From positions 372,001-436,000 of the forward strand of contig NZ_FRCK01000001.1 of the NCBI RefSeq assembly GCF_900142875.1: DNA of 64,000 nucleotides. The letters are read 5' to 3'. Source of the stretch: Paracoccus solventivorans. Lineage in GTDB: Bacteria > Pseudomonadota > Alphaproteobacteria > Rhodobacterales > Rhodobacteraceae. The notes beneath the pieces are model-generated. The model searched no databases and was not told the origin of the DNA. It worked only from the letters and a program-made list of their open reading frames with translations. Shown one piece after another: positions 1 through 64,000 of the stretch. Numbering within the stretch: position 1 is the stretch's first letter; each line of letters opens with the position of its first letter. The position numbers and the translations under genes are program-made.

Positions 1-630
1 CCCAGCGAGATGATCCGCCGCGGCGAGCTGACCGAAGACGAGTTCCGCCGCTTTGTCGAGGCCGCGAACGCGCTGCAGAACTGCCCGCTTTACATCGACG
101 ACACCCCGGCGCTGCCGATCAACCAGCTGGCCGCGCGGGCCCGCAAGCTCAAGCGCACCGTGGGGCTGGACCTGCTGATCGTCGACTATCTGCAGCTGCT
201 GCGCGCCGCCACCGCCAAGGACAGCCGCGTCAACGAGGTCAGCGAGATCACCCAAGGGCTCAAGGCCGTCGCCAAGGAGCTGAACATCCCCGTCATCGCG
301 CTCAGCCAGCTGTCGCGACAGGTGGAAAGCCGCGAGGACAAGCGCCCGCAGCTGTCCGACCTGCGCGAATCGGGCAGTATCGAACAGGACGCCGACATCG
401 TGATGTTCGTGTTCCGCGAGGAATATTACCGCGAGCGCGAAAAGCCCTCGGACCACGATCTGGACAAGATGGCCACCTGGCAGCAGCTGATGGAGCAGGT
501 GCACGGCAAGGCCGAGGTCATCATCGGCAAGCAGCGCCACGGCCCGATCGGCACCGTCGAGCTCAGCTTCGAGGGCCGCTTCACCCGCTTTGGCAACCTT
601 GAACGGCACCACGTCCAGCAATGGGGCTGA
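1..630 (+). CDS. dnaB: Replicative DNA helicase DnaB, C-terminal part (5' end outside window)
   Basis: The reading frame is open from the first base, so only the last ~209 codons of the hexameric helicase that unwinds DNA at the replication fork are present. The RecA-like ATPase core is visible: the hydrophobic strand ending in a Walker B-type Asp (LDLLIVDYLQLL), the LSQLSRQVE segment and the DnaB signature LSDLRESGSIEQDADIVMF followed by an Arg/Glu-rich stretch. A KQRHGPIG loop near the C-terminus is also typical of DnaB. The stop codon overlaps the start of the next gene by 10 bases. Family assignment is secure; the N-terminal primase-interacting domain cannot be assessed. Confidence 0.95.
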   Translation, partial: PSEMIRRGELTEDEFRRFVEAANALQNCPLYIDDTPALPINQLAARARKLKRTVGLDLLIVDYLQLLRAATAKDSRVNEVSEITQGLKAVAKELNIPVIALSQLSRQVESREDKRPQLSDLRESGSIEQDADIVMFVFREEYYREREKPSDHDLDKMATWQQLMEQVHGKAEVIIGKQRHGPIGTVELSFEGRFTRFGNLERHHVQQWG

Positions 631-977
631 ACCTTCCCGTCCCCGTGGTGACCATCGGGCTGCTGCTGGCGTCGAACCTGTTCATGACCCTGGCCTGGTA
701 CGGGCATCTGAAGTTCAAGACCGCGCCCTTGCTGAGCGTCATTCTGATCAGCTGGGGCATCGCGTTCTTCGAGTATGTTTTGCAAATTCCTGCAAACCGC
801 ATCGGCCACGGGCATTTTTCCGCCGCGCAACTGAAGACCATTCAGGAGGTCATCAGCCTGACTGTCTTTGCCGGATTCTCGTGGCTGTATCTGGGCGAGA
901 AACTGGGCTGGCAGCATAGCGTCGGCTTTGCCCTGATCTGCGCCGGCGCCTGGTTCGTGTTCCACGACTGGGGGTAA
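621..977 (+). CDS. DUF486 / DMT-superfamily small membrane protein
   Basis: A 118-aa protein with four predicted transmembrane helices (about residues 5-24, 35-55, 74-92 and 98-115) and almost no soluble part. The pattern matches the DUF486 branch of the drug/metabolite transporter superfamily, whose members are predicted inner-membrane proteins of unknown substrate. The ATG lies inside the end of dnaB, so the two are probably co-transcribed with translational coupling. No substrate can be inferred. Confidence 0.8.
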   Translation: MGLNLPVPVVTIGLLLASNLFMTLAWYGHLKFKTAPLLSVILISWGIAFFEYVLQIPANRIGHGHFSAAQLKTIQEVISLTVFAGFSWLYLGEKLGWQHSVGFALICAGAWFVFHDWG

Positions 978-979
978 GT

Positions 980-1030
980 GGTGCGTGCAGAGCACGCACC
1001 CTACCTCGCCCGCGCCCGGTAGGGTGCGTG
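980..1030. repeat. Intergenic inverted repeats with two mutually exclusive hairpins
   Basis: GGTGCGTGC at 980-988 pairs perfectly with GCACGCACC at 992-1000. CACGCACCCTACC at 993-1005 pairs perfectly with GGTAGGGTGCGTG at 1018-1030. The middle arm is shared, so the RNA could fold either way. The element follows the stop of the DUF486 gene and lacks a strong U-tract. It may act as a 3' terminator or stability element, or be a dispersed intergenic repeat. Confidence 0.6.
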
Positions 1031-1085
1031 GTTCCCACGAACCATTGCGCCGGGCTTTCCCGGCAATCGCCTCCCCCCGCCCGCA

Positions 1086-1171
1086 TTGCTGCAATGCAGC
1101 AAGCGCATGGCTGCCCTGCGTATGGCGGGCTTGCCAAACTCGGGTTTGCAAAGCCTATGCAGGGTTTGCAA
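1086..1171. promoter_or_regulatory. Candidate ScfR operator region (TTTGCAAA motifs and palindrome)
   Basis: Upstream of the regulator gene lie a near-perfect 17-bp palindrome (TTGCTGCA-A-TGCAGCAA, 1086-1102), a TTGCCAAAC...GTTTGCAA inverted pair (1131-1151), and GGGTTTGCAA repeated exactly 20 bp apart at 1142 and 1162. From family knowledge, PccR of Rhodobacter sphaeroides and RamB-type regulators bind TTTGCAAA-type sites. Autoregulation by the gene starting at 1192 is inferred. Confidence 0.55.
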
Positions 1172-1191
1172 GCGAACCGGAGGAGGAACCG

Positions 1192-2589
1192 ATGGCCAGC
1201 CACAAGATCTACGCCGGCGCCTCGCTGCGCGAGACCCGCAACCGCCACGGGCTGACCCAGCGGGTGTTCGCCGACCGGCTGGGGGTGTCGCTGCCCTATC
1301 TCAGCCAGATGGAGAACAACCACCGCCCGGTCTCGGCCGGGGTGCTGCTGAAGCTGGCATCCGAGTTCGCGGTGGACGTGGGCGCGATGGCGGCGGGGGA
1401 CGCCGACCGCATGGTGGTGGACCTGGCCGAGGCGCTGGCCGATCCGTTGTTCGACGGCACGCCCTCGCTGGCCGATCTGCGGCTGGCGGCCTCGAACACG
1501 CCGGGGTTGGTGCGCTCGTTCCTCGATCTTTACCGCGCCCATCGCGCCGGACAGGACCGGCTGGCGGCGCTGGACGAGGCCTTTGGCGCCACCGGCCAGA
1601 ACGCCGCCTGCTCGCCCTGGGAAGAGGTGCGCGACTTCTTCCACTACTGCGACAACTACATCGACGCCGTGGACCGCGCGGCCGAGCGTTTCGCCTGCCC
1701 CGAGGGCAAGCGCGCCGAGCCGATGGCGCGGGCGCTGACGGCGCTGGCCACCCGCGGCATCACCGTGCAGTCGGCCGAACTGCCGCCCGGCTCGGTGTTC
1801 CTGCGCGACGGCAATGTGGTGACGCTGAACACGCTGACCGACCGCTCGACGCAGGTGTTCCAGCTGTTCAACCTGGTGGCGCGCGAGACCCGCGCCGACC
1901 TGCTGGAGGCGACGCTGGACCTGGCGCGGTTCCGCAGCGAGGCCGCCCGCGACATCGCCCGGCTGGGGCTGGCCAATTATTTCGCCGGCGCCGCGCTGCT
2001 GCCCTATCGCGCCTTTCTGGCCGCCGCCCGGGCCGAGCGCCACGATCTGGAACGGCTGGCGCATCTGTTCGGCGCCTCGCTGGAACAGGTGGCGCATCGG
2101 CTGTCGACGCTGCAACGCTCGGGCGACCGCGGCATCCCGTTCTTTTTCGTGCGCGTCGACCAGGCCGGCACCATCACCAAGCGCCACTCCGCCACCCGGC
2201 TGCAATTCGCCCGCTTCGGCGGCGCCTGCCCGCTGTGGAACGTGCATCGCGCCTTTGAAACCCCGGGCCAGTTCCTGCGGCAGCTGGCGCAGACCCCGGA
2301 CGGGGTGCGCTACCTGTGCCTGTCGCGCGAGGTGGCCAAGCCCGGCGGCTCATTCCGCGCGCCGGTGCGCCGCTTTGCCATCTGCCTGGGCTGCGAGATC
2401 ACCCACGCCCGCGCGCTGACCTATGCCGACGACATGGATGTGTCGAACCCGGCCGGCTACGAGCAGATCGGGGTCAGCTGCCGCATCTGTCCGCGGCAGG
2501 ATTGCCACCAGCGATCAGTCCCGCCGATCGACCGCGAGGTGACGATTCCCGCCGACCGCGCCGGCCCCCTGCCCTACGCCATCGCCTGA
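1192..2589 (+). CDS. Short-chain fatty acyl-CoA regulator (ScfR/PccR/RamB family), XRE-type
   Basis: A 465-aa cytoplasmic transcription factor. Residues ~8-62 form an XRE helix-turn-helix (LRETRNRHGLTQRVFADRLG, then SLPYLSQMENN). The long C-terminal part follows the ScfR plan, a DUF2083 region with paired cysteines (ICLGCEIT, CRICPRQDC) and the conserved phrase SNPAGYEQIG. Relatives sense short-chain acyl-CoAs and control propionyl-CoA or acetate assimilation genes. The start was chosen at the ATG preceded by GGAGGAGG at about -6; an in-frame upstream extension lacks a ribosome binding site. Its own upstream region carries TTTGCAAA motifs. Nearby branched-chain acyl-CoA genes are plausible but unproven targets. 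Confidence 0.85.
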   Translation: MASHKIYAGASLRETRNRHGLTQRVFADRLGVSLPYLSQMENNHRPVSAGVLLKLASEFAVDVGAMAAGDADRMVVDLAEALADPLFDGTPSLADLRLAASNTPGLVRSFLDLYRAHRAGQDRLAALDEAFGATGQNAACSPWEEVRDFFHYCDNYIDAVDRAAERFACPEGKRAEPMARALTALATRGITVQSAELPPGSVFLRDGNVVTLNTLTDRSTQVFQLFNLVARETRADLLEATLDLARFRSEAARDIARLGLANYFAGAALLPYRAFLAAARAERHDLERLAHLFGASLEQVAHRLSTLQRSGDRGIPFFFVRVDQAGTITKRHSATRLQFARFGGACPLWNVHRAFETPGQFLRQLAQTPDGVRYLCLSREVAKPGGSFRAPVRRFAICLGCEITHARALTYADDMDVSNPAGYEQIGVSCRICPRQDCHQRSVPPIDREVTIPADRAGPLPYAIA

Positions 2590-2778
2590 GCCGCAAGACG
2601 GTTTTTCCGCAGCGGCGGGTTTCCGCGCGATTCGGTTCCATCCGGCGAGCAGTTTTGGCGCATTTCCGCCTACGCCCCCTCACGAAAATTTCGACCGTTG
2701 CATCGTTGTCACGGTTTCCTCTACGAAAACGCCAGCTGCGGGGCGCTGCCCTTGGATAACGAGATTGGATCGCCCTGC

Positions 2779-4011
2779 ATGACCGGACCAGATCAGCCAA
2801 GCACCGCCGCAACCGCAGGTCAGGCAGGCTTCCGCCCCTTGTTGCGCCGGTTCGGCATGGTGGTGGTGACGGGCTGGGCGATGGCGGCGACCTCGATCCT
2901 GGCGCTGGATGCGCTGGGGGTTTCGGGGGCCGGGCCGCAGGCCGCGGCGACCACCGCCACCCAGCAGCAGCTGGCTGAGCTGATCGCCCAGCGCGACGCC
3001 CGCGCGGCCGAGGCCGCCTCGGCGCAAAGCCGCTTTACCGCCGCGCTGGACCAGCTTTCCGCGATGCAGACGCAGCTGCTTACCTCAGAGGAAAAGCGCC
3101 GCGAACTGGAAAGCGGCATCGGCGCGATCCAGGCCTCGCTGCATGATGCGCTGGCCCGCAACGCGGACGCCGACCGCCGGCTGGCCGCGGCGGACACCCA
3201 GGCGCCGGGTTCGGACGAGGATCTGTCGGTGGCGCTGGACATCCTGTCGGGCGAGCTGGAAACCATCGCCGCCCGCAGCGCCGAGGCCGACCAGCGCGCG
3301 ACCGAGGCCGTCCGCACCGCCGAGGCGCTGGAGCTGGAGCGTGACGAGATCCTGCGCCGCAACGAGGAAATCTTTGCCCAGCTCGAGGCCGCGGTCGAAC
3401 AGTCGGTCAAGCCGCTGGACGACATGATCAAGAAGGTCGGCGTCGACAGCGACCGGCTGCTGGCTACGGTCCGCAAGGGCTACGGCGGCACCGGCGGGCC
3501 GCTGACCCCCATGGGCTATTCGACCCGCGGCAACGCCGCGATCACCGAGAACGAGGCCCGCGCGCAAGAGGTCATGGTCTCGCTGGGCAAGTTCGACAAC
3601 TACCGCATCGCGGTCAGCAAGCTGCCGCTGGCGATGCCGGTGAAATCGGCCTTCCGCTTCAGCTCGCATTACGGCGCCCGCTGGGGGCGGCAGCATCAGG
3701 GCATCGACATGGCCGCGCCGGTCGGCACCCCGGTCTTTGCCACCGGCGACGGGGTGGTGGTGTTTGCCGGCTGGCAGCGCGGCTACGGCAACCTCATCAA
3801 GATCAAGCATGAGCTGGGCACCGAGACCCGTTACGCGCATCTTTCGAAAATCCGCGTGAAACAGGGCCAGAGAGTCTCGCGCAACACGCTTATCGGTGAT
3901 ATTGGCAATACCGGCCGATCGACCGGTCCGCATCTGCACTACGAAGTGCGTGTGGACGGGAAGGCCGTGAACCCCATGAGCTTTATCAAGGCCGCACAGA
4001 ATGTTTTCTAA
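2779..4011 (+). CDS. Membrane-anchored M23 (LytM) metallopeptidase with coiled coil
   Basis: About 410 aa: a short cytoplasmic tail, one membrane segment near residues 25-50, a long Glu/Ala/Arg-rich coiled coil (~60-230) and a C-terminal LytM domain. The zinc motifs are intact: HQGIDMA near residue 305 and HLHYEV near 385. It should act in the periplasm on peptidoglycan cross-links, or as an activator of other hydrolases. The ATG at 2779 is preferred over a TTG at 2698 because the latter lacks an RBS and only adds unstructured sequence. The stop overlaps the bactofilin start by 11 bases, suggesting that the peptidase and the cytoskeletal scaffold work together, as known for bactofilin-M23 pairs. 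Confidence 0.88.
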   Translation: MTGPDQPSTAATAGQAGFRPLLRRFGMVVVTGWAMAATSILALDALGVSGAGPQAAATTATQQQLAELIAQRDARAAEAASAQSRFTAALDQLSAMQTQLLTSEEKRRELESGIGAIQASLHDALARNADADRRLAAADTQAPGSDEDLSVALDILSGELETIAARSAEADQRATEAVRTAEALELERDEILRRNEEIFAQLEAAVEQSVKPLDDMIKKVGVDSDRLLATVRKGYGGTGGPLTPMGYSTRGNAAITENEARAQEVMVSLGKFDNYRIAVSKLPLAMPVKSAFRFSSHYGARWGRQHQGIDMAAPVGTPVFATGDGVVVFAGWQRGYGNLIKIKHELGTETRYAHLSKIRVKQGQRVSRNTLIGDIGNTGRSTGPHLHYEVRVDGKAVNPMSFIKAAQNVF

Positions 4012-4498
4012 GACTCGCGTCACTGAACCCGGACCCCGCGCCCAGACCCCGGAGGCAGAGCTGGGCCGCCCCGTCATCGACACGCCGTCGGATTACGCGC
4101 CGCCGCCGGTGCGCACCCGCTCGGGTCCGTCGGTCCTGTCCAGCGACCTGACGGTCAAGGGCAATATCACCACCCAGGGCGACGTGCAGATCGAGGGCAC
4201 GGTCGAGGGCGACATCCGCGCCCACCAGCTGACCGTGGGCGACAGCGCCACCATCCGGGGCGAGATCGTCGCCGACGAGATCATCGTCAACGGCCGCGTG
4301 GTCGGCCGGGTCCGCGGGCTCAAGGTGCGCCTGTCGGCCACCGCGCGGGTCGAGGGCGACATCGTCCACAAGACCATCGCCATCGAATCGGGTGCGCATT
4401 TCGAGGGCTCGGTCCAGCGTCAGGAAGACCCGCTGGGCAATGGCGTGACCCCGAAGCTGGCGCCGCCGGCCGCATCCAAGGTCGACGTGGACGCCTGA
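4001..4498 (+). CDS. Bactofilin (polymer-forming cytoskeletal protein)
   Basis: A 165-aa bactofilin. The core (about residues 45-140) shows the repeating beta-helix pattern with Gly at the turns and alternating short hydrophobic and acidic stretches (KGNITTQGDVQIEGTVEGDI, then further turns). It is flanked by disordered proline-rich tails. Bactofilins self-assemble without nucleotide into filaments on the inner membrane and position cell-wall enzymes. It overlaps the M23 peptidase gene upstream and is followed by an intrinsic terminator, so the two form a compact operon. Confidence 0.92.
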   Translation: MFSKTRVTEPGPRAQTPEAELGRPVIDTPSDYAPPPVRTRSGPSVLSSDLTVKGNITTQGDVQIEGTVEGDIRAHQLTVGDSATIRGEIVADEIIVNGRVVGRVRGLKVRLSATARVEGDIVHKTIAIESGAHFEGSVQRQEDPLGNGVTPKLAPPAASKVDVDA

Positions 4499-4522
4499 TC
4501 CGGGCGACCGCGGCAGTCACGG

Positions 4523-4548
4523 ACGGGCGCCTTGGTGGCGCCCGTTTT
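4523..4548 (+). terminator. Intrinsic terminator after bactofilin
   Basis: A perfect 9-bp stem (ACGGGCGCC / GGCGCCCGT) with a 5-nt loop TTGGT is followed by TTT. It lies 25 bases after the bactofilin stop and just before the convergent DUF2189 gene. Little U-tract is available for the opposite strand, so it mainly serves the plus-strand operon. Confidence 0.8.
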
Positions 4549-4560
4549 CAGTTCAACCAG

Positions 4561-5490
4561 TCAGCTCAGCCAGCCCGGGTCGGCGGCGGCCTCGGTCTCA
4601 TCCTCGTCGGGCAGCAGGTGGCGGTACATATGCCAGCTGGCATGGCCCAGCACCGGCAGCGCCACGAACAGCCCCAGGAACAGCGGCAGGATTCCCGCGA
4701 ACAGGATCGCCGCGATCACCAGCGCCCACAGGCCGGCCACCAGCGGGTTGGCGGTCACCGCCCCAATGCTGGCGATGATCGCCGAGATGAAATCCACCTC
4801 GCGGTCGAGCAGCAGCGGCAGGCCGGCAACGGTCATCGCAAACAGCGCCGCCGCGAAACCGGCGCCGATGGCGGTGCCCACCGCCAGCATCACCAGCCCG
4901 CGCCCCTGCAACAGCAGCTCGGGAGAGCTGGTGATGTTGGTCAGCGACTGCACCCCCATGAACATGGCAAAGATGGTGTGGGCGACGAAGACCCAGAACA
5001 TGAACATCAGCAGGATCACCATCGCCATCGAGGGCACCTGCCGGTCCTTCTGGGCAAAGACCGCACCCAGCACCCCGGGCCAGTCCAGCGGCAGCCCCGA
5101 TTCGATGCGGCGGCTGACCTCGTAAAGGCCGACGGCGGCAAAGGGGGCGATCAGCGGAAAGCCGACGACAAAGGGAATCAGCCACCATTCCTGCCCCATG
5201 GCCAGCGCCACCGCGGCCAGCACCAGCCCGCCCAGCACGTAGAACAGCGAAAAGAACAGACCGAAGGCCGGGGCGGTGCGGAAATCCCGCCAGCCGGCCC
5301 GCAGCGAACCGGTGATGGCGTCAAGCCCGATCAGCGCGGGGTCGGGGATCGGGTCGGGGGTGATGTCCTGCCGGACCGCGGCGGGGCGATAGGGCCGTTC
5401 GGGGATGCCCGGCGCGGGGTCCGGTGCCGGGTCGGGCAGCGGCGGGCGCGTGGGGTCGGGAATCGGCCGCGGGTCCGGGAGATCGCTCAT
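4561..5490 (-). CDS. DUF2189 integral membrane protein
   Basis: A 309-aa protein with a proline/aspartate-rich N-terminal tail (~70 residues, PDP repeats) and about six hydrophobic helices, as in the DUF2189 family of predicted inner-membrane proteins. Function is unknown. The ATG overlaps the coaD stop codon (ATGA), so it is translated from the coaD message. An in-frame extension to 5832 is antisense to coaD sequence and not credible. Confidence 0.85.
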   Translation of the reverse strand: MSDLPDPRPIPDPTRPPLPDPAPDPAPGIPERPYRPAAVRQDITPDPIPDPALIGLDAITGSLRAGWRDFRTAPAFGLFFSLFYVLGGLVLAAVALAMGQEWWLIPFVVGFPLIAPFAAVGLYEVSRRIESGLPLDWPGVLGAVFAQKDRQVPSMAMVILLMFMFWVFVAHTIFAMFMGVQSLTNITSSPELLLQGRGLVMLAVGTAIGAGFAAALFAMTVAGLPLLLDREVDFISAIIASIGAVTANPLVAGLWALVIAAILFAGILPLFLGLFVALPVLGHASWHMYRHLLPDEDETEAAADPGWLS

Positions 5491-6002
5491 CCGGGTTTCA
5501 CTCCATTGCCGTTGGGGAACTTGCCCTCGAGCGCGGCGCGGACCGGGGGGGTCACGAACTTGGACACGTCGCCGCCCAGCCGGGCGATTTCCTTGACCAG
5601 CTTGGACGCGATCGCCTGCCGCCGCGCGTCGGCCATCAGGAACACGGTTTCCACGCTGGCATCCAGCGCCCGGTTCATGCCGACCATCTGGAACTCGTAC
5701 TCGAAGTCGGTCACCGCCCGCAGGCCGCGCACGATCACCCTTGCGCCCACGTCGCGGGCGCAGTCGATCAGCAGGTTCTCGAACGGATGGACGACGATCT
5801 CGACCCCGCAGGCGCGGGTGATCTCGGCGCATTCGGCCTCGACCATGGCGACGCGCTGTTCCAGCGTGAACAGCGGCCCCTTGTCGCGGTTGATCGCCAC
5901 CCCGATCACCAGCCGGTCCACCAGCGTCGTCGCCCGCTGAATGATATCGACATGGCCAAGCGTGATCGGGTCGAAGGTGCCGGGATAAAGGCCGATGCGC
6001 AT
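5487..6002 (-). CDS. coaD: Phosphopantetheine adenylyltransferase
   Basis: A 171-aa nucleotidyltransferase catalysing the penultimate step of coenzyme A synthesis (4'-phosphopantetheine + ATP to dephospho-CoA). The N-terminal T/HxGH nucleotide-binding motif is seen in GTFDPITLGH (residues 8-17), followed by VIGVAINRDKGPLF and the late motif FLMADARRQAIASKLVKEIA. The start at ATG-CGC-ATC matches the usual MRIGLYPG beginning; a 26-residue upstream extension is unlike the family. The downstream DUF2189 gene overlaps it by 4 bases. Confidence 0.97.
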   Translation of the reverse strand: MRIGLYPGTFDPITLGHVDIIQRATTLVDRLVIGVAINRDKGPLFTLEQRVAMVEAECAEITRACGVEIVVHPFENLLIDCARDVGARVIVRGLRAVTDFEYEFQMVGMNRALDASVETVFLMADARRQAIASKLVKEIARLGGDVSKFVTPPVRAALEGKFPNGNGVKPG

Positions 6003-6033
6003 GGGATTGCTCCGTTTCACGGTTGCGTCATCC

Positions 6034-6062
6034 TGCAAAATCGTAAGCAACCGCATTTTGCA
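6034..6062. repeat. Inverted repeat upstream of coaD
   Basis: TGCAAAAT (6034-6041) and ATTTTGCA (6055-6062) are a perfect 8-bp inverted repeat with a 13-bp spacer, centred about 45 bases upstream of the coaD start and downstream of the CBS gene. Spacing and AT-richness fit an operator; as a terminator the stem would be weak. Confidence 0.4.
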
Positions 6063-6087
6063 AGCGCCGCGGCGCAGCAATCTGCAA

Positions 6088-6528
6088 TCAGTTGCCCATG
6101 ATCATCCCGGTCAGCGCCTCTTGTTCCGCCGCCAGCTCCTTGAGCCGCGCGAACACCACGTCGCCGATCGAGATCACCCCCAGCATCTTGCCGTGGTCGT
6201 CGACCACCGGCACGTGCCGGAACCGGCCCTTGGTCATCCGTTCCAGCACGGTCAGCGCATCGTCGCCGCAGACGCAGGTGCTGAGGTTGCGGGTCATCAG
6301 CTCGCTGGCCTTGCGGTTCAGCACCACGCCGCCGTCGCGGCCCAGTTCGCGCACGATGTCGCGTTCCGACAGGATCCCGTCGGGGGTCTTGCCGTCCGAC
6401 GAGACCAGCACCGCCCCGATCCGGCGCTCGGACAGCAGCCGGGTCGCCTCGGCCACGGGGGTGTCGGGCGCGATCATCACGATCTCGTCCGGCCCGGCTT
6501 TCATGGCAAGGATCTGCTTCACGATCAT
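6088..6528 (-). CDS. Tandem CBS-domain protein
   Basis: A 146-aa protein consisting only of two CBS repeats (about 10-68 and 78-135), with the typical IGAVLVSSDGKTPDGILSER and FRHVPVVDDHGKMLGVISIG segments. Stand-alone CBS pairs bind adenine nucleotides and act as energy or redox sensors. The ATG at 6528 follows an AAGGGG ribosome site. The partner protein is unknown. Confidence 0.88.
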   Translation of the reverse strand: MIVKQILAMKAGPDEIVMIAPDTPVAEATRLLSERRIGAVLVSSDGKTPDGILSERDIVRELGRDGGVVLNRKASELMTRNLSTCVCGDDALTVLERMTKGRFRHVPVVDDHGKMLGVISIGDVVFARLKELAAEQEALTGMIMGN

Positions 6529-6585
6529 GGCGCACCCCTTCTGCGGTCGTTTCACCATCCAGCGTTGCTGCGGCGCGTCGTTTCG

Positions 6586-7494
6586 TCAAGGGTGCGCATC
6601 GTCTTGCGCCTGCACCTGCGCTTCCAGCCGCGCAACCTCGCGCCGCAGCCCGGCGGCAACCTCTTCGGCCAGCCGCGCCAACCGGCCCGAGCGCAGGTCG
6701 TCCCCCGGCCGCAGCAGCCAGAACGACCGGCGCAGCGAAATGTCGTCGGCCAGCACCCGCCGCACCCCCGGGGCAAAGGGGATGGCGAAGTCATGGACGA
6801 TGCCCAGCCCCGCCCCCGCCCGGATCGCCTGCAGCTGCACGCTGACCGAGTTCGAGGTCAGCGCCGCATGGTCGGCGCCGGTCTCGGCCAGATAGTCGAG
6901 CTCGCGGTCAAAGATCATGTCGGGGATATAGCCGATCATGCTGTGCCCGCGCAGGTCGGCGCGGCTGCGAATCGGCGGGTGGCGGTGCAGATAGTCCTGA
7001 TGCCCGGCCAGGTGCAGGTGATAGTCGGCGATCTTCTGCACGGTGGCGCGGCCGGTGCGGGGGCGGCTGACGGCGATGGCCATGTCGGCCTCGCGCCGGG
7101 ACAGGTTGAAGACGCGCGGCAGGGCGACGATCTGGATTTCCAGCCCCGGGTGGTCGCGCATCATCCGCGCCGCCAGCTGCGGTAGCAGATAGTTGGCGCA
7201 GCCGTCGGGGGCACCGATGCGCAGCTGCCCGGTCAGCCCGGCGCGGGTCAGCGCCTCGCCGGCGGCATGGGCGGCGGCTTCGGCGGCCTCGGCGTGGGGA
7301 ATCAGGGCGGTGCCCTCGGGGGTCAGCGCATAGCCCTGCGGGGTCTTGGCGAACAGCGCCCGGCCCAGCGCGGTTTCCAGCCGCGCCACCCGCCGCCCCA
7401 TGGTCGAGGCGTCCATCCCCAGCCGCCGCCCGGCCCGCGACAGCGATTCCTCGCGCGCGACGGCCAGGAAGATGCGCAAATCGTCCCAGTCCAT
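6586..7494 (-). CDS. LysR-family transcriptional regulator
   Basis: A 302-aa LysR regulator. The N-terminal winged HTH (residues ~1-60, MDWDDLRIFLAVAREESLSR) is followed by a periplasmic-binding-like effector domain (from ~90) and a charged C-terminal helix. The start is the ATG at 7494, which gives the canonical LysR beginning. It is transcribed divergently from mmsA with about 100 bp between them, so control of mmsA and autoregulation are likely by position. The ligand is not evident. Confidence 0.88.
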   Translation of the reverse strand: MDWDDLRIFLAVAREESLSRAGRRLGMDASTMGRRVARLETALGRALFAKTPQGYALTPEGTALIPHAEAAEAAAHAAGEALTRAGLTGQLRIGAPDGCANYLLPQLAARMMRDHPGLEIQIVALPRVFNLSRREADMAIAVSRPRTGRATVQKIADYHLHLAGHQDYLHRHPPIRSRADLRGHSMIGYIPDMIFDRELDYLAETGADHAALTSNSVSVQLQAIRAGAGLGIVHDFAIPFAPGVRRVLADDISLRRSFWLLRPGDDLRSGRLARLAEEVAAGLRREVARLEAQVQAQDDAHP

Positions 7495-7598
7495 CCGCGC
7501 CACCCGTTGCAAAACCGCAAAACCGTTTGGCCGGATCGTCGCTTTACGCCTGCGTTTGCGCAAGGGTAATCTGCGCCCGCAATCAGGGGAGATCCGTC

Positions 7599-9098
7599 AT
7601 GCGTTCCGTTCACCACTGGATCGACGGCAAGGAAGCGCCCGGCAAATCCGGCCGCACCGCCGATGTCTACAACCCGGCCACCGGCGAGGTTCAGGCCAAG
7701 GTCGACCTGGCCAGCAAGGCCGAGATGGACGCCGCCATCGCCCGCGCCGCCGAGGCGCAGGTCGGCTGGGGCGCCACCAACCCGCAGCGCCGCGCGCGGG
7801 TGATGATGAAGATGGTCGACCTGCTGAACCGCGACATGGACAAGATGGCCGAGGTGCTGTCGTCCGAGCACGGCAAGACCTTCCCCGACGCCAAGGGCGA
7901 CATCCAGCGCGGGCTCGAGGTGATCGAGTATTCGATCGGCGCGCCGCAGCTGCTCAAGGGCGAGTTCATCGACGGCGCCGGCCCCGGCATCGACATGTAT
8001 TCGATGCGCCAGCCGCTGGGCGTGGTCGCGGCGATTACCCCGTTCAACTTCCCCGCCATGATCCCGCTGTGGAAACTGGGGCCGGCGCTGGCCTCGGGCA
8101 ACGCGGTGATCCTGAAGCCGTCCGAGCGTGACCCCACCGTGCCGAACATGATCGCGGCGCTGTTCAAGGAAGCCGGGTTGCCCGACGGGGTGCTGCAGGT
8201 CGTCCACGGCGACAAGGAAGCGGTGGATGCGATCCTCGATTCCGAAGTGATCCAGGCGGTGGGCTTCGTCGGCTCGACCCCGATCGCGCAATATATCTAT
8301 GAACGCGCCGCGGCGACCGGCAAGCGCGCCCAGTGCTTCGGCGGGGCCAAGAACCACGCCATCATCATGCCCGACGCCGATCTGGACCAGGCGGCCGACG
8401 CGCTGGTCGGCGCGGCCTATGGCGCCGCGGGCGAACGCTGCATGGCGCTGTCGGTCGCGGTTCCGGTGGGCGAGGAAACCGCCGACCGCCTGATCGAAAA
8501 GCTGGTGCCGCGCATCGAAAAGCTGAAGGTCGGCCCCTATACCGCCGGCGACGACGTGGACTTCGGGCCGGTGGTGACCGCCGCCGCCAAGAAGAACATC
8601 CTGCGGCTGGTGGAAACCGGCGTCGAGCAGGGCGCCAAGCTGGTGGTGGACGGCCGCGACTTCAGCCTGCAGGGGTATGAGGACGGGTTCTTCGTCGGGC
8701 CGTCGCTGTTCGACCATGCCACCCCCGACATGGACATCTACAAGACCGAGATCTTCGGCCCCGTGCTGACCACCATCCGCGCCAAGACCTATGACGAGGC
8801 GCTGAAGCTGGCGATGGACCACGAATACGGCAACGGCACCGCGATCTTTACCCGCGACGGCGACACTGCCCGCGACTTCGCCAGCCGCTGCAACATCGGC
8901 ATGGTGGGGATCAACGTGCCGATCCCGGTGCCGCTGGCCTATTTCACCTTTGGCGGGTGGAAAAAGTCGGGCTTCGGCGACCTGAACCAGCACGGGCCGG
9001 ATGCCTTCCGCTTCTACACCCGCACCAAGACGGTCACCAGCCGCTGGCCCAGCGGCATCAAGGAAGGCGCCGCCTTCAACTTCAAGGCGATGGACTGA
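7599..9098 (+). CDS. mmsA: CoA-acylating methylmalonate-semialdehyde dehydrogenase
   Basis: A 499-aa aldehyde dehydrogenase, the full family length. It converts methylmalonate semialdehyde to propionyl-CoA at the end of valine and thymine breakdown, using NAD+ and CoA. The NAD-binding region ITPFNFPAMIPLWKLGPAL and FVGSTPIAQYIYERAA are visible. The catalytic Cys sits in GERCMALSV near residue 281, lacking the usual general-base Glu-containing motif, as expected for the CoA-dependent branch. CAGGGGAG precedes the ATG. The rest of the valine pathway is encoded at 10.5-13.6 kb, separated by a sulfate-type permease. Confidence 0.95.
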   Translation: MRSVHHWIDGKEAPGKSGRTADVYNPATGEVQAKVDLASKAEMDAAIARAAEAQVGWGATNPQRRARVMMKMVDLLNRDMDKMAEVLSSEHGKTFPDAKGDIQRGLEVIEYSIGAPQLLKGEFIDGAGPGIDMYSMRQPLGVVAAITPFNFPAMIPLWKLGPALASGNAVILKPSERDPTVPNMIAALFKEAGLPDGVLQVVHGDKEAVDAILDSEVIQAVGFVGSTPIAQYIYERAAATGKRAQCFGGAKNHAIIMPDADLDQAADALVGAAYGAAGERCMALSVAVPVGEETADRLIEKLVPRIEKLKVGPYTAGDDVDFGPVVTAAAKKNILRLVETGVEQGAKLVVDGRDFSLQGYEDGFFVGPSLFDHATPDMDIYKTEIFGPVLTTIRAKTYDEALKLAMDHEYGNGTAIFTRDGDTARDFASRCNIGMVGINVPIPVPLAYFTFGGWKKSGFGDLNQHGPDAFRFYTRTKTVTSRWPSGIKEGAAFNFKAMD

Positions 9099-9117
9099 TC
9101 CGCGCCGATTGACCCCG

Positions 9118-9149
9118 CGCCCCGCAGCTTTCATGTTGCGGGGCGTTTT
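9118..9149 (+). terminator. Probable intrinsic terminator after mmsA
   Basis: A GC-rich stem formed by the GCGCCCGCA and TGCGGGGCG arms (one bulge) with a short loop is followed by TTTT. It lies about 20 bases past the mmsA stop and just upstream of the SulP gene. Confidence 0.55.
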
Positions 9150-9169
9150 CCAATCCCGGGCTTTTTGCC

Positions 9170-10438
9170 ATGCTGACCCCCAAGATCGTCACCATGCTCA
9201 AGGATTACGACGCGCCGACGCTGCGCGCCGATGTCCTTGCCGGGATCACCGTGGCGATGGTGGCGCTGCCGCTGAGCCTGGCGATCGCCATCGCCTCGGG
9301 GGCGCCGCCGGCGACGGGGCCGGTGACCGCGATCGTGGCGGGGCTGCTGATTTCCATCTTCGGCGGCAGCCGGGTGCAGATCGGCGGGCCGACCGGCGCC
9401 TTCATCGTCGTCGTCTACAGCGTGATCCAGAACCACGGGCTGGATGGGCTGCTGATCGCCACGCTGATGGCCGGGGCGCTGCTGGTGCTGGCGGCGCTGC
9501 TGCGGGTCGGCGGGCTGATCCGCCTGATCCCCGAACCCGTCATCAGCGGCTTCACCATCGGCATCGCGGTCATCATCGGCGCCAGCCAGATCGCCGATTT
9601 CTTCGGGCTGGACACCGGGGCCGTGCCCGCCGCCATGCTGGAAAAGATCCCGGTGCTGTGGCAGGCGCGCGGCTCGGCCGGCTGGGCGGATGTCGGCGTC
9701 GGCCTGTTCACGCTGGCGCTGATCGTGGTGCTGCGCCGCGCCGCGCCGCGGCTGCCGGGGCTGATCGTGGCCATCGCCGCGGGCTCGCTGCTTGTCGCGA
9801 TCTTCGGCCTGCCGGTGGAGACGCTGGGCTCGCGCTTTGGCGAGCTGCCGCGCACCCTGCCCGCCCCTGCCCTGCCCTCGGGCATCACACTGGCGCGGAT
9901 GGGCGAGCTGCTGCCGTCGGCGCTGACCATCGCCTTCCTCGCCGGCATCGAATCGCTGCTGTCGGCCATGGTCGCGGACCGGCTGGTCGGCGGCCAGCAC
10001 CGCCCGAATGCCGAGATCATGGCGCAGGGCATCGCCAATATCGGTTCCGTCTTCTTCGGCGGGCTGCCGGCGACCGGCGCCATCGCCCGCACCGCCACCA
10101 ATGTGCGCGCGGGCGGGCGCACCCCGGTCGCGGGGGTGGTCCATGCGCTGACCATCCTGCTGGTGATGCTGCTGGCCGCCCCGCTGGCCGGCTATCTGGC
10201 GATGCCGGCGCTGGCCGCGGTGCTGGTGCTGACCGCCTGGAACATGGCCGAGCCGGGCCGCTGGGGCGAACATCTGCACGCCCGCCGCGGCGACCGCGCG
10301 GTGCTGCTGCTTACGCTGGCGCTGACCGTGTTCACCGACCTGACCATCGCCATCGCCGCGGGCGTCATCGCCGGGCTGCTGGTCCGCATGAACCGCCGCG
10401 GCCTGCCGCCCGCGGGCTGGACCCCGCCCCGCAGATAG
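9170..10438 (+). CDS. SulP-family anion permease lacking the STAS domain
   Basis: A 422-aa membrane protein with about 10-12 hydrophobic helices and SulP signatures (DVLAGITVAMVALPLSLAIA near the N-terminus, GGSRVQIGGPTGAFIVVVYS). Family members carry sulfate, bicarbonate or other anions across the inner membrane. Most SulP proteins of ~550-600 aa end in a cytoplasmic STAS domain; here the chain stops after the last helix (VIAGLLVRMNRR) with only a short tail. The substrate is unknown. It sits inside the valine-catabolism set without an obvious link. Confidence 0.9.
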   Translation: MLTPKIVTMLKDYDAPTLRADVLAGITVAMVALPLSLAIAIASGAPPATGPVTAIVAGLLISIFGGSRVQIGGPTGAFIVVVYSVIQNHGLDGLLIATLMAGALLVLAALLRVGGLIRLIPEPVISGFTIGIAVIIGASQIADFFGLDTGAVPAAMLEKIPVLWQARGSAGWADVGVGLFTLALIVVLRRAAPRLPGLIVAIAAGSLLVAIFGLPVETLGSRFGELPRTLPAPALPSGITLARMGELLPSALTIAFLAGIESLLSAMVADRLVGGQHRPNAEIMAQGIANIGSVFFGGLPATGAIARTATNVRAGGRTPVAGVVHALTILLVMLLAAPLAGYLAMPALAAVLVLTAWNMAEPGRWGEHLHARRGDRAVLLLTLALTVFTDLTIAIAAGVIAGLLVRMNRRGLPPAGWTPPRR

Positions 10439-10523
10439 CCGCCAACGCCCTGCAATCATTCTGCAACACTGCGGCAATAACCCAGCCGCATCACACAAGA
10501 CGACACGCGAAAGGGGAGCTCGT

Positions 10524-11669
10524 ATGGATTTCGCACTGACCGAGGAACAGCAGGCCATCTTCGACATGGCGCGCGATTTCGGGGCCGAACATATCGCGCC
10601 CCATTCGTCCGAATGGGAAGCCGCCGGCACCATCCCGAAAGACCTCTGGCCCCGGATCGCCGAGCTGGGCTTCGGCGGGCTGTATGTGTCCGAGGAATAC
10701 GGCGGCTCGGGCCTGTCGCGGCTGGACGCGACGCTGGTGTTCGAGGCGCTGGCCATGGCCGACCCCGCGGTGGGTTCGTTCCTGTCGATCCATAACATGT
10801 GCGGCGGCATGATCGACAAGTTCGGCAAGCCCGAGGACAAGGAACGCTGGCTGCCGGCGCTGTGCAGCATGGAAAAGGTGTTCTCCTACTGCCTGACCGA
10901 ACCCGGCAGCGGCTCGGACGCCGCGGCGCTGCGCACGCGGGCCGAGCGCACGAACGAGGGCTGGCGCCTGAACGGGTCCAAGGCGTTCATTTCCGGCGGC
11001 AGCTATTCGGACGTCTATGTCACCATGGTCCGCACCGGCGAGGACGGGCCCAAGGGCATCTCGGCCGTGGTGATCGAGGACGGCACCCCGGGCCTGTCCT
11101 TCGGCGCGCTGGAACGCAAGATGGGCTGGCAGGCGCAGCCGACCAGCCTGGTGCAGTTCGACGACTGCGTGATCCCGGCCGACAACCTGCTGGGCGACGA
11201 GGGCCGCGGCTTCTCCTACGCCATGGCCGGGCTGGACGGCGGGCGGCTGAACATCGCCGCCGGCGCCCTGGGCGGCGCGCAGGCCGCGCTGGATCGCACC
11301 CTCACCTATATGGGCGAGCGCAAGGCCTTCGGCAAAACCCTCGACCAGTTCCAGGCCTTGCAATTCCGCCTGGCGGAGATGGAGGTCGCGCTGCAATCCT
11401 CGCGGACCTTCCTGCGGCAGGCGGCGTGGAAGCTGGACCAGGGCGCGCCCGACGCCACCAAGTTCTGCGCCATGGCGAAGCTCTATGTCACCGACCGCGC
11501 CTTCGAGGTGGCGAACCAGTGCCTGCAGCTGCATGGCGGCTATGGCTATCTGGCCGACTACGGGGTGGAAAAGATCGTCCGCGACCTGCGGGTCCACCAG
11601 ATCCTGGAAGGCACCAACGAAATCATGCGGCTGATCGTCAGCCGCGCCATGCTGGCCGAGAGGGGCTGA
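10524..11669 (+). CDS. Acyl-CoA dehydrogenase, probably isobutyryl-CoA dehydrogenase
   Basis: A 381-aa FAD flavoenzyme with the full acyl-CoA dehydrogenase layout: an N-terminal helical domain, central beta domain (CLTEPGSGSDAAALRTRAER) and C-terminal helical domain ending in VHQILEGTNEIMRLIVSR. The catalytic Glu is placed around residue 362 in LEGTNE. Context with 3-hydroxyisobutyryl-CoA hydrolase, mmsB and mmsA points to isobutyryl-CoA as substrate, feeding electrons to ETF. The ATG is preceded by AAGGGGAGCTCGT. The stop overlaps the next start by one base (TGATG). Confidence 0.92.
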   Translation: MDFALTEEQQAIFDMARDFGAEHIAPHSSEWEAAGTIPKDLWPRIAELGFGGLYVSEEYGGSGLSRLDATLVFEALAMADPAVGSFLSIHNMCGGMIDKFGKPEDKERWLPALCSMEKVFSYCLTEPGSGSDAAALRTRAERTNEGWRLNGSKAFISGGSYSDVYVTMVRTGEDGPKGISAVVIEDGTPGLSFGALERKMGWQAQPTSLVQFDDCVIPADNLLGDEGRGFSYAMAGLDGGRLNIAAGALGGAQAALDRTLTYMGERKAFGKTLDQFQALQFRLAEMEVALQSSRTFLRQAAWKLDQGAPDATKFCAMAKLYVTDRAFEVANQCLQLHGGYGYLADYGVEKIVRDLRVHQILEGTNEIMRLIVSRAMLAERG

Positions 11670-12670
11670 TGAACGACCTGCATATCCGCCGCGACCGCAA
11701 CGCCGGCCGCATCACCCTGACCCGCCCGAAGGCGCTGAACGCGCTGACCCATGACATGGCGAACGCGGTCCACGCGGCGCTGGACGAATGGCGCGACGAC
11801 CCCGCGGTCAAGCTGGTCATCCTGGACGGCGAGGGCGAGCGCGCCTTCTGCGCCGGCGGCGACATCGCCGCGGTCTACCATGGCGGCCGCGCCGGCGACC
11901 ACGGCGTCGGGCAGCGGTTCTTTTCCGACGAATACCGGATGAACGCGGCCATCGCCGATTACCCGAAACCCATCGTCGCCTTCATGCAGGGCTTCGTCAT
12001 GGGTGGCGGCGTGGGCTTGGGCGGCCATGCCAGCCACCGGGTGGTCGGCGACACGACCCAAGTGGCGATGCCGGAATCCGGCATCGGGCTGATCCCCGAC
12101 GTGGGCGGCACCTGGCTGCTGGGCCGCGCGCCGGGGCGGATCGGCGAATATCTGGGGCTGACCGGCGCCCGCATGGGCGCGGGCGACGCGATCCACGCGC
12201 GTTTCGCCGATCTCTACCTGCCTGAGGCGGAATGGGAAGCCGCCAAGGACCGCCTAGCCGAAACCGGCGACGTAGCGGTGCTGCAAGGGCAGACCCCTCC
12301 GCCCGCGCCGCTCGCCACCCGCGACCTGTCGGCCTATGAGGCCGACACGGTGGCCGAGATTACGGCCGCGCTGGAGGCGGCGGGCGACGAGGATTCGCTG
12401 AAGCCCATCCGCCGCAACTCGCCCCTGTCGATGGCCGCGACGCTGGCGATGGTCCGCGCCGCCCGCAAGGACGGCCGCATCCAGGACTCGCTCAGCCGCG
12501 AATACCGCTTTACCCATCGCGCCACCGAATCGAGCGATTTCCTTGAGGGCGTGCGCGCCCAGATCATCGACAAGGACCGCAACCCGAACTGGTCCGCCCC
12601 CGCGGACCCGGAAGCGGTCACCGCCATGCTGGCCGATCTCGGCCCCCAAGACCTGACGTGGGAGAACTGA
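11669..12670 (+). CDS. 3-hydroxyisobutyryl-CoA hydrolase (enoyl-CoA hydratase/isomerase fold)
   Basis: A 333-aa crotonase-fold protein. The CoA-binding and oxyanion-hole segments ERAFCAGGDIAAVYHGGR and IVAFMQGFVMGGGVGLGGHA are typical, as is the Glu-containing AMPESGIGLIPDVGGTWLL. The length and C-terminal extension (SREYRFTHRATESSDFLEGV) match the hydrolase rather than a plain 260-aa hydratase. It removes CoA from 3-hydroxyisobutyryl-CoA, giving the substrate of mmsB, whose gene begins 3 bases downstream. Confidence 0.92.
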   Translation: MNDLHIRRDRNAGRITLTRPKALNALTHDMANAVHAALDEWRDDPAVKLVILDGEGERAFCAGGDIAAVYHGGRAGDHGVGQRFFSDEYRMNAAIADYPKPIVAFMQGFVMGGGVGLGGHASHRVVGDTTQVAMPESGIGLIPDVGGTWLLGRAPGRIGEYLGLTGARMGAGDAIHARFADLYLPEAEWEAAKDRLAETGDVAVLQGQTPPPAPLATRDLSAYEADTVAEITAALEAAGDEDSLKPIRRNSPLSMAATLAMVRAARKDGRIQDSLSREYRFTHRATESSDFLEGVRAQIIDKDRNPNWSAPADPEAVTAMLADLGPQDLTWEN

Positions 12671-12672
12671 AC

Positions 12673-13557
12673 ATGAAGATCGGATTTATCGGCCTGGGCA
12701 ACATGGGCGGCCCGATGGCCCGCAACCTGGCCGCCGCCGGGCATCAGGTCGCAGGCTTCGACCTGGCCGCCCCGGTGATCGAGGGCGTGACCCCGGCCGC
12801 CACCGCCGCCGAGGCCGCAGCAGGCGCCGAGGTCATCATCACCATGCTGCCCAACGGGCAGATCCTGCGCGCCGTCGCGGCCGAGGTGATCCCGGCGATG
12901 GCGCCGGGCGCGGTGTTCTGCGACTGCTCGACCGTCGACGTGGACAGCGCCCGTGCGGTCGCCGAACAGGCGGTCGCGGCCGGGTTGGGGGCGCTGGATG
13001 CGCCGGTCTCGGGCGGGGTCGGCGGCGCGGCGGCGGGCACGCTGACCTTTATGGTCGGCGGCTCGGACGCGGCCTTCGCCACGGTCAGCCCGCTGTTCGA
13101 CATCATGGGGCAGAAGGCGGTCCATTGCGGCGAATCCGGCGCGGGACAGGCGGCGAAGATCTGCAACAACATGATCCTGGGCGTGACCATGATCGCCACC
13201 TGCGAGGCGTTTGCGCTGGCCGACAAGCTGGGGCTGGACCGGCAAAAGATGTTCGACGTGGTGTCCACCTCGTCGGGCTACAGCTGGTCGCTGAACGCCT
13301 ATTGCCCCGCGCCGGGCGTGGGGCCGACCTCGCCCGCCGACAACGATTACAAGCCCGGTTTCGCGGCCGAGCTGATGCTGAAGGACCTGCGGCTGTCGCA
13401 GCAGGCCGCCGAAAGCGCCGATGCCGACACCCCGATGGGGCAGCTCGCCACCGCGCTTTACACCGCCTTTGTCGAGGACGAGGACGGGCGCGGCCGCGAC
13501 TTCTCGGCCATGCTGCCGCGGCTTTCCGCCCGTGGCCGCGGCCCCGGCAGCGCCTGA
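12673..13557 (+). CDS. mmsB: 3-hydroxyisobutyrate dehydrogenase
   Basis: A 294-aa NAD-dependent beta-hydroxyacid dehydrogenase that oxidises 3-hydroxyisobutyrate to methylmalonate semialdehyde, the mmsA substrate. Visible are the N-terminal Rossmann motif MKIGFIGLGNMGGPMARNL, the substrate loop DAPVSGGVGGAAAGTL, and the catalytic Lys in GQAAKICNNMIL (about residue 162). GGGAGAAC precedes the ATG. It is the last gene of the three-gene valine operon. Confidence 0.95.
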   Translation: MKIGFIGLGNMGGPMARNLAAAGHQVAGFDLAAPVIEGVTPAATAAEAAAGAEVIITMLPNGQILRAVAAEVIPAMAPGAVFCDCSTVDVDSARAVAEQAVAAGLGALDAPVSGGVGGAAAGTLTFMVGGSDAAFATVSPLFDIMGQKAVHCGESGAGQAAKICNNMILGVTMIATCEAFALADKLGLDRQKMFDVVSTSSGYSWSLNAYCPAPGVGPTSPADNDYKPGFAAELMLKDLRLSQQAAESADADTPMGQLATALYTAFVEDEDGRGRDFSAMLPRLSARGRGPGSA

Positions 13558-13610
13558 CGCAACCGCGGCGCGGCGGCGGCGTTGACCCGGCACAGCAGAA
13601 AGGGTTCAGG

Positions 13611-14126
13611 ATGAAACTGGCCGCATTCCTTGCCGCCGCCTCGGTGGCGCTGAGCCTGCCGGGCATCGCCGCGGCCGACCGTCCCGATCACGCCGGCAAG
13701 CGCACGCCGGCCTATGTGCTGCGCGACGGGGGCGAGCGCGTGGCGCGCCACGACCACCGGGACCGCGACGAGGACCGCCGCCCTCACCGCCGCCACGACG
13801 ACCGCGACGACCGGCAGCACGACCACCGCCACGACAAGCGGGACGACGACTGGCGGCGCGCCCCGGCAACGGTGATGCATTGCCCGCCGGGGCTGGCGAA
13901 GAAATCCCCTTCGTGCATCCCGCCCGGGCAGGCAAAGCGGCTGCGGGTCGGCAGCGTGCTGGACTGGAACCGCGCCCATCTGGTGCGGCGGCCGGGGCTT
14001 TACGGGCTGGCCGGCGCGCCCGACGGGCAGCGCTATGCAATCGTGGATGGGCAGCTGGTGCGGGTCGATTCTGGCACCGCCAAGGTGCTGGCGGTGATCC
14101 GCGCGGTCGAGGCGATCCTCGACTGA
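13611..14126 (+). CDS. Secreted His/Arg/Asp-rich RcnB-like protein
   Basis: A 171-aa protein with a clear Sec signal peptide (MKLAAFLAAASVALSLPGIAAA) and a middle segment built of His, Arg and Asp. A C-terminal RcnB/YohN-like part follows (CPPGLAKKSPSCIPPGQAKR, then a VGSVLDW...GLYG pattern and YAIVDGQLVRVD). RcnB in E. coli is a periplasmic factor in nickel/cobalt handling; the His-rich stretch would suit metal binding, but function here is inferred. It lies 53 bases after mmsB with its own AGAAAGGG ribosome site. Confidence 0.75.
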   Translation: MKLAAFLAAASVALSLPGIAAADRPDHAGKRTPAYVLRDGGERVARHDHRDRDEDRRPHRRHDDRDDRQHDHRHDKRDDDWRRAPATVMHCPPGLAKKSPSCIPPGQAKRLRVGSVLDWNRAHLVRRPGLYGLAGAPDGQRYAIVDGQLVRVDSGTAKVLAVIRAVEAILD

Positions 14127-14147
14127 CCCGCGGCGTGCAGGCTGGCG

Positions 14148-15815
14148 CTAGCCCTGCCGCCCGGCCGCCAGCAGCGCCTCGGCCGCCGCGCGCGCGGCCG
14201 GGGTGATCTCTTCCCCCGCCAGCATCCGGGCGAGCTCCTCGACCCGCTCGCCCGCATCCAGCGCGGTCACGCGCGAGGTGGTCATCCCGTCCGCCACCGA
14301 TTTGGCGACGCGGAAATGCTGCTGGCCCAGCGCCGCGACCTGCGGCGAATGGGTGACGACCAGCACCTGCGCGCCCTCGGCCAGCCGCGCCAGCCGCCGG
14401 CCCACGGCATCGGCGGTGGCGCCGCCGACACCGCGGTCGATTTCGTCGAAGATCATCACCAGCGGCTCGCCTCCGCGCGCCAGACAGACCTTGAGCGCCA
14501 GCAGGAACCGCGACAGCTCGCCGCCCGAGGCGATGCGGTCGAGCGGCCCGGCCGGCGCGCCGGGATTGGTCGCGACGGTGAAACTGACCATATCGCGCCC
14601 CTCGGGGCCGGGCTCGCCGTCGCCGATGCGGGTCTGGAACACCGCGCGCTCCATCTTCAGCGGCGCCAGCTCGGCCGCCATCGCGGCGTCGAGCCGCTTG
14701 GCCGCCGCGCGCCGGGCTGCGCCCAGCGCGTCCGCCGCCGCGGCATAGGCGGCGTCCGCCTCGGCCACGGCGCGCTGCAGGTCGCCCAGCCGCGCCTCGC
14801 CCGCGTCCAGCGCCGACAGCCGCGCCGACAGCTCGCCGGCCAGCGTGGCCAGATCGTCGGGCAGCACGTCATGCTTGCGGGCCAGCGCGCGCAGGGCGAA
14901 CAGCCGCTCCTCGGTGGCCTCCAACGTGGCGGGGTCGAACTCCATCGCCGCCAGCGCATCCTCGATGGCACGCGTGGCCTCGCCCAGCTCGATCGAGGCG
15001 CGCGACAGCGCCGCCAGCGGCTCGTCCAGTCCCTCAGCGGACTTGTCGGCAGCGCCTTCCAGCCAGCGCGCGGCCTCGACAATCAGCCTCTCGGCGCCGG
15101 GCTGCGAGGGTTCCCCCGCCAGCATCTGCAAGGCGCGGGCCACGTCGCCGCGCACCCGCTCGGCCGCCTGCATCCCGCGCCGCGCGATGTCGAGGGTTTC
15201 TTCCTCGCCGGGCTGCGGGTCCAGCTTTTCCAGCTCGGCCACGGCGTGGCGCAGGAAGTCTTCCTCCTTGCGGGCGGCCTCGAGCGCGGCCTCGGCCTCG
15301 GCCAGTGCCGCCGCGGCCTGCCGGCGCCGGTTCCAGGCGGCGCGCACCGGGGCAGGATCCAGCCCGCCGGACGCGTCCAGCAACTGCCGGTGCCCGCGCG
15401 GGTTCAGCAGCCCGCGGTCGTCGTGCTGGCCGTGCAGTTCCACCAAGGCATCCGACAGCGCCCGCAGCACTTCGCCCGAGACGCGGCGGTCATTGACCCA
15501 GCCGGTCTTGCGGCCGTCGGCGGCGTTCACGCGGCGCAGGATCAGCTCATCCTCGGCCTCGATCCCGGCGTCAGCCAGAACGGCGCGGGCGGGGTGATCG
15601 GCGGGCAGGTCGAACACCGCCGTCACCTCGCCCTGCGCGGCGCCGGCGCGAACCAGCTCGGCCCGGCCGCGCCAGCCCAGCACGAAGCCCAGGCAGTCCA
15701 GCAGGATCGACTTGCCGGCGCCGGTTTCCCCGGTCAGCACGTTCAGCCCCGGCGCGAAATCCAGCGACAGCCGCTCGATCAGCAGCATGTCGCGTATGTC
15801 CAGCGTGCGAAGCAT
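14148..15815 (-). CDS. recN: DNA repair protein RecN
   Basis: A 555-aa SMC-like ATPase acting in recombinational repair of double-strand breaks. The N-terminal half has Walker A (TGETGAGKS, residues 28-36) and an LVELHGQHDDRGLL motif. A central Ala/Glu/Arg-rich coiled-coil region (~150-350) follows, then the ABC signature with SGGELSRFLLALK and Walker B plus D-loop (PLVMIFDEIDRGVGGATAD). It is the last gene of the minus-strand envelope block, 34 bases after bamD. Confidence 0.96.
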   Translation of the reverse strand: MLRTLDIRDMLLIERLSLDFAPGLNVLTGETGAGKSILLDCLGFVLGWRGRAELVRAGAAQGEVTAVFDLPADHPARAVLADAGIEAEDELILRRVNAADGRKTGWVNDRRVSGEVLRALSDALVELHGQHDDRGLLNPRGHRQLLDASGGLDPAPVRAAWNRRRQAAAALAEAEAALEAARKEEDFLRHAVAELEKLDPQPGEEETLDIARRGMQAAERVRGDVARALQMLAGEPSQPGAERLIVEAARWLEGAADKSAEGLDEPLAALSRASIELGEATRAIEDALAAMEFDPATLEATEERLFALRALARKHDVLPDDLATLAGELSARLSALDAGEARLGDLQRAVAEADAAYAAAADALGAARRAAAKRLDAAMAAELAPLKMERAVFQTRIGDGEPGPEGRDMVSFTVATNPGAPAGPLDRIASGGELSRFLLALKVCLARGGEPLVMIFDEIDRGVGGATADAVGRRLARLAEGAQVLVVTHSPQVAALGQQHFRVAKSVADGMTTSRVTALDAGERVEELARMLAGEEITPAARAAAEALLAAGRQG

Positions 15816-15849
15816 CCGCCCCCTCGCGCCCGTCAGGCCCGGCCCGCGA

Positions 15850-16698
15850 CTACAGCCACTTGCCCTGGATGACCTGCCGATAGACCTGCGTCAGCCAGCT
15901 GTCGCCCTTGGGCGCCGCCTCCAGCCCGCGTCCGCGCAGCTGCGCATAGGCGTCCTGGTAGAACGGCGAGGACCGGAAGTTGTGACCCAGGATCGCCCCG
16001 GCGGTCTGCGCCTCGTCGGTCAGCCCCAGCGCCAGATAGGCCTCGGTCAGTCGCATCAGCGCCTCGGGGGTGTGGGTGGTGGTCTGGAACTCCTCCACCA
16101 CGACGCGGAAGCGGTTGATCGCGGCGGTGTAATGGCCGCGCTTGAGGTAGTAGCGCCCGATCTCCATCTCCTTCGCCGCCAGATGGTCGAAGGCGAGGTC
16201 GAACTTAAGCACCGCCGAGCGGGCGTATTCGGTGTCGGGGTATTGCTCGATCACCTCGCGCAGCCCCTGCAGCGCCTGGAAGGTCAGCCCCTGGTCGCGG
16301 CCGATGTCGTCGATCTGGTCGTAATAAGACAGGGCGAGCAGGTATTTGGCATAGGCCGCATCCTCGTCGCCGGGATAGTTGTCGATGAAACGCTGCGCGG
16401 CGCCCCGCGCCTCTTCGTACTGGCGGGCGCGGTGGTGGGAATAAGCCTGCATGATCAATGCGCGCTTGGCCCATTCGGAATAGGGGTAAAGCCGCTCGAC
16501 CTCGCTGAAATAATGCACCGCGTCCTTGGGCTTGCGCTCGTTTTCCAGCGCGTATTCGCCGCGCTTGTAGATCTCTTCGGCGGTGAAATTGTCCAGCGCC
16601 TCGCCCTTGCTGGCCGGGGTGTTGCCCCCGCCGCAGGCCGCAAGCGAAAGGGACACCGCGACTGCCATGAGCACGAGGCGCGTCTTGCTGAATGCCAT
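15850..16698 (-). CDS. bamD: Outer membrane assembly lipoprotein BamD
   Basis: A 282-aa lipoprotein. The signal peptide ends in a lipobox with Cys22 (LSLAAC). The mature part carries five TPR-like helical repeats (NFTAEEIYKRGEYALENER, FSEVERLYPYSEWAKRALIM, FIDNYPGDEDAAYAKYLLAL and later repeats). BamD is the essential partner of BamA in inserting beta-barrels into the outer membrane. The ATG at 16698 is chosen because the lipoprotein signal starts there; a longer upstream frame would spoil it. Confidence 0.95.
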   Translation of the reverse strand: MAFSKTRLVLMAVAVSLSLAACGGGNTPASKGEALDNFTAEEIYKRGEYALENERKPKDAVHYFSEVERLYPYSEWAKRALIMQAYSHHRARQYEEARGAAQRFIDNYPGDEDAAYAKYLLALSYYDQIDDIGRDQGLTFQALQGLREVIEQYPDTEYARSAVLKFDLAFDHLAAKEMEIGRYYLKRGHYTAAINRFRVVVEEFQTTTHTPEALMRLTEAYLALGLTDEAQTAGAILGHNFRSSPFYQDAYAQLRGRGLEAAPKGDSWLTQVYRQVIQGKWL

Positions 16699-16853
16699 GT
16701 TCGTTCTGTCCGTCCCGTCGAGATGCGGCCCTGTCGCCGGCGCGAAACCGGGGACAGGCCCTCGTATCACACAACATGGGGGCGCGCAAAAGGGCAAGTC
16801 GCAGAGATTGGCGCGCGCCGGCAGCGGTCCGGCGCGCGGCCGGAGCCGCGGTT

Positions 16854-17828
16854 TCAGGCGACCGCGCGGGCGCGCGCGGCGGATTTGGCGGCGGTGGCGG
16901 GCGCAGTGTCAGCGGCCGGCGGGCACAGCCCGAGCACGCCGGCGCCCAGCATCCGCTGCTGTGCCTCGGGCGACAGCTCGGTCCATTCCCAAGCGCCCTC
17001 GGTCGCGAACAGCGTGCGCAGCAGGCGGTTGGTCATCGCATGGCCGGCGCGGTTGCCGGTATAGCGCGCCAGCAGCGGCGCGCCGGCCAGCGCAAGGTCG
17101 CCGACCGCATCCAGCATCTTGTGGCGCACGGGTTCGTCGCGGTGGCGCAGCCCGCCGGGCGACAGCACCCGCTCGCCATCCACCACCACGGCGTTGAAAT
17201 AGGTGCCGCCCAGCGCCAGCCCGCTGGCCTGCATCGAATCGACATCGGCCTGCCGGCAGAAGGTGCGCGAATCCATCAGCTCGCGGACAAAGGCGCCGTT
17301 CGCCAGCTCCAGCCGCTTTTCCTGATGGCCGATGGCGGCGTCGGCAAAGTCGATCACGAACTCCATCTGCAGGCGGTCGGCGGGCGACAGCCGCGCGAAA
17401 CCGGCACCCTGATGCACCTCGACCGGGCGCAGCACGCGGATCGCGCGCAGCGGCTCGGGCGTGCAGCGCAGCCCGGCCTGCAGGATCCCCTGCACGAAAG
17501 GCGCAGACGAGCCGTCGAGGATCGGAACCTCGGGGCCGTCGATGTCGATCAGCGCATTATGCACGCCGGTACCGGCCAGCGCCGCCATGACGTGTTCGAC
17601 GGTCGAGACGCTGGCGCCGTCCTTGCCGCGCAGCAGGGTGCACAGCGCCGAGGGCTCGACGTGATCCCATAGCGCCGGGATGCGCACGCCTTCACCCTCG
17701 CCCAGGTCGGTGCGGCGGAACACGATGCCATGCCCGGCCGGAGCCGGGTGGATCACCAGCCGCGCGGGTTTCCCCGAGTGGAGTCCGACGCCCGTGAACC
17801 GGGCCGAGGTGGCAAGAGTGGCTTGCAT
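16854..17828 (-). CDS. lpxC: UDP-3-O-acyl-N-acetylglucosamine deacetylase LpxC
   Basis: A 324-aa zinc deacetylase, the committed step of lipid A synthesis. The zinc ligands are visible: His79 in STVEHVMAAL and the HxxxD pair in RHKMLDAVGDLAL. The N-terminus TLATSARFTGVGLHSGKPA is typical. The C-terminal tail is unusually Ala/Pro-rich (~25 residues). The ATG at 17828 matches family length; a TTG 21 bases upstream is possible. It lies downstream of ftsZ behind a terminator-like hairpin, as in many proteobacterial dcw clusters. Confidence 0.95.
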   Translation of the reverse strand: MQATLATSARFTGVGLHSGKPARLVIHPAPAGHGIVFRRTDLGEGEGVRIPALWDHVEPSALCTLLRGKDGASVSTVEHVMAALAGTGVHNALIDIDGPEVPILDGSSAPFVQGILQAGLRCTPEPLRAIRVLRPVEVHQGAGFARLSPADRLQMEFVIDFADAAIGHQEKRLELANGAFVRELMDSRTFCRQADVDSMQASGLALGGTYFNAVVVDGERVLSPGGLRHRDEPVRHKMLDAVGDLALAGAPLLARYTGNRAGHAMTNRLLRTLFATEGAWEWTELSPEAQQRMLGAGVLGLCPPAADTAPATAAKSAARARAVA

Positions 17829-17994
17829 GGTATTCGTCCATTCCTTCAACGGGAACAGCGGTCTGCATCCCGATGACCCTCAGTTAGGCACCCGCCCCCG
17901 GACCCTCAATTAACGATTTGTGACTCATTGAAACATCCACCGGGGGGCTGGCGGGGATGTGGAAGTTTTTACCCCTAACCTGCCGCCCTGAAAC

Positions 17995-18023
17995 GAAAAG
18001 AGGCCGCGATTGCGGCCCCTTTG
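17995..18023 (-). terminator. Terminator between ftsZ and lpxC
   Basis: Read on the minus strand, a GGCCGC/GCGGCC-centred stem with an AATC loop is followed by TCTTTTCG. It lies ~45 bases past the ftsZ stop and ~170 bases before lpxC, so it would end or attenuate the division operon; lpxC probably has its own promoter in the AT-richer 17830-17990 stretch. Confidence 0.65.
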
Positions 18024-18067
18024 CGTCGTGATCGCCGTCACGCGGACGTGACGGCAGATGGCAGCCC

Positions 18068-19699
18068 TCAGTTCGCCTGCCGGCGCAGGAAGGCGGGGAT
18101 TTCCACGTTGTCCTGCGCCGCGTCGGGCGAGGCGAGATCGTCGAAATCGGTCTCGGCCTGGCGGCGGGCCATGCGATCGCTGACGCGCTCGGCAATGGTT
18201 TCCGGGCGCGGCCGCTCGGCCTCGGCCGAGGCGCCGGCGACACGGTTCAGCATCCGGCCCAGACCCGACATGCGGCCGTGCGCGGGCGGGGCCTCGGCGG
18301 AGGCCGCCGGGCGGCGCGGGGCGGACAGCCCCTCGCGTGCGGGCTCGCGGTTGATCGCGCGCTCCAGCCGTTCGCGCACCGCCTGGGTGGGCTCGCCGCG
18401 CGGGGCCTGCGGGCGGGTCGGGGCGGTGAACTCGCTGGCCGGGTCGCTCAGCCGCTGGTCGATGCTGCGCGTATCCAGCGCCGGGCGGGCGGGCTGACGC
18501 TCGGCCACCGGCTCAGGCGCGCGCTCTGCCGCGGGGCGATAGGCCGGGGCGGGCAGCTCTTCGGCCACCGGCGCCGGGCGCGCAGCCGGGCTTTCCATGA
18601 CCGGGGTGCGGCGCGGCGGCACCGCCAGTTCCTCGGCCGGCGCAGCCTCGGGCGCGGGGGCGCGGCCCATGGTCGGGTTCTGGGTCAGCGGCTCTTTCAT
18701 GCCGCGGCGCGGGGCCGGGGCTTCGGCCGCCACCGCCGAATCGATGCCAGTGGCCACGACCGAGACGCGCACCGCGCCTTCCATCTTGGGATCCAGCGTC
18801 GAGCCGACGATGATGTTGGCGTCGGGGTCGACCTTCTCGCGGATCTTCTCGGCCGCCTCGTCCATCTCGAACAGGGTCAGGTCGTCGCCGCCGGTGATGT
18901 TGATCAGGACGCCCTTGGCGCCGTGCAGGCTGATTTCGTCCAGCAGCGGGTTGGCGATGGCCTTTTCGGCGGCCTCGACGGCGCGGTTGTCGCCGGTGGC
19001 CTCGCCCGTGCCCATCATCGCCTTGCCCATTTCGTCCATCACCGCGCGCACGTCGGCAAAGTCGAGGTTGATCAGCCCCGGGCGCACCATCAGGTCGGTC
19101 ACGCCCTTGACGCCCTGATACAGAACGTCGTCGGCCATGGCGAAGGCTTCGGTGAAGGTGGTCTTTTCGTTGGCGATGCGGAACAGGTTCTGGTTCGGGA
19201 TGATGATCAGCGTGTCGACGACCTTCTGCAGCTCTTCGACGCCGGATTCGGCCTGCCGCATCCGCTTGGTGCCTTCGAACTGGAAGGGCTTGGTCACCAC
19301 GCCGACGGTCAGGATCCCCATCTCGCGCGCAGCCTGCGCGATGATCGGGGCGGCGCCGGTGCCGGTGCCGCCGCCCATGCCGGCGGTGATGAAGCACATA
19401 TGCGCGCCCATCAGGTGGTCGACGATATCCTCGATGGTTTCCTCGGCCGCCTGCGCGCCGATCGCGGGCTTGGCACCGGCCCCCAGCCCCTCGGTCACTT
19501 TCGGGCCCAGCTGGACGCGGCTTTCGGCGCGGCTCTGCGCCAGCGCCTGCGCGTCGGTATTGGCGACGACAAAGGTCACGCCGTCCAGCTGCTTTTCGAT
19601 CATGTTGTTGACGGCGTTGCCGCCCGCGCCGCCGACGCCAAAGACGGTGATCCGCGGGCGCAGTTCCTCGTCGTCGTTCATCATCAGGTTGAGATTCAT
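18068..19699 (-). CDS. ftsZ: Cell division protein FtsZ with long C-terminal linker
   Basis: A 543-aa tubulin-like GTPase that forms the Z ring. The globular domain (1-~330) has [14 protein letters not shown] and the tubulin signature [11 protein letters not shown] ~190-residue Pro/Ala/Arg/Glu-rich disordered linker follows, longer than in enterobacterial FtsZ (383 aa total) and typical of alphaproteobacteria. It ends in the conserved peptide [10 protein letters not shown] that binds FtsA and other partners. It is 200 bp downstream of ftsA, a gap that may hold its own promoter. Confidence 0.97.
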
Positions 19700-19811
19700 C
19701 GCCGCCTGCCCTTTTCGTGTTGCCTGCCGGGTCGTGGGCGCCCGGTCGATTCCCCTGTGCTGCCTGCGCAGGGTAACAGATTCCGCCCGGTCGTCACTTC
19801 CGAATCAGCAC

Positions 19812-19820
19812 ATATCCACA
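19812..19820. promoter_or_regulatory. Near-consensus DnaA box in the ftsA-ftsZ gap
   Basis: ATATCCACA differs at one position from the strong DnaA box TTATCCACA. It lies in the 200-bp ftsA-ftsZ gap, the expected site of an ftsZ promoter. A single box is weak evidence. Confidence 0.3.
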
Positions 19821-19899
19821 AGATATGGGCCATCGAACGCGCCTTCTGGCGGTATGTCGCCGATCGCGCAAGCAGTGGTGGGCAGCTGCGCGAACATGT

Positions 19900-21240
19900 T
19901 CACCAGTTGTTGCGGAACCACCGATACGCGCGGCGCAGGCCCACCACCCCCGCCCGCTCGACCGGCATCTCGAAGTCCCACCATTCGTCCTGCGGGTTGG
20001 CCGCGTGCAGCGCCAGCCCGACCGTCGCCGCGTGGCAGGGGGCGGTGTGCTGCTGCGCCAGCCCGTGGATGCGTAGCGGCCGGCCGATGCGCACGTTCTG
20101 CCCCAGGATCCGCGCGGCCAGCACGTCCAGCCCGGGAATCTGGCTGGCGCCGCCGGTCAGCACCACCTGCCGCGAGGGCATCTGGTCGAAGCCCGCCACC
20201 TCGAGCACCTCGCGCACCCCGTCGAGGATCTCCTCGACCCGCGGGCGCATGATCCCGATCAGGTCGGCGCGGCTGACGGTGCGGCGCTCGCCGTCCCAGT
20301 GCTCGTCGCGCTGCTCGGGGGTGACGTCGATCATCTCGCGGTCGTCGCGGCTGGTCGCTTCCAGCCCGCCGTGCCGGGTCTTGAGCCATTCGGCGGTCGC
20401 CAGCGGCACCCGCAGCCCGGCGCTGATGTCGCGGGTCACCAGATCGCCGCCCATCCGCACCGCGTCGGCGAACAGCATGTGTTTTTTCAGGAACAGCGAC
20501 ACCCCGGTGACGCCGCCGCCCATGTCGACGCAGGCCGCGCCCAGTTCCTGTTCGTCCTCGACCAGCGCCGCCCGACCCGCCGCATAGGCGGCCGAGCCGA
20601 CGCCTGCCAGCTCAAGGTCGCAGCGCTGCACGCATTGCACCAGGTTCGAGGCCGCGAACCCGTCGATGGTCAGCACATGCATGTCCACCGCCAGCCGGTC
20701 GCCGACGATGTCGCGCGGGTCAGACAGGCCGGATCGCGCATCGACCGCGAAATTGACCGGCTGCGCGTGCAGCACGTCGCGGTTGCGCCCGAAATCGGGC
20801 ACCTCGCAGGCGGCTAGCACCGCGGCCACGTCCTCTTCCGTGACCTTGCCGGAGCGCAGCGCGATTTCCCCCGCCAACCCGTAGGAGGCCGGGCGCGCCC
20901 CGGAAATCGTGGCGATGACGTGATCGACGCGGACCCCGGCCTGTTTCTGCGCGCCCTGCACCGCGTGGCGCACGCAGCGCTCGGTCTCGGCCATGATCTC
21001 GATCTCGCCATAGCGGACGCCGCGGGACTGGGTGGTGAACTGGCCGATCACCCGGAACGAGGACTGCCCGGCCATCGGCCCCACCCCGTCGGATTCGCGG
21101 AACTGCCCGGGGCCGTCGAATTGCAGGATGATGCAGGTCACCTTCGAGGTGCCGATGTCCAGCACCGCCAGCACCCCCCGCGCCATCGCGGCGCGGCGCG
21201 CCTGCCGCATCGCCCGCTGAGCTTCGTAAAGATCACGCAT
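19900..21240 (-). CDS. ftsA: Cell division protein FtsA
   Basis: A 446-aa actin-fold protein that tethers FtsZ to the membrane. ATP-binding motifs are seen in VLAVLDIGTSKVTCIILQ (near residue 25), ACVDMGGGVTGVSLFLK and VVLTGGASQIPGL. The C-terminal amphipathic membrane-targeting helix is visible as GLRRAYRWFRNNW. The start gives a 24-residue basic N-terminal lead; a later ATG (MARGVLAV) is possible. It follows ftsQ by ~33 bases. Confidence 0.95.
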   Translation of the reverse strand: MRDLYEAQRAMRQARRAAMARGVLAVLDIGTSKVTCIILQFDGPGQFRESDGVGPMAGQSSFRVIGQFTTQSRGVRYGEIEIMAETERCVRHAVQGAQKQAGVRVDHVIATISGARPASYGLAGEIALRSGKVTEEDVAAVLAACEVPDFGRNRDVLHAQPVNFAVDARSGLSDPRDIVGDRLAVDMHVLTIDGFAASNLVQCVQRCDLELAGVGSAAYAAGRAALVEDEQELGAACVDMGGGVTGVSLFLKKHMLFADAVRMGGDLVTRDISAGLRVPLATAEWLKTRHGGLEATSRDDREMIDVTPEQRDEHWDGERRTVSRADLIGIMRPRVEEILDGVREVLEVAGFDQMPSRQVVLTGGASQIPGLDVLAARILGQNVRIGRPLRIHGLAQQHTAPCHAATVGLALHAANPQDEWWDFEMPVERAGVVGLRRAYRWFRNNW

Positions 21241-21273
21241 CGCCTGTCCCCTCGCCTGCCCGTTCCTGTCCCC

Positions 21274-22302
21274 TCAGCCGTCCCGGCGCCCAGCGCTGGC
21301 GGTGACGGCGGGCTTGGCGCCGCCTTCCTCCGGGTCGATCAGATTTCCCTCGGCGTCGATTTCCGGCAGCCCGGCGGCGCGGCGCAGGGTGTTCTGCGCG
21401 GTCAGCCCCATGCGCAGCACCGGCCGCGAGGGGTCGCGCAGATCGACCACCGTCACGTCGCGCGCCAGCAGCCCGTCCCGGGCATCCATCGCCAGCGCCT
21501 GCCGCAGCGCCGGCAGCGGGCGCTCGGTCGGCAGCATGATCCGCTGGCCGCGGTCCAGCACCAGGTCCCAGCGCCGCTCGCCCACCCGCACCAGCCCGCG
21601 CAGCCGCGGCAGGATCGGCCCGGCCGCGTCGATCAGGGCCAGCGCCTCGGCGGTGTGGGGGGCCGCGCCCTCGCCCGCGATCAGCGGCAGGTCGCGGCGC
21701 ACATCGCGCGAGGTGACCGAGGCGACGCGGTGGCCCTGCGCGTCCAGCAGGTCCAGCCCGCGGGCGTGGCGCCACAGGATCGCAGGCTTACGCTCGACCA
21801 CCACCGCCGACAGGATGCCGCCGGGGCGGATGCGGAACTCCACCTTCTCGATCGCGTCCAGCCGCTCGACCGCCTCACGCAGGTCGCGCAGCTCAATGTC
21901 GAAGCTCGAGGCCGGCAGCGTCACCGGCAGCATGGCGCGCAGCGCCTTGTCCACCGCAGGCGACGCACCCTCGATTTCCATGGTGCGGACCATGAAGGCC
22001 TCGCGTGACTGGATGTTGTCCACCAGCGCCGCCACGCCCCCGGTCAGATTGGCGCGGCGGGTTTCGTCCGACAGCCACAGCCCGGCGATGGCCGCGACCA
22101 GCAGCAGCGGCAGCCCTACCCCGACCAGCCGCCGGTAAAGCGGCGTCAGCCACAGGCGGTTCAGCCGATAGGCCAGCCGCGACGGGCCCGGCTCGCGCCG
22201 CGCCGCGCGGGCGGCGGGCTGCGGGCGGGCACCCACACGGCGCGCGGGCGCCGGCGGGGCCGAGGCGCTGAAGGCGGCGGTCAGATGCTTCAGTCCCGAC
22301 AC
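21274..22302 (-). CDS. ftsQ: Cell division protein FtsQ
   Basis: A 342-aa bitopic membrane protein. A proline/alanine/arginine-rich cytoplasmic N-terminus (~75 residues) precedes one membrane helix ([19 protein letters not shown]). The POTRA domain ([20 protein letters not shown]) and periplasmic FtsQ domain ([20 protein letters not shown]) follow. It recruits FtsB/FtsL to the septum. It overlaps the ddl gene by 13 bases. The C-terminal ~30 residues are low complexity. Confidence 0.93.
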
Positions 22303-23222
22303 AGCGCGTCCTCCACGATCCAGCGGCAGAGCTCGGGGAAGCTGATGCCCACATGCGCCGCCTGCTCCGGCGACAGCGAGGTCGGCGTCATCCCGGGCTG
22401 GGTGTTGGTTTCCAGCAGCACCAGCCCGGCCGGGCCGCGCGCTTCGTCCCAGCGGAAATCGGTGCGCGACAGCCCGGCGCAGCCCAGCGCCCGATGCGCG
22501 CGCAGCGCATAATCGAGGCAGGCGGCGGTAATCTCGTCCGGGATCTGGGCGGGGACCACGTGGCGCGAGCCGCCGGCGCTGTATTTCGCGGCATAATCAT
22601 ACCAGCCGTCGGTGACGATCTCGGTCACCGCCAGCGCCCGGTCGCCCATGACCGAAACGGTCAGCTCGCGCCCCGGGGCGTAGGATTCCACCATCACCTG
22701 CGCGGGCATCTCGTCCGAAAGCGCGGGCGGCGCATCGCCCTGATGCACGATATAGACGCCCACCGACGAGCCCTCGTCATTGGGCTTGACCACATAGGGC
22801 GGCGGCAGCACGTGGCGCGCACGCACCTCGTCGCGGGGCGCGATCACGCTGTCGACCACCGGCAGCCCGGATTCGCGATAGACCTGCTTGGCGCGGGTCT
22901 TGTCCATCGCCAGGGCCGAGGACAGCACCCCCGAATGGGTATAGCGGTAGCCCAGCCATTCCAGCAGGCCCTGGACGCGGCCGTCCTCGCCCATCCTTCC
23001 GTGCAGGGCGTTGAACACGACATCCGGGCGCGCCTCGGCCAGCCGCGCCGGCAGCGACGCCGATTCGTCCCGGCCAAGAGCGATCTCGACCACCCGATAC
23101 CCCGCCACCCGCAGCGCATCCGCGCATCCGCGCCCCGACGACAACGACACCTCGTGCTCTGCCGAGGGGCCGCCCATCAGGACCGCTACGGTGTGGGCTG
23201 TCCTGCTCGACCTGCCCGCCAC
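22290..23222 (-). CDS. ddl: D-alanine--D-alanine ligase
   Basis: A 310-aa ATP-grasp enzyme joining two D-Ala for the peptidoglycan pentapeptide. Visible are [17 protein letters not shown], the ATP-grasp segments [19 protein letters not shown] and [18 protein letters not shown], and the metal/substrate site DFRWDE...[11 protein letters not shown]. The GTG start at 23222 (AAAGG about 6 bases upstream) is chosen because it gives the usual length; an ATG-like extension to 23288 has no ribosome site. The 164 bp separating it from murB show no clear signal. Confidence 0.94.
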
Positions 23223-23386
23223 ATCTGCCTTTCGCCCGGTTGGCCGGGCTGTGTTCGTGGGCGCGTGTTCACGCCCTAGTTGCGGCACCTTTGCGGCGCC
23301 TTGCCGGGAATCATACGGGCAAAGCGGCGGGGCGTGAAGGGGGTTTCTGCGACGTTACCCGCAACCCTGCGGCGAGGCGCGGCGTG

Positions 23387-24316
23387 TTACGGGTCCGGCA
23401 GCGGGTCGCCGATGCGCACAACCTCCCACAGCAGATCAAGGCCCGAGGTCTCGCGCACCCTGGCGCGCACCAGCTCGCCCAGCGATTCCAGATCGGCGGC
23501 GGTAGCGCTGCCGGTGTTGATCAGGAAATTGGGGTGTTTCTCGCTCATCTGCGCGCCGCCAAGGCGGTGGCCGCGCAACCCGGCCTCCTCGATCAGCTTC
23601 CAGGCCTTGAGCTCGTGGCTGTCGTCCTCGCGCCCGGTCGAGCTGAACCCGGCCGGGTTGCGGAAGGTCGATCCGGCGCTGCGGTCGCGGGTGGGCTGGG
23701 TGGCGTCGCGGCGGGCAAGCTGCTCTTCCATCCGCGCGGCCAGCGCCTGCGGGTCGCCGGCATCGGCGCGGAAGACGGCGCGGGTCAGCACCCAGCCCGG
23801 CGGCAGGGTGGACGAGCGATAGCCCAGCTGCAGTTCGGCCGCAGGCAGGGTGACGGCGCGGCCGTCGCGGGTGATGGCCTGAACCTCGACCAGACGGTCG
23901 GCGACATAGGTGCCATAGCAGCCCGCGTTCATGCGCACGGCGCCGCCGATGCTGCCGGGGATGGTGCGCAAGAAGGTCAGGTCCAGCCCGGCGTCGGCCG
24001 CGCGGCGCGCGACATGGGCATCCAGCGCCGCGGCCCCCGCGATCACCCGGTCGCCGTCGCATTCGATGCTGTTGAAGCCGCGGCCCAGCCGGATCACCAC
24101 CCCGCGAATGCCGCCGTCGCGCACGATCAGGTTCGAGCCGACGCCCATCGGGAACACCGGCACCGCCGGGTCGAGTTCGCGCAGGAACAGCGCCAGATCG
24201 TCGGGATCGGCGGGTTGATACAGCCAGTCCGCCGGACCGCCCACCCGCAGCCAGGTCAGGTCAGCCAGCGGCCGGGATTGCGTCAGGGTGCCGCGCAGGT
24301 CGGGAATCGTGTTCAT
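23387..24316 (-). CDS. murB: UDP-N-acetylenolpyruvoylglucosamine reductase
   Basis: A 309-aa FAD enzyme completing UDP-MurNAc synthesis. The FAD-binding PCMH-type domain shows [36 protein letters not shown] and [18 protein letters not shown]. The C-terminal domain has the catalytic Ser region [12 protein letters not shown] and the type I ending [20 protein letters not shown]. The start is the ATG at 24316; upstream in-frame sequence is within an intergenic repeat. Confidence 0.96.
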
Positions 24317-24370
24317 GGCCTGTCTTTTGCACGTATCGGCGGCGGCGGACCAGATGGCACTGCTGCGGCC

Positions 24371-24530
24371 GGGGGTTTTCCCCCCCCGGGCTCTGCCGTG
24401 GCCTTCCTCGCTGAAAACGGTCCATCGGACCATCCGGCGGGAAAACAGCCTCGGGGGCTGTTTTCTGATCCGCCTCCTATTCCGGGCGCTCGGACGCCCG
24501 GAGGATATTTATGGCAAGATGAAAGCCAGG
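24371..24530. repeat. Structured intergenic repeat (copy 1, murB upstream)
   Basis: The gap between murB and the small membrane gene holds a G/C-run hairpin, the phrase CCGTGGCCTT..TCGCTGAAAAC, a hairpin GGTCC-ATC-GGACC, an AAAACAGCC/GGCTGTTTT hairpin, a GGGCG/CGCCC hairpin and GGATATTT followed by GGCAAGATGAA. Parts recur at 28.7 and 30.3 kb. This looks like a Rhodobacterales-type mobile or dispersed intergenic repeat rather than a gene; no coding potential is supported. Confidence 0.7.
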
Positions 24531-24564
24531 GCGGCGGGGCGTGGCCGGCTTGCCAGCGCCCGCG

Positions 24565-24849
24565 TCAGTGGGGGCGGCGGCGGTTCGCCTCCCAGAAGCC
24601 GAAGACGGCGCCGAGGATCAGCGAGACCAGCCCGGGCACGATCACGAAAAAGATCATCCCGGCGCGGCGGATCTGCGAATCGCCGGTCAGCACCTCGCGG
24701 GTGACGATCCAGCCGGAAACGGCGATCACCGCGACCACCGCCAGCGCCGCCAGCAGCCCCGACAGCCCGAAGCGGCGCCCGGCAAGCCAGGCGGCCAGCC
24801 CGGGAAGGGTGGCGGCCAGCGCCGCGATCAGTGCGTATTCCCCCGGCAT
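24565..24849 (-). CDS. Small three-helix membrane protein between murC and murB
   Basis: A 94-aa hydrophobic protein with about three membrane helices (residues ~5-20, 30-48, 64-85) and a basic C-terminus (FWEANRRRPH). No family is recognised. It begins one base after the murC stop, so it is translationally linked to murC. Position suggests a peptidoglycan or division accessory role; this is inference only. Confidence 0.75.
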   Translation of the reverse strand: MPGEYALIAALAATLPGLAAWLAGRRFGLSGLLAALAVVAVIAVSGWIVTREVLTGDSQIRRAGMIFFVIVPGLVSLILGAVFGFWEANRRRPH

Positions 24850-24850
24850 C

Positions 24851-26275
24851 TCAGGCCGCCCTCGCCGTCAGCCGCTCGGGCAGGGCATTGGCCCAGACCG
24901 AGATCGTGCCCGCGCCAAGGCAGACCACCATGTCGCCCGGCCGCGCCTGTTCGCGCACCAGCCGCTCCAGATCGCCCTCGTCCATCACCGCGCGGGCGTG
25001 GCGGTGGCCGTGCGCGATCAGCCCGGCCACCAGATCGTCGCGTTCGGCGCCGGGGATCGGGTCCTCGCCCGCACCATAGACCTCGGCGATGGCGACCACG
25101 TCGGCCTCGTTGAAGCAGGTGCAGAAATCGTCGAAGAGCGAGGCGAGCCGCGAATAGCGGTGCGGCTGGTGGACGGCGATCACCCGGCCCTTGGTCGCCT
25201 GCCGCGCGGCCTTCAGCACGGCAGCGATTTCCACCGGGTGGTGGCCGTAATCGTCGATGATGGTGATCCCGTTCACCTCGCCCACCTTGGTGAAGCGGCG
25301 CCCGACGCCGGCGAAACCCGCCAGCGCCTCGCGGATCTGGGCCTGTTTCATCCCCAGATGCCGGGCCACGGCGATGGCGGCCAGCGCGTTCGAGACGTTG
25401 TGGTCGCCCGGCATCGGCAGGGTGCAGCCCTCGATCACCGGGATCTCGCCGTCCTCGCCGCGCTCGCCCTGCAGCGCCACGTCGAAATGCGCGATGCCGT
25501 CCTCATAGCGCAGGTTGATCGCACGCACGTCGGCCTGCGCGTTGAAGCCGAAGGTGACGACGCGGCGGTCGGTGACGCGGCCGACCAGCCCCTGCACCTC
25601 GGGGTGGTCGGTGCAGCACACCGCCAGTCCATAGAAGGGGATGTTCGACACGAAATCGGTGAAGCCCCTGCGCAGCGCGTCGAAATTGCCCCAATGCTCC
25701 ATATGCTCGGGGTCGATGTTGGTCACGATGGCGATATCGGCGGGCAGGCGGTTGAAGCTGCCGTCGGATTCGTCGGCCTCGACCACCATCCATTCGCCCG
25801 CGCCGGCGCGCGCGTTCGAGCCGTAGGCGTGGATGACGCCGCCGTTGATGACCGTCGGGTCCAGCCCGCCCGCATCCAGCAGCGTCGCCACCATGGTGGT
25901 GGTGGTGGTCTTGCCGTGGGTGCCGGCGATGGCGATGTTCGATTTCAGCCGCATCAGCTCGGCCAGCATCTCGGCCCGGCGTACGACCGGCAGGCCGCGG
26001 CGGCGGGCCTCTTCCAGCTCGGGGTTGCCCTTCTTGATGGCGGTCGAGATCACCACCACCTCGGCCTCGCCCAGATTCTCGGGGCGCTGGCCCTCGAACA
26101 CGGTGGCGCCCAGCCGCTCCAGCCGGTCGGTGATCTTGGAACGTTTCGCGTCCGAACCCTGCACGCTGTAGCCCAAGGTCAGCAGCACCTCGGCGATGCC
26201 GGACATGCCGATGCCGCCGATGCCGACGAAATGGATCGGGCCGAGTTCGCCCGGAAGTTTGGTGGCTGCGTTCAT
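24851..26275 (-). CDS. murC: UDP-N-acetylmuramate--L-alanine ligase
   Basis: A 474-aa Mur ligase adding L-Ala to UDP-MurNAc. Motifs: N-terminal Rossmann [22 protein letters not shown] loop [17 protein letters not shown], and [20 protein letters not shown]. The ATG overlaps the murG stop (ATGA). Confidence 0.97.
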
Positions 26276-27381
26276 GGGCTCAGTTCCGTCACAAGGTCAT
26301 GCAGGCGGGCCGCCGCATCGGGGCGGCCCAGCGAAAGCGCGGCTTGGGCCATGGTGCGGGCGCGCTGGCCGTCCGTCAGGATCGCCCGCAGATCGCGCGC
26401 CAGGCTTTCGGTGTCCAGCACCGATTCCGGCAAAAGCACCGCTGCGCCGGATTCCGCCAATGCGCGGGCGTTGGCCGACTGGTGGTCCCCCGCAGCCGAG
26501 GGATAGGGAATGAGGATCGCGGGCCGCCCGATCACCGTCAGGTCGGCAAGCGACGAGGCGCCGGCGCGGCTGACCACCAGCTGCGCGCGCGCCATGCGTT
26601 CGGGGACGTCGGCAAAGAACGGCTGCACCTCGGCCGCGATGCCGGCATCGGCATAGGCGCGGGTGACGCGATCCGCGTCCTCGGCCCGGGCCTGATGGCT
26701 GACCTGCAGCCGCGCGCGCAATTCCTGCGGCAGGGCGGCGACGGCGGCGGGGACGACATCGGACAGGCGGCGCGCGCCCTGGCTGCCGCCGATCACCAGC
26801 AGATGCAGCGGGCCGTCGCCCGGCGGCTCATAGGGCGCGGCGGCATGGTCCAGCACCGCCTGGCGCACCGGGTTGCCGACATGGGTGCCGCTGATCCCCT
26901 CGGGCAGTTCGGTGGGCCAGATGCCGCAGGCCACCCGGTTCACGCGGCGGGCAAAGATGCGGTTCACCCGCCCCATGATGCCGTTCTGTTCGTGGATCAT
27001 CCGCGGCACCCCCAGCAGCGAGGCCGCGCCCAGCGCCGGGATCGAGGGGTAGCCGCCGAACCCCACCACCACCGCGGGGCGGTCGCGGCGCATGGCCCGG
27101 ACGGCCGACGCCAGCCCCTGCCCGATACGGAAGGGTGCGGCCAGCTTGCCGAGCGCGCCGCCCCGCGCGGGCGTGGCCGAGCGCACGATCTCGCGCACCA
27201 CCTGCGGGGGAAAACCGGATGCATAGCGGGCGCCGCGGTCGTCGGTGGACAGCTTGACGCGCCAGCCCTCGGCCAGCAGCCGTTCGGCCAGCGCTTGCGC
27301 GGGGAACATATGGCCACCGGTGCCGCCGGCCGCGATCAGCGCCAGCCGCCCCCGTTGCGCCGGGTCGTGTGCAGCGCTCAT
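26272..27381 (-). CDS. murG: UDP-GlcNAc transferase MurG (lipid II synthesis)
   Basis: A 369-aa membrane-associated GT28 glycosyltransferase that adds GlcNAc to lipid I. The first glycine loop [32 protein letters not shown] and the UDP-GlcNAc site [19 protein letters not shown] with [20 protein letters not shown] are present. The start at 27381 overlaps the ftsW stop. Frame extensions beyond it read antisense through ftsW and are rejected. Confidence 0.97.
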
Positions 27382-28544
27382 CGTCCGGCCCGTCCCAGCA
27401 CGTCGGACAGCACGCTTTGCGGGCGCGAGCGGGTCAGCGCCAGCAGCACCCCCAGCGTGATCCCCGAGGCGATCACCGACGAGCCGCCATAGCTGACGAA
27501 GGGCAGCGTCATCCCCTTGGCCGGCAGCAGCCGCACCGCCACGCCCATGTTGATCAGCGCCTGCACGCCGAATGCGCAGGCCAGCCCCACCCCGGCGATG
27601 CGGGCAAAGGGATCGCGTTCGCCGACCAGCCGCAACAGCGAGCGCACCACGATCGCCCCGTAGAGCGCGATGATCGCCATCACCATGACAAAGCCGAACT
27701 CTTCGGCGGCGACGGCGATGATGAAATCGGTATGGGCATCGGGCAGCGACCATTTCACCGTGCCCTCACCCACGCCGACGCCGAAGAACCCGCCTTCTTG
27801 AATGGCGTTTGTGGCATAGCCGATCTGGGTGCGGGGATCGACCTCGGCCGACAGGAAGCCGTTGATGCGGCGGGCGAAATGCTCACTGTTGGCATAGGCG
27901 AACATGCCGCCGAGGCCCGCCAGCCCGATGGTGCCGGAAATCAGCACCACCGGCGCGCCGGCGACAAAGAACATCACCAGCCAGGCGAACAGCACCAGCG
28001 AGGCCTGGCCAAAGTCGGGCTGCATCGCCAAGAGCCCGATCACCACCGCGGCGACGAAAAAGGAATACAGCCGCCCCGGCGGCCCGCCCACCGCCTGCGA
28101 CGAGGCCATGAACCAGGCACACAGCGCGATGAACCCGGGCTTGAGGAACTCGGACGGCTGCACCGAGGCGAAGCCAAGGCTGAGCCAGCGCGTCGCCCCC
28201 TTGCCGAAATCGGTGCCGATGACCGGCAGCGCCAGCACCGCCAGGAACGCGCCGGCGAACAGCAACACCCCCAGCCGGCGCACCATCTGCGGCGACAGCA
28301 TGGAAATCACCAGCATCACCGCCAGCGCCACGCCGCCGAACACCGCCTGCCGGGTGACATAATAGAACGAGGGCAGGTTGTTGCGTTCCGCCAACGGCAC
28401 CGAGGCGGCGAGCCCCAGAAGCAGCCCCAGCGCGAACAGCGCCACCACGCAGCCCAGCGACCATTTGTCCACCGTGCGCCACCAGCGCGGAAGAATCGGA
28501 TCGCCCACCCGCACGGGCGTGGCGCCAAAGACCATCTCGGTCAT
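27378..28544 (-). CDS. ftsW: Septal peptidoglycan glycosyltransferase FtsW (SEDS)
   Basis: A 388-aa polytopic membrane protein with ~10 helices. SEDS signatures are seen in [20 protein letters not shown] and the late [20 protein letters not shown]. It polymerises lipid II at the septum with the FtsI transpeptidase encoded upstream in the same cluster. It overlaps murG by 4 bases; the 278-bp gap to murD holds an intergenic repeat. Confidence 0.96.
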
Positions 28545-28679
28545 GGGTTCACCGCTGTCACTGCCTCTGCTCTGCGCCCGGTTCGGCCCGGGTCTGGGCG
28601 GCAGGATAGCGCGGATGGGCGGATGGCGCTAGGAATGATTGCGTGAGGCGCTGCCGTCCTGCGCCGCGGTCTCGTAACG

Positions 28680-28815
28680 TCGCTGCCGCAGCGGGGGCCA
28701 GCCCCCGCACCCCCGGGATATTTTCACACCAAAGACGAGGCCGGCCGCCGCTTGCTCTTCGGGCGGTCCCAAATATCCCGGGGGAGGCACGAAGTGCCGG
28801 GGGCAGCGCCCCCAT
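28680..28815. repeat. Structured intergenic repeat (copy 2, ftsW-murD gap)
   Basis: The 278-bp gap between ftsW and murD contains GCGGGGGC/GCCCCCGC arms, then CCCCCGGGATATTTTCACACC and, ~75 bp on, an inverted CAAATATCCCGGGGG, followed by a CGGGGGCAGCGCCCCC hairpin. The CCGGGATATTT core is shared with copies at 24.4 and 30.3 kb. Nothing coding is seen. Confidence 0.65.
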
Positions 28816-28822
28816 TGCCGGA

Positions 28823-30244
28823 TCAGCCCGGCGTGTCTTCGCCCGTTGCCAGCGCCTGCACCAGCGCGGTGAAATGCTCGCCGCGCTTCTCGAAGTTCGG
28901 GTATTGGTCGAAGCTGGCCGAGGCGGGGGCCAGCAGCACCGTATCGCCCGGCTCGGCCTCGGCGCTGGCGCGGGCGACGGCTTCCTCCATCGTGCCGACG
29001 ACCTCGTGCGGGGTGTCGGACAATTGCAGGGCAAAATCGCGGGCCGAGTGGCCGATCAGATAGGCCTTGCGGATGCGCGGGAACAGCGGCGCGAGCGCGG
29101 CGATGCCGCCCTCTTTCCCCATGCCGCCGGCAATCCAGCGGATATTCTCGAACGCTCCCAGCGCCTTTTGCGCCGAATCGAGGTTGGTCGCCTTGGAATC
29201 GTTGACCCAGCGCACGCCGCCGATCTCGGCCACGGTCTGGCTGCGATGCGGCAGCCCGGCAAAGCTGTGGAAACCGGCCTCGATGTCGCGCGGGGCCAAC
29301 CCGACGCTGCGGCAGGCGGCCCAGGCGGCGCAGGCGTTCTGGTGGTTATGCGCCCCCGGCAGGCCAGTGATGGCGCGCAGGTCGACCGAGGCGATCTGCC
29401 GCCCCTTGCGCCATTCCGCCAGGAACCCCTTGCGGGAAGAGACCGACCAGCCGAACCCATCCAGCTTCTGCTCGACCGAGATACGGATCACCCGGTCGTC
29501 CTGCGGCGACTGCCCCATCTGGTTGGCCAGATAGCGGCCCTCGTCCTCGTCCACGCCGATGATGCAGCGGTCGGGGCCGCCCTCGGCGAACAGTCGGCGC
29601 TTGGCGGCGAAATAGCCGCCCATGCCGGAATGGCGGTCCATGTGGTCGGGCGACAGGTTGGTGAACACGGCCACGTCCGGGGTCAGCGCCCGGGCAAGAT
29701 CGGTCTGGTACGAGGACAACTCCAACACCAGCACCTCGGCATCGACGGGCGGGTCCAGCGCCAGCACCCCGGTGCCGATATTGCCGCCCATCTGGGTCGG
29801 ACGGCCCGATTCGCGCAGGATGTGGTGGATCAGCGCCGTGGTGGTGGATTTCCCGTTCGAGCCGGTGACGCAGATCACCCGCGGGGGCGTGTCGAACGCC
29901 GCCCAGTCGGCCGCGCCGAAGCTGCGGAAGAACAGGCCGATGTCGTTGTCGACCGGCACCCCGCGGCGCAGCGCCTGCGCGATCGCTGGATGCGGCTGCG
30001 GATAAAGATGCGGGATCCCGGGCGAGGTGATCAGCGCATCCACCGGATCGCGCCAGCCCGCGTCGCGGGTCAGGTCGGCCAGCGCCAGCCCCTGGGCCTC
30101 GGCCTGGGCGCGGGTCTCGGCGCTGTCGTCCCAGGCGATGACGCGGGCGCCGCCGTCGCGCAGTGCCGCCGCGGTGGCCCGCCCCGAACGGCCGAGGCCG
30201 AGAACGGCGATGGTCTGGTTGGCAACGCCCTGGACGGGGATCAT
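28823..30244 (-). CDS. murD: UDP-N-acetylmuramoyl-L-alanine--D-glutamate ligase
   Basis: A 473-aa Mur ligase adding D-Glu. Motifs: [23 protein letters not shown] loop [30 protein letters not shown] and [16 protein letters not shown]. The N-terminal ATG at 30244 gives the usual length. Intergenic repeats separate it from both mraY and ftsW. Confidence 0.96.
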
Positions 30245-30264
30245 CGGTTGGGTCCTTGCGGGTT

Positions 30265-30376
30265 GGGATGGACCGGGGGCCAGCCCCGGGCCACTACCGT
30301 GGCCTTGTTCGCTGAAAACAATCCACTGGATTGTTTTTCGGGCGCTCGCAAGCCCGGGATATTTGAGGACAGAAGA
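30265..30376. repeat. Structured intergenic repeat (copy 3, murD-mraY gap)
   Basis: The phrase CCGTGGCCTT..TCGCTGAAAAC at 30298 matches copy 1, but the following hairpin reads AACAATCC-ACT-GGATTGTT where copy 1 has GGTCC-ATC-GGACC: both arms changed together. A GGGC..GCCC hairpin and CCCGGGATATTTGAGGACAGA follow. The paired changes argue that RNA or DNA structure is conserved. Confidence 0.7.
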
Positions 30377-31456
30377 TCAGCGCAGCTTCAGCGTACTCAG
30401 CCCGATCAGCGCCAGGATCACCGCAATGATCCAGAAGCGGATGACGATCTGCGGCTCGGCCCAGCCCTTTTTCTCGAAATGGTGGTGGATCGGGGCCATC
30501 AGGAACACGCGGCGGCCGGTGCGCTTGAAATAGGCGACCTGGATGATCACCGACAGCGCCTCGACCACGAACAGCCCGCCGACGATGGCCAGCACGATTT
30601 CATGCTTGATGCAGACCGCGATGGCGCCCAGCGCGCCGCCCAGCGCCAGGCTGCCGGTGTCGCCCATGAACACCGCCGCGGGGGGGGCGTTGTACCACAG
30701 GAACCCCAGCCCGCCGCCGATCAGCGCGGCGACGAAGACCGCGATCTCGCCCGTGCCGGGGACGAAATGCACGCCCAGGTAGTTGGCGAAATTGGCGTGG
30801 CCGACCAGATAGGCGATGATGCCGAAGGTTGCAGCGGCAACCATAACCGGGCCGATGGCCAGCCCGTCCAGCCCGTCGGTCAGGTTCACCGCATTGGCGG
30901 CGCCGACGATGACGATCATCGCGAAGGGGACATAGAAGATCCCAAGGTTGATCAGCACGTTCTTGAGGAACGGCAGCGCCAGCTGCCCCGACAGCGCCGG
31001 CGTCTGCAGCCACATCACCGCCAGCCCCGCCAGCGCGCCGACCAGCAGCCCCAGCCCCATGCGGATGCGTCCCGACACGCCGTCGTGGTGGTGCTTGGTC
31101 ACCTTGGCGAAGTCGTCGGCAAAGCCGATGGCGGCGAATGCCGCCGTCACCAGTAGCACGATCCAGACATAGGCATTGTCCAGCCGCGCCCAGAGCAGGG
31201 TCGAGATGAACAGCGCCGACAGGATCAGGATGCCGCCCATGGTCGGCGTGCCCGCCTTGGCGAAATGGTCGGGACCGATCTCGCGCAGCGGCTGGCCCTT
31301 TTTCTGCTTGACCCGCAGCCAGTCGATGATCGGCCGCCCGAAGACGAAGCCGAACAGCAGCGCGGTAAAGAACGCCGCCCCCGATCGGAAGGTGATATAG
31401 CGAAACAGGTTGAACAGGCCGCCATCGTCGGACAGGTCCGCCAGCCAATACAGCAT
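30377..31456 (-). CDS. mraY: Phospho-N-acetylmuramoyl-pentapeptide transferase MraY
   Basis: A 359-aa, ten-helix membrane enzyme making lipid I on undecaprenyl phosphate. Signatures: [13 protein letters not shown], the DDFAKV aspartate pair ([15 protein letters not shown]), [16 protein letters not shown] and the C-terminal [13 protein letters not shown]. It lies 5 bases after murF. Confidence 0.97.
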
Positions 31457-31461
31457 GATTT

Positions 31462-32844
31462 TCAGCCCTCGTTACTTGTTGGCGGCGTCTGGCGCGCCTT
31501 GCGGATCGCGTCAACCACGCTGGCGACGCGCGAGCCCTTGGAGCCTTTCACGAACACGACATCGCCGTCCTGCACCAGCTCGGCCGCGCGGGCGCAAAGC
31601 TCGGCGGCATCCTCGGCCCAGAGCCCGCGGCGGGTTTCCGGCAGCGCCTCGAACAGATGGCGCATCCTCGGGCCGCAGGCGTGGACCAGCGCAACCTGTT
31701 GCATCTGCGGGAAATCCGCGACGGCGCGGTGCAGGGCGAACTCGTCCTCGCCCAGTTCCAGCATGTCGCCAAGGATCGCGACCCGCCGGCCCGCGGGCAT
31801 TGCGGCCAGCGTCGCCAGCCCGGCGGCAAGGCTGGTCGGGTTGGCGTTATAGCTGTCGTCGATCAGCGTGATCCCGCCGATCTGTTCGACCCCACCGCGG
31901 CCCTTGTAGGGGCGCCAATCGGACAGGCCGCGCGCCGCGGCCGCGGGATCGGCCCCCAGCGCCGCGACGGCTGCCAGCACGCCGACCGCGTTGCCGGTGA
32001 AATGCGCGCCGGTGGTGGCGAGGGTGAAATCGACCGCCCTGCCCCCGATCTGCGCGCGGACGCTGGTCCTTCCGTCCGCGACCTGCGCCGACAGGGTTTG
32101 CGCCTCGGCATCAGCGCCGAAGCGGGTGACGGCGGCACCGGCCGCCTGCGCGGCGGCGAGCAGGATCGGGGTGACGTCCAGCCCCTGCGGGATGATGGCG
32201 TGGCCGCCGGACTCCAGCCCCTCGAAAATCGAGGCCTTCTCGGCGGCGATGCCGTCAAGCGAGCCGAAGGCCTCCATATGCGCGGGGGCGACGGTGGTGA
32301 TCATGGCGACATGCGGGCGGGCCATGCGCGACAGCGGCGCGATCTCGCCGGGGTGGTTCATGCCAAGTTCAAGGATGGCGAAATCGGTGTCCGCGGGCAT
32401 CCGCGCCAGGGTCAGCGGCACGCCCCAGTGGTTGTTCAGGCTGGCCTCGGCCGCGTGCACCCGGCCCAAGGGCGCCAGCGCCGCGGCGGCCATGTCCTTG
32501 GTCGAGGTCTTGCCGACCGAGCCGGTGATCGCCAGCACCCGCGCGCGGGTCCGGGCGCGGGCGGCGCGGCCCAACGCTTCCAGCGCCGGCACCACGTCCG
32601 GCACCAGCAGCAGCGGCGCATCGGGGGGAACGCCCTCGGGGATGCGGCTGACCAACGCGGCGGCAGCGCCTTTTTCCAGCGCCTGCGCCACGAAATCATG
32701 GCCGTCGCGCGCGTCCTTCAGCGCCACGAACAGATCGCCCGGCCGCAGGGTGCGGGTGTCGATGGAGATGCCCTCGGCCGCCCAGTCGGCGGTCGCGCGC
32801 CCGCCGGTGGCCGTGGCGGCGTCCTGCGCGGTCCACAGCGTCAT
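31462..32844 (-). CDS. murF: UDP-MurNAc-tripeptide--D-Ala-D-Ala ligase
   Basis: A 460-aa Mur ligase completing the pentapeptide. The N-terminal region ([20 protein letters not shown]) and ATP loop [15 protein letters not shown] are diagnostic, with [17 protein letters not shown] and [17 protein letters not shown]. The ATG overlaps the murE stop by 4 bases. Confidence 0.97.
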
Positions 32845-34328
32845 ATCATGCCATCCAGCGCGGCCACGGCCACCGAGGCCTGTTCCGCATCGTCAAAGGG
32901 AAACACGTCCGAGCCGATGATCTGCCCGGTTTCATGGCCCTTGCCGGCGATCAGCAGCGCATCGCCCGGCTCCAGCACGTCGACGGCGCGCAGGATCGCC
33001 TCGGCCCGGTCGCCGACCTCGGTCGCCTCGGGGCCGGCGCCTTCTAGCACCGCGGCGCGGATGGCGGCGGGATCCTCGGTCCTTGGGTTGTCGTCGGTGA
33101 CATAGACCACATCGGCGTATTCGCGCGCGGCGGCGCCCATCAGCGGGCGCTTGGCGCGGTCGCGGTCGCCGCCGGCGCCGATCACCGCGACGATGCGGCC
33201 CATCACATGTGGGCGCAGCGATTGCAGCGCCGCGATCACCGCGCCGGGCTTGTGGGCGTAGTCGACGAACACCGCGGCGCCGTTGGCGCGGCGGGCGGCC
33301 AGCTGCATCCGGCCGCGCACGGTTTCCAGCCCCGGCAGCGCCGCAAAGACGCGATCCGGGTCGGCGCCGGTCGCCATGCACAGCCCGGCGGCACAGAGCA
33401 CGTTTTCCGCCTGGAAGCCGCCGATCAGCTCCAGCCGGACCAGATGCGTACGGCCGTGGGCGGAAAACCGCAGCTCTTGCCCGGTGGCGTCGTAGCGCTG
33501 GCCGAGGATGCGCAGGTCGCAGCCCTCGCCGCGGCCGTAGGTAGTCACCGCCAGCCCGCGGGCCCGCGCGATCCCCGCCGCCTGCCGGCCGCGCTCGTCA
33601 TCGGTGCAGATCACCGCCGCGGCGCCGGGTTCGAGGATATGGTCGAACAGCAGCGCCTTGGCAGCGAAATAGCTGTCGAAATCCTGATGATAATCCAGAT
33701 GGTCCTGGCTGAAGTTGGTGAACGCGCCCGCCGCCACCCGCACCCCGTCCAGCCGCCGCTGGTCGAGCCCGTGGCTGGACGCCTCCATCGCGGCATGGGT
33801 GACGCCGGCGGAAGCGGCCTCGGACAGCACCCGGTGCAGGGTGATCGGCTCGGGCGTGGTATGGGCCAGACGCGCGGAATAATCGCCCTCGACCCCCATG
33901 GTGCCCAGGCTGATCGCGCGCAGCCCCAGCGCCTGCCAGATCTGGCGGGTGAAGTTGGTGACCGAGGTCTTGCCCGAGGTTCCCGTCACCGCCACCACGG
34001 TCTCGGGCTGCGCCTCGAACCACAGCGCCGCGGCCCCGGCCAGCGCCGCGCGCGGGTCCTCCGCCACCACCAGCGCCGCCGGGCTGTCCGCAAGCACGTC
34101 CGCCGCCATTGCCGCGCCCTGCCGGTCGGTCAGCACCGCCGCCGCGCCCTGGCGCAGCGCATAGCGGATGAATTCGGCCCCGTGGACGGCCGAGCCGGGC
34201 AGCGCCGCGAACAGATATCCGTCGCGCACCTGCCGCGAATCGACGGCAAGGCCGGTGATCTGCGGGTCGCGCCCGTCCGCTGCCCTCAGCCCCAGCAGGG
34301 ACAGTTTCTTTCCGGTTTTATCCGCCAT
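32841..34328 (-). CDS. murE: UDP-MurNAc-dipeptide--meso-diaminopimelate ligase
   Basis: A 495-aa Mur ligase. The ATP loop is VTGTSGKTSVTNFTRQ. The DNPRTEDP motif marks the meso-diaminopimelate-specific type rather than lysine. GAFTNFSQDHLDYHQDF and YAHKPGAVIAALQSLR are also present. The ATG at 34328 is used; a TTG one codon earlier is less likely. It follows ftsI by 12 bases. Confidence 0.96.
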   Translation of the reverse strand: MADKTGKKLSLLGLRAADGRDPQITGLAVDSRQVRDGYLFAALPGSAVHGAEFIRYALRQGAAAVLTDRQGAAMAADVLADSPAALVVAEDPRAALAGAAALWFEAQPETVVAVTGTSGKTSVTNFTRQIWQALGLRAISLGTMGVEGDYSARLAHTTPEPITLHRVLSEAASAGVTHAAMEASSHGLDQRRLDGVRVAAGAFTNFSQDHLDYHQDFDSYFAAKALLFDHILEPGAAAVICTDDERGRQAAGIARARGLAVTTYGRGEGCDLRILGQRYDATGQELRFSAHGRTHLVRLELIGGFQAENVLCAAGLCMATGADPDRVFAALPGLETVRGRMQLAARRANGAAVFVDYAHKPGAVIAALQSLRPHVMGRIVAVIGAGGDRDRAKRPLMGAAAREYADVVYVTDDNPRTEDPAAIRAAVLEGAGPEATEVGDRAEAILRAVDVLEPGDALLIAGKGHETGQIIGSDVFPFDDAEQASVAVAALDGMI

Positions 34329-34340
34329 CAACCCTTGTCC

Positions 34341-36143
34341 TTATCTTGCCGAAATCCTTACGGCATCGGCCGGACGAGGTTCAATGACGGGCAGTTTCAC
34401 GTCATCGGGACGCAGCCCCAGCATCGGCGACAGCCGCTCGACCAGCGCGGCGGCGACCGGGGCGGCGGTGGCGCCGGCGGTGCGCAGCTCGCCCCCGCCC
34501 GCGACCGAGACCTTGGGTTCGTCCAGCGTCACCACCAGCACATAGACCGGCCGGTCCGCAGGATAGATCGCCGCAAAGGTCGAGACGTTGCGGTTCTTGT
34601 AATAGCCGCCGCCGGGGCGGGGCTTGTCGGCGGTACCGGTCTTGCCGCCGACCTGATAACCGGGAACCTCGGCCTGACGCGCGGTGCCCTTGGTCACCAC
34701 ATAGCGCAGCAGGTCGCGCGCGGCGGCGGCGGCGCGCGGCGACAGCACCTGTTCGCCCTGCACCGGTTCCTTGCGGTGGACCAGCGTCGGGCGCACCCGG
34801 CGGCCGTCGTTGGCGATGGTGGCATAGGCCGCGGCCAGGTGCAGGGGGCTGGCCGCCAGCCCGTGGCCAAAGGACACCGTGGCCGCGGTCACCGCCGGCC
34901 AGCGCCGCGGCACGATGGGCTTGCCGGTCGGCGCCTCGGTCATCTCGATCGGGGTCGGCTCGAAGAACCCCAGCTCCTTGAGGAACTGCTGCTGGCGTTC
35001 CGGCCCCAGCATCTGCGCGATCCGCACCGTGGCGACGTTCGAGGATTTGCCGATCACGTCCTTGACCGACAGGTCGCGGCCATAGTTGTGGAAATCATGG
35101 ATCAGGTATTTCCCGATCTTCATCGGAGAGCTGGCGTTGATCATCGTGTTGACGTTGATCAGCCCCTCGTCGATGGCCTGCGCCACCGGGAAGATCTTGA
35201 AGGTCGAGCCGAGCTCATACTGCCCCTGCACCGCGCGGTTGAACAGCGGGCTGTCCGAGGGATCGCCCTTGAGCAGGGGCTTGGGCCGGTCGTTGGGATC
35301 GAAATCGGGCAGGCTGGCCATGGCCACGATCTCGCCCGAGGCCACCTCCATGAGGATGCCGGTGGCGCCCTTGGCGTTCATCACCTTCATGCCGTTGGCC
35401 AGCACCTCCTCCATCGCGGCCTGCGCGGTCAGGTCGATGGAGAGTTGCAGCGGCGCGCCCGCATTGGCCGGGTCGCGCAGCCAGCCGTCAAAGGCTTTCT
35501 CGACCCCGGCCATGCCCAGCACCTCGGCGGAACTCACGCCCTCGGCCCCGAATTGCGAACCGCCGAGGATGTGGCTGGCCAGGTTGCCGTTGGGATAAAG
35601 CCGCATCTCGCGCGGGCCGAACACCAGTCCGGGCTCGCCGATGTCGTGGACGGCCTGCATCTGTTCGGGCGAAAGCTTCTTCTTGATCCAGACGAACTTG
35701 CGCTCTCCGGTCAGGTCGCGCTTCAGCCGTTCGGCGTCGAGGTCGGGAAAGATCTTCGCCAGCTTCGCCGCCGCGGTGGCGGGGTCCACCAGATCCTGCG
35801 GATGCGCGTAAAGCGCATGGGTGGACAGGTTCGTCGCCAGCACCCGCCCGCGCCGGTCCACGATGTCGGCCCGCTGCGAGATGATCTGCGCGCCCGAGGC
35901 ATGGGTGCGCGGCTCGCTGGGCTGGCTGGACGCCAGCGTCCCCATCCGCAGCCCCACCGTGCCAAAGGCCAGCATGAAGCCCAGCACCATCCACTTGATC
36001 CGCCCCTCGGCCCGGCGGCGGGCGCGGTCCTGGATTTCGGCGTGGCGACGGGCGCGCAGCTCGGCCTCGATCTCGTCGGGGTCCTGACCGGCCTGTCGGG
36101 CGCTGAGGATGCGGGCCAGCGGGCGCAAGGGGGTGCGGATCAT
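34341..36143 (-). CDS. ftsI: Septal transpeptidase FtsI (PBP3)
   Basis: A 600-aa class B penicillin-binding protein cross-linking septal peptidoglycan. Order: cytoplasmic tail of ~50 residues, one membrane helix (IKWMVLGFMLAFGTVGLRM), a pedestal domain, then the transpeptidase. The active-site Ser313 and Lys316 lie in ELGSTFKIF, with SSN in GKSSNVATVRIA and KTG in GGKTGTAD. The ATG at 36143 has GGAG nine bases upstream, while the alternative GTG at 36152 abuts that site. Confidence 0.97.
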   Translation of the reverse strand: MIRTPLRPLARILSARQAGQDPDEIEAELRARRHAEIQDRARRRAEGRIKWMVLGFMLAFGTVGLRMGTLASSQPSEPRTHASGAQIISQRADIVDRRGRVLATNLSTHALYAHPQDLVDPATAAAKLAKIFPDLDAERLKRDLTGERKFVWIKKKLSPEQMQAVHDIGEPGLVFGPREMRLYPNGNLASHILGGSQFGAEGVSSAEVLGMAGVEKAFDGWLRDPANAGAPLQLSIDLTAQAAMEEVLANGMKVMNAKGATGILMEVASGEIVAMASLPDFDPNDRPKPLLKGDPSDSPLFNRAVQGQYELGSTFKIFPVAQAIDEGLINVNTMINASSPMKIGKYLIHDFHNYGRDLSVKDVIGKSSNVATVRIAQMLGPERQQQFLKELGFFEPTPIEMTEAPTGKPIVPRRWPAVTAATVSFGHGLAASPLHLAAAYATIANDGRRVRPTLVHRKEPVQGEQVLSPRAAAAARDLLRYVVTKGTARQAEVPGYQVGGKTGTADKPRPGGGYYKNRNVSTFAAIYPADRPVYVLVVTLDEPKVSVAGGGELRTAGATAAPVAAALVERLSPMLGLRPDDVKLPVIEPRPADAVRISAR

Positions 36144-36148
36144 GGCAA

Positions 36149-36571
36149 TCACTCCTGCGGGGAACGGTCAGCGACAGAGGGGACGGCAAAGCCGGGGCGG
36201 AACGGGCGCGGCGGCGGCGCGCCGTGGTTGTTGGACGGCAGGGGCGCCACCCAGTCGTCGTCCTCGGGCGGGGCAGGCAGGTCGGGCGGCGGATAGTCGA
36301 TGTTGCGCGGGCCACCGAACTGGTTCGACTGCACCGGCGCCAGCCGCAGCCGCTCGAAGTTCATGTCGACCAGCTGGCGCAGCCGCTCGGGGCGGTTGAG
36401 ATAGGCCCATTCCGCCCGCAGCACGCCCAGCGTCTCGCGCAGCCCGGCGATCTCGCGCTGGACGGACTGCATCTGGTCGACCTGCGCCTGGGTGCGGTAG
36501 TTTTCGCGATAGGCCCAGAACGCCAGCGCCATCACCACCAGCGCCGCGGCAAGGTAAAGCAGCGGCCGCAT
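36149..36571 (-). CDS. ftsL: Cell division protein FtsL
   Basis: A 140-aa bitopic protein: one N-terminal membrane helix (PLLYLAAALVVMALAFWAY), a leucine-zipper-like coiled coil (VQREIAGLRETLGVLRAEWA, then LNRPERLRQLVDMNFERLRL) and a Pro/Asp-rich C-terminal tail. It joins FtsB and FtsQ in activating FtsW/FtsI. The ATG overlaps the rsmH stop (TGATG), and the stop lies 5 bases before the ftsI start. Confidence 0.9.
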   Translation of the reverse strand: MRPLLYLAAALVVMALAFWAYRENYRTQAQVDQMQSVQREIAGLRETLGVLRAEWAYLNRPERLRQLVDMNFERLRLAPVQSNQFGGPRNIDYPPPDLPAPPEDDDWVAPLPSNNHGAPPPRPFRPGFAVPSVADRSPQE

Positions 36572-37533
36572 CACACACCCCCGGGCAGCCGCGGCAGCCC
36601 CAGACGCGCCGGATCGGCGCGGCCGGCGGGGGCGTCGGTGCGCACGGCGACGCGCAGAAAGGCGGAACGCGCGCGGGGGTTCGCCGCCAGCTCGGCCGCA
36701 TCGGCGCCGATGGCGCGGCGGAACGGCAAGGTGAAGGCGGGCGGGTCCAGCTGCGCCACCGGCGCATGGCGGCTGCCGCCGCCGGCGGCATTGGCGCGCG
36801 CCTGCATGAAGCGCTTGACCACGCGATCTTCCAGCGAATGAAAGCTGACCACCGCCAGATGCCCGCCGGGCTTCAACGCCCGCTCGGCTGCCTCGAGCCC
36901 CGCCAGCAGCTGGCCGAATTCGTCGTTCACCCAGATGCGGATCGCCTGAAAGCTGCGGGTGGCGGGGTGGCTTTGCCCCGGTTTCGGGCGCGGCAGGCAG
37001 GATTGCACCACCTCGGCCAGCTGCGCGGTGGTTGCCAGCGGCCGCGCGGCGACGATGGCGCGGGCGATGCGGCGGGCGGCGCGTTCCTCGCCATAATAAT
37101 GCAGCACATCGGCGATGCGCGATTCGTCCGCGGTGTTCAGCAGGTCGGCGGCCGAGGGCCCCGCCTGCCCCATGCGCATGTCCAGCGGCCCGTCGCGCAG
37201 AAAGGAAAACCCGCGCTCCGGCTGGTCGAGCTGCATCGAGCTGACGCCAAGGTCCAGCACCACCCCGTCCACCGGCTCCCCGGCCAGCACGTCCAGTTCC
37301 GAAAACGTGCCCTGCACCAGCCGCAGCCGGTCGCCGTAGTCCCCGGCCCACTCGGCCGCCATCGCGAACACCGCCGGGTCGCGGTCGATGCCGATCACAA
37401 GCTCGGCGCCCGCCGCCAGCAGCCCGCGCGCATAGCCGCCCGCGCCGAAGGTGCCGTCCACCCACGTGCCGCGGACGGGGGCAACCGCCGCCAGCAGCGG
37501 GTCCAGCAGCACGGGAACATGCGGGGCGTCCAT
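36571..37533 (-). CDS. rsmH: 16S rRNA (cytosine-1402-N4) methyltransferase RsmH
   Basis: A 320-aa SAM-dependent methyltransferase (MraW). Motifs: [16 protein letters not shown]-binding [38 protein letters not shown] and the late [17 protein letters not shown]. It modifies the ribosomal P site. The start codon overlaps the mraZ stop by one base. Confidence 0.97.
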
Positions 37534-38039
37534 CAGCTTTCGGCCGCCGGCGCGGGCGGCAGCAGCGACAGCGGGTCGGCGCCGGGTTCCAGCGCTGGCA
37601 TGTCGGCCTGGATGGCGGCCAGGTCGGCCTCGTGCGTCTCGGGGGTCGAGACCTTCAGGTAATCGCCCTGCGCCATGAAGAACACGCGATCTTCCAGCCC
37701 GATCTTTTCGCGCAGCCGCTGCGGCAGCACCAGCCGGCCGTCGGCGTCGATCTCGGCCTCTTCCGACAGGCCGTTCATCAGGGTTTCCAGATAGCTGCGC
37801 TCGGCCGAGCCGCGGGGCATCCGGCTGATGCCCTCGTCGATCTCGTCGATGGCTTCCATGGTGTAAAGCCGCAGATGCGTCCAGTCGGCGAAACCGTAGA
37901 CGACCACCAGCTGGGCGCGGTTGCGGCTTTGGAAATCGGGATCGGCGGATTCGAAGACGCGGCGAAACCGGGCGGGGATCGAGACGCGCCCCTTGGCGTC
38001 GACCTTGACCTCTTCCGAGCCTCTGAACCTGCGTGCCAA
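37533..38039 (-). CDS. mraZ: Division/cell-wall cluster repressor MraZ
   Basis: A ~168-aa protein with two AbrB-like halves ([20 protein letters not shown] and [20 protein letters not shown]). MraZ represses its own dcw promoter by binding repeated TGGG-type boxes. The TTG at 38039 is preferred: it has GGAAGG about 8 bases upstream and begins close to the RFRG start of relatives. An ATG at 38063 is directly abutted by GGGGA, too close to act as its ribosome site. First gene of the ~20-kb minus-strand run, preceded by a long structured leader. Confidence 0.93.
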
Positions 38040-38081
38040 GCCCGCCACCTTCCCACTGTCCATTCCCCGAAAACGGGCCCC

Positions 38082-38128
38082 GGAAACGGGAAAGGGCGGA
38101 TCGGGCTGCTGCCACTGCCCGATCCGCC
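38082..38128 (-). terminator. Strong intrinsic terminator inside the mraZ leader
   Basis: A perfect 12-bp stem is formed by 38095-38106 and 38117-38128 (GGCGGATCGGGC on one arm) with a 10-nt loop. On the minus strand it is followed by CTTTCCCGTTT. It sits ~45 bases before the mraZ start, so transcription into the division cluster must read through it. Confidence 0.8.
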
Positions 38129-38310
38129 GCCCTCGTCCCATCACTGGGCCCCGAAGTTTCGGGGGATCGCCCGGTCCGCCGCGCCACCTTTGGGGGAAGG
38201 TGCTGCTCGCACGGCGGCCGAGTCGTTTTTGCGGATGGCGGGAGCCTGTATGAAGCCTGCCTCTGGCTGGGGTCTTGTCGCCCCTTCACTGCCCGTCTTC
38301 CGTAGGGACA
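38082..38310 (-). ncRNA. UpsM-like sRNA / extended 5' leader of the dcw cluster
   Basis: Between the MraZ-box repeats and mraZ lies a ~270-base non-coding leader. It contains a CCCCGAA/TTCGGGG hairpin (about 38150-38166) and ends in a 12-bp perfect hairpin followed by CTTTCCCGTTT. In Rhodobacter sphaeroides the dcw cluster has an extended leader that is partly terminated to give the sRNA UpsM. Position, length and terminator here match that plan; homology of sequence was not tested and the 5' end is a guess. Confidence 0.55.
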
Positions 38311-38318
38311 GGGATGCC

Positions 38319-38356
38319 ATGGGAAATCATGGGAAGCAATGGGCTTGTGATGGGAG
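38319..38356. promoter_or_regulatory. MraZ-box cluster 1 (four TGGG repeats)
   Basis: ATGGG recurs at 38319, 38329, 38339 and 38350, i.e. every 10-11 bases (TGGGA-N5-TGGGA-N5-TGGGC-N6-TGGGA). MraZ boxes in other bacteria are TGGGN repeats with 5-nt spacing. It is about 280 bases upstream of mraZ, where the promoter of the long leader should be. Two looser ACGGGAAC repeats follow at 38382 and 38393. Confidence 0.7.
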
Positions 38357-38507
38357 CGACGGAACTCCGCCGAAACCCATCACGGGAACGCGACGGGAAC
38401 ACCGACGCGGCCGCGCAAGCAGATTTGCAGATATAGGTAAAGCAGCCCCGAACTACGACTAGATATAGTGGCGCAGCGACTGTGGCAGAATAGGCTCAGT
38501 ATTGGAG

Positions 38508-38516
38508 TTATCCACA
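38508..38516. promoter_or_regulatory. Perfect DnaA box upstream of the dcw cluster
   Basis: TTATCCACA, the high-affinity DnaA box, occurs between the two MraZ-box clusters in an AT-richer patch. It could couple division-gene expression to replication initiation; as a single site this is only suggestive. Confidence 0.45.
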
Positions 38517-38628
38517 GGCAACTCGCGCAGGGCGGGCAAAGCACCCCGCACAAGCCGGGGAAAACGCCGGGAATCACGGGTGTTCACGGCGCCGCGATTC
38601 GACCTTGCAACGCAGCGGCGGCGGGCTG

Positions 38629-38671
38629 TCCCATGCTTTCCCGGCGCCACGGCCGGTTCCCATGATTTCCC
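38629..38671. promoter_or_regulatory. MraZ-box cluster 2 (inverted orientation)
   Basis: TCCCATGCTTTCCC (38629-38642) and TCCCATGATTTCCC (38658-38671) are 29 bp apart. The second is the exact reverse complement of 38321-38334 in cluster 1. The intergenic stretch 38064-38709 therefore holds two opposed box clusters ~300 bp apart, with no supported gene between them. Confidence 0.55.
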
Positions 38672-38709
38672 GGAACCGGGCGGTCCGTCGCCATGGCGGA
38701 GGGGGTGGG

Positions 38710-39804
38710 TCACGCCATTCCGTCCTCGATCAGGCGGCGCGCCAGCCGCGCATAGGCCTCGGCCACCGGCCCCTCGCCCGCAGCCACGGGGCGTCCCGAA
38801 TCGCCGGCCAGCCGCACCGACAGGTCCAGCGGCACCTCGCCCAGGAACGGCAGGCCGCGCGACGCCGCTTCGGCCGCGACGCCGCCATGGCCGAACAGAT
38901 GCGCTTCGTGCCCGCAATTGGGGCAGACATAGGACGACATGTTCTCGACCAGCCCCAGCACCGGGGTCCTGAGCTTGTCGAACATGTCGATCGCCCGGCG
39001 CGCATCGATCAGCGCCACGTCCTGCGGGGTCGACACGATCACCGCGCCGGTGACCGGCGCCTTCTGGCACAGGCTCAGCTGCACGTCGCCGGTGCCGGGC
39101 GGCAGGTCCACCAGCAGCACGTCGAGCTCGCCCCAGGCGACCTGGTTGAGCATCTGCTGCAGCGCGCCCATCAGCATCGGGCCGCGCCAGACCACCGCCT
39201 CGCCCTCTTTCATCATCAGCCCCAGCGACATCATGGTGACGCCGTAGGCATGGACCGGGATGATGCGGTCGTTTTCGCTGCGCGGGCGTTCGGTGACGCC
39301 CAGCATCCGCGGCTGGCTGGGGCCATAGATATCGGCGTCCAGCACGCCGACGCGGCGCCCGGCCCGGGCCAGCGCCACCGCGAGGTTGGTGGTCAGCGTC
39401 GATTTCCCGACCCCGCCCTTGCCCGAGCCGATGGCGACGATGCGCTGCACCCCGGGGATCGCCTGCGGCCCGGCCTGCGGGGTGGGATGGCGGCCCAGCT
39501 TGAGACTGGGCGGCGGCGTCCCCGCCCCGCCCGAGCTGGCCGCGACCGAGGGCGCACGCCCGGCCGGGGCCGTGGTCACGATGCGCACCCGCTGGAACCC
39601 CAGCGCGCGCAGCCGCGATTCGGCCTCTTTCTCGGCGCTCTGCAGGGCGCGGGCCAGCATGGGATCGGCGGCCTCGATGACGAAACTCACCTCGTCGTCG
39701 CTGACGTTGAGCGCGCGGATCAGGTCCGAATCGACCAGATTGCCACCGCCTGGAACCGCGATGCCCGAAAGCTCCTGCAAAACCCTGTCGCGATTCCCCG
39801 CCAT
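38710..39804 (-). CDS. Mrp/ApbC-type P-loop Fe-S cluster carrier
   Basis: A 364-aa protein: an N-terminal MIP18/DUF59-type domain (~1-85), a Pro/Ala linker, then a MinD/Mrp P-loop ATPase with the deviant Walker A IGSGKGGVGKSTLTTNLA (~115), LLVDLPPGTGDVQLSL, and the CxxC Fe-S-bridging pair in ENMSSYVCPNCGHE. It delivers Fe-S clusters to apoproteins as a dimer. The ATG at 39804 gives family length; the upstream frame to 39960 is low quality. Confidence 0.93.
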   Translation of the reverse strand: MAGNRDRVLQELSGIAVPGGGNLVDSDLIRALNVSDDEVSFVIEAADPMLARALQSAEKEAESRLRALGFQRVRIVTTAPAGRAPSVAASSGGAGTPPPSLKLGRHPTPQAGPQAIPGVQRIVAIGSGKGGVGKSTLTTNLAVALARAGRRVGVLDADIYGPSQPRMLGVTERPRSENDRIIPVHAYGVTMMSLGLMMKEGEAVVWRGPMLMGALQQMLNQVAWGELDVLLVDLPPGTGDVQLSLCQKAPVTGAVIVSTPQDVALIDARRAIDMFDKLRTPVLGLVENMSSYVCPNCGHEAHLFGHGGVAAEAASRGLPFLGEVPLDLSVRLAGDSGRPVAAGEGPVAEAYARLARRLIEDGMA

Positions 39805-40018
39805 GACATCCGCCCCCTTGTCTGCATTGATGGTCACTGGCGATATAGGGCGAGCGGACCCGGGCAGCCAGCCGCACGCCCCTCCACCATGGGCAGCGGC
39901 ATGACGCCGCACCGCAGCAATGCAAGGGGTTTGCACCGGGTGACGTTGCGTCGCACGCATAGGTTATGCAACCAGAGTGTGCACGCGGGCGATTCTCGCC
40001 AAGTCCAATCACGGTTGG

Positions 40019-40034
40019 TTAAATCTTTGTTAAC
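40019..40034. promoter_or_regulatory. CtrA-type box (TTAA-N7-TTAAC) with flanking GANTC sites
   Basis: TTAA-ATCTTTG-TTAAC matches the full CtrA consensus of alphaproteobacteria. GANTC methylation sites (CcrM) lie at 39991 and 40045. The 483-bp gap between mrp and rlmJ (39805-40287) has no other gene; the box is ~215 bp from mrp and ~255 bp from rlmJ, and could serve either. Confidence 0.5.
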
Positions 40035-40287
40035 GAGGCGCCCCGAATCCATGCGCAGGATGCATGGCAGGTCAGCGTTAAGTGGCATTGTGCATCCGCA
40101 GCATCTCGGCCATATTGTGCCCATGGATCGCAGCCGACCTCCTCCCCGGCGATCGATCCAGATGCAACGCCGCCCTCTCCTCCTCCCTGGGCGCGTTGTC
40201 GGCGGCGGCCCCTCTCCTCCTCCCCGGGGTCGCCGCTTTAACCCCCCGCCGCTTCCCTTCCCCCCGCACCATCGCTAGGCACGGCGC

Positions 40288-41064
40288 ATGTTGTCCTATC
40301 AGCACGCCTATCATGCCGGGAACCTGGCCGACGTGCACAAGCACGCGCTGCTGGCGACGGCCTTGGCGCGGCTGACCGAAAAGCCGAAGCCCCTGAGCTA
40401 TATCGAGACCCACACCGGGCGCGGGCTATACGACCTGTCGGGGACCGAGGCGCTGAAGACCGGCGAGGCCGCCCATGGCATCGCCCGCGCCGAATCGTCG
40501 GGCTGGCTGCCCCCGCAGCACCCGCTGAACGCGGCGCTGGCCGCGGTCCGCACCCGCTTCGGCGCCGATTGCTATCCCGGATCGCCGCTGATCGCCGCGC
40601 ATTTCCTGCGCCCGGGCGATTCGGCGCATCTGGCGGAACTGCACCCGGCCGAGCACGCGGCGCTGGCGCAGGTGGCGGGATTTGCCCGGCTGTACGCGCA
40701 GGACGGTTTCGCCATGGGGAATGCGCTGATCCCGCCCACCCCGCGGCGCGGGATGCTGCTGATCGACCCCAGCTATGAGATCAAGGCCGACTACGACCGC
40801 ATCCCCGGCTGGATCGCCCGCATGGCGCGCAAGTGGAACGTGGGGGTGATCGCGCTGTGGTATCCGATCCTGTCCGACGCGCGACACCGGGCGATGGCCG
40901 ACTCGCTGGCCGCGGCGCATCCCGGCGCGCTGCGCTCGGAAGTGCGGTTTCCACCGGCGCGGGCGGGACACGGGATGGTGGGGTCGGGGGTGTTCGTCAT
41001 CAACCCGCCCTATGGGCTGGAGGACGAGGCCGCGCGGCTGGCGGCATTGTTCGCCGCGCTGTAG
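40288..41064 (+). CDS. rlmJ: 23S rRNA (adenine-2030-N6) methyltransferase RlmJ
   Basis: A 258-aa DUF519 methyltransferase. The N-terminus MLSYQHAYHAGNLADVHKHA is diagnostic. The SAM and catalytic regions show YIETHTGRGLYDLSG, and the N6-adenine-type catalytic motif is DPSYEIKADY. It modifies A2030 of 23S rRNA. It is convergent with the chaperone pair. Confidence 0.95.
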   Translation: MLSYQHAYHAGNLADVHKHALLATALARLTEKPKPLSYIETHTGRGLYDLSGTEALKTGEAAHGIARAESSGWLPPQHPLNAALAAVRTRFGADCYPGSPLIAAHFLRPGDSAHLAELHPAEHAALAQVAGFARLYAQDGFAMGNALIPPTPRRGMLLIDPSYEIKADYDRIPGWIARMARKWNVGVIALWYPILSDARHRAMADSLAAAHPGALRSEVRFPPARAGHGMVGSGVFVINPPYGLEDEAARLAALFAAL

Positions 41065-41068
41065 GGCA

Positions 41069-41425
41069 CTAGCGGCGGCGGATGCGCAGCACCCGGGTCT
41101 GGCGGATGACGCCGCGCAGCCGGGCGCGGGTCTCTGGCGGCTCGGCGGCCAGCGCGCCCAGCACCGCGCGCATCTCGCCTTTCAGCCCGTGCAGCTGGTC
41201 GATCAGCGACAGCACCAGCGCCAGCGCATCGGCGTCCAGCTGGAACGCGTCCTCCAACTCCAGCGCCAGTTGCACCCGCGCCGCGTCGATGTCGCGGAAC
41301 CGCGGCGCGCCCTCTTCAAGCACCGGCTGCACGATCCCCGCATCGGTCAGCGCATCCAGCGCCGCGTCCGACAGCTCGGGGATCAGCGCCAGGATCTCGT
41401 CCCGGCTCATCGAGCGGCTGGTCAT
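41069..41425 (-). CDS. CbpM-like modulator of the DnaJ homologue
   Basis: A 118-aa MerR-like helical protein (ILALIPELSDAALDALTDAG, then a predicted coiled coil LVLSLIDQLHGLKGEMRAVL). CbpM proteins bind the J-domain of CbpA and inhibit it. The ATG overlaps the stop of the DnaJ-like gene by 4 bases, the standard cbpA-cbpM order. Sequence similarity is modest; context supports the call. Confidence 0.75.
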   Translation of the reverse strand: MTSRSMSRDEILALIPELSDAALDALTDAGIVQPVLEEGAPRFRDIDAARVQLALELEDAFQLDADALALVLSLIDQLHGLKGEMRAVLGALAAEPPETRARLRGVIRQTRVLRIRRR

Positions 41426-42363
41426 CGTCCTCCCCTCCTCCGGGTGGCGCGCGGGTCGTAGGCGTGATCCTTGCGCCAGGTCTCGATGAAGCGGGCCAGC
41501 TCGTCGTCGACCTTGGGCGGCATCACCACCCGCAGCTCGACATGCTGGTCGCCGCGCTTACCCCCCGCACCCTGCAGCCCGCGCCCGCGCAGCCGTAGCT
41601 TCTGCCCGCTCGACGCGCCGCGGGGGATGGTCAGCATCACCGGGCCGTCGATGGTCTGCACCTCGACCCGGCCGCCGAGCACCGCCTCGTCCAGCGAGAT
41701 CGGCAGCACGGTGGTCACGTCGTCGCCCTCGGGCCGCCAGTCGGGGTCCTCGCGCACGCTCAGGGTCAGCAGCGCATCGCCGGGGGGCGCCTCGCCCATG
41801 CCGGGGCCGCCCTTGCCGCGCAAGCGGATGGTCTGGCCGTCGCGGGTGCCGGCGGGGATGTTCACGTCCAGCACCTGCCCCTCCGGCAGGGTGATGCGGG
41901 TGGTGCCGCCGCGGGCCGCGGTCAGGAAATCGACCTCGAGCGTGTAGCGATAATCCTGCCCGCGCATGTCGAAGCTGCGGCCGCCCGCGCCCGGCCGCGC
42001 ACCGGCGCGGAAGCCGCCGCGCCCGCCCTCGCCGAACAGATCGGCGAACACGTCCGAGAAGTCGCCGAAATCCGCCTGCCCGCGATAGGGGTTGTCGGGC
42101 GATTCGGAAAAGTCGCGATAGTAGCGGCGCTGCGGGCGTTCCTGTCCCTGCGCGTCGATCTCTCCGCGGTCGAATCGGGCGCGCTGCTCGGGGTCGCGCA
42201 GCAGGTCATAGGCGGCCGAGGCGGCCTTGAAGCGTTCATGCGCCGCCGGATCGTCGGTCAGATCGGGGTGATCCGTCCGGGCGATCTTGCGATATGCCTT
42301 CTTGATTTCGGCGTCAGTGGCCGTGCGGGACACCCCCAGCGCGGCATACGGATCATCCGCCAT
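41422..42363 (-). CDS. CbpA-type DnaJ co-chaperone
   Basis: A 313-aa type II J-protein. The J-domain (1-~70) has the HPD motif in KIARTDHPDLTDD. A Gly/Phe/Arg-rich linker follows (~100-125), then two C-terminal substrate-binding domains (ITLPEGQVLDVNIPAGTRDG, VMLTIPRGASSGQKLRLRGR). The Cys-rich zinc domain of DnaJ proper is absent, which fits CbpA. The ATG at 42363 is used. It stimulates DnaK ATPase. Confidence 0.92.
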   Translation of the reverse strand: MADDPYAALGVSRTATDAEIKKAYRKIARTDHPDLTDDPAAHERFKAASAAYDLLRDPEQRARFDRGEIDAQGQERPQRRYYRDFSESPDNPYRGQADFGDFSDVFADLFGEGGRGGFRAGARPGAGGRSFDMRGQDYRYTLEVDFLTAARGGTTRITLPEGQVLDVNIPAGTRDGQTIRLRGKGGPGMGEAPPGDALLTLSVREDPDWRPEGDDVTTVLPISLDEAVLGGRVEVQTIDGPVMLTIPRGASSGQKLRLRGRGLQGAGGKRGDQHVELRVVMPPKVDDELARFIETWRKDHAYDPRATRRRGGR

Positions 42364-42501
42364 TCCCAACCCCTTGCTCTCACTGCTGCAACGCCCTGCG
42401 GGCGCGCCCGGTTTCCTGTGGATTTCCTGCCCGGCCGGACCCGGTTAGGCAAGCACCCCGCGCCCCGCGGCCAGCTGGCAGGGGCCGCGCCAGAAATCCG
42501 C

Positions 42502-42530
42502 TTGACGCAGGCGCGCGCACGCCCTACATC
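42502..42530 (+). promoter_or_regulatory. Sigma-70-like promoter of the tRNA gene
   Basis: TTGACG (42502-42507) and TACATC (42525-42530) are separated by 17 bases and lie ~40 bases upstream of the mature tRNA 5' end. The rest of the 207-bp gap upstream has no recognisable gene. Confidence 0.6.
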
Positions 42531-42570
42531 CCCCGCACCCCTCGCGGGCCCATGGTTCGCGACGCATCGG

Positions 42571-42647
42571 GGCGGAGTAGCTCAGCTGGTTAGAGCAGCG
42601 GAATCATAATCCGCGTGTCGGGGGTTCGAGTCCCTCCTCCGCTACCA
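42571..42647 (+). tRNA. tRNA with CAT anticodon (elongator tRNA-Met; tRNA-Ile2 not excluded)
   Basis: A 77-nt cloverleaf with encoded CCA: acceptor GGCGGAG/CTCCGCT (first pair G-U), D-arm TAGCTCAGCTGGTTAGAGCA, anticodon stem GCGGA/TCCGC with loop ATCATAA (anticodon CAT), T-arm GGGGGTTCGAGTCCCTC and discriminator A. The acceptor does not have the C1-A72 mismatch of an initiator. Telling Met from lysidine-modified Ile needs comparison. It is the integration site of the prophage: its 3' half is shared with the recombinase gene. Confidence 0.93.
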
Positions 42648-42650
42648 CAG
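42604..42650. other. Candidate attL: tRNA 3' half at the prophage boundary
   Basis: Phage coding sequence (the recombinase) runs antisense into the tRNA and stops at a TGA formed by the anticodon region. The left att core therefore lies within or at the edge of the tRNA 3' half. The exact core cannot be set because attR lies outside the window. Confidence 0.55.
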
Positions 42651-44238
42651 CACCCCCCGACAGCCGTCGTTTCAGGGTCGGCGCATCGATCAGGGCGCGC
42701 AACTTGCCTGCCACCGTGATCTCCATCTGCCCTTTGGCAGTTTCCGAGATCGTCACGGTTTCGATCAGTCCCCGCAGGATCTCCGCATAGCGCGTGGTCT
42801 CGGAGCTGTTGTCGGTGCCCATGATTTGGGCCAGCTTAGCAAGGTCCAAGCGATAGCCGACCAGGGCCGCCGGGTGCAGCATCACCGGCGTGATCGCCGG
42901 CGGCTCATCCTCCAGCTCGGCCTTGGCTGACGCGAGCTCCTCACAGCGGGCCTCGTAATCGGCCGCCAACCGGTCGGTATTGCCGATGCCGCGTGCGACA
43001 AAGTCGATCAGGCGGCTAACCTCCGCGTCGAGCTGCTTGATACGGCTCTCGAGCTTGGAGCGCCGGCGCAGCATCCCGGCCGCATATTCGGCACGCGCCT
43101 TGTTGTACTCGCTGACATAGAGGTCGAGCATCGCCGGCTTTTGCAGCTCGCCGCGCAGCAGGCCGATGACCTGTTCCTCGACCACGTCCAGATACCACGT
43201 GCGCGGCTTGGGGCAGGTGCGGCTTTGCACATGCCGGGTGCAGCCGATTCGCACCCGACCGCTGCGGTCCTTGCCTTTAACCGACATCCCGCCGCCACAG
43301 GCGCCGCACCGCAGGAGACCGGACAGCGGCCGCGTGGGGCGGCGCATCTTGGCGCGGTCGGAATGCGATGTCGTGCGGTCGGGCGTGATCATTGCCTGCA
43401 CCTGATCCCATACCGCATCGTCGATGATTCGCAGGTGCGGGGCGTCGTGATGCAGCCAGTTTTCGGCAGGATTCGAGCGAGACACCCGCCGGCCGGTCTC
43501 GGGATCCGTCACAAAACGGGTCTTGTTCCAGACGATGCGCCCCACATACAGATCATTGCGGAGGATGCCGGATCGGCGCTCGGCCCAGCCGTAGATCGTG
43601 CTGGCCTGCCAGGCGCGGGCGCCGCGGGGCATCGGGCATTTGTCCTTTGTCAGCCCGTGAGCGATCTCAACAGCTGATCGCCCATCGGCAAATTCCTGAA
43701 AGATGCGCCTGATGATTTCGGCCTCCTCGGGCACGATCACCAGCTCGCCCCTTTCCGTCGGGTGCGGCCGATATCCAAAGGCCCGCCCCCCGGCAGTGCG
43801 ACCCCGGCTTATATTGCCGGTCATCCCGCGGCGGATCTTGCGGGCGTTGTCCTCGCGAAACAGCTGCCCGACCAAGCCGCGCAGGCCAACTGTCACGGTG
43901 TTGGCCACGCCCTCATGCACCGCGCGGATCTCGATCCCGGCGAAGGACAGCCGCTTATGGATGCCGGCGAGATCCTCCATGTCGCGTGCGAGGCGGTCTA
44001 GCTCCTCGACGATCACGGCATCGAACAGCCCCTCTCTCGCATCCGCGAGGAGCTGCAGCAGCCCGTCTCTCCGGAAAATCGAGGCGCCGGATTGGGCAGC
44101 GTCCGAGTAAAATTGCTGGATGGCCATCCCGTTGGCGAGCGCATAGCGGGTGATAAGGGCCTGCTGATCCTCGATCGAAAGCTCGTTTTGCAGGTCGGTA
44201 GAATATCGGCTGTAGCCGACGGCCCTTATGATGGCCAT
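42604..44238 (-). CDS. Prophage large serine recombinase (integrase)
   Basis: A 544-aa protein. The N-terminal resolvase domain (~1-150) has the nucleophilic Ser in VGYSRYSTDLQ and the EELDRLARDMEDL region. A recombinase domain follows (~165-270, TAGGRAFGYRPHPTERGELV), then a zinc ribbon (LLRCGACGGGMS, then CTRHVQSRTC) and a long coiled coil (~370-450). The last ~14 residues, ending AEEGLEPPTRGL, are read antisense from the tRNA gene and so are host-derived. GGGAGG precedes the ATG at 44238. It should insert and, with a directionality factor, excise the prophage. Confidence 0.93.
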   Translation of the reverse strand: MAIIRAVGYSRYSTDLQNELSIEDQQALITRYALANGMAIQQFYSDAAQSGASIFRRDGLLQLLADAREGLFDAVIVEELDRLARDMEDLAGIHKRLSFAGIEIRAVHEGVANTVTVGLRGLVGQLFREDNARKIRRGMTGNISRGRTAGGRAFGYRPHPTERGELVIVPEEAEIIRRIFQEFADGRSAVEIAHGLTKDKCPMPRGARAWQASTIYGWAERRSGILRNDLYVGRIVWNKTRFVTDPETGRRVSRSNPAENWLHHDAPHLRIIDDAVWDQVQAMITPDRTTSHSDRAKMRRPTRPLSGLLRCGACGGGMSVKGKDRSGRVRIGCTRHVQSRTCPKPRTWYLDVVEEQVIGLLRGELQKPAMLDLYVSEYNKARAEYAAGMLRRRSKLESRIKQLDAEVSRLIDFVARGIGNTDRLAADYEARCEELASAKAELEDEPPAITPVMLHPAALVGYRLDLAKLAQIMGTDNSSETTRYAEILRGLIETVTISETAKGQMEITVAGKLRALIDAPTLKRRLSGGAVVAEEGLEPPTRGL

Positions 44239-44239
44239 G

Positions 44240-44407
44240 TTACTGCCTCCCGGCCTCCAGCGAAGCCATGTGGTCTTGCCAAGCCCGTCTGCGGGCGAGC
44301 TGGATGATAAGGTCGCGGGCCGCCTTATCAATAGCCCCGAAATCGTCAGGCTCGGTCTGGCCGGTGGCGGCTCGCACAATAGGGTTGGCCGAGACTGGAT
44401 GCGTCAT
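44240..44407 (-). CDS. Small prophage protein next to the integrase (RDF candidate)
   Basis: A 55-aa protein with a helical, charged C-terminal half (IDKAARDLIIQLARRRAW). It lies one base upstream of the recombinase ATG and overlaps the upstream methylase-like gene by 4 bases. No family is recognised. Size and position fit a recombination directionality factor, but this is inference. Confidence 0.6.
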   Translation of the reverse strand: MTHPVSANPIVRAATGQTEPDDFGAIDKAARDLIIQLARRRAWQDHMASLEAGRQ

Positions 44408-45081
44408 GCTGCGGCCTCCTGCAGCGCATGCCCGCCCCATTGCTCGGCCGCGGCGCGCATCATCCCGGGGAACGACCTGCTGCGCAGGCGAGCGCGCTCC
44501 GGCCCTGGCGGCATCCGGTGCACACGGTTCCAGAGCTTCCATTCGGCGGACCCGCGCTCGGGTTCGGGCAGGCGGTTGGTCGGCCGCAGCGGCGGCAGGC
44601 CGCGCAGATACCACCCCGTCGCCTTGTATGCTGGCTCGCCGAACCAATGTGGCTGCACCATCTGCGGCGTCGGCAGGTCGGCAGGCATCCGGTCCCGCGC
44701 GAGATCGTTCATCTCGGGGTTCTCGATCGCGACCCGGAGGATGGGCGCCTCCCAGCACGTCAAAAAAACATGCACACCCAGCTCGAACTCGGCTCGCATG
44801 TCGGCCCAGCTGCGACCGCGCGGCAGTTGCTTGGGCGGCGTCCATTTGCCGGGACCGGACATCCAGCGGCGGCCGGACCGGCACAGTCTTGTGCAGGGCG
44901 GGTGCATGACGGCCAGCAGGTCCCAGCCCTCGGTCAGGATGCCGTCTCGCACGTCGCAGATGATATGGCGATTGCTGCCGTCCTCGGCCGGATCGAGGTC
45001 GCAGGACCAGACATCATGCCCCAGCGCGGCAAAGGCGCGCCGCGCGATGCCGCTGGTCTCGCAGGCGATCAGGACCCGCAT
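44404..45081 (-). CDS. Phage protein resembling DNA cytosine methyltransferases
   Basis: A 225-aa protein. The N-terminus MRVLIACETSGIARRAFAAL recalls a SAM/Rossmann loop, followed by DVWSCDLDPAEDG. MHPPCTRLCRSG contains the PPC motif, which in 5-methylcytosine methylases holds the catalytic Cys. The length is short for a full methylase (usually >300 aa) and the ENV and target-recognition parts are not clear, though IENPEMNDL may correspond to motif VI-like sequence. It could be a minimal methylase or a related protein of other activity. Confidence 0.6.
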   Translation of the reverse strand: MRVLIACETSGIARRAFAALGHDVWSCDLDPAEDGSNRHIICDVRDGILTEGWDLLAVMHPPCTRLCRSGRRWMSGPGKWTPPKQLPRGRSWADMRAEFELGVHVFLTCWEAPILRVAIENPEMNDLARDRMPADLPTPQMVQPHWFGEPAYKATGWYLRGLPPLRPTNRLPEPERGSAEWKLWNRVHRMPPGPERARLRSRSFPGMMRAAAEQWGGHALQEAAA

Positions 45082-45389
45082 AGCGCCGCCAGTGCCAAGT
45101 CAGCGGCTACCTGCGCCGCCATGCACATCAGCACGTCGCGCCAGGCGGCGAGCTTGCGCGCACGATCCAGATCACGCTCGAGCCGCTTTGCGGCCCGGCT
45201 CTGCGCGTGGGACTCAGCCGCCGCCCAAGCTGTGTTGCAGTAGTCGATCGCCCGGGCCAGCCGCCGCAGATCGTCGGGATCGCCCTGAAAGGTCAAATGC
45301 CCGCCGACTGCGGCTGCGACCCGCAGGCGATCGGCCATGATCAGGCCGAACCCGCCGGCCGGGCGCAGATCGAGAAACTGCTGCAGCAT
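45069..45389 (-). CDS. Small prophage protein, unknown
   Basis: A 106-aa protein, mostly helical, with an Arg/Ala-rich segment (ESHAQSRAAKRLERDLDRAR) and a hydrophobic C-terminus. No family is recognised. The ATG at 45389 lies 2 bases after the stop of a 42-aa membrane ORF, and its end overlaps the next gene by 13 bases, which supports coding. Confidence 0.6.
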   Translation of the reverse strand: MLQQFLDLRPAGGFGLIMADRLRVAAAVGGHLTFQGDPDDLRRLARAIDYCNTAWAAAESHAQSRAAKRLERDLDRARKLAAWRDVLMCMAAQVAADLALAALCGS

Positions 45390-45391
45390 GG

Positions 45392-45520
45392 TCACGGCCC
45401 CGCCCACCACCCGAACAGGGTGAGCCCCAGCCAGATCCAGCCCGGCAGGGCGAGCATTGCCATGGCCAGCAGCCACAGGATCAGCGCGGGGCGAGGTGCG
45501 TGGTGGCGATCGGTGGTCAT
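45392..45520 (-). CDS. 42-aa single-helix membrane protein
   Basis: Begins MTTDRHHAPRPALILWLLA, continues as a strong hydrophobic helix to LGLTLFGWWAGP and stops. GGGAGG lies 8 bases before the ATG. The ATG overlaps the upstream gene stop (ATGA) and the stop lies 2 bases before the next ATG, so it fits the operon exactly. Small phage membrane proteins include holin-like and exclusion proteins; function here is unknown. Confidence 0.6.
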   Translation of the reverse strand: MTTDRHHAPRPALILWLLAMAMLALPGWIWLGLTLFGWWAGP

Positions 45521-45786
45521 TGCGGGACCTCCCTCGCCGTCGGTTCATGATATCGACCCTCGACCCGCGCGAGATATTCGCGGAGCATCGCGATCATGTC
45601 CTCGCGCTGGCCGTTACTGATGTAGTTGACGCGACCACCTTCGATCTTGCCAAATTCCGCCACGAGCAAGATGAATCCGATTTTCGGCTTCTTGCCGGGC
45701 TTTCGGTCTCCGTTCAGGATTTCGTCGATCCCAGCCGCGAGCGCGTTCATGTTGCGGCGGTACTCCGCCTGGATGGGATCGGCCAT
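45517..45786 (-). CDS. Small prophage protein, unknown
   Basis: An 89-aa protein: IDEILNGDRKPGKKPKIGFI followed by LLVAEFGKIEGGRVNYISNG and a helical end. It looks like a widespread phage protein of unknown function. The ATG overlaps the end of the outer-membrane barrel (TGATG). Confidence 0.65.
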   Translation of the reverse strand: MADPIQAEYRRNMNALAAGIDEILNGDRKPGKKPKIGFILLVAEFGKIEGGRVNYISNGQREDMIAMLREYLARVEGRYHEPTAREVPQ

Positions 45787-46560
45787 CAGAACCTCCACCC
45801 CAGTCGCGCTTCTATGCGCTCGGCATCGTCGGCCTTGGTGTAAGCCAGGCCGCCCAGCAGCTGCCGGGTCAGCGCCACGTCGATGCCGGCGCCGTAGACC
45901 GGGGCGTCCTGCGCCAGGTCGAAGCCCGCCGTGAGATACGGCAGCACGCGGCCGAGGCTGTAGCCGCCCTGCGCCATCAGCAAGGGTGCTGTCCTCGCCG
46001 CCGACACGGGCATAGCTCGCCTCGACTCCGATCACCGCACCAGCCGCCAGCTGGCGCCTGTAGCCCGCAAACACGCCGGCGGTGCTGTCGCTGCTGCGGA
46101 TCGTTTCGGTGCCAGTCTGCACAGTCTCTGCGCCCGTCGTCTCGGTCCATTCGCGCACGATCACCGGCGGCGCGCCGTCCACCGTGGCGGTCGCCCAGCC
46201 GGCGTCCGGCGTGTGGGCCAGCAGGTTGGCGCAGGTGGTCTGATACGCAAACCCCGGATAACTGATCGCATAGACCCGATCCGGGTCCGCGCAGCCGCTG
46301 GCCGACAGGTCGCGGTGCAGGTCGGCCTTGGTGTAGGGCCGGGTCTCGCGGTGCGTCTCGGTCAGCTCGCGATCTTCGTAGCTCGCGCGGGTGCTCTTGG
46401 TCCGCTGGGTGCCGTAGGACAGGCCGGCATAGGCGCCGGTCCAGTTGTGGGCGGCGGCCGCCGGGCGAGCCACAGGCGGGGCGTCGGTGATCGGGGCGAC
46501 GTAGCCGCCGGCGAAGGCGGGGCTGGTCAGCAGCAGGGCTGCGGTGGTCAGGATACGCAT
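45786..46560 (-). pseudogene. Prophage-borne outer-membrane beta-barrel protein, frameshifted
   Basis: The first part (from 46560) has a signal peptide (MRILTTAALLLTSPAFAGG) and barrel-like strands (NWTGAYAGLSYGTQ, STAGVFAGYRRQLAAGAVIG, VEASYARVGGEDSTL). The second part continues in another frame (LLMAQGGYSLGRVLPYLTAG, then LTRQLLGGLAYTKADDAERI) and ends ARLGWRF, with the terminal Phe required for Bam recognition. The join lies around 45975-46005 and corresponds to one extra base. It resembles the OmpA/OmpW-like barrels of ~25 kDa. It is either a recent frameshift, a sequencing error or a recoding event. GGAG precedes the start. Confidence 0.75.
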
Positions 46561-46626
46561 GGGGTCTCCGTCTGCGTGAGATTGCATCTGGCTGCGCCCC
46601 GCGGTCCGAGGCGCAACGGGCTGCAA

Positions 46627-46959
46627 TCATCGGAGTCGCGCCGGCTCCAGGCGCTTGAGCTGGTCACGCGCCTTGGCCAGCCAGGCGTCGATCAGCACGG
46701 CCAAGCCGCGGACGCTGGTGACAGTGATGCCGTGCAGCTGCAGGCGGCTGGGATCGGTCAGTCCGACTCGGGCCTTGGCGCCGTGCTGGCGTCGGATGTG
46801 GCGCAGCAACTCCTCGGCCGCGGCGCGGTGCCGGTCATGGCTGGCGATCCAGCTGCCATTGGCGTCCGCGCCGATCCGCGGCAGCGCGGCGTGGCGCGGC
46901 TCGATGTCGGCGATTGCGGCCCGCAGCAGGGTGGCGCGGTCGGTGATCTGCACGGTCAT
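46627..46959 (-). CDS. Prophage protein, unknown
   Basis: A 110-aa, mainly helical protein (TDRATLLRAAIADIEPRHAA, ITVTSVRGLAVLIDAWLAKA). No family is recognised. The ATG overlaps the upstream stop by 4 bases. Confidence 0.65.
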   Translation of the reverse strand: MTVQITDRATLLRAAIADIEPRHAALPRIGADANGSWIASHDRHRAAAEELLRHIRRQHGAKARVGLTDPSRLQLHGITVTSVRGLAVLIDAWLAKARDQLKRLEPARLR

Positions 46960-47177
46960 GCTGCGGTGCCCCCGGTCGCGGCCGCGGCGGTGCGGCGGTG
47001 GCGCAGGTCGGCCAAGGCGACCAGCCAGGCGGCATGACGTTCGTCAGAGCCTTCGGCCAGCGCCGCGGGAGGGTTAGCCACCAGGGCGCGCGCCCGGGCG
47101 ATTGTCTGCGGTTCGGTCCGGGCAACCGCATTTGCGGCTGCAATCCGCTCTGGATCGCGCCAGTCGAAGCTGGGCAC
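46956..47177 (-). CDS. Small prophage protein, unknown, GTG start assumed
   Basis: About 73 aa from the GTG at 47177: VPSFDWRDPERIAAANAVAR, a helical Ala/Arg-rich middle and a low-complexity end. The start must lie below 47247, because a divergent gene begins there. The 4-base overlap with the next gene supports the frame; the start is uncertain. Confidence 0.5.
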   Translation of the reverse strand: MPSFDWRDPERIAAANAVARTEPQTIARARALVANPPAALAEGSDERHAAWLVALADLRHRRTAAAATGGTAA

Positions 47178-47246
47178 CGCCGATCCCGTCGCGCTATCCT
47201 TGCCCCCGGTCGCCGAGCGGCGCGACAGGAACAGGAGTGCGACGGC

Positions 47247-47516
47247 ATGGACACCACGATGGACGAGATTCTTCACCGTCTGGAACAGGTGGAGCAGCGG
47301 CTTGAAAGTCTGGAAATTGCGGCGCGGCAGGGCGGTGTGTGGACCGCGCCGGGCGGTAAGGACTTCACGCAGGCCGATCTCGTGCTGTGGCTCGAGCACC
47401 TGATGCGCTCTCTCTCGGATGCGCACGCCAGACTGGACCGCGCGAACCTCGGCGGGCCGCAGGATGGTCGCGAGGCGCTGGACGCGTGGGGTCGGGTGTA
47501 CTTTCGTCATCCCTGA
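47247..47516 (+). CDS. Small coiled-coil prophage protein on the opposite strand
   Basis: An 89-aa protein beginning MDTTMDEILHRLEQVEQRLE, a clear coiled coil, followed by FTQADLVLWLEHLMRSLSDA. AGGAG lies ~12 bases before the ATG. It is the only rightward gene between the integrase and the control region, and its 3' end overlaps the convergent gene by 10 bases. Function unknown. Confidence 0.6.
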   Translation: MDTTMDEILHRLEQVEQRLESLEIAARQGGVWTAPGGKDFTQADLVLWLEHLMRSLSDAHARLDRANLGGPQDGREALDAWGRVYFRHP

Positions 47517-47929
47517 TCCCCCTCGATTGGGCGATCGTCCGGGATGATCTGGAAATCTCCGAACACCGCCCGCGCGATCAGGGTGCCTCCGGGCGTGATT
47601 TCTGCATGCATCCAGTCGACCTCGGAAAGCCCAAGGTGCCGACGCGCGCGTTTGATCTGGACGGGTGTCGGCATCCGGTTGAGAGGCAGCGGCCAGAACA
47701 GCTCTTCCCGGACCGGCGAAGGGTCGACACGATAAATCGCGGCGACTTCCTCAAGGTTTATCAGGGTGTCTTCGTTAGATGCGAGGCCGTGAAACCCGAT
47801 GCGCTTGGCGCTTTGGATTGTCCGGGCGAGCGCGCCGGCGCTCACAGCAAATTCCTGCCTCTCGCCGCTTTTGAAAAGCACCCCGATCCGCTCGTGGGCG
47901 CTGGCCTGGTCCTTGTCGTCGCTGTCCAT
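47507..47929 (-). CDS. First gene of the leftward (PL-like) operon, unknown
   Basis: A 140-aa protein with a possible N-terminal beta region (IGVLFKSGERQEFAVSAGAL) and HTH-like helices (PVQIKRARRHLGLSEVDWMH). The ATG at 47929 has GGAGG five bases upstream and is chosen over one at 47941 that has none. It lies directly downstream of the left operator copy, so it would be expressed early after induction. Confidence 0.7.
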   Translation of the reverse strand: MDSDDKDQASAHERIGVLFKSGERQEFAVSAGALARTIQSAKRIGFHGLASNEDTLINLEEVAAIYRVDPSPVREELFWPLPLNRMPTPVQIKRARRHLGLSEVDWMHAEITPGGTLIARAVFGDFQIIPDDRPIEGDQG

Positions 47930-47999
47930 CCTGACCTCCATCGGGTTGCGATGCCCGGCGGATCAGCGGATGCGTCTTCGCGCCGGGTAAGGTCAAGGT

Positions 48000-48048
48000 G
48001 GTTCAGATAATATGGACTGTCAACATGTATTGTTCATATTTTCTGGAC
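48000..48048. promoter_or_regulatory. Left operator/promoter of the prophage control region (OL-like)
   Basis: A 24-bp block (48000-48023) and a 20-bp block (48029-48048) recur in inverted orientation at 49633-49690: 22/24 and 17/20 identical. The outer block reads TTGACAGTCCA on the minus strand, a -35-like sequence pointing at the leftward gene. Contains TTCAGAT and CTGGAC half-sites. No gene is seen in the rest of the 47930-48182 gap. Confidence 0.75.
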
Positions 48049-48182
48049 TTCATGATTCGGCCGGGCGATCAGGAACCATGCCAACGCCGGGCGGCGACAC
48101 ATGAAAAAGCCCGCCGGTGAGGGCAGGCTTTTGGGTAAAACTCTGATCGTGCACTAAGTTGCGGCCTGCCAGAGCCGGCCAG

Positions 48183-49097
48183 CTATGCTTCGGGTGTGCC
48201 AGTCACAATCTGCGCGCTGATGGCATGGAACGTCTTTATCGGTCCGTCGATTATGCGCGTAGTCTTCCCTGTGAGAGTGATGGGCAGGCTCTCCGCGTAA
48301 GCGCGCTTGTAAACATTTCCCGGTCGTTCAAACTCAGGGTCTCCGATGATGGCAGGAAGGATGCGCTCACCCTCAGCGTCTTCGGGGTCGAACACAAACA
48401 GCACACGCCGCTGGTCTCGGATGCCCTCGATGCGAAACGTCATGTCCAAGATGTCGCTGACCTCTAGATCTTCCTTGGCACGGATTGCATCTGCCGTCGC
48501 TTCATCGACCACGGGGCTATCGCCCCTGGCGCGCGCCGCGAACGTCGATGCCGATTTACCAATCGGTGCGACTGCCAGCTTTGCTGCGCCATGAAGTGCG
48601 AGCGCTTGGTCATGAAGAAGCTGGCGCATATGCTCTCGCTGATGCCGCATGTCCGCATAGACGGCGTCACGCTCGCGTTGTCGATCCTCATGGGCGCGCT
48701 CCCGCTCCGCCGCCAGCAGATCAAGCATTTTGTCCATAATTTTGTCCGCCTCTCGGCGCCGTCCGCCGAACCAGAGCATAACATAGTTTATGAAATGTTC
48801 TATCAGGTTGGACTGGATAGCCCCGGTGAAGTCAGGGAGCAAGGGGAGCAAACCCGGTGCTGTTTGCGTGATCCACGCAAGCTCGAAGCTGCCCGCACGC
48901 GGCTCACCAACGGTCATCACCAGTGAGCTTGAACGCGGCGCTTTTTTCTGGACGATGCCCGTTTCCAGCGCGCCGTAGAGCGATGAAACGATGCGATCCA
49001 GGCCCATCAACGCAGGGCTGAGGTCGCGCGCGGGAAGCCGGTGCATCGTGGCCATCAGACCATCATAGGAAAACGACCCAAAGGCAATGTCGCCCAA
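48183..49097 (-). CDS. Unknown 304-aa protein between the two operators (rex position)
   Basis: No family is recognised. Visible: an N-terminal domain (~1-100), a hydrophobic stretch SNLIEHFINYVMLWFGG (~98-113), a strongly charged coiled coil rich in Arg/Glu (~120-165), and a C-terminal beta-rich domain (DILDMTFRIEGIRDQRRVLF, then ESLPITLTGKTTRIIDGPIK). The TTG start has GAGGGG six bases upstream; an internal ATG at 49055 is an alternative. Base composition is less GC-rich than the host. It lies downstream of the repressor in the same direction, so it would be made during lysogeny. Confidence 0.8.
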   Translation of the reverse strand: MGDIAFGSFSYDGLMATMHRLPARDLSPALMGLDRIVSSLYGALETGIVQKKAPRSSSLVMTVGEPRAGSFELAWITQTAPGLLPLLPDFTGAIQSNLIEHFINYVMLWFGGRRREADKIMDKMLDLLAAERERAHEDRQRERDAVYADMRHQREHMRQLLHDQALALHGAAKLAVAPIGKSASTFAARARGDSPVVDEATADAIRAKEDLEVSDILDMTFRIEGIRDQRRVLFVFDPEDAEGERILPAIIGDPEFERPGNVYKRAYAESLPITLTGKTTRIIDGPIKTFHAISAQIVTGTPEA

Positions 49098-49232
49098 AAC
49101 AGTCCCCTCACTCTCTGCCGGTCTCGCGCCAGACAGTCTGCGCCAGCTTGCCGCGGCGCGACCTTCGGGGTTGATCCGTCGGCGGATGTTCGCTTAACGT
49201 TCCAGAAAGGCGGAGGGGCGCAGTGTCGAGGA

Positions 49233-49613
49233 TCATGTTTGCAGTTGCTGCCCTCGCGGTGCGGCTCGGGATCGACCTGAACTTTCTTTTCGATCCCATT
49301 CATCGGTCGCGGCTTCAAGCGCTGGGAAAAGCCGTTCCTGCACATCGCCGGGCAACTGCGAAAAGTCGCCATTCATCATGAAGTTGAAGTCGATACGATG
49401 CGCTCGATAGAGATATTTCAGGATGTCTCGATTTGGATATGTCGACCCGGACATGGCGTTGCTCAGGACTGTCTTCGACACGCCTGTCGCCTTGGCCAAG
49501 TCGAGATGTTGCTTCAGCCCGGTAACAATGAAGGCCGCGCGCAGCCTTATGGCTGCCGCCTCAAGCCCCATGTCGTTCACGCGGGCCAGTCTGGTTTTGT
49601 GCTCCAAGTCCAT
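49233..49613 (-). CDS. Prophage repressor (cI-like), XRE-type HTH
   Basis: A 126-aa protein with an HTH at ~30-55 (LKQHLDLAKATGVSKTVLSN) followed by a short C-terminal region. It lacks the LexA-like peptidase domain, so induction by RecA cleavage is not expected in the lambda manner. It is divergent from the cro-like gene across a shared operator. The ATG at 49613 has no obvious ribosome site; a later ATG at codon 15 is possible. Confidence 0.8.
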   Translation of the reverse strand: MDLEHKTRLARVNDMGLEAAAIRLRAAFIVTGLKQHLDLAKATGVSKTVLSNAMSGSTYPNRDILKYLYRAHRIDFNFMMNGDFSQLPGDVQERLFPALEAATDEWDRKESSGRSRAAPRGQQLQT

Positions 49614-49632
49614 GAGGCAACTATCGCCTGCG

Positions 49633-49690
49633 GTCCAGATATTTTGAACAATCCATCATCTGGACATTGACAGTCCAGTTTATCTGAACC
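49633..49690. promoter_or_regulatory. Right operator/promoter of the prophage control region (OR-like)
   Basis: The 20-bp block (49633-49652) and 24-bp block (49667-49690) are inverted copies of those at 48000-48048. The plus strand carries TTGACA (49667-49672) pointing at the cro-like gene, which starts only ~30 bases on without a good ribosome site, so its mRNA may be nearly leaderless. Half-sites TCCAGAT, ATCTGGAC, GTCCAG and ATCTGAAC are spread over ~60 bp. Confidence 0.78.
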
Positions 49691-49701
49691 AGATTGGCTG
49701 C

Positions 49702-50010
49702 ATGGAACGCATCTATGCCCACTCTGTCTCTTCGATCTGCGACGCGCTCGGCCGCAAGAAAATCGCCGATGTCATTGGCGTTCGACTGACCTCGGTCAGC
49801 AATGCTGTGTCGTGCGGGCAATTCCCAGCACGATGGTTCGACGCGATCGAGAAGCTTTGCGCGGATGCGGGCATTGCCTGCCCTCGCCATCTGTTCAGCT
49901 TCGCCGGTGTCGAAAAGACACATGTGGGCATGGATGCCCCTCAACCCGCCGCATCCGCGGCCTCCAACAACGAGCCCAACCATGACACCTCTCCCGACGA
50001 CGCTGCGTGA
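49702..50010 (+). CDS. Cro-like / antirepressor DNA-binding protein
   Basis: A 102-aa protein. Residues ~5-60 look like a YdaS/Cro-type HTH (ICDALGRKKIADVIGVRLTS, VSNAVSCGQFPARWFDAIEK), followed by a disordered Ala/Asn/Asp tail. First gene rightward of the operator, divergent from the repressor. Overlaps the next gene by 29 bases. Confidence 0.75.
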   Translation: MERIYAHSVSSICDALGRKKIADVIGVRLTSVSNAVSCGQFPARWFDAIEKLCADAGIACPRHLFSFAGVEKTHVGMDAPQPAASAASNNEPNHDTSPDDAA

Positions 50011-50332
50011 CCGGGGTATCCCGGCTCGCGCCCAAACCTCTCGTATCAACGATTTCGCACCGCAGGGCGGGCGGGGCCGCAGCCGCAGCTCGGCCCGGCG
50101 TGCGCATGTCTGGGCGGCCGATCCGGGCCGGCGGCGCGATGAATTCACGCAGCGCTGGTCGCGGTTGATCATGGTCAGTTTTGCCAGCCCCGAGGCCTGC
50201 GCCCTGTGGGCCGACCAGACCACCCAGACCGCGCGCAACTGGATCGAGGGCTGCAACCGCCCTTACGGCGACGTGGTGACACAGGCCTGGCTGACCCTGC
50301 CGGATTTCGCCCGGATCATGGGGGAGGAGTGA
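49982..50332 (+). CDS. Putative HTH protein of the early rightward operon
   Basis: A 116-aa protein with a basic N-terminus (GGRGRSRSSARRAHVWAADP) and a C-terminal HTH-like module (ASPEACALWADQTTQTARNW, then EGCNRPYGDVVTQAWLTLPD) of the kind common in Rhodobacterales prophages. A start further in (MVSFASPEA) is possible. Confidence 0.6.
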   Translation: MTPLPTTLRDRGIPARAQTSRINDFAPQGGRGRSRSSARRAHVWAADPGRRRDEFTQRWSRLIMVSFASPEACALWADQTTQTARNWIEGCNRPYGDVVTQAWLTLPDFARIMGEE

Positions 50333-50589
50333 TTGTCGCGATCCCGCCTAGGCGGGTGATCAGGGTCCTCGGGGCGGAGGAGACGGTGGGGGCGCAGTCC
50401 CTGGCCGAAACCCCGCCACGGTTCCGGCCGCTCCGAGGCGGGCACGAACCGGGACTGTGGAACCTGCGGCTGGCCCGGCCGAGAGCTGCCCCATGGCAGC
50501 GGGGCAAATTACGCCGGATGCGGGTGACTGCCTGCCCGCCCCCGGCTGACTGGCGCGGCGGGGCTCTGCCGTCCCGCCGCGCATTTTAG
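50329..50589 (+). CDS. Possible Arg-rich 86-aa protein (GTG start)
   Basis: Starts at a GTG overlapping the previous stop, with GGGGAGGA directly upstream. Contains IPPRRVIRVLGAEE and a very Arg/Pro-rich remainder. The translational coupling is good but the composition is close to that of shadow frames, so coding is uncertain. If it is not real, 50333-50713 is a ~380-bp gap with only GC-rich hairpins (for example 50600-50621). Confidence 0.35.
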   Translation: MIVAIPPRRVIRVLGAEETVGAQSLAETPPRFRPLRGGHEPGLWNLRLARPRAAPWQRGKLRRMRVTACPPPADWRGGALPSRRAF

Positions 50590-50713
50590 GAGATCCCGCG
50601 CCCGGCCGAACCGGGCCGGGCAGCTGCGGGGCCGCCGGTGGCAACCCCAGATCCTCCCTCGGGGCGGTCCCGCAGCGACAAAAAGACTGGACATTGATGA
50701 CGGACCCCGCCCC

Positions 50714-51010
50714 ATGAAGCTGACCGTGCATGATCATGCGCTGATCCACGCGCTGCATTATCTGATCAGCGCCCCGTGGGACGAGCGCGAGGGGCACATC
50801 GACATGGTGTTGTCCATCCTGCGCGACGTGCTGCCCGGGGTCAGCCGCGGCAATCCGGCCTTGGCGCCGATGGTGGCATTGTCCGAGCAGATGCTGAGCG
50901 TCCGCGGCGATATTGCCTGCCTGTATCCCAACATCCGTCACGCCTGCCACGCCTGGCACCGGCTGCGCCTGGCCGCCGCGTGGGAGCATATCAACGAGGG
51001 CTCGAGATGA
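50714..51010 (+). CDS. Prophage protein, unknown
   Basis: A 98-aa helical protein (HALIHALHYLISAPWDEREG, VALSEQMLSVRGDIACLYPN). No family is recognised. Its stop overlaps the next start by 4 bases (ATGA). Confidence 0.65.
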   Translation: MKLTVHDHALIHALHYLISAPWDEREGHIDMVLSILRDVLPGVSRGNPALAPMVALSEQMLSVRGDIACLYPNIRHACHAWHRLRLAAAWEHINEGSR

Positions 51011-51978
51011 CCGATTTGACGATCCGCCTGGGCGATCTGCACCAACTGGCCGGGCTGCTGCCCGAGGCGACCCCGCCCCGGATGGTGGCCGAGGTCGCGC
51101 AATGGGCGGTTGAGCTGGCTGAGGTCAAGGCGGGCTGCGACCTGATCGGTGGCGATTGTTTCGCCGCGCGCGTAATCGGGGATTTCGAGGTCATCGAGGA
51201 TGACGCGCCTGAGCCCCCGGAGCCTGCCGAGACGGAGCCCGCACCTGCACTGAGGGCAGAAGCCCAGGAGCCCGCAGCGGCGCGCCCATGGACGCCAGCG
51301 GAAGATGAAACCCTGCTATCTATGTTCGCCAGCGGCGCGAAGCTGGGGGATATCGCCGAAGCCCTGGGCCGCACCGAGATCGGCGTGAATACGCGCCGGC
51401 AGCGGCTGTTGCCGACCGATCCGCGCGCCAATATCCCGCAGCGGGCACGGCCCTGGACCGAGGCCGAGGACGAGACCCTGCTGGCGATGTATCAGTCAGG
51501 CGCGCGGTTGGGCGAGATCGCCGAAGCGGTCGGGCGCACGGTCCGTGCGGTGGATGTCCGGCGGCACCGGCTGGCAAGGACGGATCCGCGCGCGACCCCC
51601 GCAGTCAAGGGCAGCGCGGTCGCTGCATCAACTGAGACCGCAAAGCGCCGGCGGGTGAAGCCCCGCAAGGCCAAGCCCCCACAAACGGCGGCCGCGCCCG
51701 CGGTCCCGGACGGTGTGGCCCATCTGGTGGACTGCTTGGCCGAGCTGGATGACAATTTCGAGCCGGCCGATGACGAGCTGCTGGTGCGCCAGCGCTATCT
51801 CGGGGTCGGATTTGCCGATATCGCCGCCGAGCTGGGCTGCGACGAGGCCACCGCCAAGGCGCGGTGGCGCGAGATCCTGAAATGCGGCGTCAAGCACGCC
51901 GGCGGCATCGTCACCGAAAAGGGCTGGGACGAGTTGCGCGCCGCGGTTGCGCAGCGGGCGGCCGAGGTCGAGGGCTGA
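51007..51978 (+). CDS. Triple SANT/GcrA-like HTH repeat protein
   Basis: A 323-aa protein. Two near-identical modules, PWTPAEDETLLSMFASGAKL and PWTEAEDETLLAMYQSGARL, each continue as GDIAEALGRT / GEIAEAVGRT and an Arg-rich third helix. A third, diverged module (LLVRQRYLGVGFADIAAELG) lies near the C-terminus. The PWTxxEDExLL start is Myb/SANT-like. Basic and Pro-rich linkers separate the parts. It precedes the primase genes and is probably a DNA-binding regulator or replication initiator; the role is unproven. Confidence 0.75.
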   Translation: MTDLTIRLGDLHQLAGLLPEATPPRMVAEVAQWAVELAEVKAGCDLIGGDCFAARVIGDFEVIEDDAPEPPEPAETEPAPALRAEAQEPAAARPWTPAEDETLLSMFASGAKLGDIAEALGRTEIGVNTRRQRLLPTDPRANIPQRARPWTEAEDETLLAMYQSGARLGEIAEAVGRTVRAVDVRRHRLARTDPRATPAVKGSAVAASTETAKRRRVKPRKAKPPQTAAAPAVPDGVAHLVDCLAELDDNFEPADDELLVRQRYLGVGFADIAAELGCDEATAKARWREILKCGVKHAGGIVTEKGWDELRAAVAQRAAEVEG

Positions 51979-51982
51979 TCCT

Positions 51983-53119
51983 GTGTCCGCCGCAGACGAT
52001 ATCCGCCTGCAGCAGGCACATGCGATCCCGATCGCCGAGGTCGCTGACCGGCTGGGCATCGCAGGGCTGCAGCGGGCCGGCGGCGAGCTGGTCGGCCCAT
52101 GTCCCCGCTGCGGCGGTAAGGATCGGTTTGGGCTCAACCTGACCTCGGGGGTGTTTCAGTGCCGAAAGGATTGCGGCGCCAACAGCCGCGGCGACCAGGT
52201 ATCACTCGTCCGGTTTGTTCTGGACATGAGCTTTCCCCAAGCCCTGGAATGGCTGGTGGGGCCGCGCGAGGAACTTACCCCGGCGCAGCGGCGCGAGATC
52301 GAGCAGCGCGCCGAGCGAAACCGCCGCCGTCGCGCCGAGGCCGAGGCACGTCAGCGCGAGCAGGCTATCGCCGCCGCGCGCGACATCTGGTCCCGGTCAG
52401 TCTCGGCCGAGGGCACGCCGGTGCGCGACTACCTTACCCTGCGAGCGATTACACCGCAGCTGCTGCCGGTCATGCCCGGATGTCTGCGCTACATGGCCGA
52501 TTGCCCCTATACCGTCCCGGACGAGGATCAGCGCGGCAAATGGCGGGTGATCCACCGCGGCCCGGCGATGATCGCAGCGGTGCAGGCCCCTGACCGCCGC
52601 CTGACCGCCGTGCATCGCACCTGGCTGGATCTGGATCAGCCCTCGGGCAAGGCGGTGATCGTCGATCCGCTGGGGCGGCGCAGCGATCTGCCCGCCAAGA
52701 AGGTGCTGGGGTCGAAAAAGGGCGGCGCGATCCGCCTGCGCAGCCCGGCCGGCGCCACCACCATAATCATGGGCGAGGGCATCGAGACGACGCTGTCCGG
52801 GCTGGCCGGCGAGAGCGTCCACCCCGGCGCCGCTTTCTGGGCCGGCGTGGACCTGGGCAACATGGCCGGCCGCCGCAAGCTTGGCCCCGGCCTGAAATAT
52901 GCCGGCCTGCCTGATCTGGATGATGCCGAGGCCTTCGTGCCCCCGCCCCAGATCGCACGGCTGATCTTTATCCAGGACGGCGACAGCGACCCGCGCCTGA
53001 CGCGCGCCATGCTCGAATCCGGGCTGCGCAGGGCCATGGCGCGGCGTCCCGGCCTGCAAGGCTCGATCGTATTCCCGGGACCGGGGCGCGATCTGAACGA
53101 TGTATTGAGGGGTGATTAA
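51983..53119 (+). CDS. Phage DNA primase: zinc finger plus Toprim-like domain
   Basis: A 378-aa protein from a GTG. The N-terminal zinc-binding primase domain shows CPRCGGKDRFGLN, FQCRKDCGANSRGD and later residues. A basic helical linker (~110-150) follows, then a Toprim-type region with IIMGEGIETTLSGLAG and ARLIFIQDGDSDPRLT. It resembles the DUF7146/Toprim_3 primases of phages, which prime DNA synthesis with the P4-type helicase encoded next. Confidence 0.85.
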   Translation: MSAADDIRLQQAHAIPIAEVADRLGIAGLQRAGGELVGPCPRCGGKDRFGLNLTSGVFQCRKDCGANSRGDQVSLVRFVLDMSFPQALEWLVGPREELTPAQRREIEQRAERNRRRRAEAEARQREQAIAAARDIWSRSVSAEGTPVRDYLTLRAITPQLLPVMPGCLRYMADCPYTVPDEDQRGKWRVIHRGPAMIAAVQAPDRRLTAVHRTWLDLDQPSGKAVIVDPLGRRSDLPAKKVLGSKKGGAIRLRSPAGATTIIMGEGIETTLSGLAGESVHPGAAFWAGVDLGNMAGRRKLGPGLKYAGLPDLDDAEAFVPPPQIARLIFIQDGDSDPRLTRAMLESGLRRAMARRPGLQGSIVFPGPGRDLNDVLRGD

Positions 53120-53423
53120 TTTGCAGTCCCGATCTGAAATCCTGGACGAGGCCAAGCGCATCGTCACCCGCGACCGCAACAACACCTATGGCGAGCCCGC
53201 GGCGCTGTTTGCGGCGATCTCGCTGGCCTGGGACGCGCTGGACATGGCGCGAGGCGACCGGGCGCATGACGGCCGCGACGTGGCGCTGAAATTCGCGGTG
53301 TTCAAGGCGGTGCGCGCCTCGGCCGCGCCTGACCACATGGATTCATGGATCGATGGTTGCGGGTATTTTGCCTGCGGCGGCGAGATCGAGGCCGCGACTT
53401 TGCGCGTGGTCTCCGCGCCATGA
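53112..53423 (+). CDS. DUF6378-type phage protein
   Basis: A 103-aa protein: SEILDEAKRIVTRDRNNTYG, then LAWDALDMARG and a C-terminal KFAVFKAVRASAAPDHMDSW. This matches a family of small phage proteins found beside replication genes, of unknown function. The start is either GTG at 53112 (overlapping the primase stop) or TTG at 53121. Confidence 0.75.
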   Translation: MINLQSRSEILDEAKRIVTRDRNNTYGEPAALFAAISLAWDALDMARGDRAHDGRDVALKFAVFKAVRASAAPDHMDSWIDGCGYFACGGEIEAATLRVVSAP

Positions 53424-55333
53424 CCGAGCAAACCCCGGCCGAACGGGCACGAGAGATCATCGCCCAGCCCGAGCCCGTCGAGCTGCCCGAGGGCCTGACC
53501 ACGGATGCCGACGCCGACGCTCCGCCCCCGGCCGATCTGCCGCCGCTGGACAGCTATGACGACGATTATCCTGGCGGCGATGCGCCCCCCGCGGCCCCCG
53601 ATTCAGGGGATGACCCGTTCCGGGACTGCGCTGGCTATCAGCTCAACGACTACGGCAACGGTCGCCGATTCGTGCGCCACCACGGCCAGGACGTGATGCA
53701 GGTCCCACGCATGGGATTTTATGTCTGGACCGGCTCGGTCTGGCGCCGGGACCCAGACGAAATCGAGGTCCGAAAGCTGGCGCAGGACCTGGGCGAAAAG
53801 ATCGAACAGGAGATCCCGCATCTGGCGCTCGAAGAATGGCAGATGAAGGTCCTGACCGAAGGCCAGGCCTTGAAACGCCGCGCGCGGGAACTCGAGCGGG
53901 CGGCCGAGGGCGGCGGCGCCGATGCGGATGCTGCCCGGGACGAGCTGGCGCGACTGGACGGGCAGCTGGCCCGCCTGGCCGGGATCGAAAAGTTGATGAA
54001 CAGCGTCCGCAAGGATCATCACGGCTGGGCGAAAACCAGCGGCAACAGCGGGCGGATCGACGCAATGCTGAAAGAGGCCTCGCCTCGCATCGCCCGCGCA
54101 CATGACCAGCTGGATGCCGCGCCGCTCGATGTGGCCTGCCTCAACGGGGTGCTGCGCTTTGCGGTGGATCGCGACGATCCCGCAGCCGGCTATATCGGTG
54201 CCGGCGCCTCCCTCCAGCTGGTGCCGCACGATCGAGCCCAGCTGATCACCAAGCAGATGCCCGTGGTCTATGACCCCGCGGCCACCGCGCCACGATTCGA
54301 CGCGTTCCTTCGGCGTGTGCTTCCGGATCAGGAGATCCGCGAATTCATCCAGCGCTGGTTCGGCCTGTCGATGACCGCGCTGACCGGCGAGCAAAAGCTG
54401 GTGTTCCTGCACGGGATGGGCGCCAACGGTAAGTCGGTGCTGGTCGACGTGCTCGCCAAGATCCTCGGCGACTATTCCGCCACAGCCAAGATCGAGACCT
54501 TGACCGGTCAGGGCAAGCGCGACGGCGCGGCGGCTACCCCGGACCTGATTCCGCTGATGGGGGCCAGGTCGGTGCGCGCGGCCGAGCCCGAGGAGGGCGA
54601 GCGGTTTCGCGAGGCCCTGATCAAGGAGCTGACAGGGGGCGAGCCGATCAACGTCCGCCCCAACTACGGCGAGTTCATCACCGTGCTGCCGGTATTCAAG
54701 TTGACGATCAGCGGCAACCACAAGCCCGAGATCAGGGGCCGCGATGACGGCATCTGGCGAAGGTTTCTGCTGGTGCCGTTCGATGTGACGATTCCCCCGG
54801 CCGAGCGCGACCCCGATCTGGGCGCCAAGCTGTTCGAGGAGCGGTCGGGGATCCTCAACTGGCTGATCGAGGGGCTGCTGTCCTATCTCGATGGCGGCCT
54901 GCGCGAGCCCGAGGCGGTCGCCACGGCCACCCAGGAGTATCGCGAGGAAAGCGACCCGCTCGGGCATTTCCTGGAAAATGCGTGTGTGGTCAGCGGCCAG
55001 CCCGAAGACAGCGAGTTCGTCCGCGACCTCGTCCAGGCGTTCCAGTTCTGGCAGGACGAGCAGGGCGGCGCCGTCTGGCAGCCGGGCACGATCCAGCGCC
55101 AGCTGAAAGACAAGATGCGACGATGGGTCAGCCCCAGTACGGGCAAGAAATTCACCCCGCGCAAGTCCAACGGCGTCATGCGCTATGACGGCATCCGCTT
55201 CAACGACGTGTTCGGGCCGCGCTTTAGGTCTGCACCTCGCGACAACCACGGGCGCCCGCTTGCGGGCAGGTCTTCGGACGACCAGGACGTCGCTGACCGC
55301 TCGCATGTGCGGGATTTCAGCGATGATTTCTGA
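53420..55333 (+). CDS. P4-type primase-helicase (D5-like, SF3 helicase)
   Basis: A 637-aa protein. A Pro/Asp-rich N-terminal ~70 residues precede a D5_N-like domain and a superfamily 3 helicase core: Walker A GMGANGKSVLVDVLAKILG (~335), MGARSVRAAEPEEGERFREA containing the B region, and LTISGNHKPEIRGRDDGIWR containing sensor residues. A C-terminal winged-helix part follows. It unwinds phage origin DNA. The ATG overlaps the previous stop (ATGA). An origin-like repeat zone follows immediately. Confidence 0.92.
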   Translation: MTEQTPAERAREIIAQPEPVELPEGLTTDADADAPPPADLPPLDSYDDDYPGGDAPPAAPDSGDDPFRDCAGYQLNDYGNGRRFVRHHGQDVMQVPRMGFYVWTGSVWRRDPDEIEVRKLAQDLGEKIEQEIPHLALEEWQMKVLTEGQALKRRARELERAAEGGGADADAARDELARLDGQLARLAGIEKLMNSVRKDHHGWAKTSGNSGRIDAMLKEASPRIARAHDQLDAAPLDVACLNGVLRFAVDRDDPAAGYIGAGASLQLVPHDRAQLITKQMPVVYDPAATAPRFDAFLRRVLPDQEIREFIQRWFGLSMTALTGEQKLVFLHGMGANGKSVLVDVLAKILGDYSATAKIETLTGQGKRDGAAATPDLIPLMGARSVRAAEPEEGERFREALIKELTGGEPINVRPNYGEFITVLPVFKLTISGNHKPEIRGRDDGIWRRFLLVPFDVTIPPAERDPDLGAKLFEERSGILNWLIEGLLSYLDGGLREPEAVATATQEYREESDPLGHFLENACVVSGQPEDSEFVRDLVQAFQFWQDEQGGAVWQPGTIQRQLKDKMRRWVSPSTGKKFTPRKSNGVMRYDGIRFNDVFGPRFRSAPRDNHGRPLAGRSSDDQDVADRSHVRDFSDDF

Positions 55334-55446
55334 CCCCCGCACCCCCTTTTGGTCACGCCAGCAGGGAACATCTGCGTCCCTCGGGGAGGCTGGGGACTGT
55401 CGAGCATCCCCGGCTTTTCTGCGCCTTCTCAAGGGGTTCGGGGGTT

Positions 55447-55650
55447 CAGGGAGTGCAGGGAGGCGATTTCACCCCTTCACACGCGCGCGTATAATCCAAG
55501 GGTCCGGGATGGCGATTGCTCTTATGCGTAGCGTGGCTTTTGCCTCCCTGCACTCCCTGCCCCGTCCACCCTGTTGGTTTCATTGCCGAATATGCGGCTT
55601 GTGATCTTCCCTCAATCCTCCCTGTCCATCTTCAATCCTCCCTATTCTCC
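55447..55650. repeat. Repeat zone downstream of the helicase: candidate phage replication origin
   Basis: The 349-bp gap 55334-55682 has no gene. It contains CAGGGAGTGCAGGGAGGC (55447-55464) and its perfect reverse complement (55542-55559), separated by 77 bases that include the AT-richer CGTATAATCC. TCAATCCTCCCT then occurs twice exactly 20 bp apart (55612, 55632), followed by TTCTCCCTTT. The shared core is AGGGAG. Iterated sites beside a P4-type helicase are expected of an origin; a role in transcription control is an alternative. Confidence 0.55.
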
Positions 55651-55682
55651 CTTTCCATGAACAACGAAAAACAACAGGTGGT

Positions 55683-56435
55683 ATGACAGTGAAAGCGGAG
55701 CGCAATATCTTGAAGCCAACCCCCGGGAAGCCGGGCCAAGCGGGCCGTGATCTGGATGCTGAGCGCCAGCGGCTGGCCGCGATCATCGCTGCAGCCACGC
55801 CGCCGACCGAGTGCGGCCCGGACATCGTACCGGCGCCGGCCCGCGGCCGCTGCGTGCTGGTCCCGCACATCGCGATGGCGCCGAGCGGCACCGACGCCCG
55901 CGGCGAACAGAAGTGGGTCCCGGCAGCCACCGGCTACGGTCACCGCGCCAGCGTCCGCCAGATGGACGTGTTCGACCGGATGGTGCTGGCCGCCAGGCGC
56001 GGGCGCCGCCCTGCCCCGTTGACCCCCGGGCAGATCGCGGTTGCCCGGCGCTACCGCGACCTGGTCGAGCGCCATGACGCGGGCGGCATCCGCTGCAGCG
56101 ACCTCGACCGCGCCACCGGGGACGGGACCGGCCGGGACTTCATGGACGCCTATCTGGCCGAGGGCCGCGAGATCGAGGCGATCCGCCGCCGGATCGGTGG
56201 TGGCGCATCGCTGGCTGTCCGCCGCATCCGCCCCTCAACCCGCGGCGGCCCGGCCCGGCGCGCCATCCTCGACCGCGCGCTGGTGGACATGGTCTGCCTG
56301 GGCGACCGCACCCTGTCCGAGGTGCTGCGGGGGCATGGATGGCAGGTAGATGGTCGCCATCGCGCTGCCCTCACAGAGGCGCTGAGCGGGGCGCTGGACC
56401 GCATGATCGGTTATCGGGGCAAAAAAACTTCTTGA
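55683..56435 (+). CDS. Prophage protein, unknown; possible late regulator by position
   Basis: A 250-aa basic protein (VFDRMVLAARRGRRPAPLTP, IAVARRYRDLVERHDAGGIR, VCLGDRTLSEVLRGHGWQVD). The C-terminal third has an HTH-like pattern. It sits between replication and packaging genes, where lambdoid phages carry a late-gene activator or antiterminator, but no family is recognised. AGGTGG precedes the ATG. Confidence 0.65.
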   Translation: MTVKAERNILKPTPGKPGQAGRDLDAERQRLAAIIAAATPPTECGPDIVPAPARGRCVLVPHIAMAPSGTDARGEQKWVPAATGYGHRASVRQMDVFDRMVLAARRGRRPAPLTPGQIAVARRYRDLVERHDAGGIRCSDLDRATGDGTGRDFMDAYLAEGREIEAIRRRIGGGASLAVRRIRPSTRGGPARRAILDRALVDMVCLGDRTLSEVLRGHGWQVDGRHRAALTEALSGALDRMIGYRGKKTS

Positions 56436-56554
56436 CCCTTATACCCGCCCATGGCAAGGGAATCATTAATATCTGGAATTGCGCCCGCAGGGATCATCCC
56501 CTTGCGGGCGCTTCTCGTTGCGGCCTGTCTCGGCTGCGCAACCCAAGGGACAGC

Positions 56555-56893
56555 ATGGCTCGACTTCGGCAGCTCGCACCGCGAGGGCATCAGCTGGTGC
56601 TGCGCGGCGGTGCGCGCGAGGCGGCACCGCGGATGCGCGACCGGGTCGACCGCTGGCGCGGCTGGTATAAGACGGCCGAATGGCGCCAGCTTCGCTGGTC
56701 CGTGCTGGTCGACGCGCTGTTCACCTGCCGCCGCTGCGGCCACATCGGCACCGGCCCCGATCTGGTGGCCGACCACATCACCCCGCATCGCGGGGACCGC
56801 GATCTGTTCTACGACCGCGCGAACCTGCAATGCCTGTGCAAGCCCTGCCACGATGGCGCCAAGCAGCGCGAGGAGCGCCGCGGCCAGCCGTAG
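56555..56893 (+). CDS. HNH endonuclease
   Basis: A 112-aa HNH nuclease. The zinc-binding pairs CRRCG and CKPC flank the catalytic core ADHITPHRGDRDLFYDRANLQ. AAGGGA lies five bases before the ATG. HNH genes next to terminase genes in HK97-like phages assist cleavage at cos during packaging. Confidence 0.88.
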   Translation: MARLRQLAPRGHQLVLRGGAREAAPRMRDRVDRWRGWYKTAEWRQLRWSVLVDALFTCRRCGHIGTGPDLVADHITPHRGDRDLFYDRANLQCLCKPCHDGAKQREERRGQP

Positions 56894-57016
56894 CGTGCGG
56901 CCTGCGCGCCAATCGACGGCCGCCCCTGCCCGAAGTGCCGAAAGGGGGGGTGGGTCAAAGTCTGGGGGCCTGCCGGGCCGGGACCCGCGCCCCCCTCAAG
57001 CGGAGATTTTTTTCTG

Positions 57017-57511
57017 GTGAGCGTGAATTTCGACCTGTTCGGGAACCCGGTTCGGGACGGTCACGGCAAGCGCGGCCGCCCGCCGTTCGAGGTGACGCCG
57101 GAAAAGTCCAATAAAATCAGGCTCGGCTTGGCGCTCGGCTGGTCAAATGACCGCATCGCCAATGCGATTGCTTGTTCGCCGGCGACCCTGAAGCGGTATT
57201 TTAGAGCCGAGCTGGCCGAGCGGACCATGGCGCGCGACCAGATGGAGTTGCGGCGTTTCGAGCTGATCATGGCCGAGGCCAACAAGGGCAATGTCGGCGC
57301 GATCAAGGAATTGGGGCGGATGCTGGAACGCAATGACAGCGTCCTGGCCGGCCAGCGATTCGATGATGCGCAGCGGCGCGGCCAAGAGCAGACCAAGGCC
57401 GCCAAGCCGCTCGGGAAGAAAGAAGCGGCGCAACTCGCGGCGGAAACTGCGGGGGGCGAGGGGTCGTTGTGGGGCGAGGACCTGACACCGGGCTTCGGGC
57501 GCCCGAACTGA
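57017..57511 (+). CDS. Terminase small subunit
   Basis: A 164-aa protein from a GTG. An N-terminal HTH (LGLALGWSNDRIANAIACSP, then ATLKRYFRAEL) binds the packaging site; a helical oligomerisation region follows (MLERNDSVLAGQ) and a charged tail. It directly precedes the large subunit. The 123-bp gap upstream is G-rich (runs of 7-8 G) and ends in seven T; it may hold cos. Confidence 0.82.
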   Translation: MSVNFDLFGNPVRDGHGKRGRPPFEVTPEKSNKIRLGLALGWSNDRIANAIACSPATLKRYFRAELAERTMARDQMELRRFELIMAEANKGNVGAIKELGRMLERNDSVLAGQRFDDAQRRGQEQTKAAKPLGKKEAAQLAAETAGGEGSLWGEDLTPGFGRPN

Positions 57512-57512
57512 C

Positions 57513-59219
57513 ATGACCGCTCCGAACCGTCCCGATGCCTGGTCCACGGCCGTGCCGGATTGGGAGGATCGGATTATGGGGCAGCGGTCCCTTGTGCCCG
57601 ATCTGCCGCTCTACGACGCGGTGGCCGAAAAGGCGCTGCGCATCTTCAAACGGCTACGGGTGCCGGACATCATCGGCACCCCGACCTATGGCGAGGTTTG
57701 CGGGGACTGGGTGTTCGAGTTCGTGCGCGCCGTCTTCGGCAGCTACGATCCGGACACCAAGCGCCGGATGATCCGGGAGTTCTTCTTACTGGTGCCGAAG
57801 AAGAACGGGAAATCCTCGATCGCTGCGGCGATCATGGTCACGGCGCTGATCCTCAACGAGCGTCCGCTCTGCGAGCTGCTGCTGATCGCCCCGACAATCG
57901 CGGTCGCAGCCATCAGCTACGATCAGGCCCTTGGGATCATCGCACTGGACGAAGAGCTGGGCAAACTGCTGCACCTGCAGCCGCACCTGAAGACGATCAC
58001 GCACCGGATCACGGGCGCCATCCTGATGATCAAGTCGGCCGACCCCAAGGTGGTGACGGGCACCAAGGCCGCCTATGTGCTGATCGACGAGCTGCACGAG
58101 TTCGCGGAGATGTCGCGGGCCGCGGCGGTGATGCGCGAGATCAAGGGCGGGCTGGCGGCGCGGCCGGACGGTTTCTTGCTGACGATCACCACCCAATCGA
58201 AGAAGCCGCCTGCCGGCGTGTTCCGGTCGGAGCTGGAGAAAGCGCGGGCGGTTCGGGATGGCGCCATCGCCCTGCCCCTGCTGCCGGTGCTGTATGAACT
58301 GCCGCTGTCGGAGTCGAAGGACGGGGGATGGAAAGACCCCAAGACCTGGCCGCTGGTCAACCCGGCCCTGGGCGCCTCGGTCCAGCCGGAATTCCTGGCT
58401 GACGAGCTGGTGGCGGCCGAGGCGGACGGCATCGAGGCGTTGATCCTGCTGGCCAGCCAGCACTTCAACGTCCAGATCGGCATGGGGCTGCGCGCCGACC
58501 GCTGGCCGGGGGCGCTGCACTGGGAACCTTGCGGGGACAAGGCCCTGACGCTGAAGGAGCTGATGGCGCGGTCCAAGGTCTGCGCGGTCGGCATCGATGG
58601 CGGCGGGCTGGATGACCTGTTCGCGATGTCGGTGATCGGGCGCGAAACCGGCACGCGCAACTGGCTGCACTGGGCCCACGCTTGGGCGTTCCCGGACGTA
58701 CTGGCCTATCGCAAGGAGATCGCGCCCAGGCTGCATGATTTCGAGCGCGACGGCGATCTGACCATCTGCGAGGCGGTTGGAGATGATGTGCGCGGAGCTG
58801 TTGAGGTGATCCTGCAGTTGGAAGAGGCCGGGCTGCTGCCGATCGACAGCCCGGCCATCGGCCTGGATGCCGCTGGGATCGCGGAACTGCTGGACGAGTT
58901 GGACGCCGTGGGCATTGGCGAAGACCGCTGGGTCAGCGTCGGCCAAGGCTGGAAGCTGCAGCAGGCGGTGCTGACGCTGCCGCGGCGGCTGAAGGATCGC
59001 AAGTTGATACACGGCGCCAGCGAAATGATGGCGTGGAACGTCGGCAACGCCAAAACCGAACTCAAGGGGAGCAACTACATCGTGACCAAGCAGGTGGCCG
59101 GAAGCGCGAAGATCGACGCCCTGATGGCGACCTTCAACGCCGCGATGCTCATGTTCGGAAATCCGGAAGCCCCGGCGTCGATCGACGATTTCCTGTCCAG
59201 CCCGATCATGGTGGTGTGA
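57513..59219 (+). CDS. Terminase large subunit (HK97 type)
   Basis: A 568-aa packaging motor. The ATPase shows Walker A FLLVPKKNGKSSIAAAIMVT (~90), Walker B AYVLIDELHEF and the coupling motif LLTITTQSKKP. The C-terminal nuclease has AVGIDGGGLDDLFAMSVIG. It begins 1 base after the small subunit and overlaps the portal start (TGATG). Confidence 0.95.
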   Translation: MTAPNRPDAWSTAVPDWEDRIMGQRSLVPDLPLYDAVAEKALRIFKRLRVPDIIGTPTYGEVCGDWVFEFVRAVFGSYDPDTKRRMIREFFLLVPKKNGKSSIAAAIMVTALILNERPLCELLLIAPTIAVAAISYDQALGIIALDEELGKLLHLQPHLKTITHRITGAILMIKSADPKVVTGTKAAYVLIDELHEFAEMSRAAAVMREIKGGLAARPDGFLLTITTQSKKPPAGVFRSELEKARAVRDGAIALPLLPVLYELPLSESKDGGWKDPKTWPLVNPALGASVQPEFLADELVAAEADGIEALILLASQHFNVQIGMGLRADRWPGALHWEPCGDKALTLKELMARSKVCAVGIDGGGLDDLFAMSVIGRETGTRNWLHWAHAWAFPDVLAYRKEIAPRLHDFERDGDLTICEAVGDDVRGAVEVILQLEEAGLLPIDSPAIGLDAAGIAELLDELDAVGIGEDRWVSVGQGWKLQQAVLTLPRRLKDRKLIHGASEMMAWNVGNAKTELKGSNYIVTKQVAGSAKIDALMATFNAAMLMFGNPEAPASIDDFLSSPIMVV

Positions 59220-60463
59220 TGGACAAGCCCCTGGCCGTGCTGGATCGCTTCGGTCGCCCGTTGGCGGCGGTCAGCGACCTGACCAAGGAACAGCGGCTGA
59301 CGCTGGCCGGCGGCGACCTGGGCTATTACGTTGCCACCAACGCCAGCGGCAAGACGGTAACGCTGTCGTCGGCGCTGACCGTGTCGGCGGTCTGGGCCTG
59401 CATTGCGCGCAGCGCCCAGGTGATGGCCGCGCTGCCCCTGGACGTCTATCGCAAGACCTCGACCGGGCGGAAGAAGATATCGGGTCCGGTCGATGATCTG
59501 ATCGGCCTGTCGCCGAATGCCGACCAGACCCCGGTTGAGTTCTGGGAGGGGATGCTGTCGTGGCTGCTGGCCACGGGCAATGCCTATGCCGAGATCGACG
59601 AGATCAACGGCCGCCCGGTCGCCCTGCTGCCGTTGCCGTCGGTCCTTGTGAAACCGATCCGCAACCCGGTCACCCGGGAATTGATGTATGAAGTCCGCGA
59701 GCCTGGCATGAGCCGGCCGCGGGTGCTCAAGCAAAAGCAGGTCCTGCACCTGCGCGGCTGGGGCTTCGGGGGTGACGAGGGGATGTCGCCCATCCGCTGG
59801 GGCACGCAGTCAATCGGTGCCGCGATGGCAGCGGACGAGGCGTCCGGCAGCATGTTCGGGGCAGGCATGCAGGCATCCGGCATCCTGAAGACGAACCAGC
59901 GCGTCAACGAACGCCAGCGCCCGGAGATCCAGAAGCTGCTGGAGAGCTACAGCGGCTCGAGCCGCGCCGGCAAAATCATGGTGCTGGAAGCCGGAATGGA
60001 GTTCCAGCAGCTGTCGCTGAACCCGGATGACGCGCAGATGTTGGAGACCCGGCGATTTTCGATCGAGGAGGTCTGCCGCTGGTTCGGGGTGCCGCCCATC
60101 GTGATCGGCCATTCGGCCGAGGGGCAGACTATGTGGGGGACCGGGGTCGAGCAGATATTCCTGTCGTGGATGCAGCTCGGCATCAACCCGGTCCTGCACA
60201 AGATCGAGCAGCGCATCCGCAAGCAGCTGATCCCGCTGCGCGAGCAGCGCGAGGTGTATGCGGAATTCAACCGCGAGGGCTTGCTGCAGATGGACAGCAA
60301 GGCCAAGTCCGAATTCCTGCGGGCGATGACCACGAACGGGATCATGTCGCGCGACGAGGCCCGCGACAAGCTGAACCTCGAGCGCCGCGGCGGCGTGGCG
60401 GACGATCTGATGGTGCAGACGGCCATGTCGCCCATCGACCTGCTGAACGAAAGGATGGGCTGA
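59219..60463 (+). CDS. Phage portal protein (HK97 type)
   Basis: A 414-aa portal. Typical: ALTVSAVWACIARSAQVMAA, NAYAEIDEINGRPVALLPLP, FSIEEVCRWFGVPPIVIGHS, and EFNREGLLQMDSKAKSEFLR. It forms the dodecameric ring for DNA entry and binds the terminase. It starts within the stop of the large terminase gene. Confidence 0.95.
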   Translation: MDKPLAVLDRFGRPLAAVSDLTKEQRLTLAGGDLGYYVATNASGKTVTLSSALTVSAVWACIARSAQVMAALPLDVYRKTSTGRKKISGPVDDLIGLSPNADQTPVEFWEGMLSWLLATGNAYAEIDEINGRPVALLPLPSVLVKPIRNPVTRELMYEVREPGMSRPRVLKQKQVLHLRGWGFGGDEGMSPIRWGTQSIGAAMAADEASGSMFGAGMQASGILKTNQRVNERQRPEIQKLLESYSGSSRAGKIMVLEAGMEFQQLSLNPDDAQMLETRRFSIEEVCRWFGVPPIVIGHSAEGQTMWGTGVEQIFLSWMQLGINPVLHKIEQRIRKQLIPLREQREVYAEFNREGLLQMDSKAKSEFLRAMTTNGIMSRDEARDKLNLERRGGVADDLMVQTAMSPIDLLNERMG

Positions 60464-60464
60464 C

Positions 60465-61346
60465 ATGGCCAAGAACCACATGCCGGTCGCGCATTTCGGT
60501 GTGCGGCCCGACGACGTACGCGCCGACTGCGCGCCGCCCAAGGCCATCGACCGCTGGCACCCCGAGCTGCGCGCCCGCGCGGAGGCCTCGTCCGATGACG
60601 CTCCGCTGGTGATCGACGTGATGGACGTGATCGGCGACACCTGGGACGGCTATGGCATTACCGCGCGCAAGGTCGGGGCGCTACTGCGCAATTCCGGCGA
60701 GCGCGAGGTGGTGGTCAACATCAACAGCCCCGGCGGCGATGTCTTCGAGGGGCTGGCGATCTACAACCTGCTGCGGGGTCACGCCGGCGACGTGACGGTG
60801 CGGATCGTCGGGCTGGCGGCCTCGGCGGCCTCGGTCATCGCTATGGGCGGCGACAGGATCGAGATCGCCCGGGCCGGGTTCTTGATGATCCACAACACCT
60901 GGGTGTTCGCGGTCGGGGACCGTCACGATCTGACGACCGTCGCAGGCCAGCTTGGCGCTTTTGACGAGGTCCTGGCCGATCTCTACGCGGTGCGCACAGG
61001 GATCGACGCCGCCGAGATCGGGCAGATGATGGACCGCGAGACCTGGGTTTCCGGACGCGCCGCGGTGGAGCGGAAATTTGCTGACCAGCTGCTAACCGCC
61101 GATCAGGTCGAGGCAGACCCGCAGGCGCGGGCCGAAGCGCCGCGCCTGAAGAACCTGGCGAAGGTGGATGCTGCACTGGCTCGGGGCGGGATGGCCCGCA
61201 GCGAGCGCCGCAGCCTGATCAAGGATCTGACCAGCACGCCGAGCGCTGCTGATGACGGCATGCCGAGCGCTGCCAAGAGCATGGCCGCCCTGATGGGGTC
61301 GGTCGAAACCACACTGGCCAAGATGGAGACTGGACATGGCCTTTGA
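60465..61346 (+). CDS. ClpP-type prohead protease
   Basis: A 293-aa serine protease of the ClpP/crotonase fold. The nucleophile region is VGLAASAASVIAMGGD, the catalytic His is in MIHNTWVFAVGD, and NINSPGGDVFEGLAIYNLL forms the oxyanion region. It processes the capsid scaffold or delta domain. The C-terminal ~70 residues are flexible. It overlaps the capsid gene start by 11 bases. Confidence 0.93.
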   Translation: MAKNHMPVAHFGVRPDDVRADCAPPKAIDRWHPELRARAEASSDDAPLVIDVMDVIGDTWDGYGITARKVGALLRNSGEREVVVNINSPGGDVFEGLAIYNLLRGHAGDVTVRIVGLAASAASVIAMGGDRIEIARAGFLMIHNTWVFAVGDRHDLTTVAGQLGAFDEVLADLYAVRTGIDAAEIGQMMDRETWVSGRAAVERKFADQLLTADQVEADPQARAEAPRLKNLAKVDAALARGGMARSERRSLIKDLTSTPSAADDGMPSAAKSMAALMGSVETTLAKMETGHGL

Positions 61347-62553
61347 CATGGAAATGGCGCTTGGCGACCTGAAGGACAACTTCGAGAAGGTCACCGCCAA
61401 GCTGAACGAGGGCGTGCAGAACGTCCTGGCCGAGAACAAGCGTCTCGGCGGGCTGACCGACGAGACCAAGGCCGCGGTGGACAAGGCGCTGGCCGAGCAG
61501 GGCGAGCTGAAGACCCGCATCGACGAGATGCAGGCCTCGGCGCGCGAGCTCGAGCAGCGGTTTGCCAGCGGCCGCCGGGGCGGCGCGGGTGGCGCAAAGT
61601 CCCTGGGCCAGCTGGTGGTCGATGAGGCGACCGAGGCGATCCAGGCGCTTGCGAAATCCGGCGTCAACGGCAACCACAGCCTGGGCGTGTTCAATGCGAT
61701 CACGTCCGCGCCGGGGTCGGGGGGCGCGCTGCTGCCCGAGCGCCGCGAATCCGAGATCGTCGCCGAGCCCGACAAGAAGCTGGTGATCAAGGATCTGATC
61801 ACCGTCGGCGAAACCGGCCAGCCGCTGATCAAGTATTTCCGCGAGGTTTCGCGGTCGGGCGCTGCTGGCATCGTGCCGGATGACGGCGTGACCGTGAAGC
61901 CGCTGATCGACAAGGTCTGGGATGCTGTCGAGGCCTCGGTCAAGACGATCGCGGGCCGGATGGAAATCCACAAGCACATGCTGGATGACATCCCGGCGCT
62001 GCGCAGCGACATCGACACCACCCTGACCTACGAAGTCAACAAGGTCGAAAATGCGCAGATCCTCGCCGGTGACGGCACCGGCGAGAATTTCTCGGGGCTG
62101 ATCACGAACGCCACGGCCTATGCGCAGACCGCGCGTGAGCCCGCGGGCGCCACCATCCTGGACCGGATGCGGCTGGCCATGCTGCAGGTTACCGCAGCGG
62201 GCTATGTCGTCGATGCGCATGTCCTCAATATCTGGGACTGGGCCGCGGCTGAAATGCTGAAGGATACCACCGGTCGGTATATCTTCGGCAACCCGTTCAT
62301 GGAGACCCCGACCCCCCGTTTGTGGGGCCGCAGGGTGGTCGACACCGAGGACATGCCGGAAGGGGATTTCCTGACCGGGGCCTTCAAGCTGGCGGCGACC
62401 TATTACGAGCGGCAGGGCATCGAGATCCTGCTGTCGTCGGAAAACCGCGACAACTTCGACAAGAACATGTTGACGGTCCGCGGTGAAAAACGCGGCGTCG
62501 TCGCGGTCAAGCGGCCCCTGGCGCTGTGCTACTACACTGCGCCTGGCGGCTGA
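61336..62553 (+). CDS. Major capsid protein (HK97 fold)
   Basis: A 405-aa capsid protein. The N-terminal ~100 residues are a coiled-coil delta/scaffold domain (LAENKRLGGLTDETKAAVDK). The body carries GALLPERRESEIVAEPDKKL, MLDDIPALRSDIDTTLTYEV and the typical ending LLSSENRDNFDKNMLTVRGE. Expected to be cleaved by the protease encoded just upstream, near the RRGGAGGAKS segment; the site is inferred. Confidence 0.95.
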   Translation: MAFDMEMALGDLKDNFEKVTAKLNEGVQNVLAENKRLGGLTDETKAAVDKALAEQGELKTRIDEMQASARELEQRFASGRRGGAGGAKSLGQLVVDEATEAIQALAKSGVNGNHSLGVFNAITSAPGSGGALLPERRESEIVAEPDKKLVIKDLITVGETGQPLIKYFREVSRSGAAGIVPDDGVTVKPLIDKVWDAVEASVKTIAGRMEIHKHMLDDIPALRSDIDTTLTYEVNKVENAQILAGDGTGENFSGLITNATAYAQTAREPAGATILDRMRLAMLQVTAAGYVVDAHVLNIWDWAAAEMLKDTTGRYIFGNPFMETPTPRLWGRRVVDTEDMPEGDFLTGAFKLAATYYERQGIEILLSSENRDNFDKNMLTVRGEKRGVVAVKRPLALCYYTAPGG

Positions 62554-62570
62554 TCCTGATCCTGCCCCCA

Positions 62571-62597
62571 GCACTGGCGCGGCCGTCGCGCCAGTGC
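62571..62597 (+). terminator. Strong hairpin after the capsid gene
   Basis: A perfect 11-bp stem (GCACTGGCGCG / CGCGCCAGTGC) with loop GCCGT lies 18 bases after the capsid stop. No U-tract follows, so it may be a pause or mRNA-stabilising structure rather than a full terminator. Confidence 0.5.
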
Positions 62598-62625
62598 ATC
62601 CCCATCGCTCAGAAGGATTCCGGAT

Positions 62626-62970
62626 ATGGCAAAGCTCAAATCGCTTCGTGGCGCTGTCGGCACCTATGGCCGCGTCACCGCGGGCGGCATCGTGGACGTC
62701 GACGAGACCATGGCCGAAAAACTGGTCAAGACCGGCAGGTTCGTCCGCGCCTCGGAGGCCGACATCGAGGCCGCACAGGCAGCGCAGCAGGCGACACTGG
62801 CGACGGCGATCCCCGGGCTGGGCGCCGGTTTTGTGCCGCTGCCTGGTGGCGCCGCGGGTGGCGCGGACCCCGAGCGTATCGCCATGGCCGAGCTTGAGGC
62901 CAAGGCCCAGGCGGAAGCGGAGGCCAAGGGAAAGGCTGCCGCTGCCAAGTCGGAGAAGGCCGCGAAATGA
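62626..62970 (+). CDS. Small head-region protein, unknown
   Basis: A 114-aa protein with a short beta-rich N-terminal part (LRGAVGTYGRVTAGGIVDVD) like small phage head proteins, and an Ala/Lys/Glu-rich helical C-terminus. It may decorate or stabilise the capsid. AGAAGGA precedes the ATG; the stop overlaps the next start by 4 bases. Confidence 0.65.
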   Translation: MAKLKSLRGAVGTYGRVTAGGIVDVDETMAEKLVKTGRFVRASEADIEAAQAAQQATLATAIPGLGAGFVPLPGGAAGGADPERIAMAELEAKAQAEAEAKGKAAAAKSEKAAK

Positions 62971-63326
62971 TCGTCCCGCCGGAGGAGTTGCGCCAGCATC
63001 TTCACATTGACGGCGACGACGAGGATGCAGTGATCAGATCCATCAGCCTGGCAGCCGAGGGGCAGGTGCGCGACTGGATCGGCCGGCCGCTCTACGCCAG
63101 CGAGGACCATCTGCCCTCGCCCGGCGCGGAAGACTACCATCCCTCGCAGATCGTCGCGGACGAGCGGATCAAGGTCGCCATCAAGATGCTGGCGGACCGG
63201 ATGTTCGCCGCCCGCGGAGGCGAGGGCGGCGGCGCCGAGGATGCGGTGCCGCCCACGACGGTCCGCGCGTTGCTCGCCGGGCACCGCGTTTTCTTCTGGG
63301 AGGCGACCCGCGATGCAGACGGGTAA
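62967..63326 (+). CDS. Head-tail connector protein (HK97 gp6-like)
   Basis: A 119-aa helical protein: PPEELRQHLHIDGDDEDAVI, AAEGQVRDWIGRPLY, IKVAIKMLADRMFAARGG. This is the usual pattern of gp6-like connectors that sit under the portal. The 3' end overlaps the next gene by 14 bases. Confidence 0.87.
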   Translation: MIVPPEELRQHLHIDGDDEDAVIRSISLAAEGQVRDWIGRPLYASEDHLPSPGAEDYHPSQIVADERIKVAIKMLADRMFAARGGEGGGAEDAVPPTTVRALLAGHRVFFWEATRDADG

Positions 63327-63648
63327 CCTGGACAGCCGTGCGACGTTTTCGCGGCGCGAGCACGTCGAAACCGACATGGGCGGCACGCTGGACCAATGGG
63401 TTACCCAGTTCGTGGTTTGGGCTGCCGTCAAGCATTTGCGGGGCGGCGAGGCCGTCATGCAGGCCCGGCTGGCCAGCCGCAACCCGGTGATATTGACGAT
63501 CCGCAATAGCACGCAGGCGCGCCGCATCACCAGCGAGTGGCAGGTCGAACTGCGCGACCGCACCGGCATCCGCAAGGTGTACGAGCTGCGCGAGGATCCC
63601 CGCCCGATCGAGCGGGGCGCCTACCTCGAAATGCTGGTGGAGGGCTGA
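63313..63648 (+). CDS. Phage head closure / head-tail adaptor protein
   Basis: A 111-aa beta-rich protein (GNLDSRATFSRREHVETDMG, WAAVKHLRGGEAVMQARLAS, ITSEWQVELRDRTGIRKVYE) typical of the SPP1 gp16 / HK97 gp7-like head closure family. It seals the connector between portal and tail. Confidence 0.88.
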   Translation: MQTGNLDSRATFSRREHVETDMGGTLDQWVTQFVVWAAVKHLRGGEAVMQARLASRNPVILTIRNSTQARRITSEWQVELRDRTGIRKVYELREDPRPIERGAYLEMLVEG

Positions 63649-63650
63649 TC

Positions 63651-64000
63651 GTGGGCACCAGCAGCGATCTGCAGCGGCTCATCGTCGCCCGGCTCAAGGC
63701 CGAGGTGCCGGCGGTGGATGGCCGGGTCTATGACAACCCGGCCGAGGATGCGGTGATGCCGTATATCAGCATCGGGCCGTCCTACTGGAGCGACGACAGC
63801 GCAGAGTGCATCCGCGCGCGGCGCGAAACGGTCCAGGTGGATGTCTGGGCCAGCAACCGGCCCGACAAGCGGGTGGCGAAGGATGTGAGCGATGCCGTCG
63901 CCGCCGCCCTCGACGACTGGGCGGATCAGGACGCACTGACCATGCATCCGCTCCGCGTAGCGCTGGTGCGGGTTATGGACGATCCGCAGCCGGGCGTGGT
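63651..64000 (+). CDS. DUF3168 tail completion protein, cut off by the window edge
   Basis: The GTG start gives MGTSSDLQRLIVARLKAEVP followed by VDGRVYDNPAEDAVMPYISI and TVQVDVWASNRPDKR. This matches DUF3168 (gp17-like) tail completion proteins. At least 116 codons are visible and the frame is still open at the last base. Confidence 0.85.
   Translation, partial: MGTSSDLQRLIVARLKAEVPAVDGRVYDNPAEDAVMPYISIGPSYWSDDSAECIRARRETVQVDVWASNRPDKRVAKDVSDAVAAALDDWADQDALTMHPLRVALVRVMDDPQPGV

Follow-up and report, generated by a model that had tools for sequence, protein, structure and literature searches.

In phage lambda the immunity region has the order OL-rex-cI-OR, with the repressor gene set between two operator regions. 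The lambda operators OL and OR and the promoter PRM are described in PMC4557955. Where the repressor is not cleaved, small proteins can take over its inactivation, and the LexA-controlled antirepressors GfoA/GftA of the Gifsy phages, Tum of 186 and AntC of N15, as presented in PMC3121763, provide a precedent. Among the Paracoccus phages covered by PMC6536676, only one CI-like protein is reported to have an S24 domain, so that induction without cleavage would not be exceptional in this group. The locus described here lies in a stretch of Paracoccus solventivorans DNA of 64,000 nucleotides (the window; coordinates throughout are positions within it). Judged by sequence and topology, it is arranged like the lambda region, around a repressor family of its own. 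Its more interesting part is a micro-ORF that had been overlooked, which lies opposite the repressor gene and is preceded by a LexA-type box.

The prophage setting is indicated by a gene for a large serine integrase (42604-44379) that overlaps a tRNA-Met gene (42571-42647). Leftward genes extend up to PL and are followed by the immunity region and then by rightward genes (Table 1).

Table 1. Features of the immunity region, with positions in the window.
Feature	Position	Strand	Basis or remark
144-aa gene, first in leftward operon behind PL	47507..47941	-	ORF; no family found
OL1 operator	48001..48017	-	GTCCATATTATCTGAAC on - strand; palindrome scans
PL -35 TTGACA	48018..48023	-	-10 at 17 bp spacing (CACCTT) weak
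OL2 operator	48032..48048	-	palindrome scans
Terminator-like hairpin then T run, between cargo gene and OL	48105..48132	-	folding
Cargo gene in rex position, DUF7946/DUF7947, 304 aa	48183..49097	-	ORF and family match
Putative micro-ORF promoter TTGATC-18-TAACGT	49171..49200	+	read from sequence
LexA-type box GTTCGCTTAACGTTC	49188..49202	+	exact GTTCN7GTTC, ends 20 nt before micro-ORF start
Micro-ORF, GTG start, 52 aa, candidate antirepressor	49223..49381	+	convergent with repressor gene, overlaps its 3' end
Repressor, 126 aa, HTH	49233..49613	-	ORF and families; no recognised cleavage domain
Putative repressor-promoter -10 GATAGT	49620..49625	-	mRNA probably leaderless
OR2 operator	49633..49649	+	palindrome scans
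Extra half-site CTGGAC in OR	49660..49665	+	sequence
PR -35 TTGACA	49667..49672	+	sequence
OR1 operator	49673..49689	+	fills PR spacer; -10 CAGATT after OR1 weak
Cro-position gene, 102 aa	49702..50010	+	ATG 12 nt after OR1, probably leaderless

The original prediction described two sequence blocks at the left end of the region that recur, inverted, at its right end, and recomputation reproduced its figures: positions 48000-48023 match the reverse complement of 49667-49690 at 22/24 bases, 48029-48048 match that of 49633-49652 at 17/20, both outer blocks contain a TTGACA pointing outward, and the gaps between the blocks are 5 and 14 bp. A repeat search lengthened the two matches to 30 nt (87%) and 24 nt (83%). 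When 3143 control 24-mers were sampled every 7 bases between 40 and 62 kb, the best inverted match within 2 kb was 22, seen for a single 24-mer, and among 3143 20-mers sampled in the same way five had an inverted match of at least 17 within that distance, with the reservation that both samples may contain the blocks themselves. Every block contains a 17-bp palindrome, GTYCAG-N5-CTGRAC, corresponding to OL1, OL2, OR2 and OR1. With at most one mismatch this pattern occurs four times in the window, against a mean of 0.39 in shuffled sequences, none of which (0/100) reached four. With at most one mismatch and an A/T spacer, a scan of the host genome (3,374,551 bases) returned only the four window sites, and a reversed control pattern returned none. 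Three operator sites per OL and OR, the lambda trait, were not seen in the window, which has two full sites in each and an additional half-site in OR.

Related loci were gathered from IMG/VR and from genomes by searches with the repressor and its profile, excluding genome matches near E 1e-4 or weaker (L074-L080, L113 and L114). Two of the 76 loci examined lacked a usable start (L059 and L120), and 66 of the remaining 74 were distinct by their first 100 residues; all locus counts include loci that are related to one another. The analyses with 61 rows (co-variation, residue links, start spacing, tree test and terminator) omit L022, L023, L084, L090 and L026. Right operators, for which a scoring script was combined with visual inspection, have the same build in 62/66 distinct loci (a -35 that is usually TTG-type, the 17-bp palindrome, a -10 usually starting with TA, and the cro-position ATG) and are absent from L022, L023, L084 and L090. 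Of these 62 loci, 56 also have a significant inverted left pair (p < 0.03 against column-permuted matrices), accompanied by a promoter-like -35 that faces outward, with the pair search limited to spacings of 39-41 bp for OR and 27-35 bp for OL; a freer scan of OR agreed in most rows. Left pairs were weaker in L024, L061, L088 and L125 (p 0.053-0.093), the pair in L123 was scored badly by its own matrix (p 0.60) with 41 of 59 foreign matrices landing on its site, and in L026 no left pair was present in the 2.6 kb available before the contig end. Related prophages devoid of the left copy, the observation that the original prediction had named as telling against it, were therefore not clearly encountered.

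These loci also inform the promoters. The PR and PL -10 boxes of the window are weak, and a generic promoter scan listed neither of these promoters, returning one other leftward site within OL (48036-48007), which is at the shuffle level (mean 1.0). In 60/61 loci, an ATG or GTG in the cro position lies 12-14 nt past OR1, and because this is about where transcription is expected to start, the cro-position mRNA is probably leaderless; the family matches of the cro-position gene of the window are weak (E 0.042 and 0.012). A TAnA-like -10 spanning positions -12 to -7 relative to the start codon of the repressor gene suggests that the repressor mRNA is leaderless as well; the analysis covered 34 loci below 70% identity, 32 of which were used for the repressor side. 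The extra half-site of OR, located beside the -35, fits its own operator class at 3.35/6 positions and foreign classes at 2.60/6, and no such half-site was seen at the corresponding place in OL (1.65/6). The hairpin and T run before OL in the window were equalled in folding by 4/200 shuffles; a terminator at this place was found in 17/61 loci compared with 9 control segments, and hence is not a general feature.

The half-sites fall into several classes, including GTYCAG, GTCCAT, GTACAT, ATCCGA and ATACAT. Because the left pairs had originally been located with the matrix of the locus itself, a second co-variation test was run, in which each left region was scored with its own right-operator matrix and with the matrices of loci whose repressors are at most 60% identical, all matrices being maximised alike. 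On the left region of its locus, the own matrix came out ahead of every foreign one in 28/61 loci, with a mean rank fraction of 0.07, and ranked badly in L058 (33/60 foreign matrices better) and L123 (40/59 better). Left regions thus agree more closely with the right operator of the same locus than with those of other loci, which is the co-variation of the two copies that had been suggested as a check. In a tree test, A at half-site position 1 gave 7 supported pairs, with a mean of 4.8 agreeing and 0.1 opposing (median p 0.06), and G at this position gave 6 pairs, with means of 3.8 agreeing and 0.1 opposing; left-right agreement at position 6 had 2-4 pairs and gave no clear result. The operators also track the repressor: half-site position 5 is A in 43 loci (Asn52 in 41, Ala52 in 2) and G in 18 loci with Ser, Ala or Thr52, and position 6 follows residue 58 less strictly. 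In the predicted structure, residue 52 would lie within the helix formed by residues 47-54 and residue 58 just past it. A residue-operator code was rejected as evidence independent of ancestry, as there are too few independent changes (for G at position 6, 2 independent pairs, both agreeing; for T, 3 pairs, of which 1.1 agree on average). With repressors and operator pairs from some 60 loci, the family is a natural data set for following how specificity and operators change jointly. The conserved right operators, the left operators and the fit between the two support the predicted lambda-like topology, and we consider it highly probable that one short repressor controls both early promoters through these candidate operators.

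The repressor itself was described at the outset as short and lacking a self-cleavage domain, and this description held: Pfam yielded only HTH families for the 126-aa protein, the predicted model is all helical, and neither Pfam nor the model revealed a LexA-like self-cleaving C-terminal domain. Its HTH matches the profile of P22 c2 (E 7e-5), and the modelled fold would align with P22 c2 (3jxb_C; Z 7.1, rmsd 2.1, 67 aligned) and the 434 repressor (2or1_L; Z 6.9, rmsd 1.5, 60 aligned), Z values in the range below 8, where the similarity may stem from a common arrangement. Named relatives of this protein come from Paracoccus (three), Sinirhodobacter and a Rhodobacteraceae MAG; matches on a Sulfitobacter plasmid also turned up in the searches. 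Among 50,697 phage records, the repressor had no match at E 1e-5. With one member from each of two further operator classes, the only matches to phage records were eight Mycobacterium phages with immunity repressors for L050 (25.6% identity, E 0.002-0.005) and one Streptococcus satellite phage for L032 (29.7% identity). We take the eight Mycobacterium phages to belong with BPs.

Between the blocks, the original prediction placed the repressor gene and one other leftward gene. Both are present, and the inventory was incomplete in that a conserved micro-ORF occupies the opposite strand. It emerged as a conserved frame when the stretch from the repressor stop to OL was aligned for 14 loci, and a motif search found it in 40/66 loci; starts and Shine-Dalgarno-like sequences (3 to 6 of 6 matches to AGGAGG) were assigned, with a choice of start that is partly ambiguous. 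The micro-ORF is under protein-level coding constraint. Over the 15 codons before an anchor motif in 35 loci, the mean pairwise BLOSUM62 score is 1.11, whereas the five other frames score -0.83 to 0.52; stops interrupt these codons in 0/35 loci in the micro-ORF frame and in 5-22 loci in the others; and substitutions are distributed over the three codon positions as 36/15/50% (15 pairs at 25-40% divergence). Save at most a few bases, these 15 codons sit outside the repressor gene. Its overlap with the repressor gene, on the opposite strand, may cause gene callers to miss the micro-ORF.

A profile made from the 40 micro-ORFs matched at the same place in 58/66 loci, 57 of them at E up to 0.01; 18 of the 58 lie outside the seed, and the weakest match (L060) has an E value of 0.19. 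Across all six frames of all loci, just two other matches appeared (E 0.23 and 0.85), and the four loci without operators gave none. Diverged versions were recognised by eye in L056, L085 and L088, with L131 ambiguous. Among 295 family genomes, 8 were matched at E up to 0.001, of which six carry the same repressor family; the remaining two matches (G125 and G277) are partial and elsewhere. A micro-ORF-like frame (ALGINLNWIFDP) was also seen at 1444-1605 of L181, in another genome, with no repressor of the same family beside it in the ORF list. Two of the four loci without operators, L022 (about 9471-9809) and L023 (about 9717-10073), code for homologues of the repressor (71-73% identity) in surroundings of housekeeping-looking ORFs; an exact LexA-type box is absent, the micro-ORF is represented only by decayed-looking traces, and these homologues are possibly domesticated immunity genes.

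Searches of Pfam and PHROGs with 21 micro-ORF members gave no convincing match. The structure model is of low confidence (pLDDT 64); 2 chains were aligned to it, neither reaching Z 2, and two weak PDB sequence matches (E 1.2 and 1.8) were disregarded. The micro-ORF and the repressor show a likeness over 12 columns (hhalign E 0.012, probability 3.7), and GIDLNFLF of the micro-ORF weakly resembles RIDFNFMM of the repressor, a stretch that we take to be the end of an XRE-type HTH domain. This likeness suggests mimicry of the repressor by the peptide.

The box ahead of the micro-ORF has one of the two forms, GTTCN7GTTC and GAACN7GAAC, given for alphaproteobacterial LexA sites in PMC3091678. In the host, two overlapping GTTCN7GTTC boxes lie upstream of lexA, ~40 bp before the LexA-domain match, and one box precedes the likely recA start by ~60 bp. 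Since the host genome contains 84 exact boxes, compared with 45 occurrences of the reversed pattern, a box alone is weak evidence. Within a 290-nt segment at the 3' end of the repressor gene, the exact box is present in 32/66 loci but only 16/1049 background segments (Fisher p 1e-31, a value inflated by the relatedness of the loci), and all 32 belong to the 58 loci with a micro-ORF match. For the 23 exact-box loci with an assigned start, the box ends 13-32 nt before the start in 19 and 108 nt before it in L032 and L047; in L054 and L125 the box end is -19 and 2 nt from the assigned start, and the choice of start is doubtful. Boxes with 7/8 matches, found in 13 loci, are no more frequent than in the background (190/1049). 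The loci therefore divide roughly evenly into those with and those without a LexA-type box, the exact form being absent from the scanned segment in 34/66. In L019, L020, L021, L025 and L121, the micro-ORF is present and the scanned segment holds no LexA-type box; induction of these prophages may depend on a different signal.

We propose that the 126-aa HTH repressor binds the pairs of 17-bp operators that close the region on either side. In each pair, one site occupies the spacer of an early promoter directed outward (PL to the integrase operon, PR to the cro-position gene), so that bound repressor would shut both promoters. The other right-hand site, OR2, overlaps the promoter region of the repressor gene and would probably set the repressor level. 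Induction probably proceeds without repressor cleavage: LexA would hold the micro-ORF off, DNA damage would release it, and its ~50-aa product, or a transcript antisense into the repressor gene, would remove repression. Taken as a whole, this combination of lambda-like operators with a LexA-held micro-ORF that relieves repression is, on the sequence evidence, the reading we moderately favour; for the micro-ORF as a LexA-controlled antirepressor, considered on its own, we see the case as evenly balanced. For the short repressors of this family, in which no cleavage domain is recognised, the model would provide a concrete and testable induction route. More tentatively, the antirepressor may be encoded antisense to its own repressor target, such that one LexA-controlled unit combines attack by a microprotein with a transcript into the repressor gene; a helix-loop segment of the repressor (RIDFNF) may be imitated by the microprotein (GIDLNF), which would poison repressor assembly, and the module may be widespread.

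It is possible, if doubtful, that the operators work as described and the micro-ORF has another role, for example as a lysogeny-stage peptide, with induction brought about by an antirepressor elsewhere in the prophage. The location of the LexA-controlled Gifsy antirepressors outside the immunity region, as described in PMC3121763, and the many loci without an exact box agree with such a role, which is harder to reconcile with the conserved place of the micro-ORF against the repressor gene in 58/66 loci, the absence of its profile from the four loci without operators and the enrichment of the box. We find it improbable that a LexA-controlled promoter serves solely to drive RNA into the repressor gene, with the peptide as a by-product; a transcript from this position would run convergently into that gene, yet the protein-level constraint is found outside it.

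Within the proposed model, the spacing of the operators bears on how the repressor would bind. Sites within the OL pair are 30 or 31 bp apart in 54/56 loci and those within the OR pair 39-41 bp, a difference of about one helical turn, and spacings of about three and four turns would fit cooperative binding on one face of the DNA. The original prediction also raised looping over ~1.65 kb, and this part found no support. Two operator pairs do lie on the same DNA, and OL1 and OR1 are kept 550-590 bp apart in 21/56 loci, but over all 56 loci the distance ranges from 550 to 2947 bp with no helical phase (vector length 0.17 at 10.5 bp, about chance), and it is accordingly unlikely that repression relies on a DNA loop between OL and OR. 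In the 21 loci with the nearly constant distance (for example L050, L086 and L131), there is no cargo, though repressor length varies; this constancy may mean no more than that the region has a fixed length within which the stop codon moves (correlation -0.75, 23 loci). That the blocks are instead the ends of an invertible DNA segment is very improbable, for although ~1.6 kb is flanked by inverted repeats and the prophage has a serine recombinase, the best matches of this recombinase are integrases, the likeness of the blocks is limited to operator and promoter, and the orientation of the repressor relative to the wide-spaced pair is fixed, its start lying next to that pair with the cro-position ATG in 60/61 loci and both orientations of the segment not being found among the relatives.

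The slot between OL and the repressor gene varies in content. The gap contains no leftward ORF of at least 50 aa in the 21 loci with an OL1-OR1 distance of at most 590 bp. Elsewhere the cargo is a DUF7946 protein in the window, a similar 307-aa protein in L117 (another Paracoccus-type genome) and SocA_Panacea proteins in L013 and L047. The cargo of L030, L060 and L061 consists of opposed gene pairs of similar size (227-230 aa rightward, 238-260 aa leftward), of which the leftward gene of L030 is weakly HTH-like. DUF7946 scores above the cut-off in 4/289 class genomes, the host's own included, and a search of the open-access literature found no paper using this name. PADLOC gave no match that would indicate a defence function for 10 proteins, 8 of them cargo. 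Genes that are active in lysogens may be sought in this slot.

Like lambda, the region has a repressor gene between two inverted operator/promoter regions, a cro-position gene at PR, an accessory gene and a terminator-like hairpin before OL, and an integrase on the leftward side. Unlike lambda, it has two operator sites and a half-site at OR rather than three sites, repressors of about 98-127 aa with no recognised cleavage domain, an operator that fills the -35/-10 spacer, and an opposing micro-ORF with a LexA-type box. Mycobacteriophage BPs, in the description of gp33 and its operator in PMC4557955, likewise has a short repressor (the 103-aa form) and an OR between the -10 and -35 of PR; it differs in its integration-dependent immunity and its operator. 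The TF-smORF modules of Vibrio and Aeromonas phages, as characterised in PMC10432266, resemble the mechanism proposed here in that a small protein inactivates the repressor without proteolysis, and differ in being SOS-independent and switched by a phage transcription factor. In the Gifsy, 186 and N15 systems, according to PMC3121763, an uncleaved repressor is inactivated by the product of a small LexA-controlled gene, as we propose for this family. In those systems that gene is located outside the immunity region, whereas the micro-ORF lies within it, convergent with and overlapping the repressor gene.
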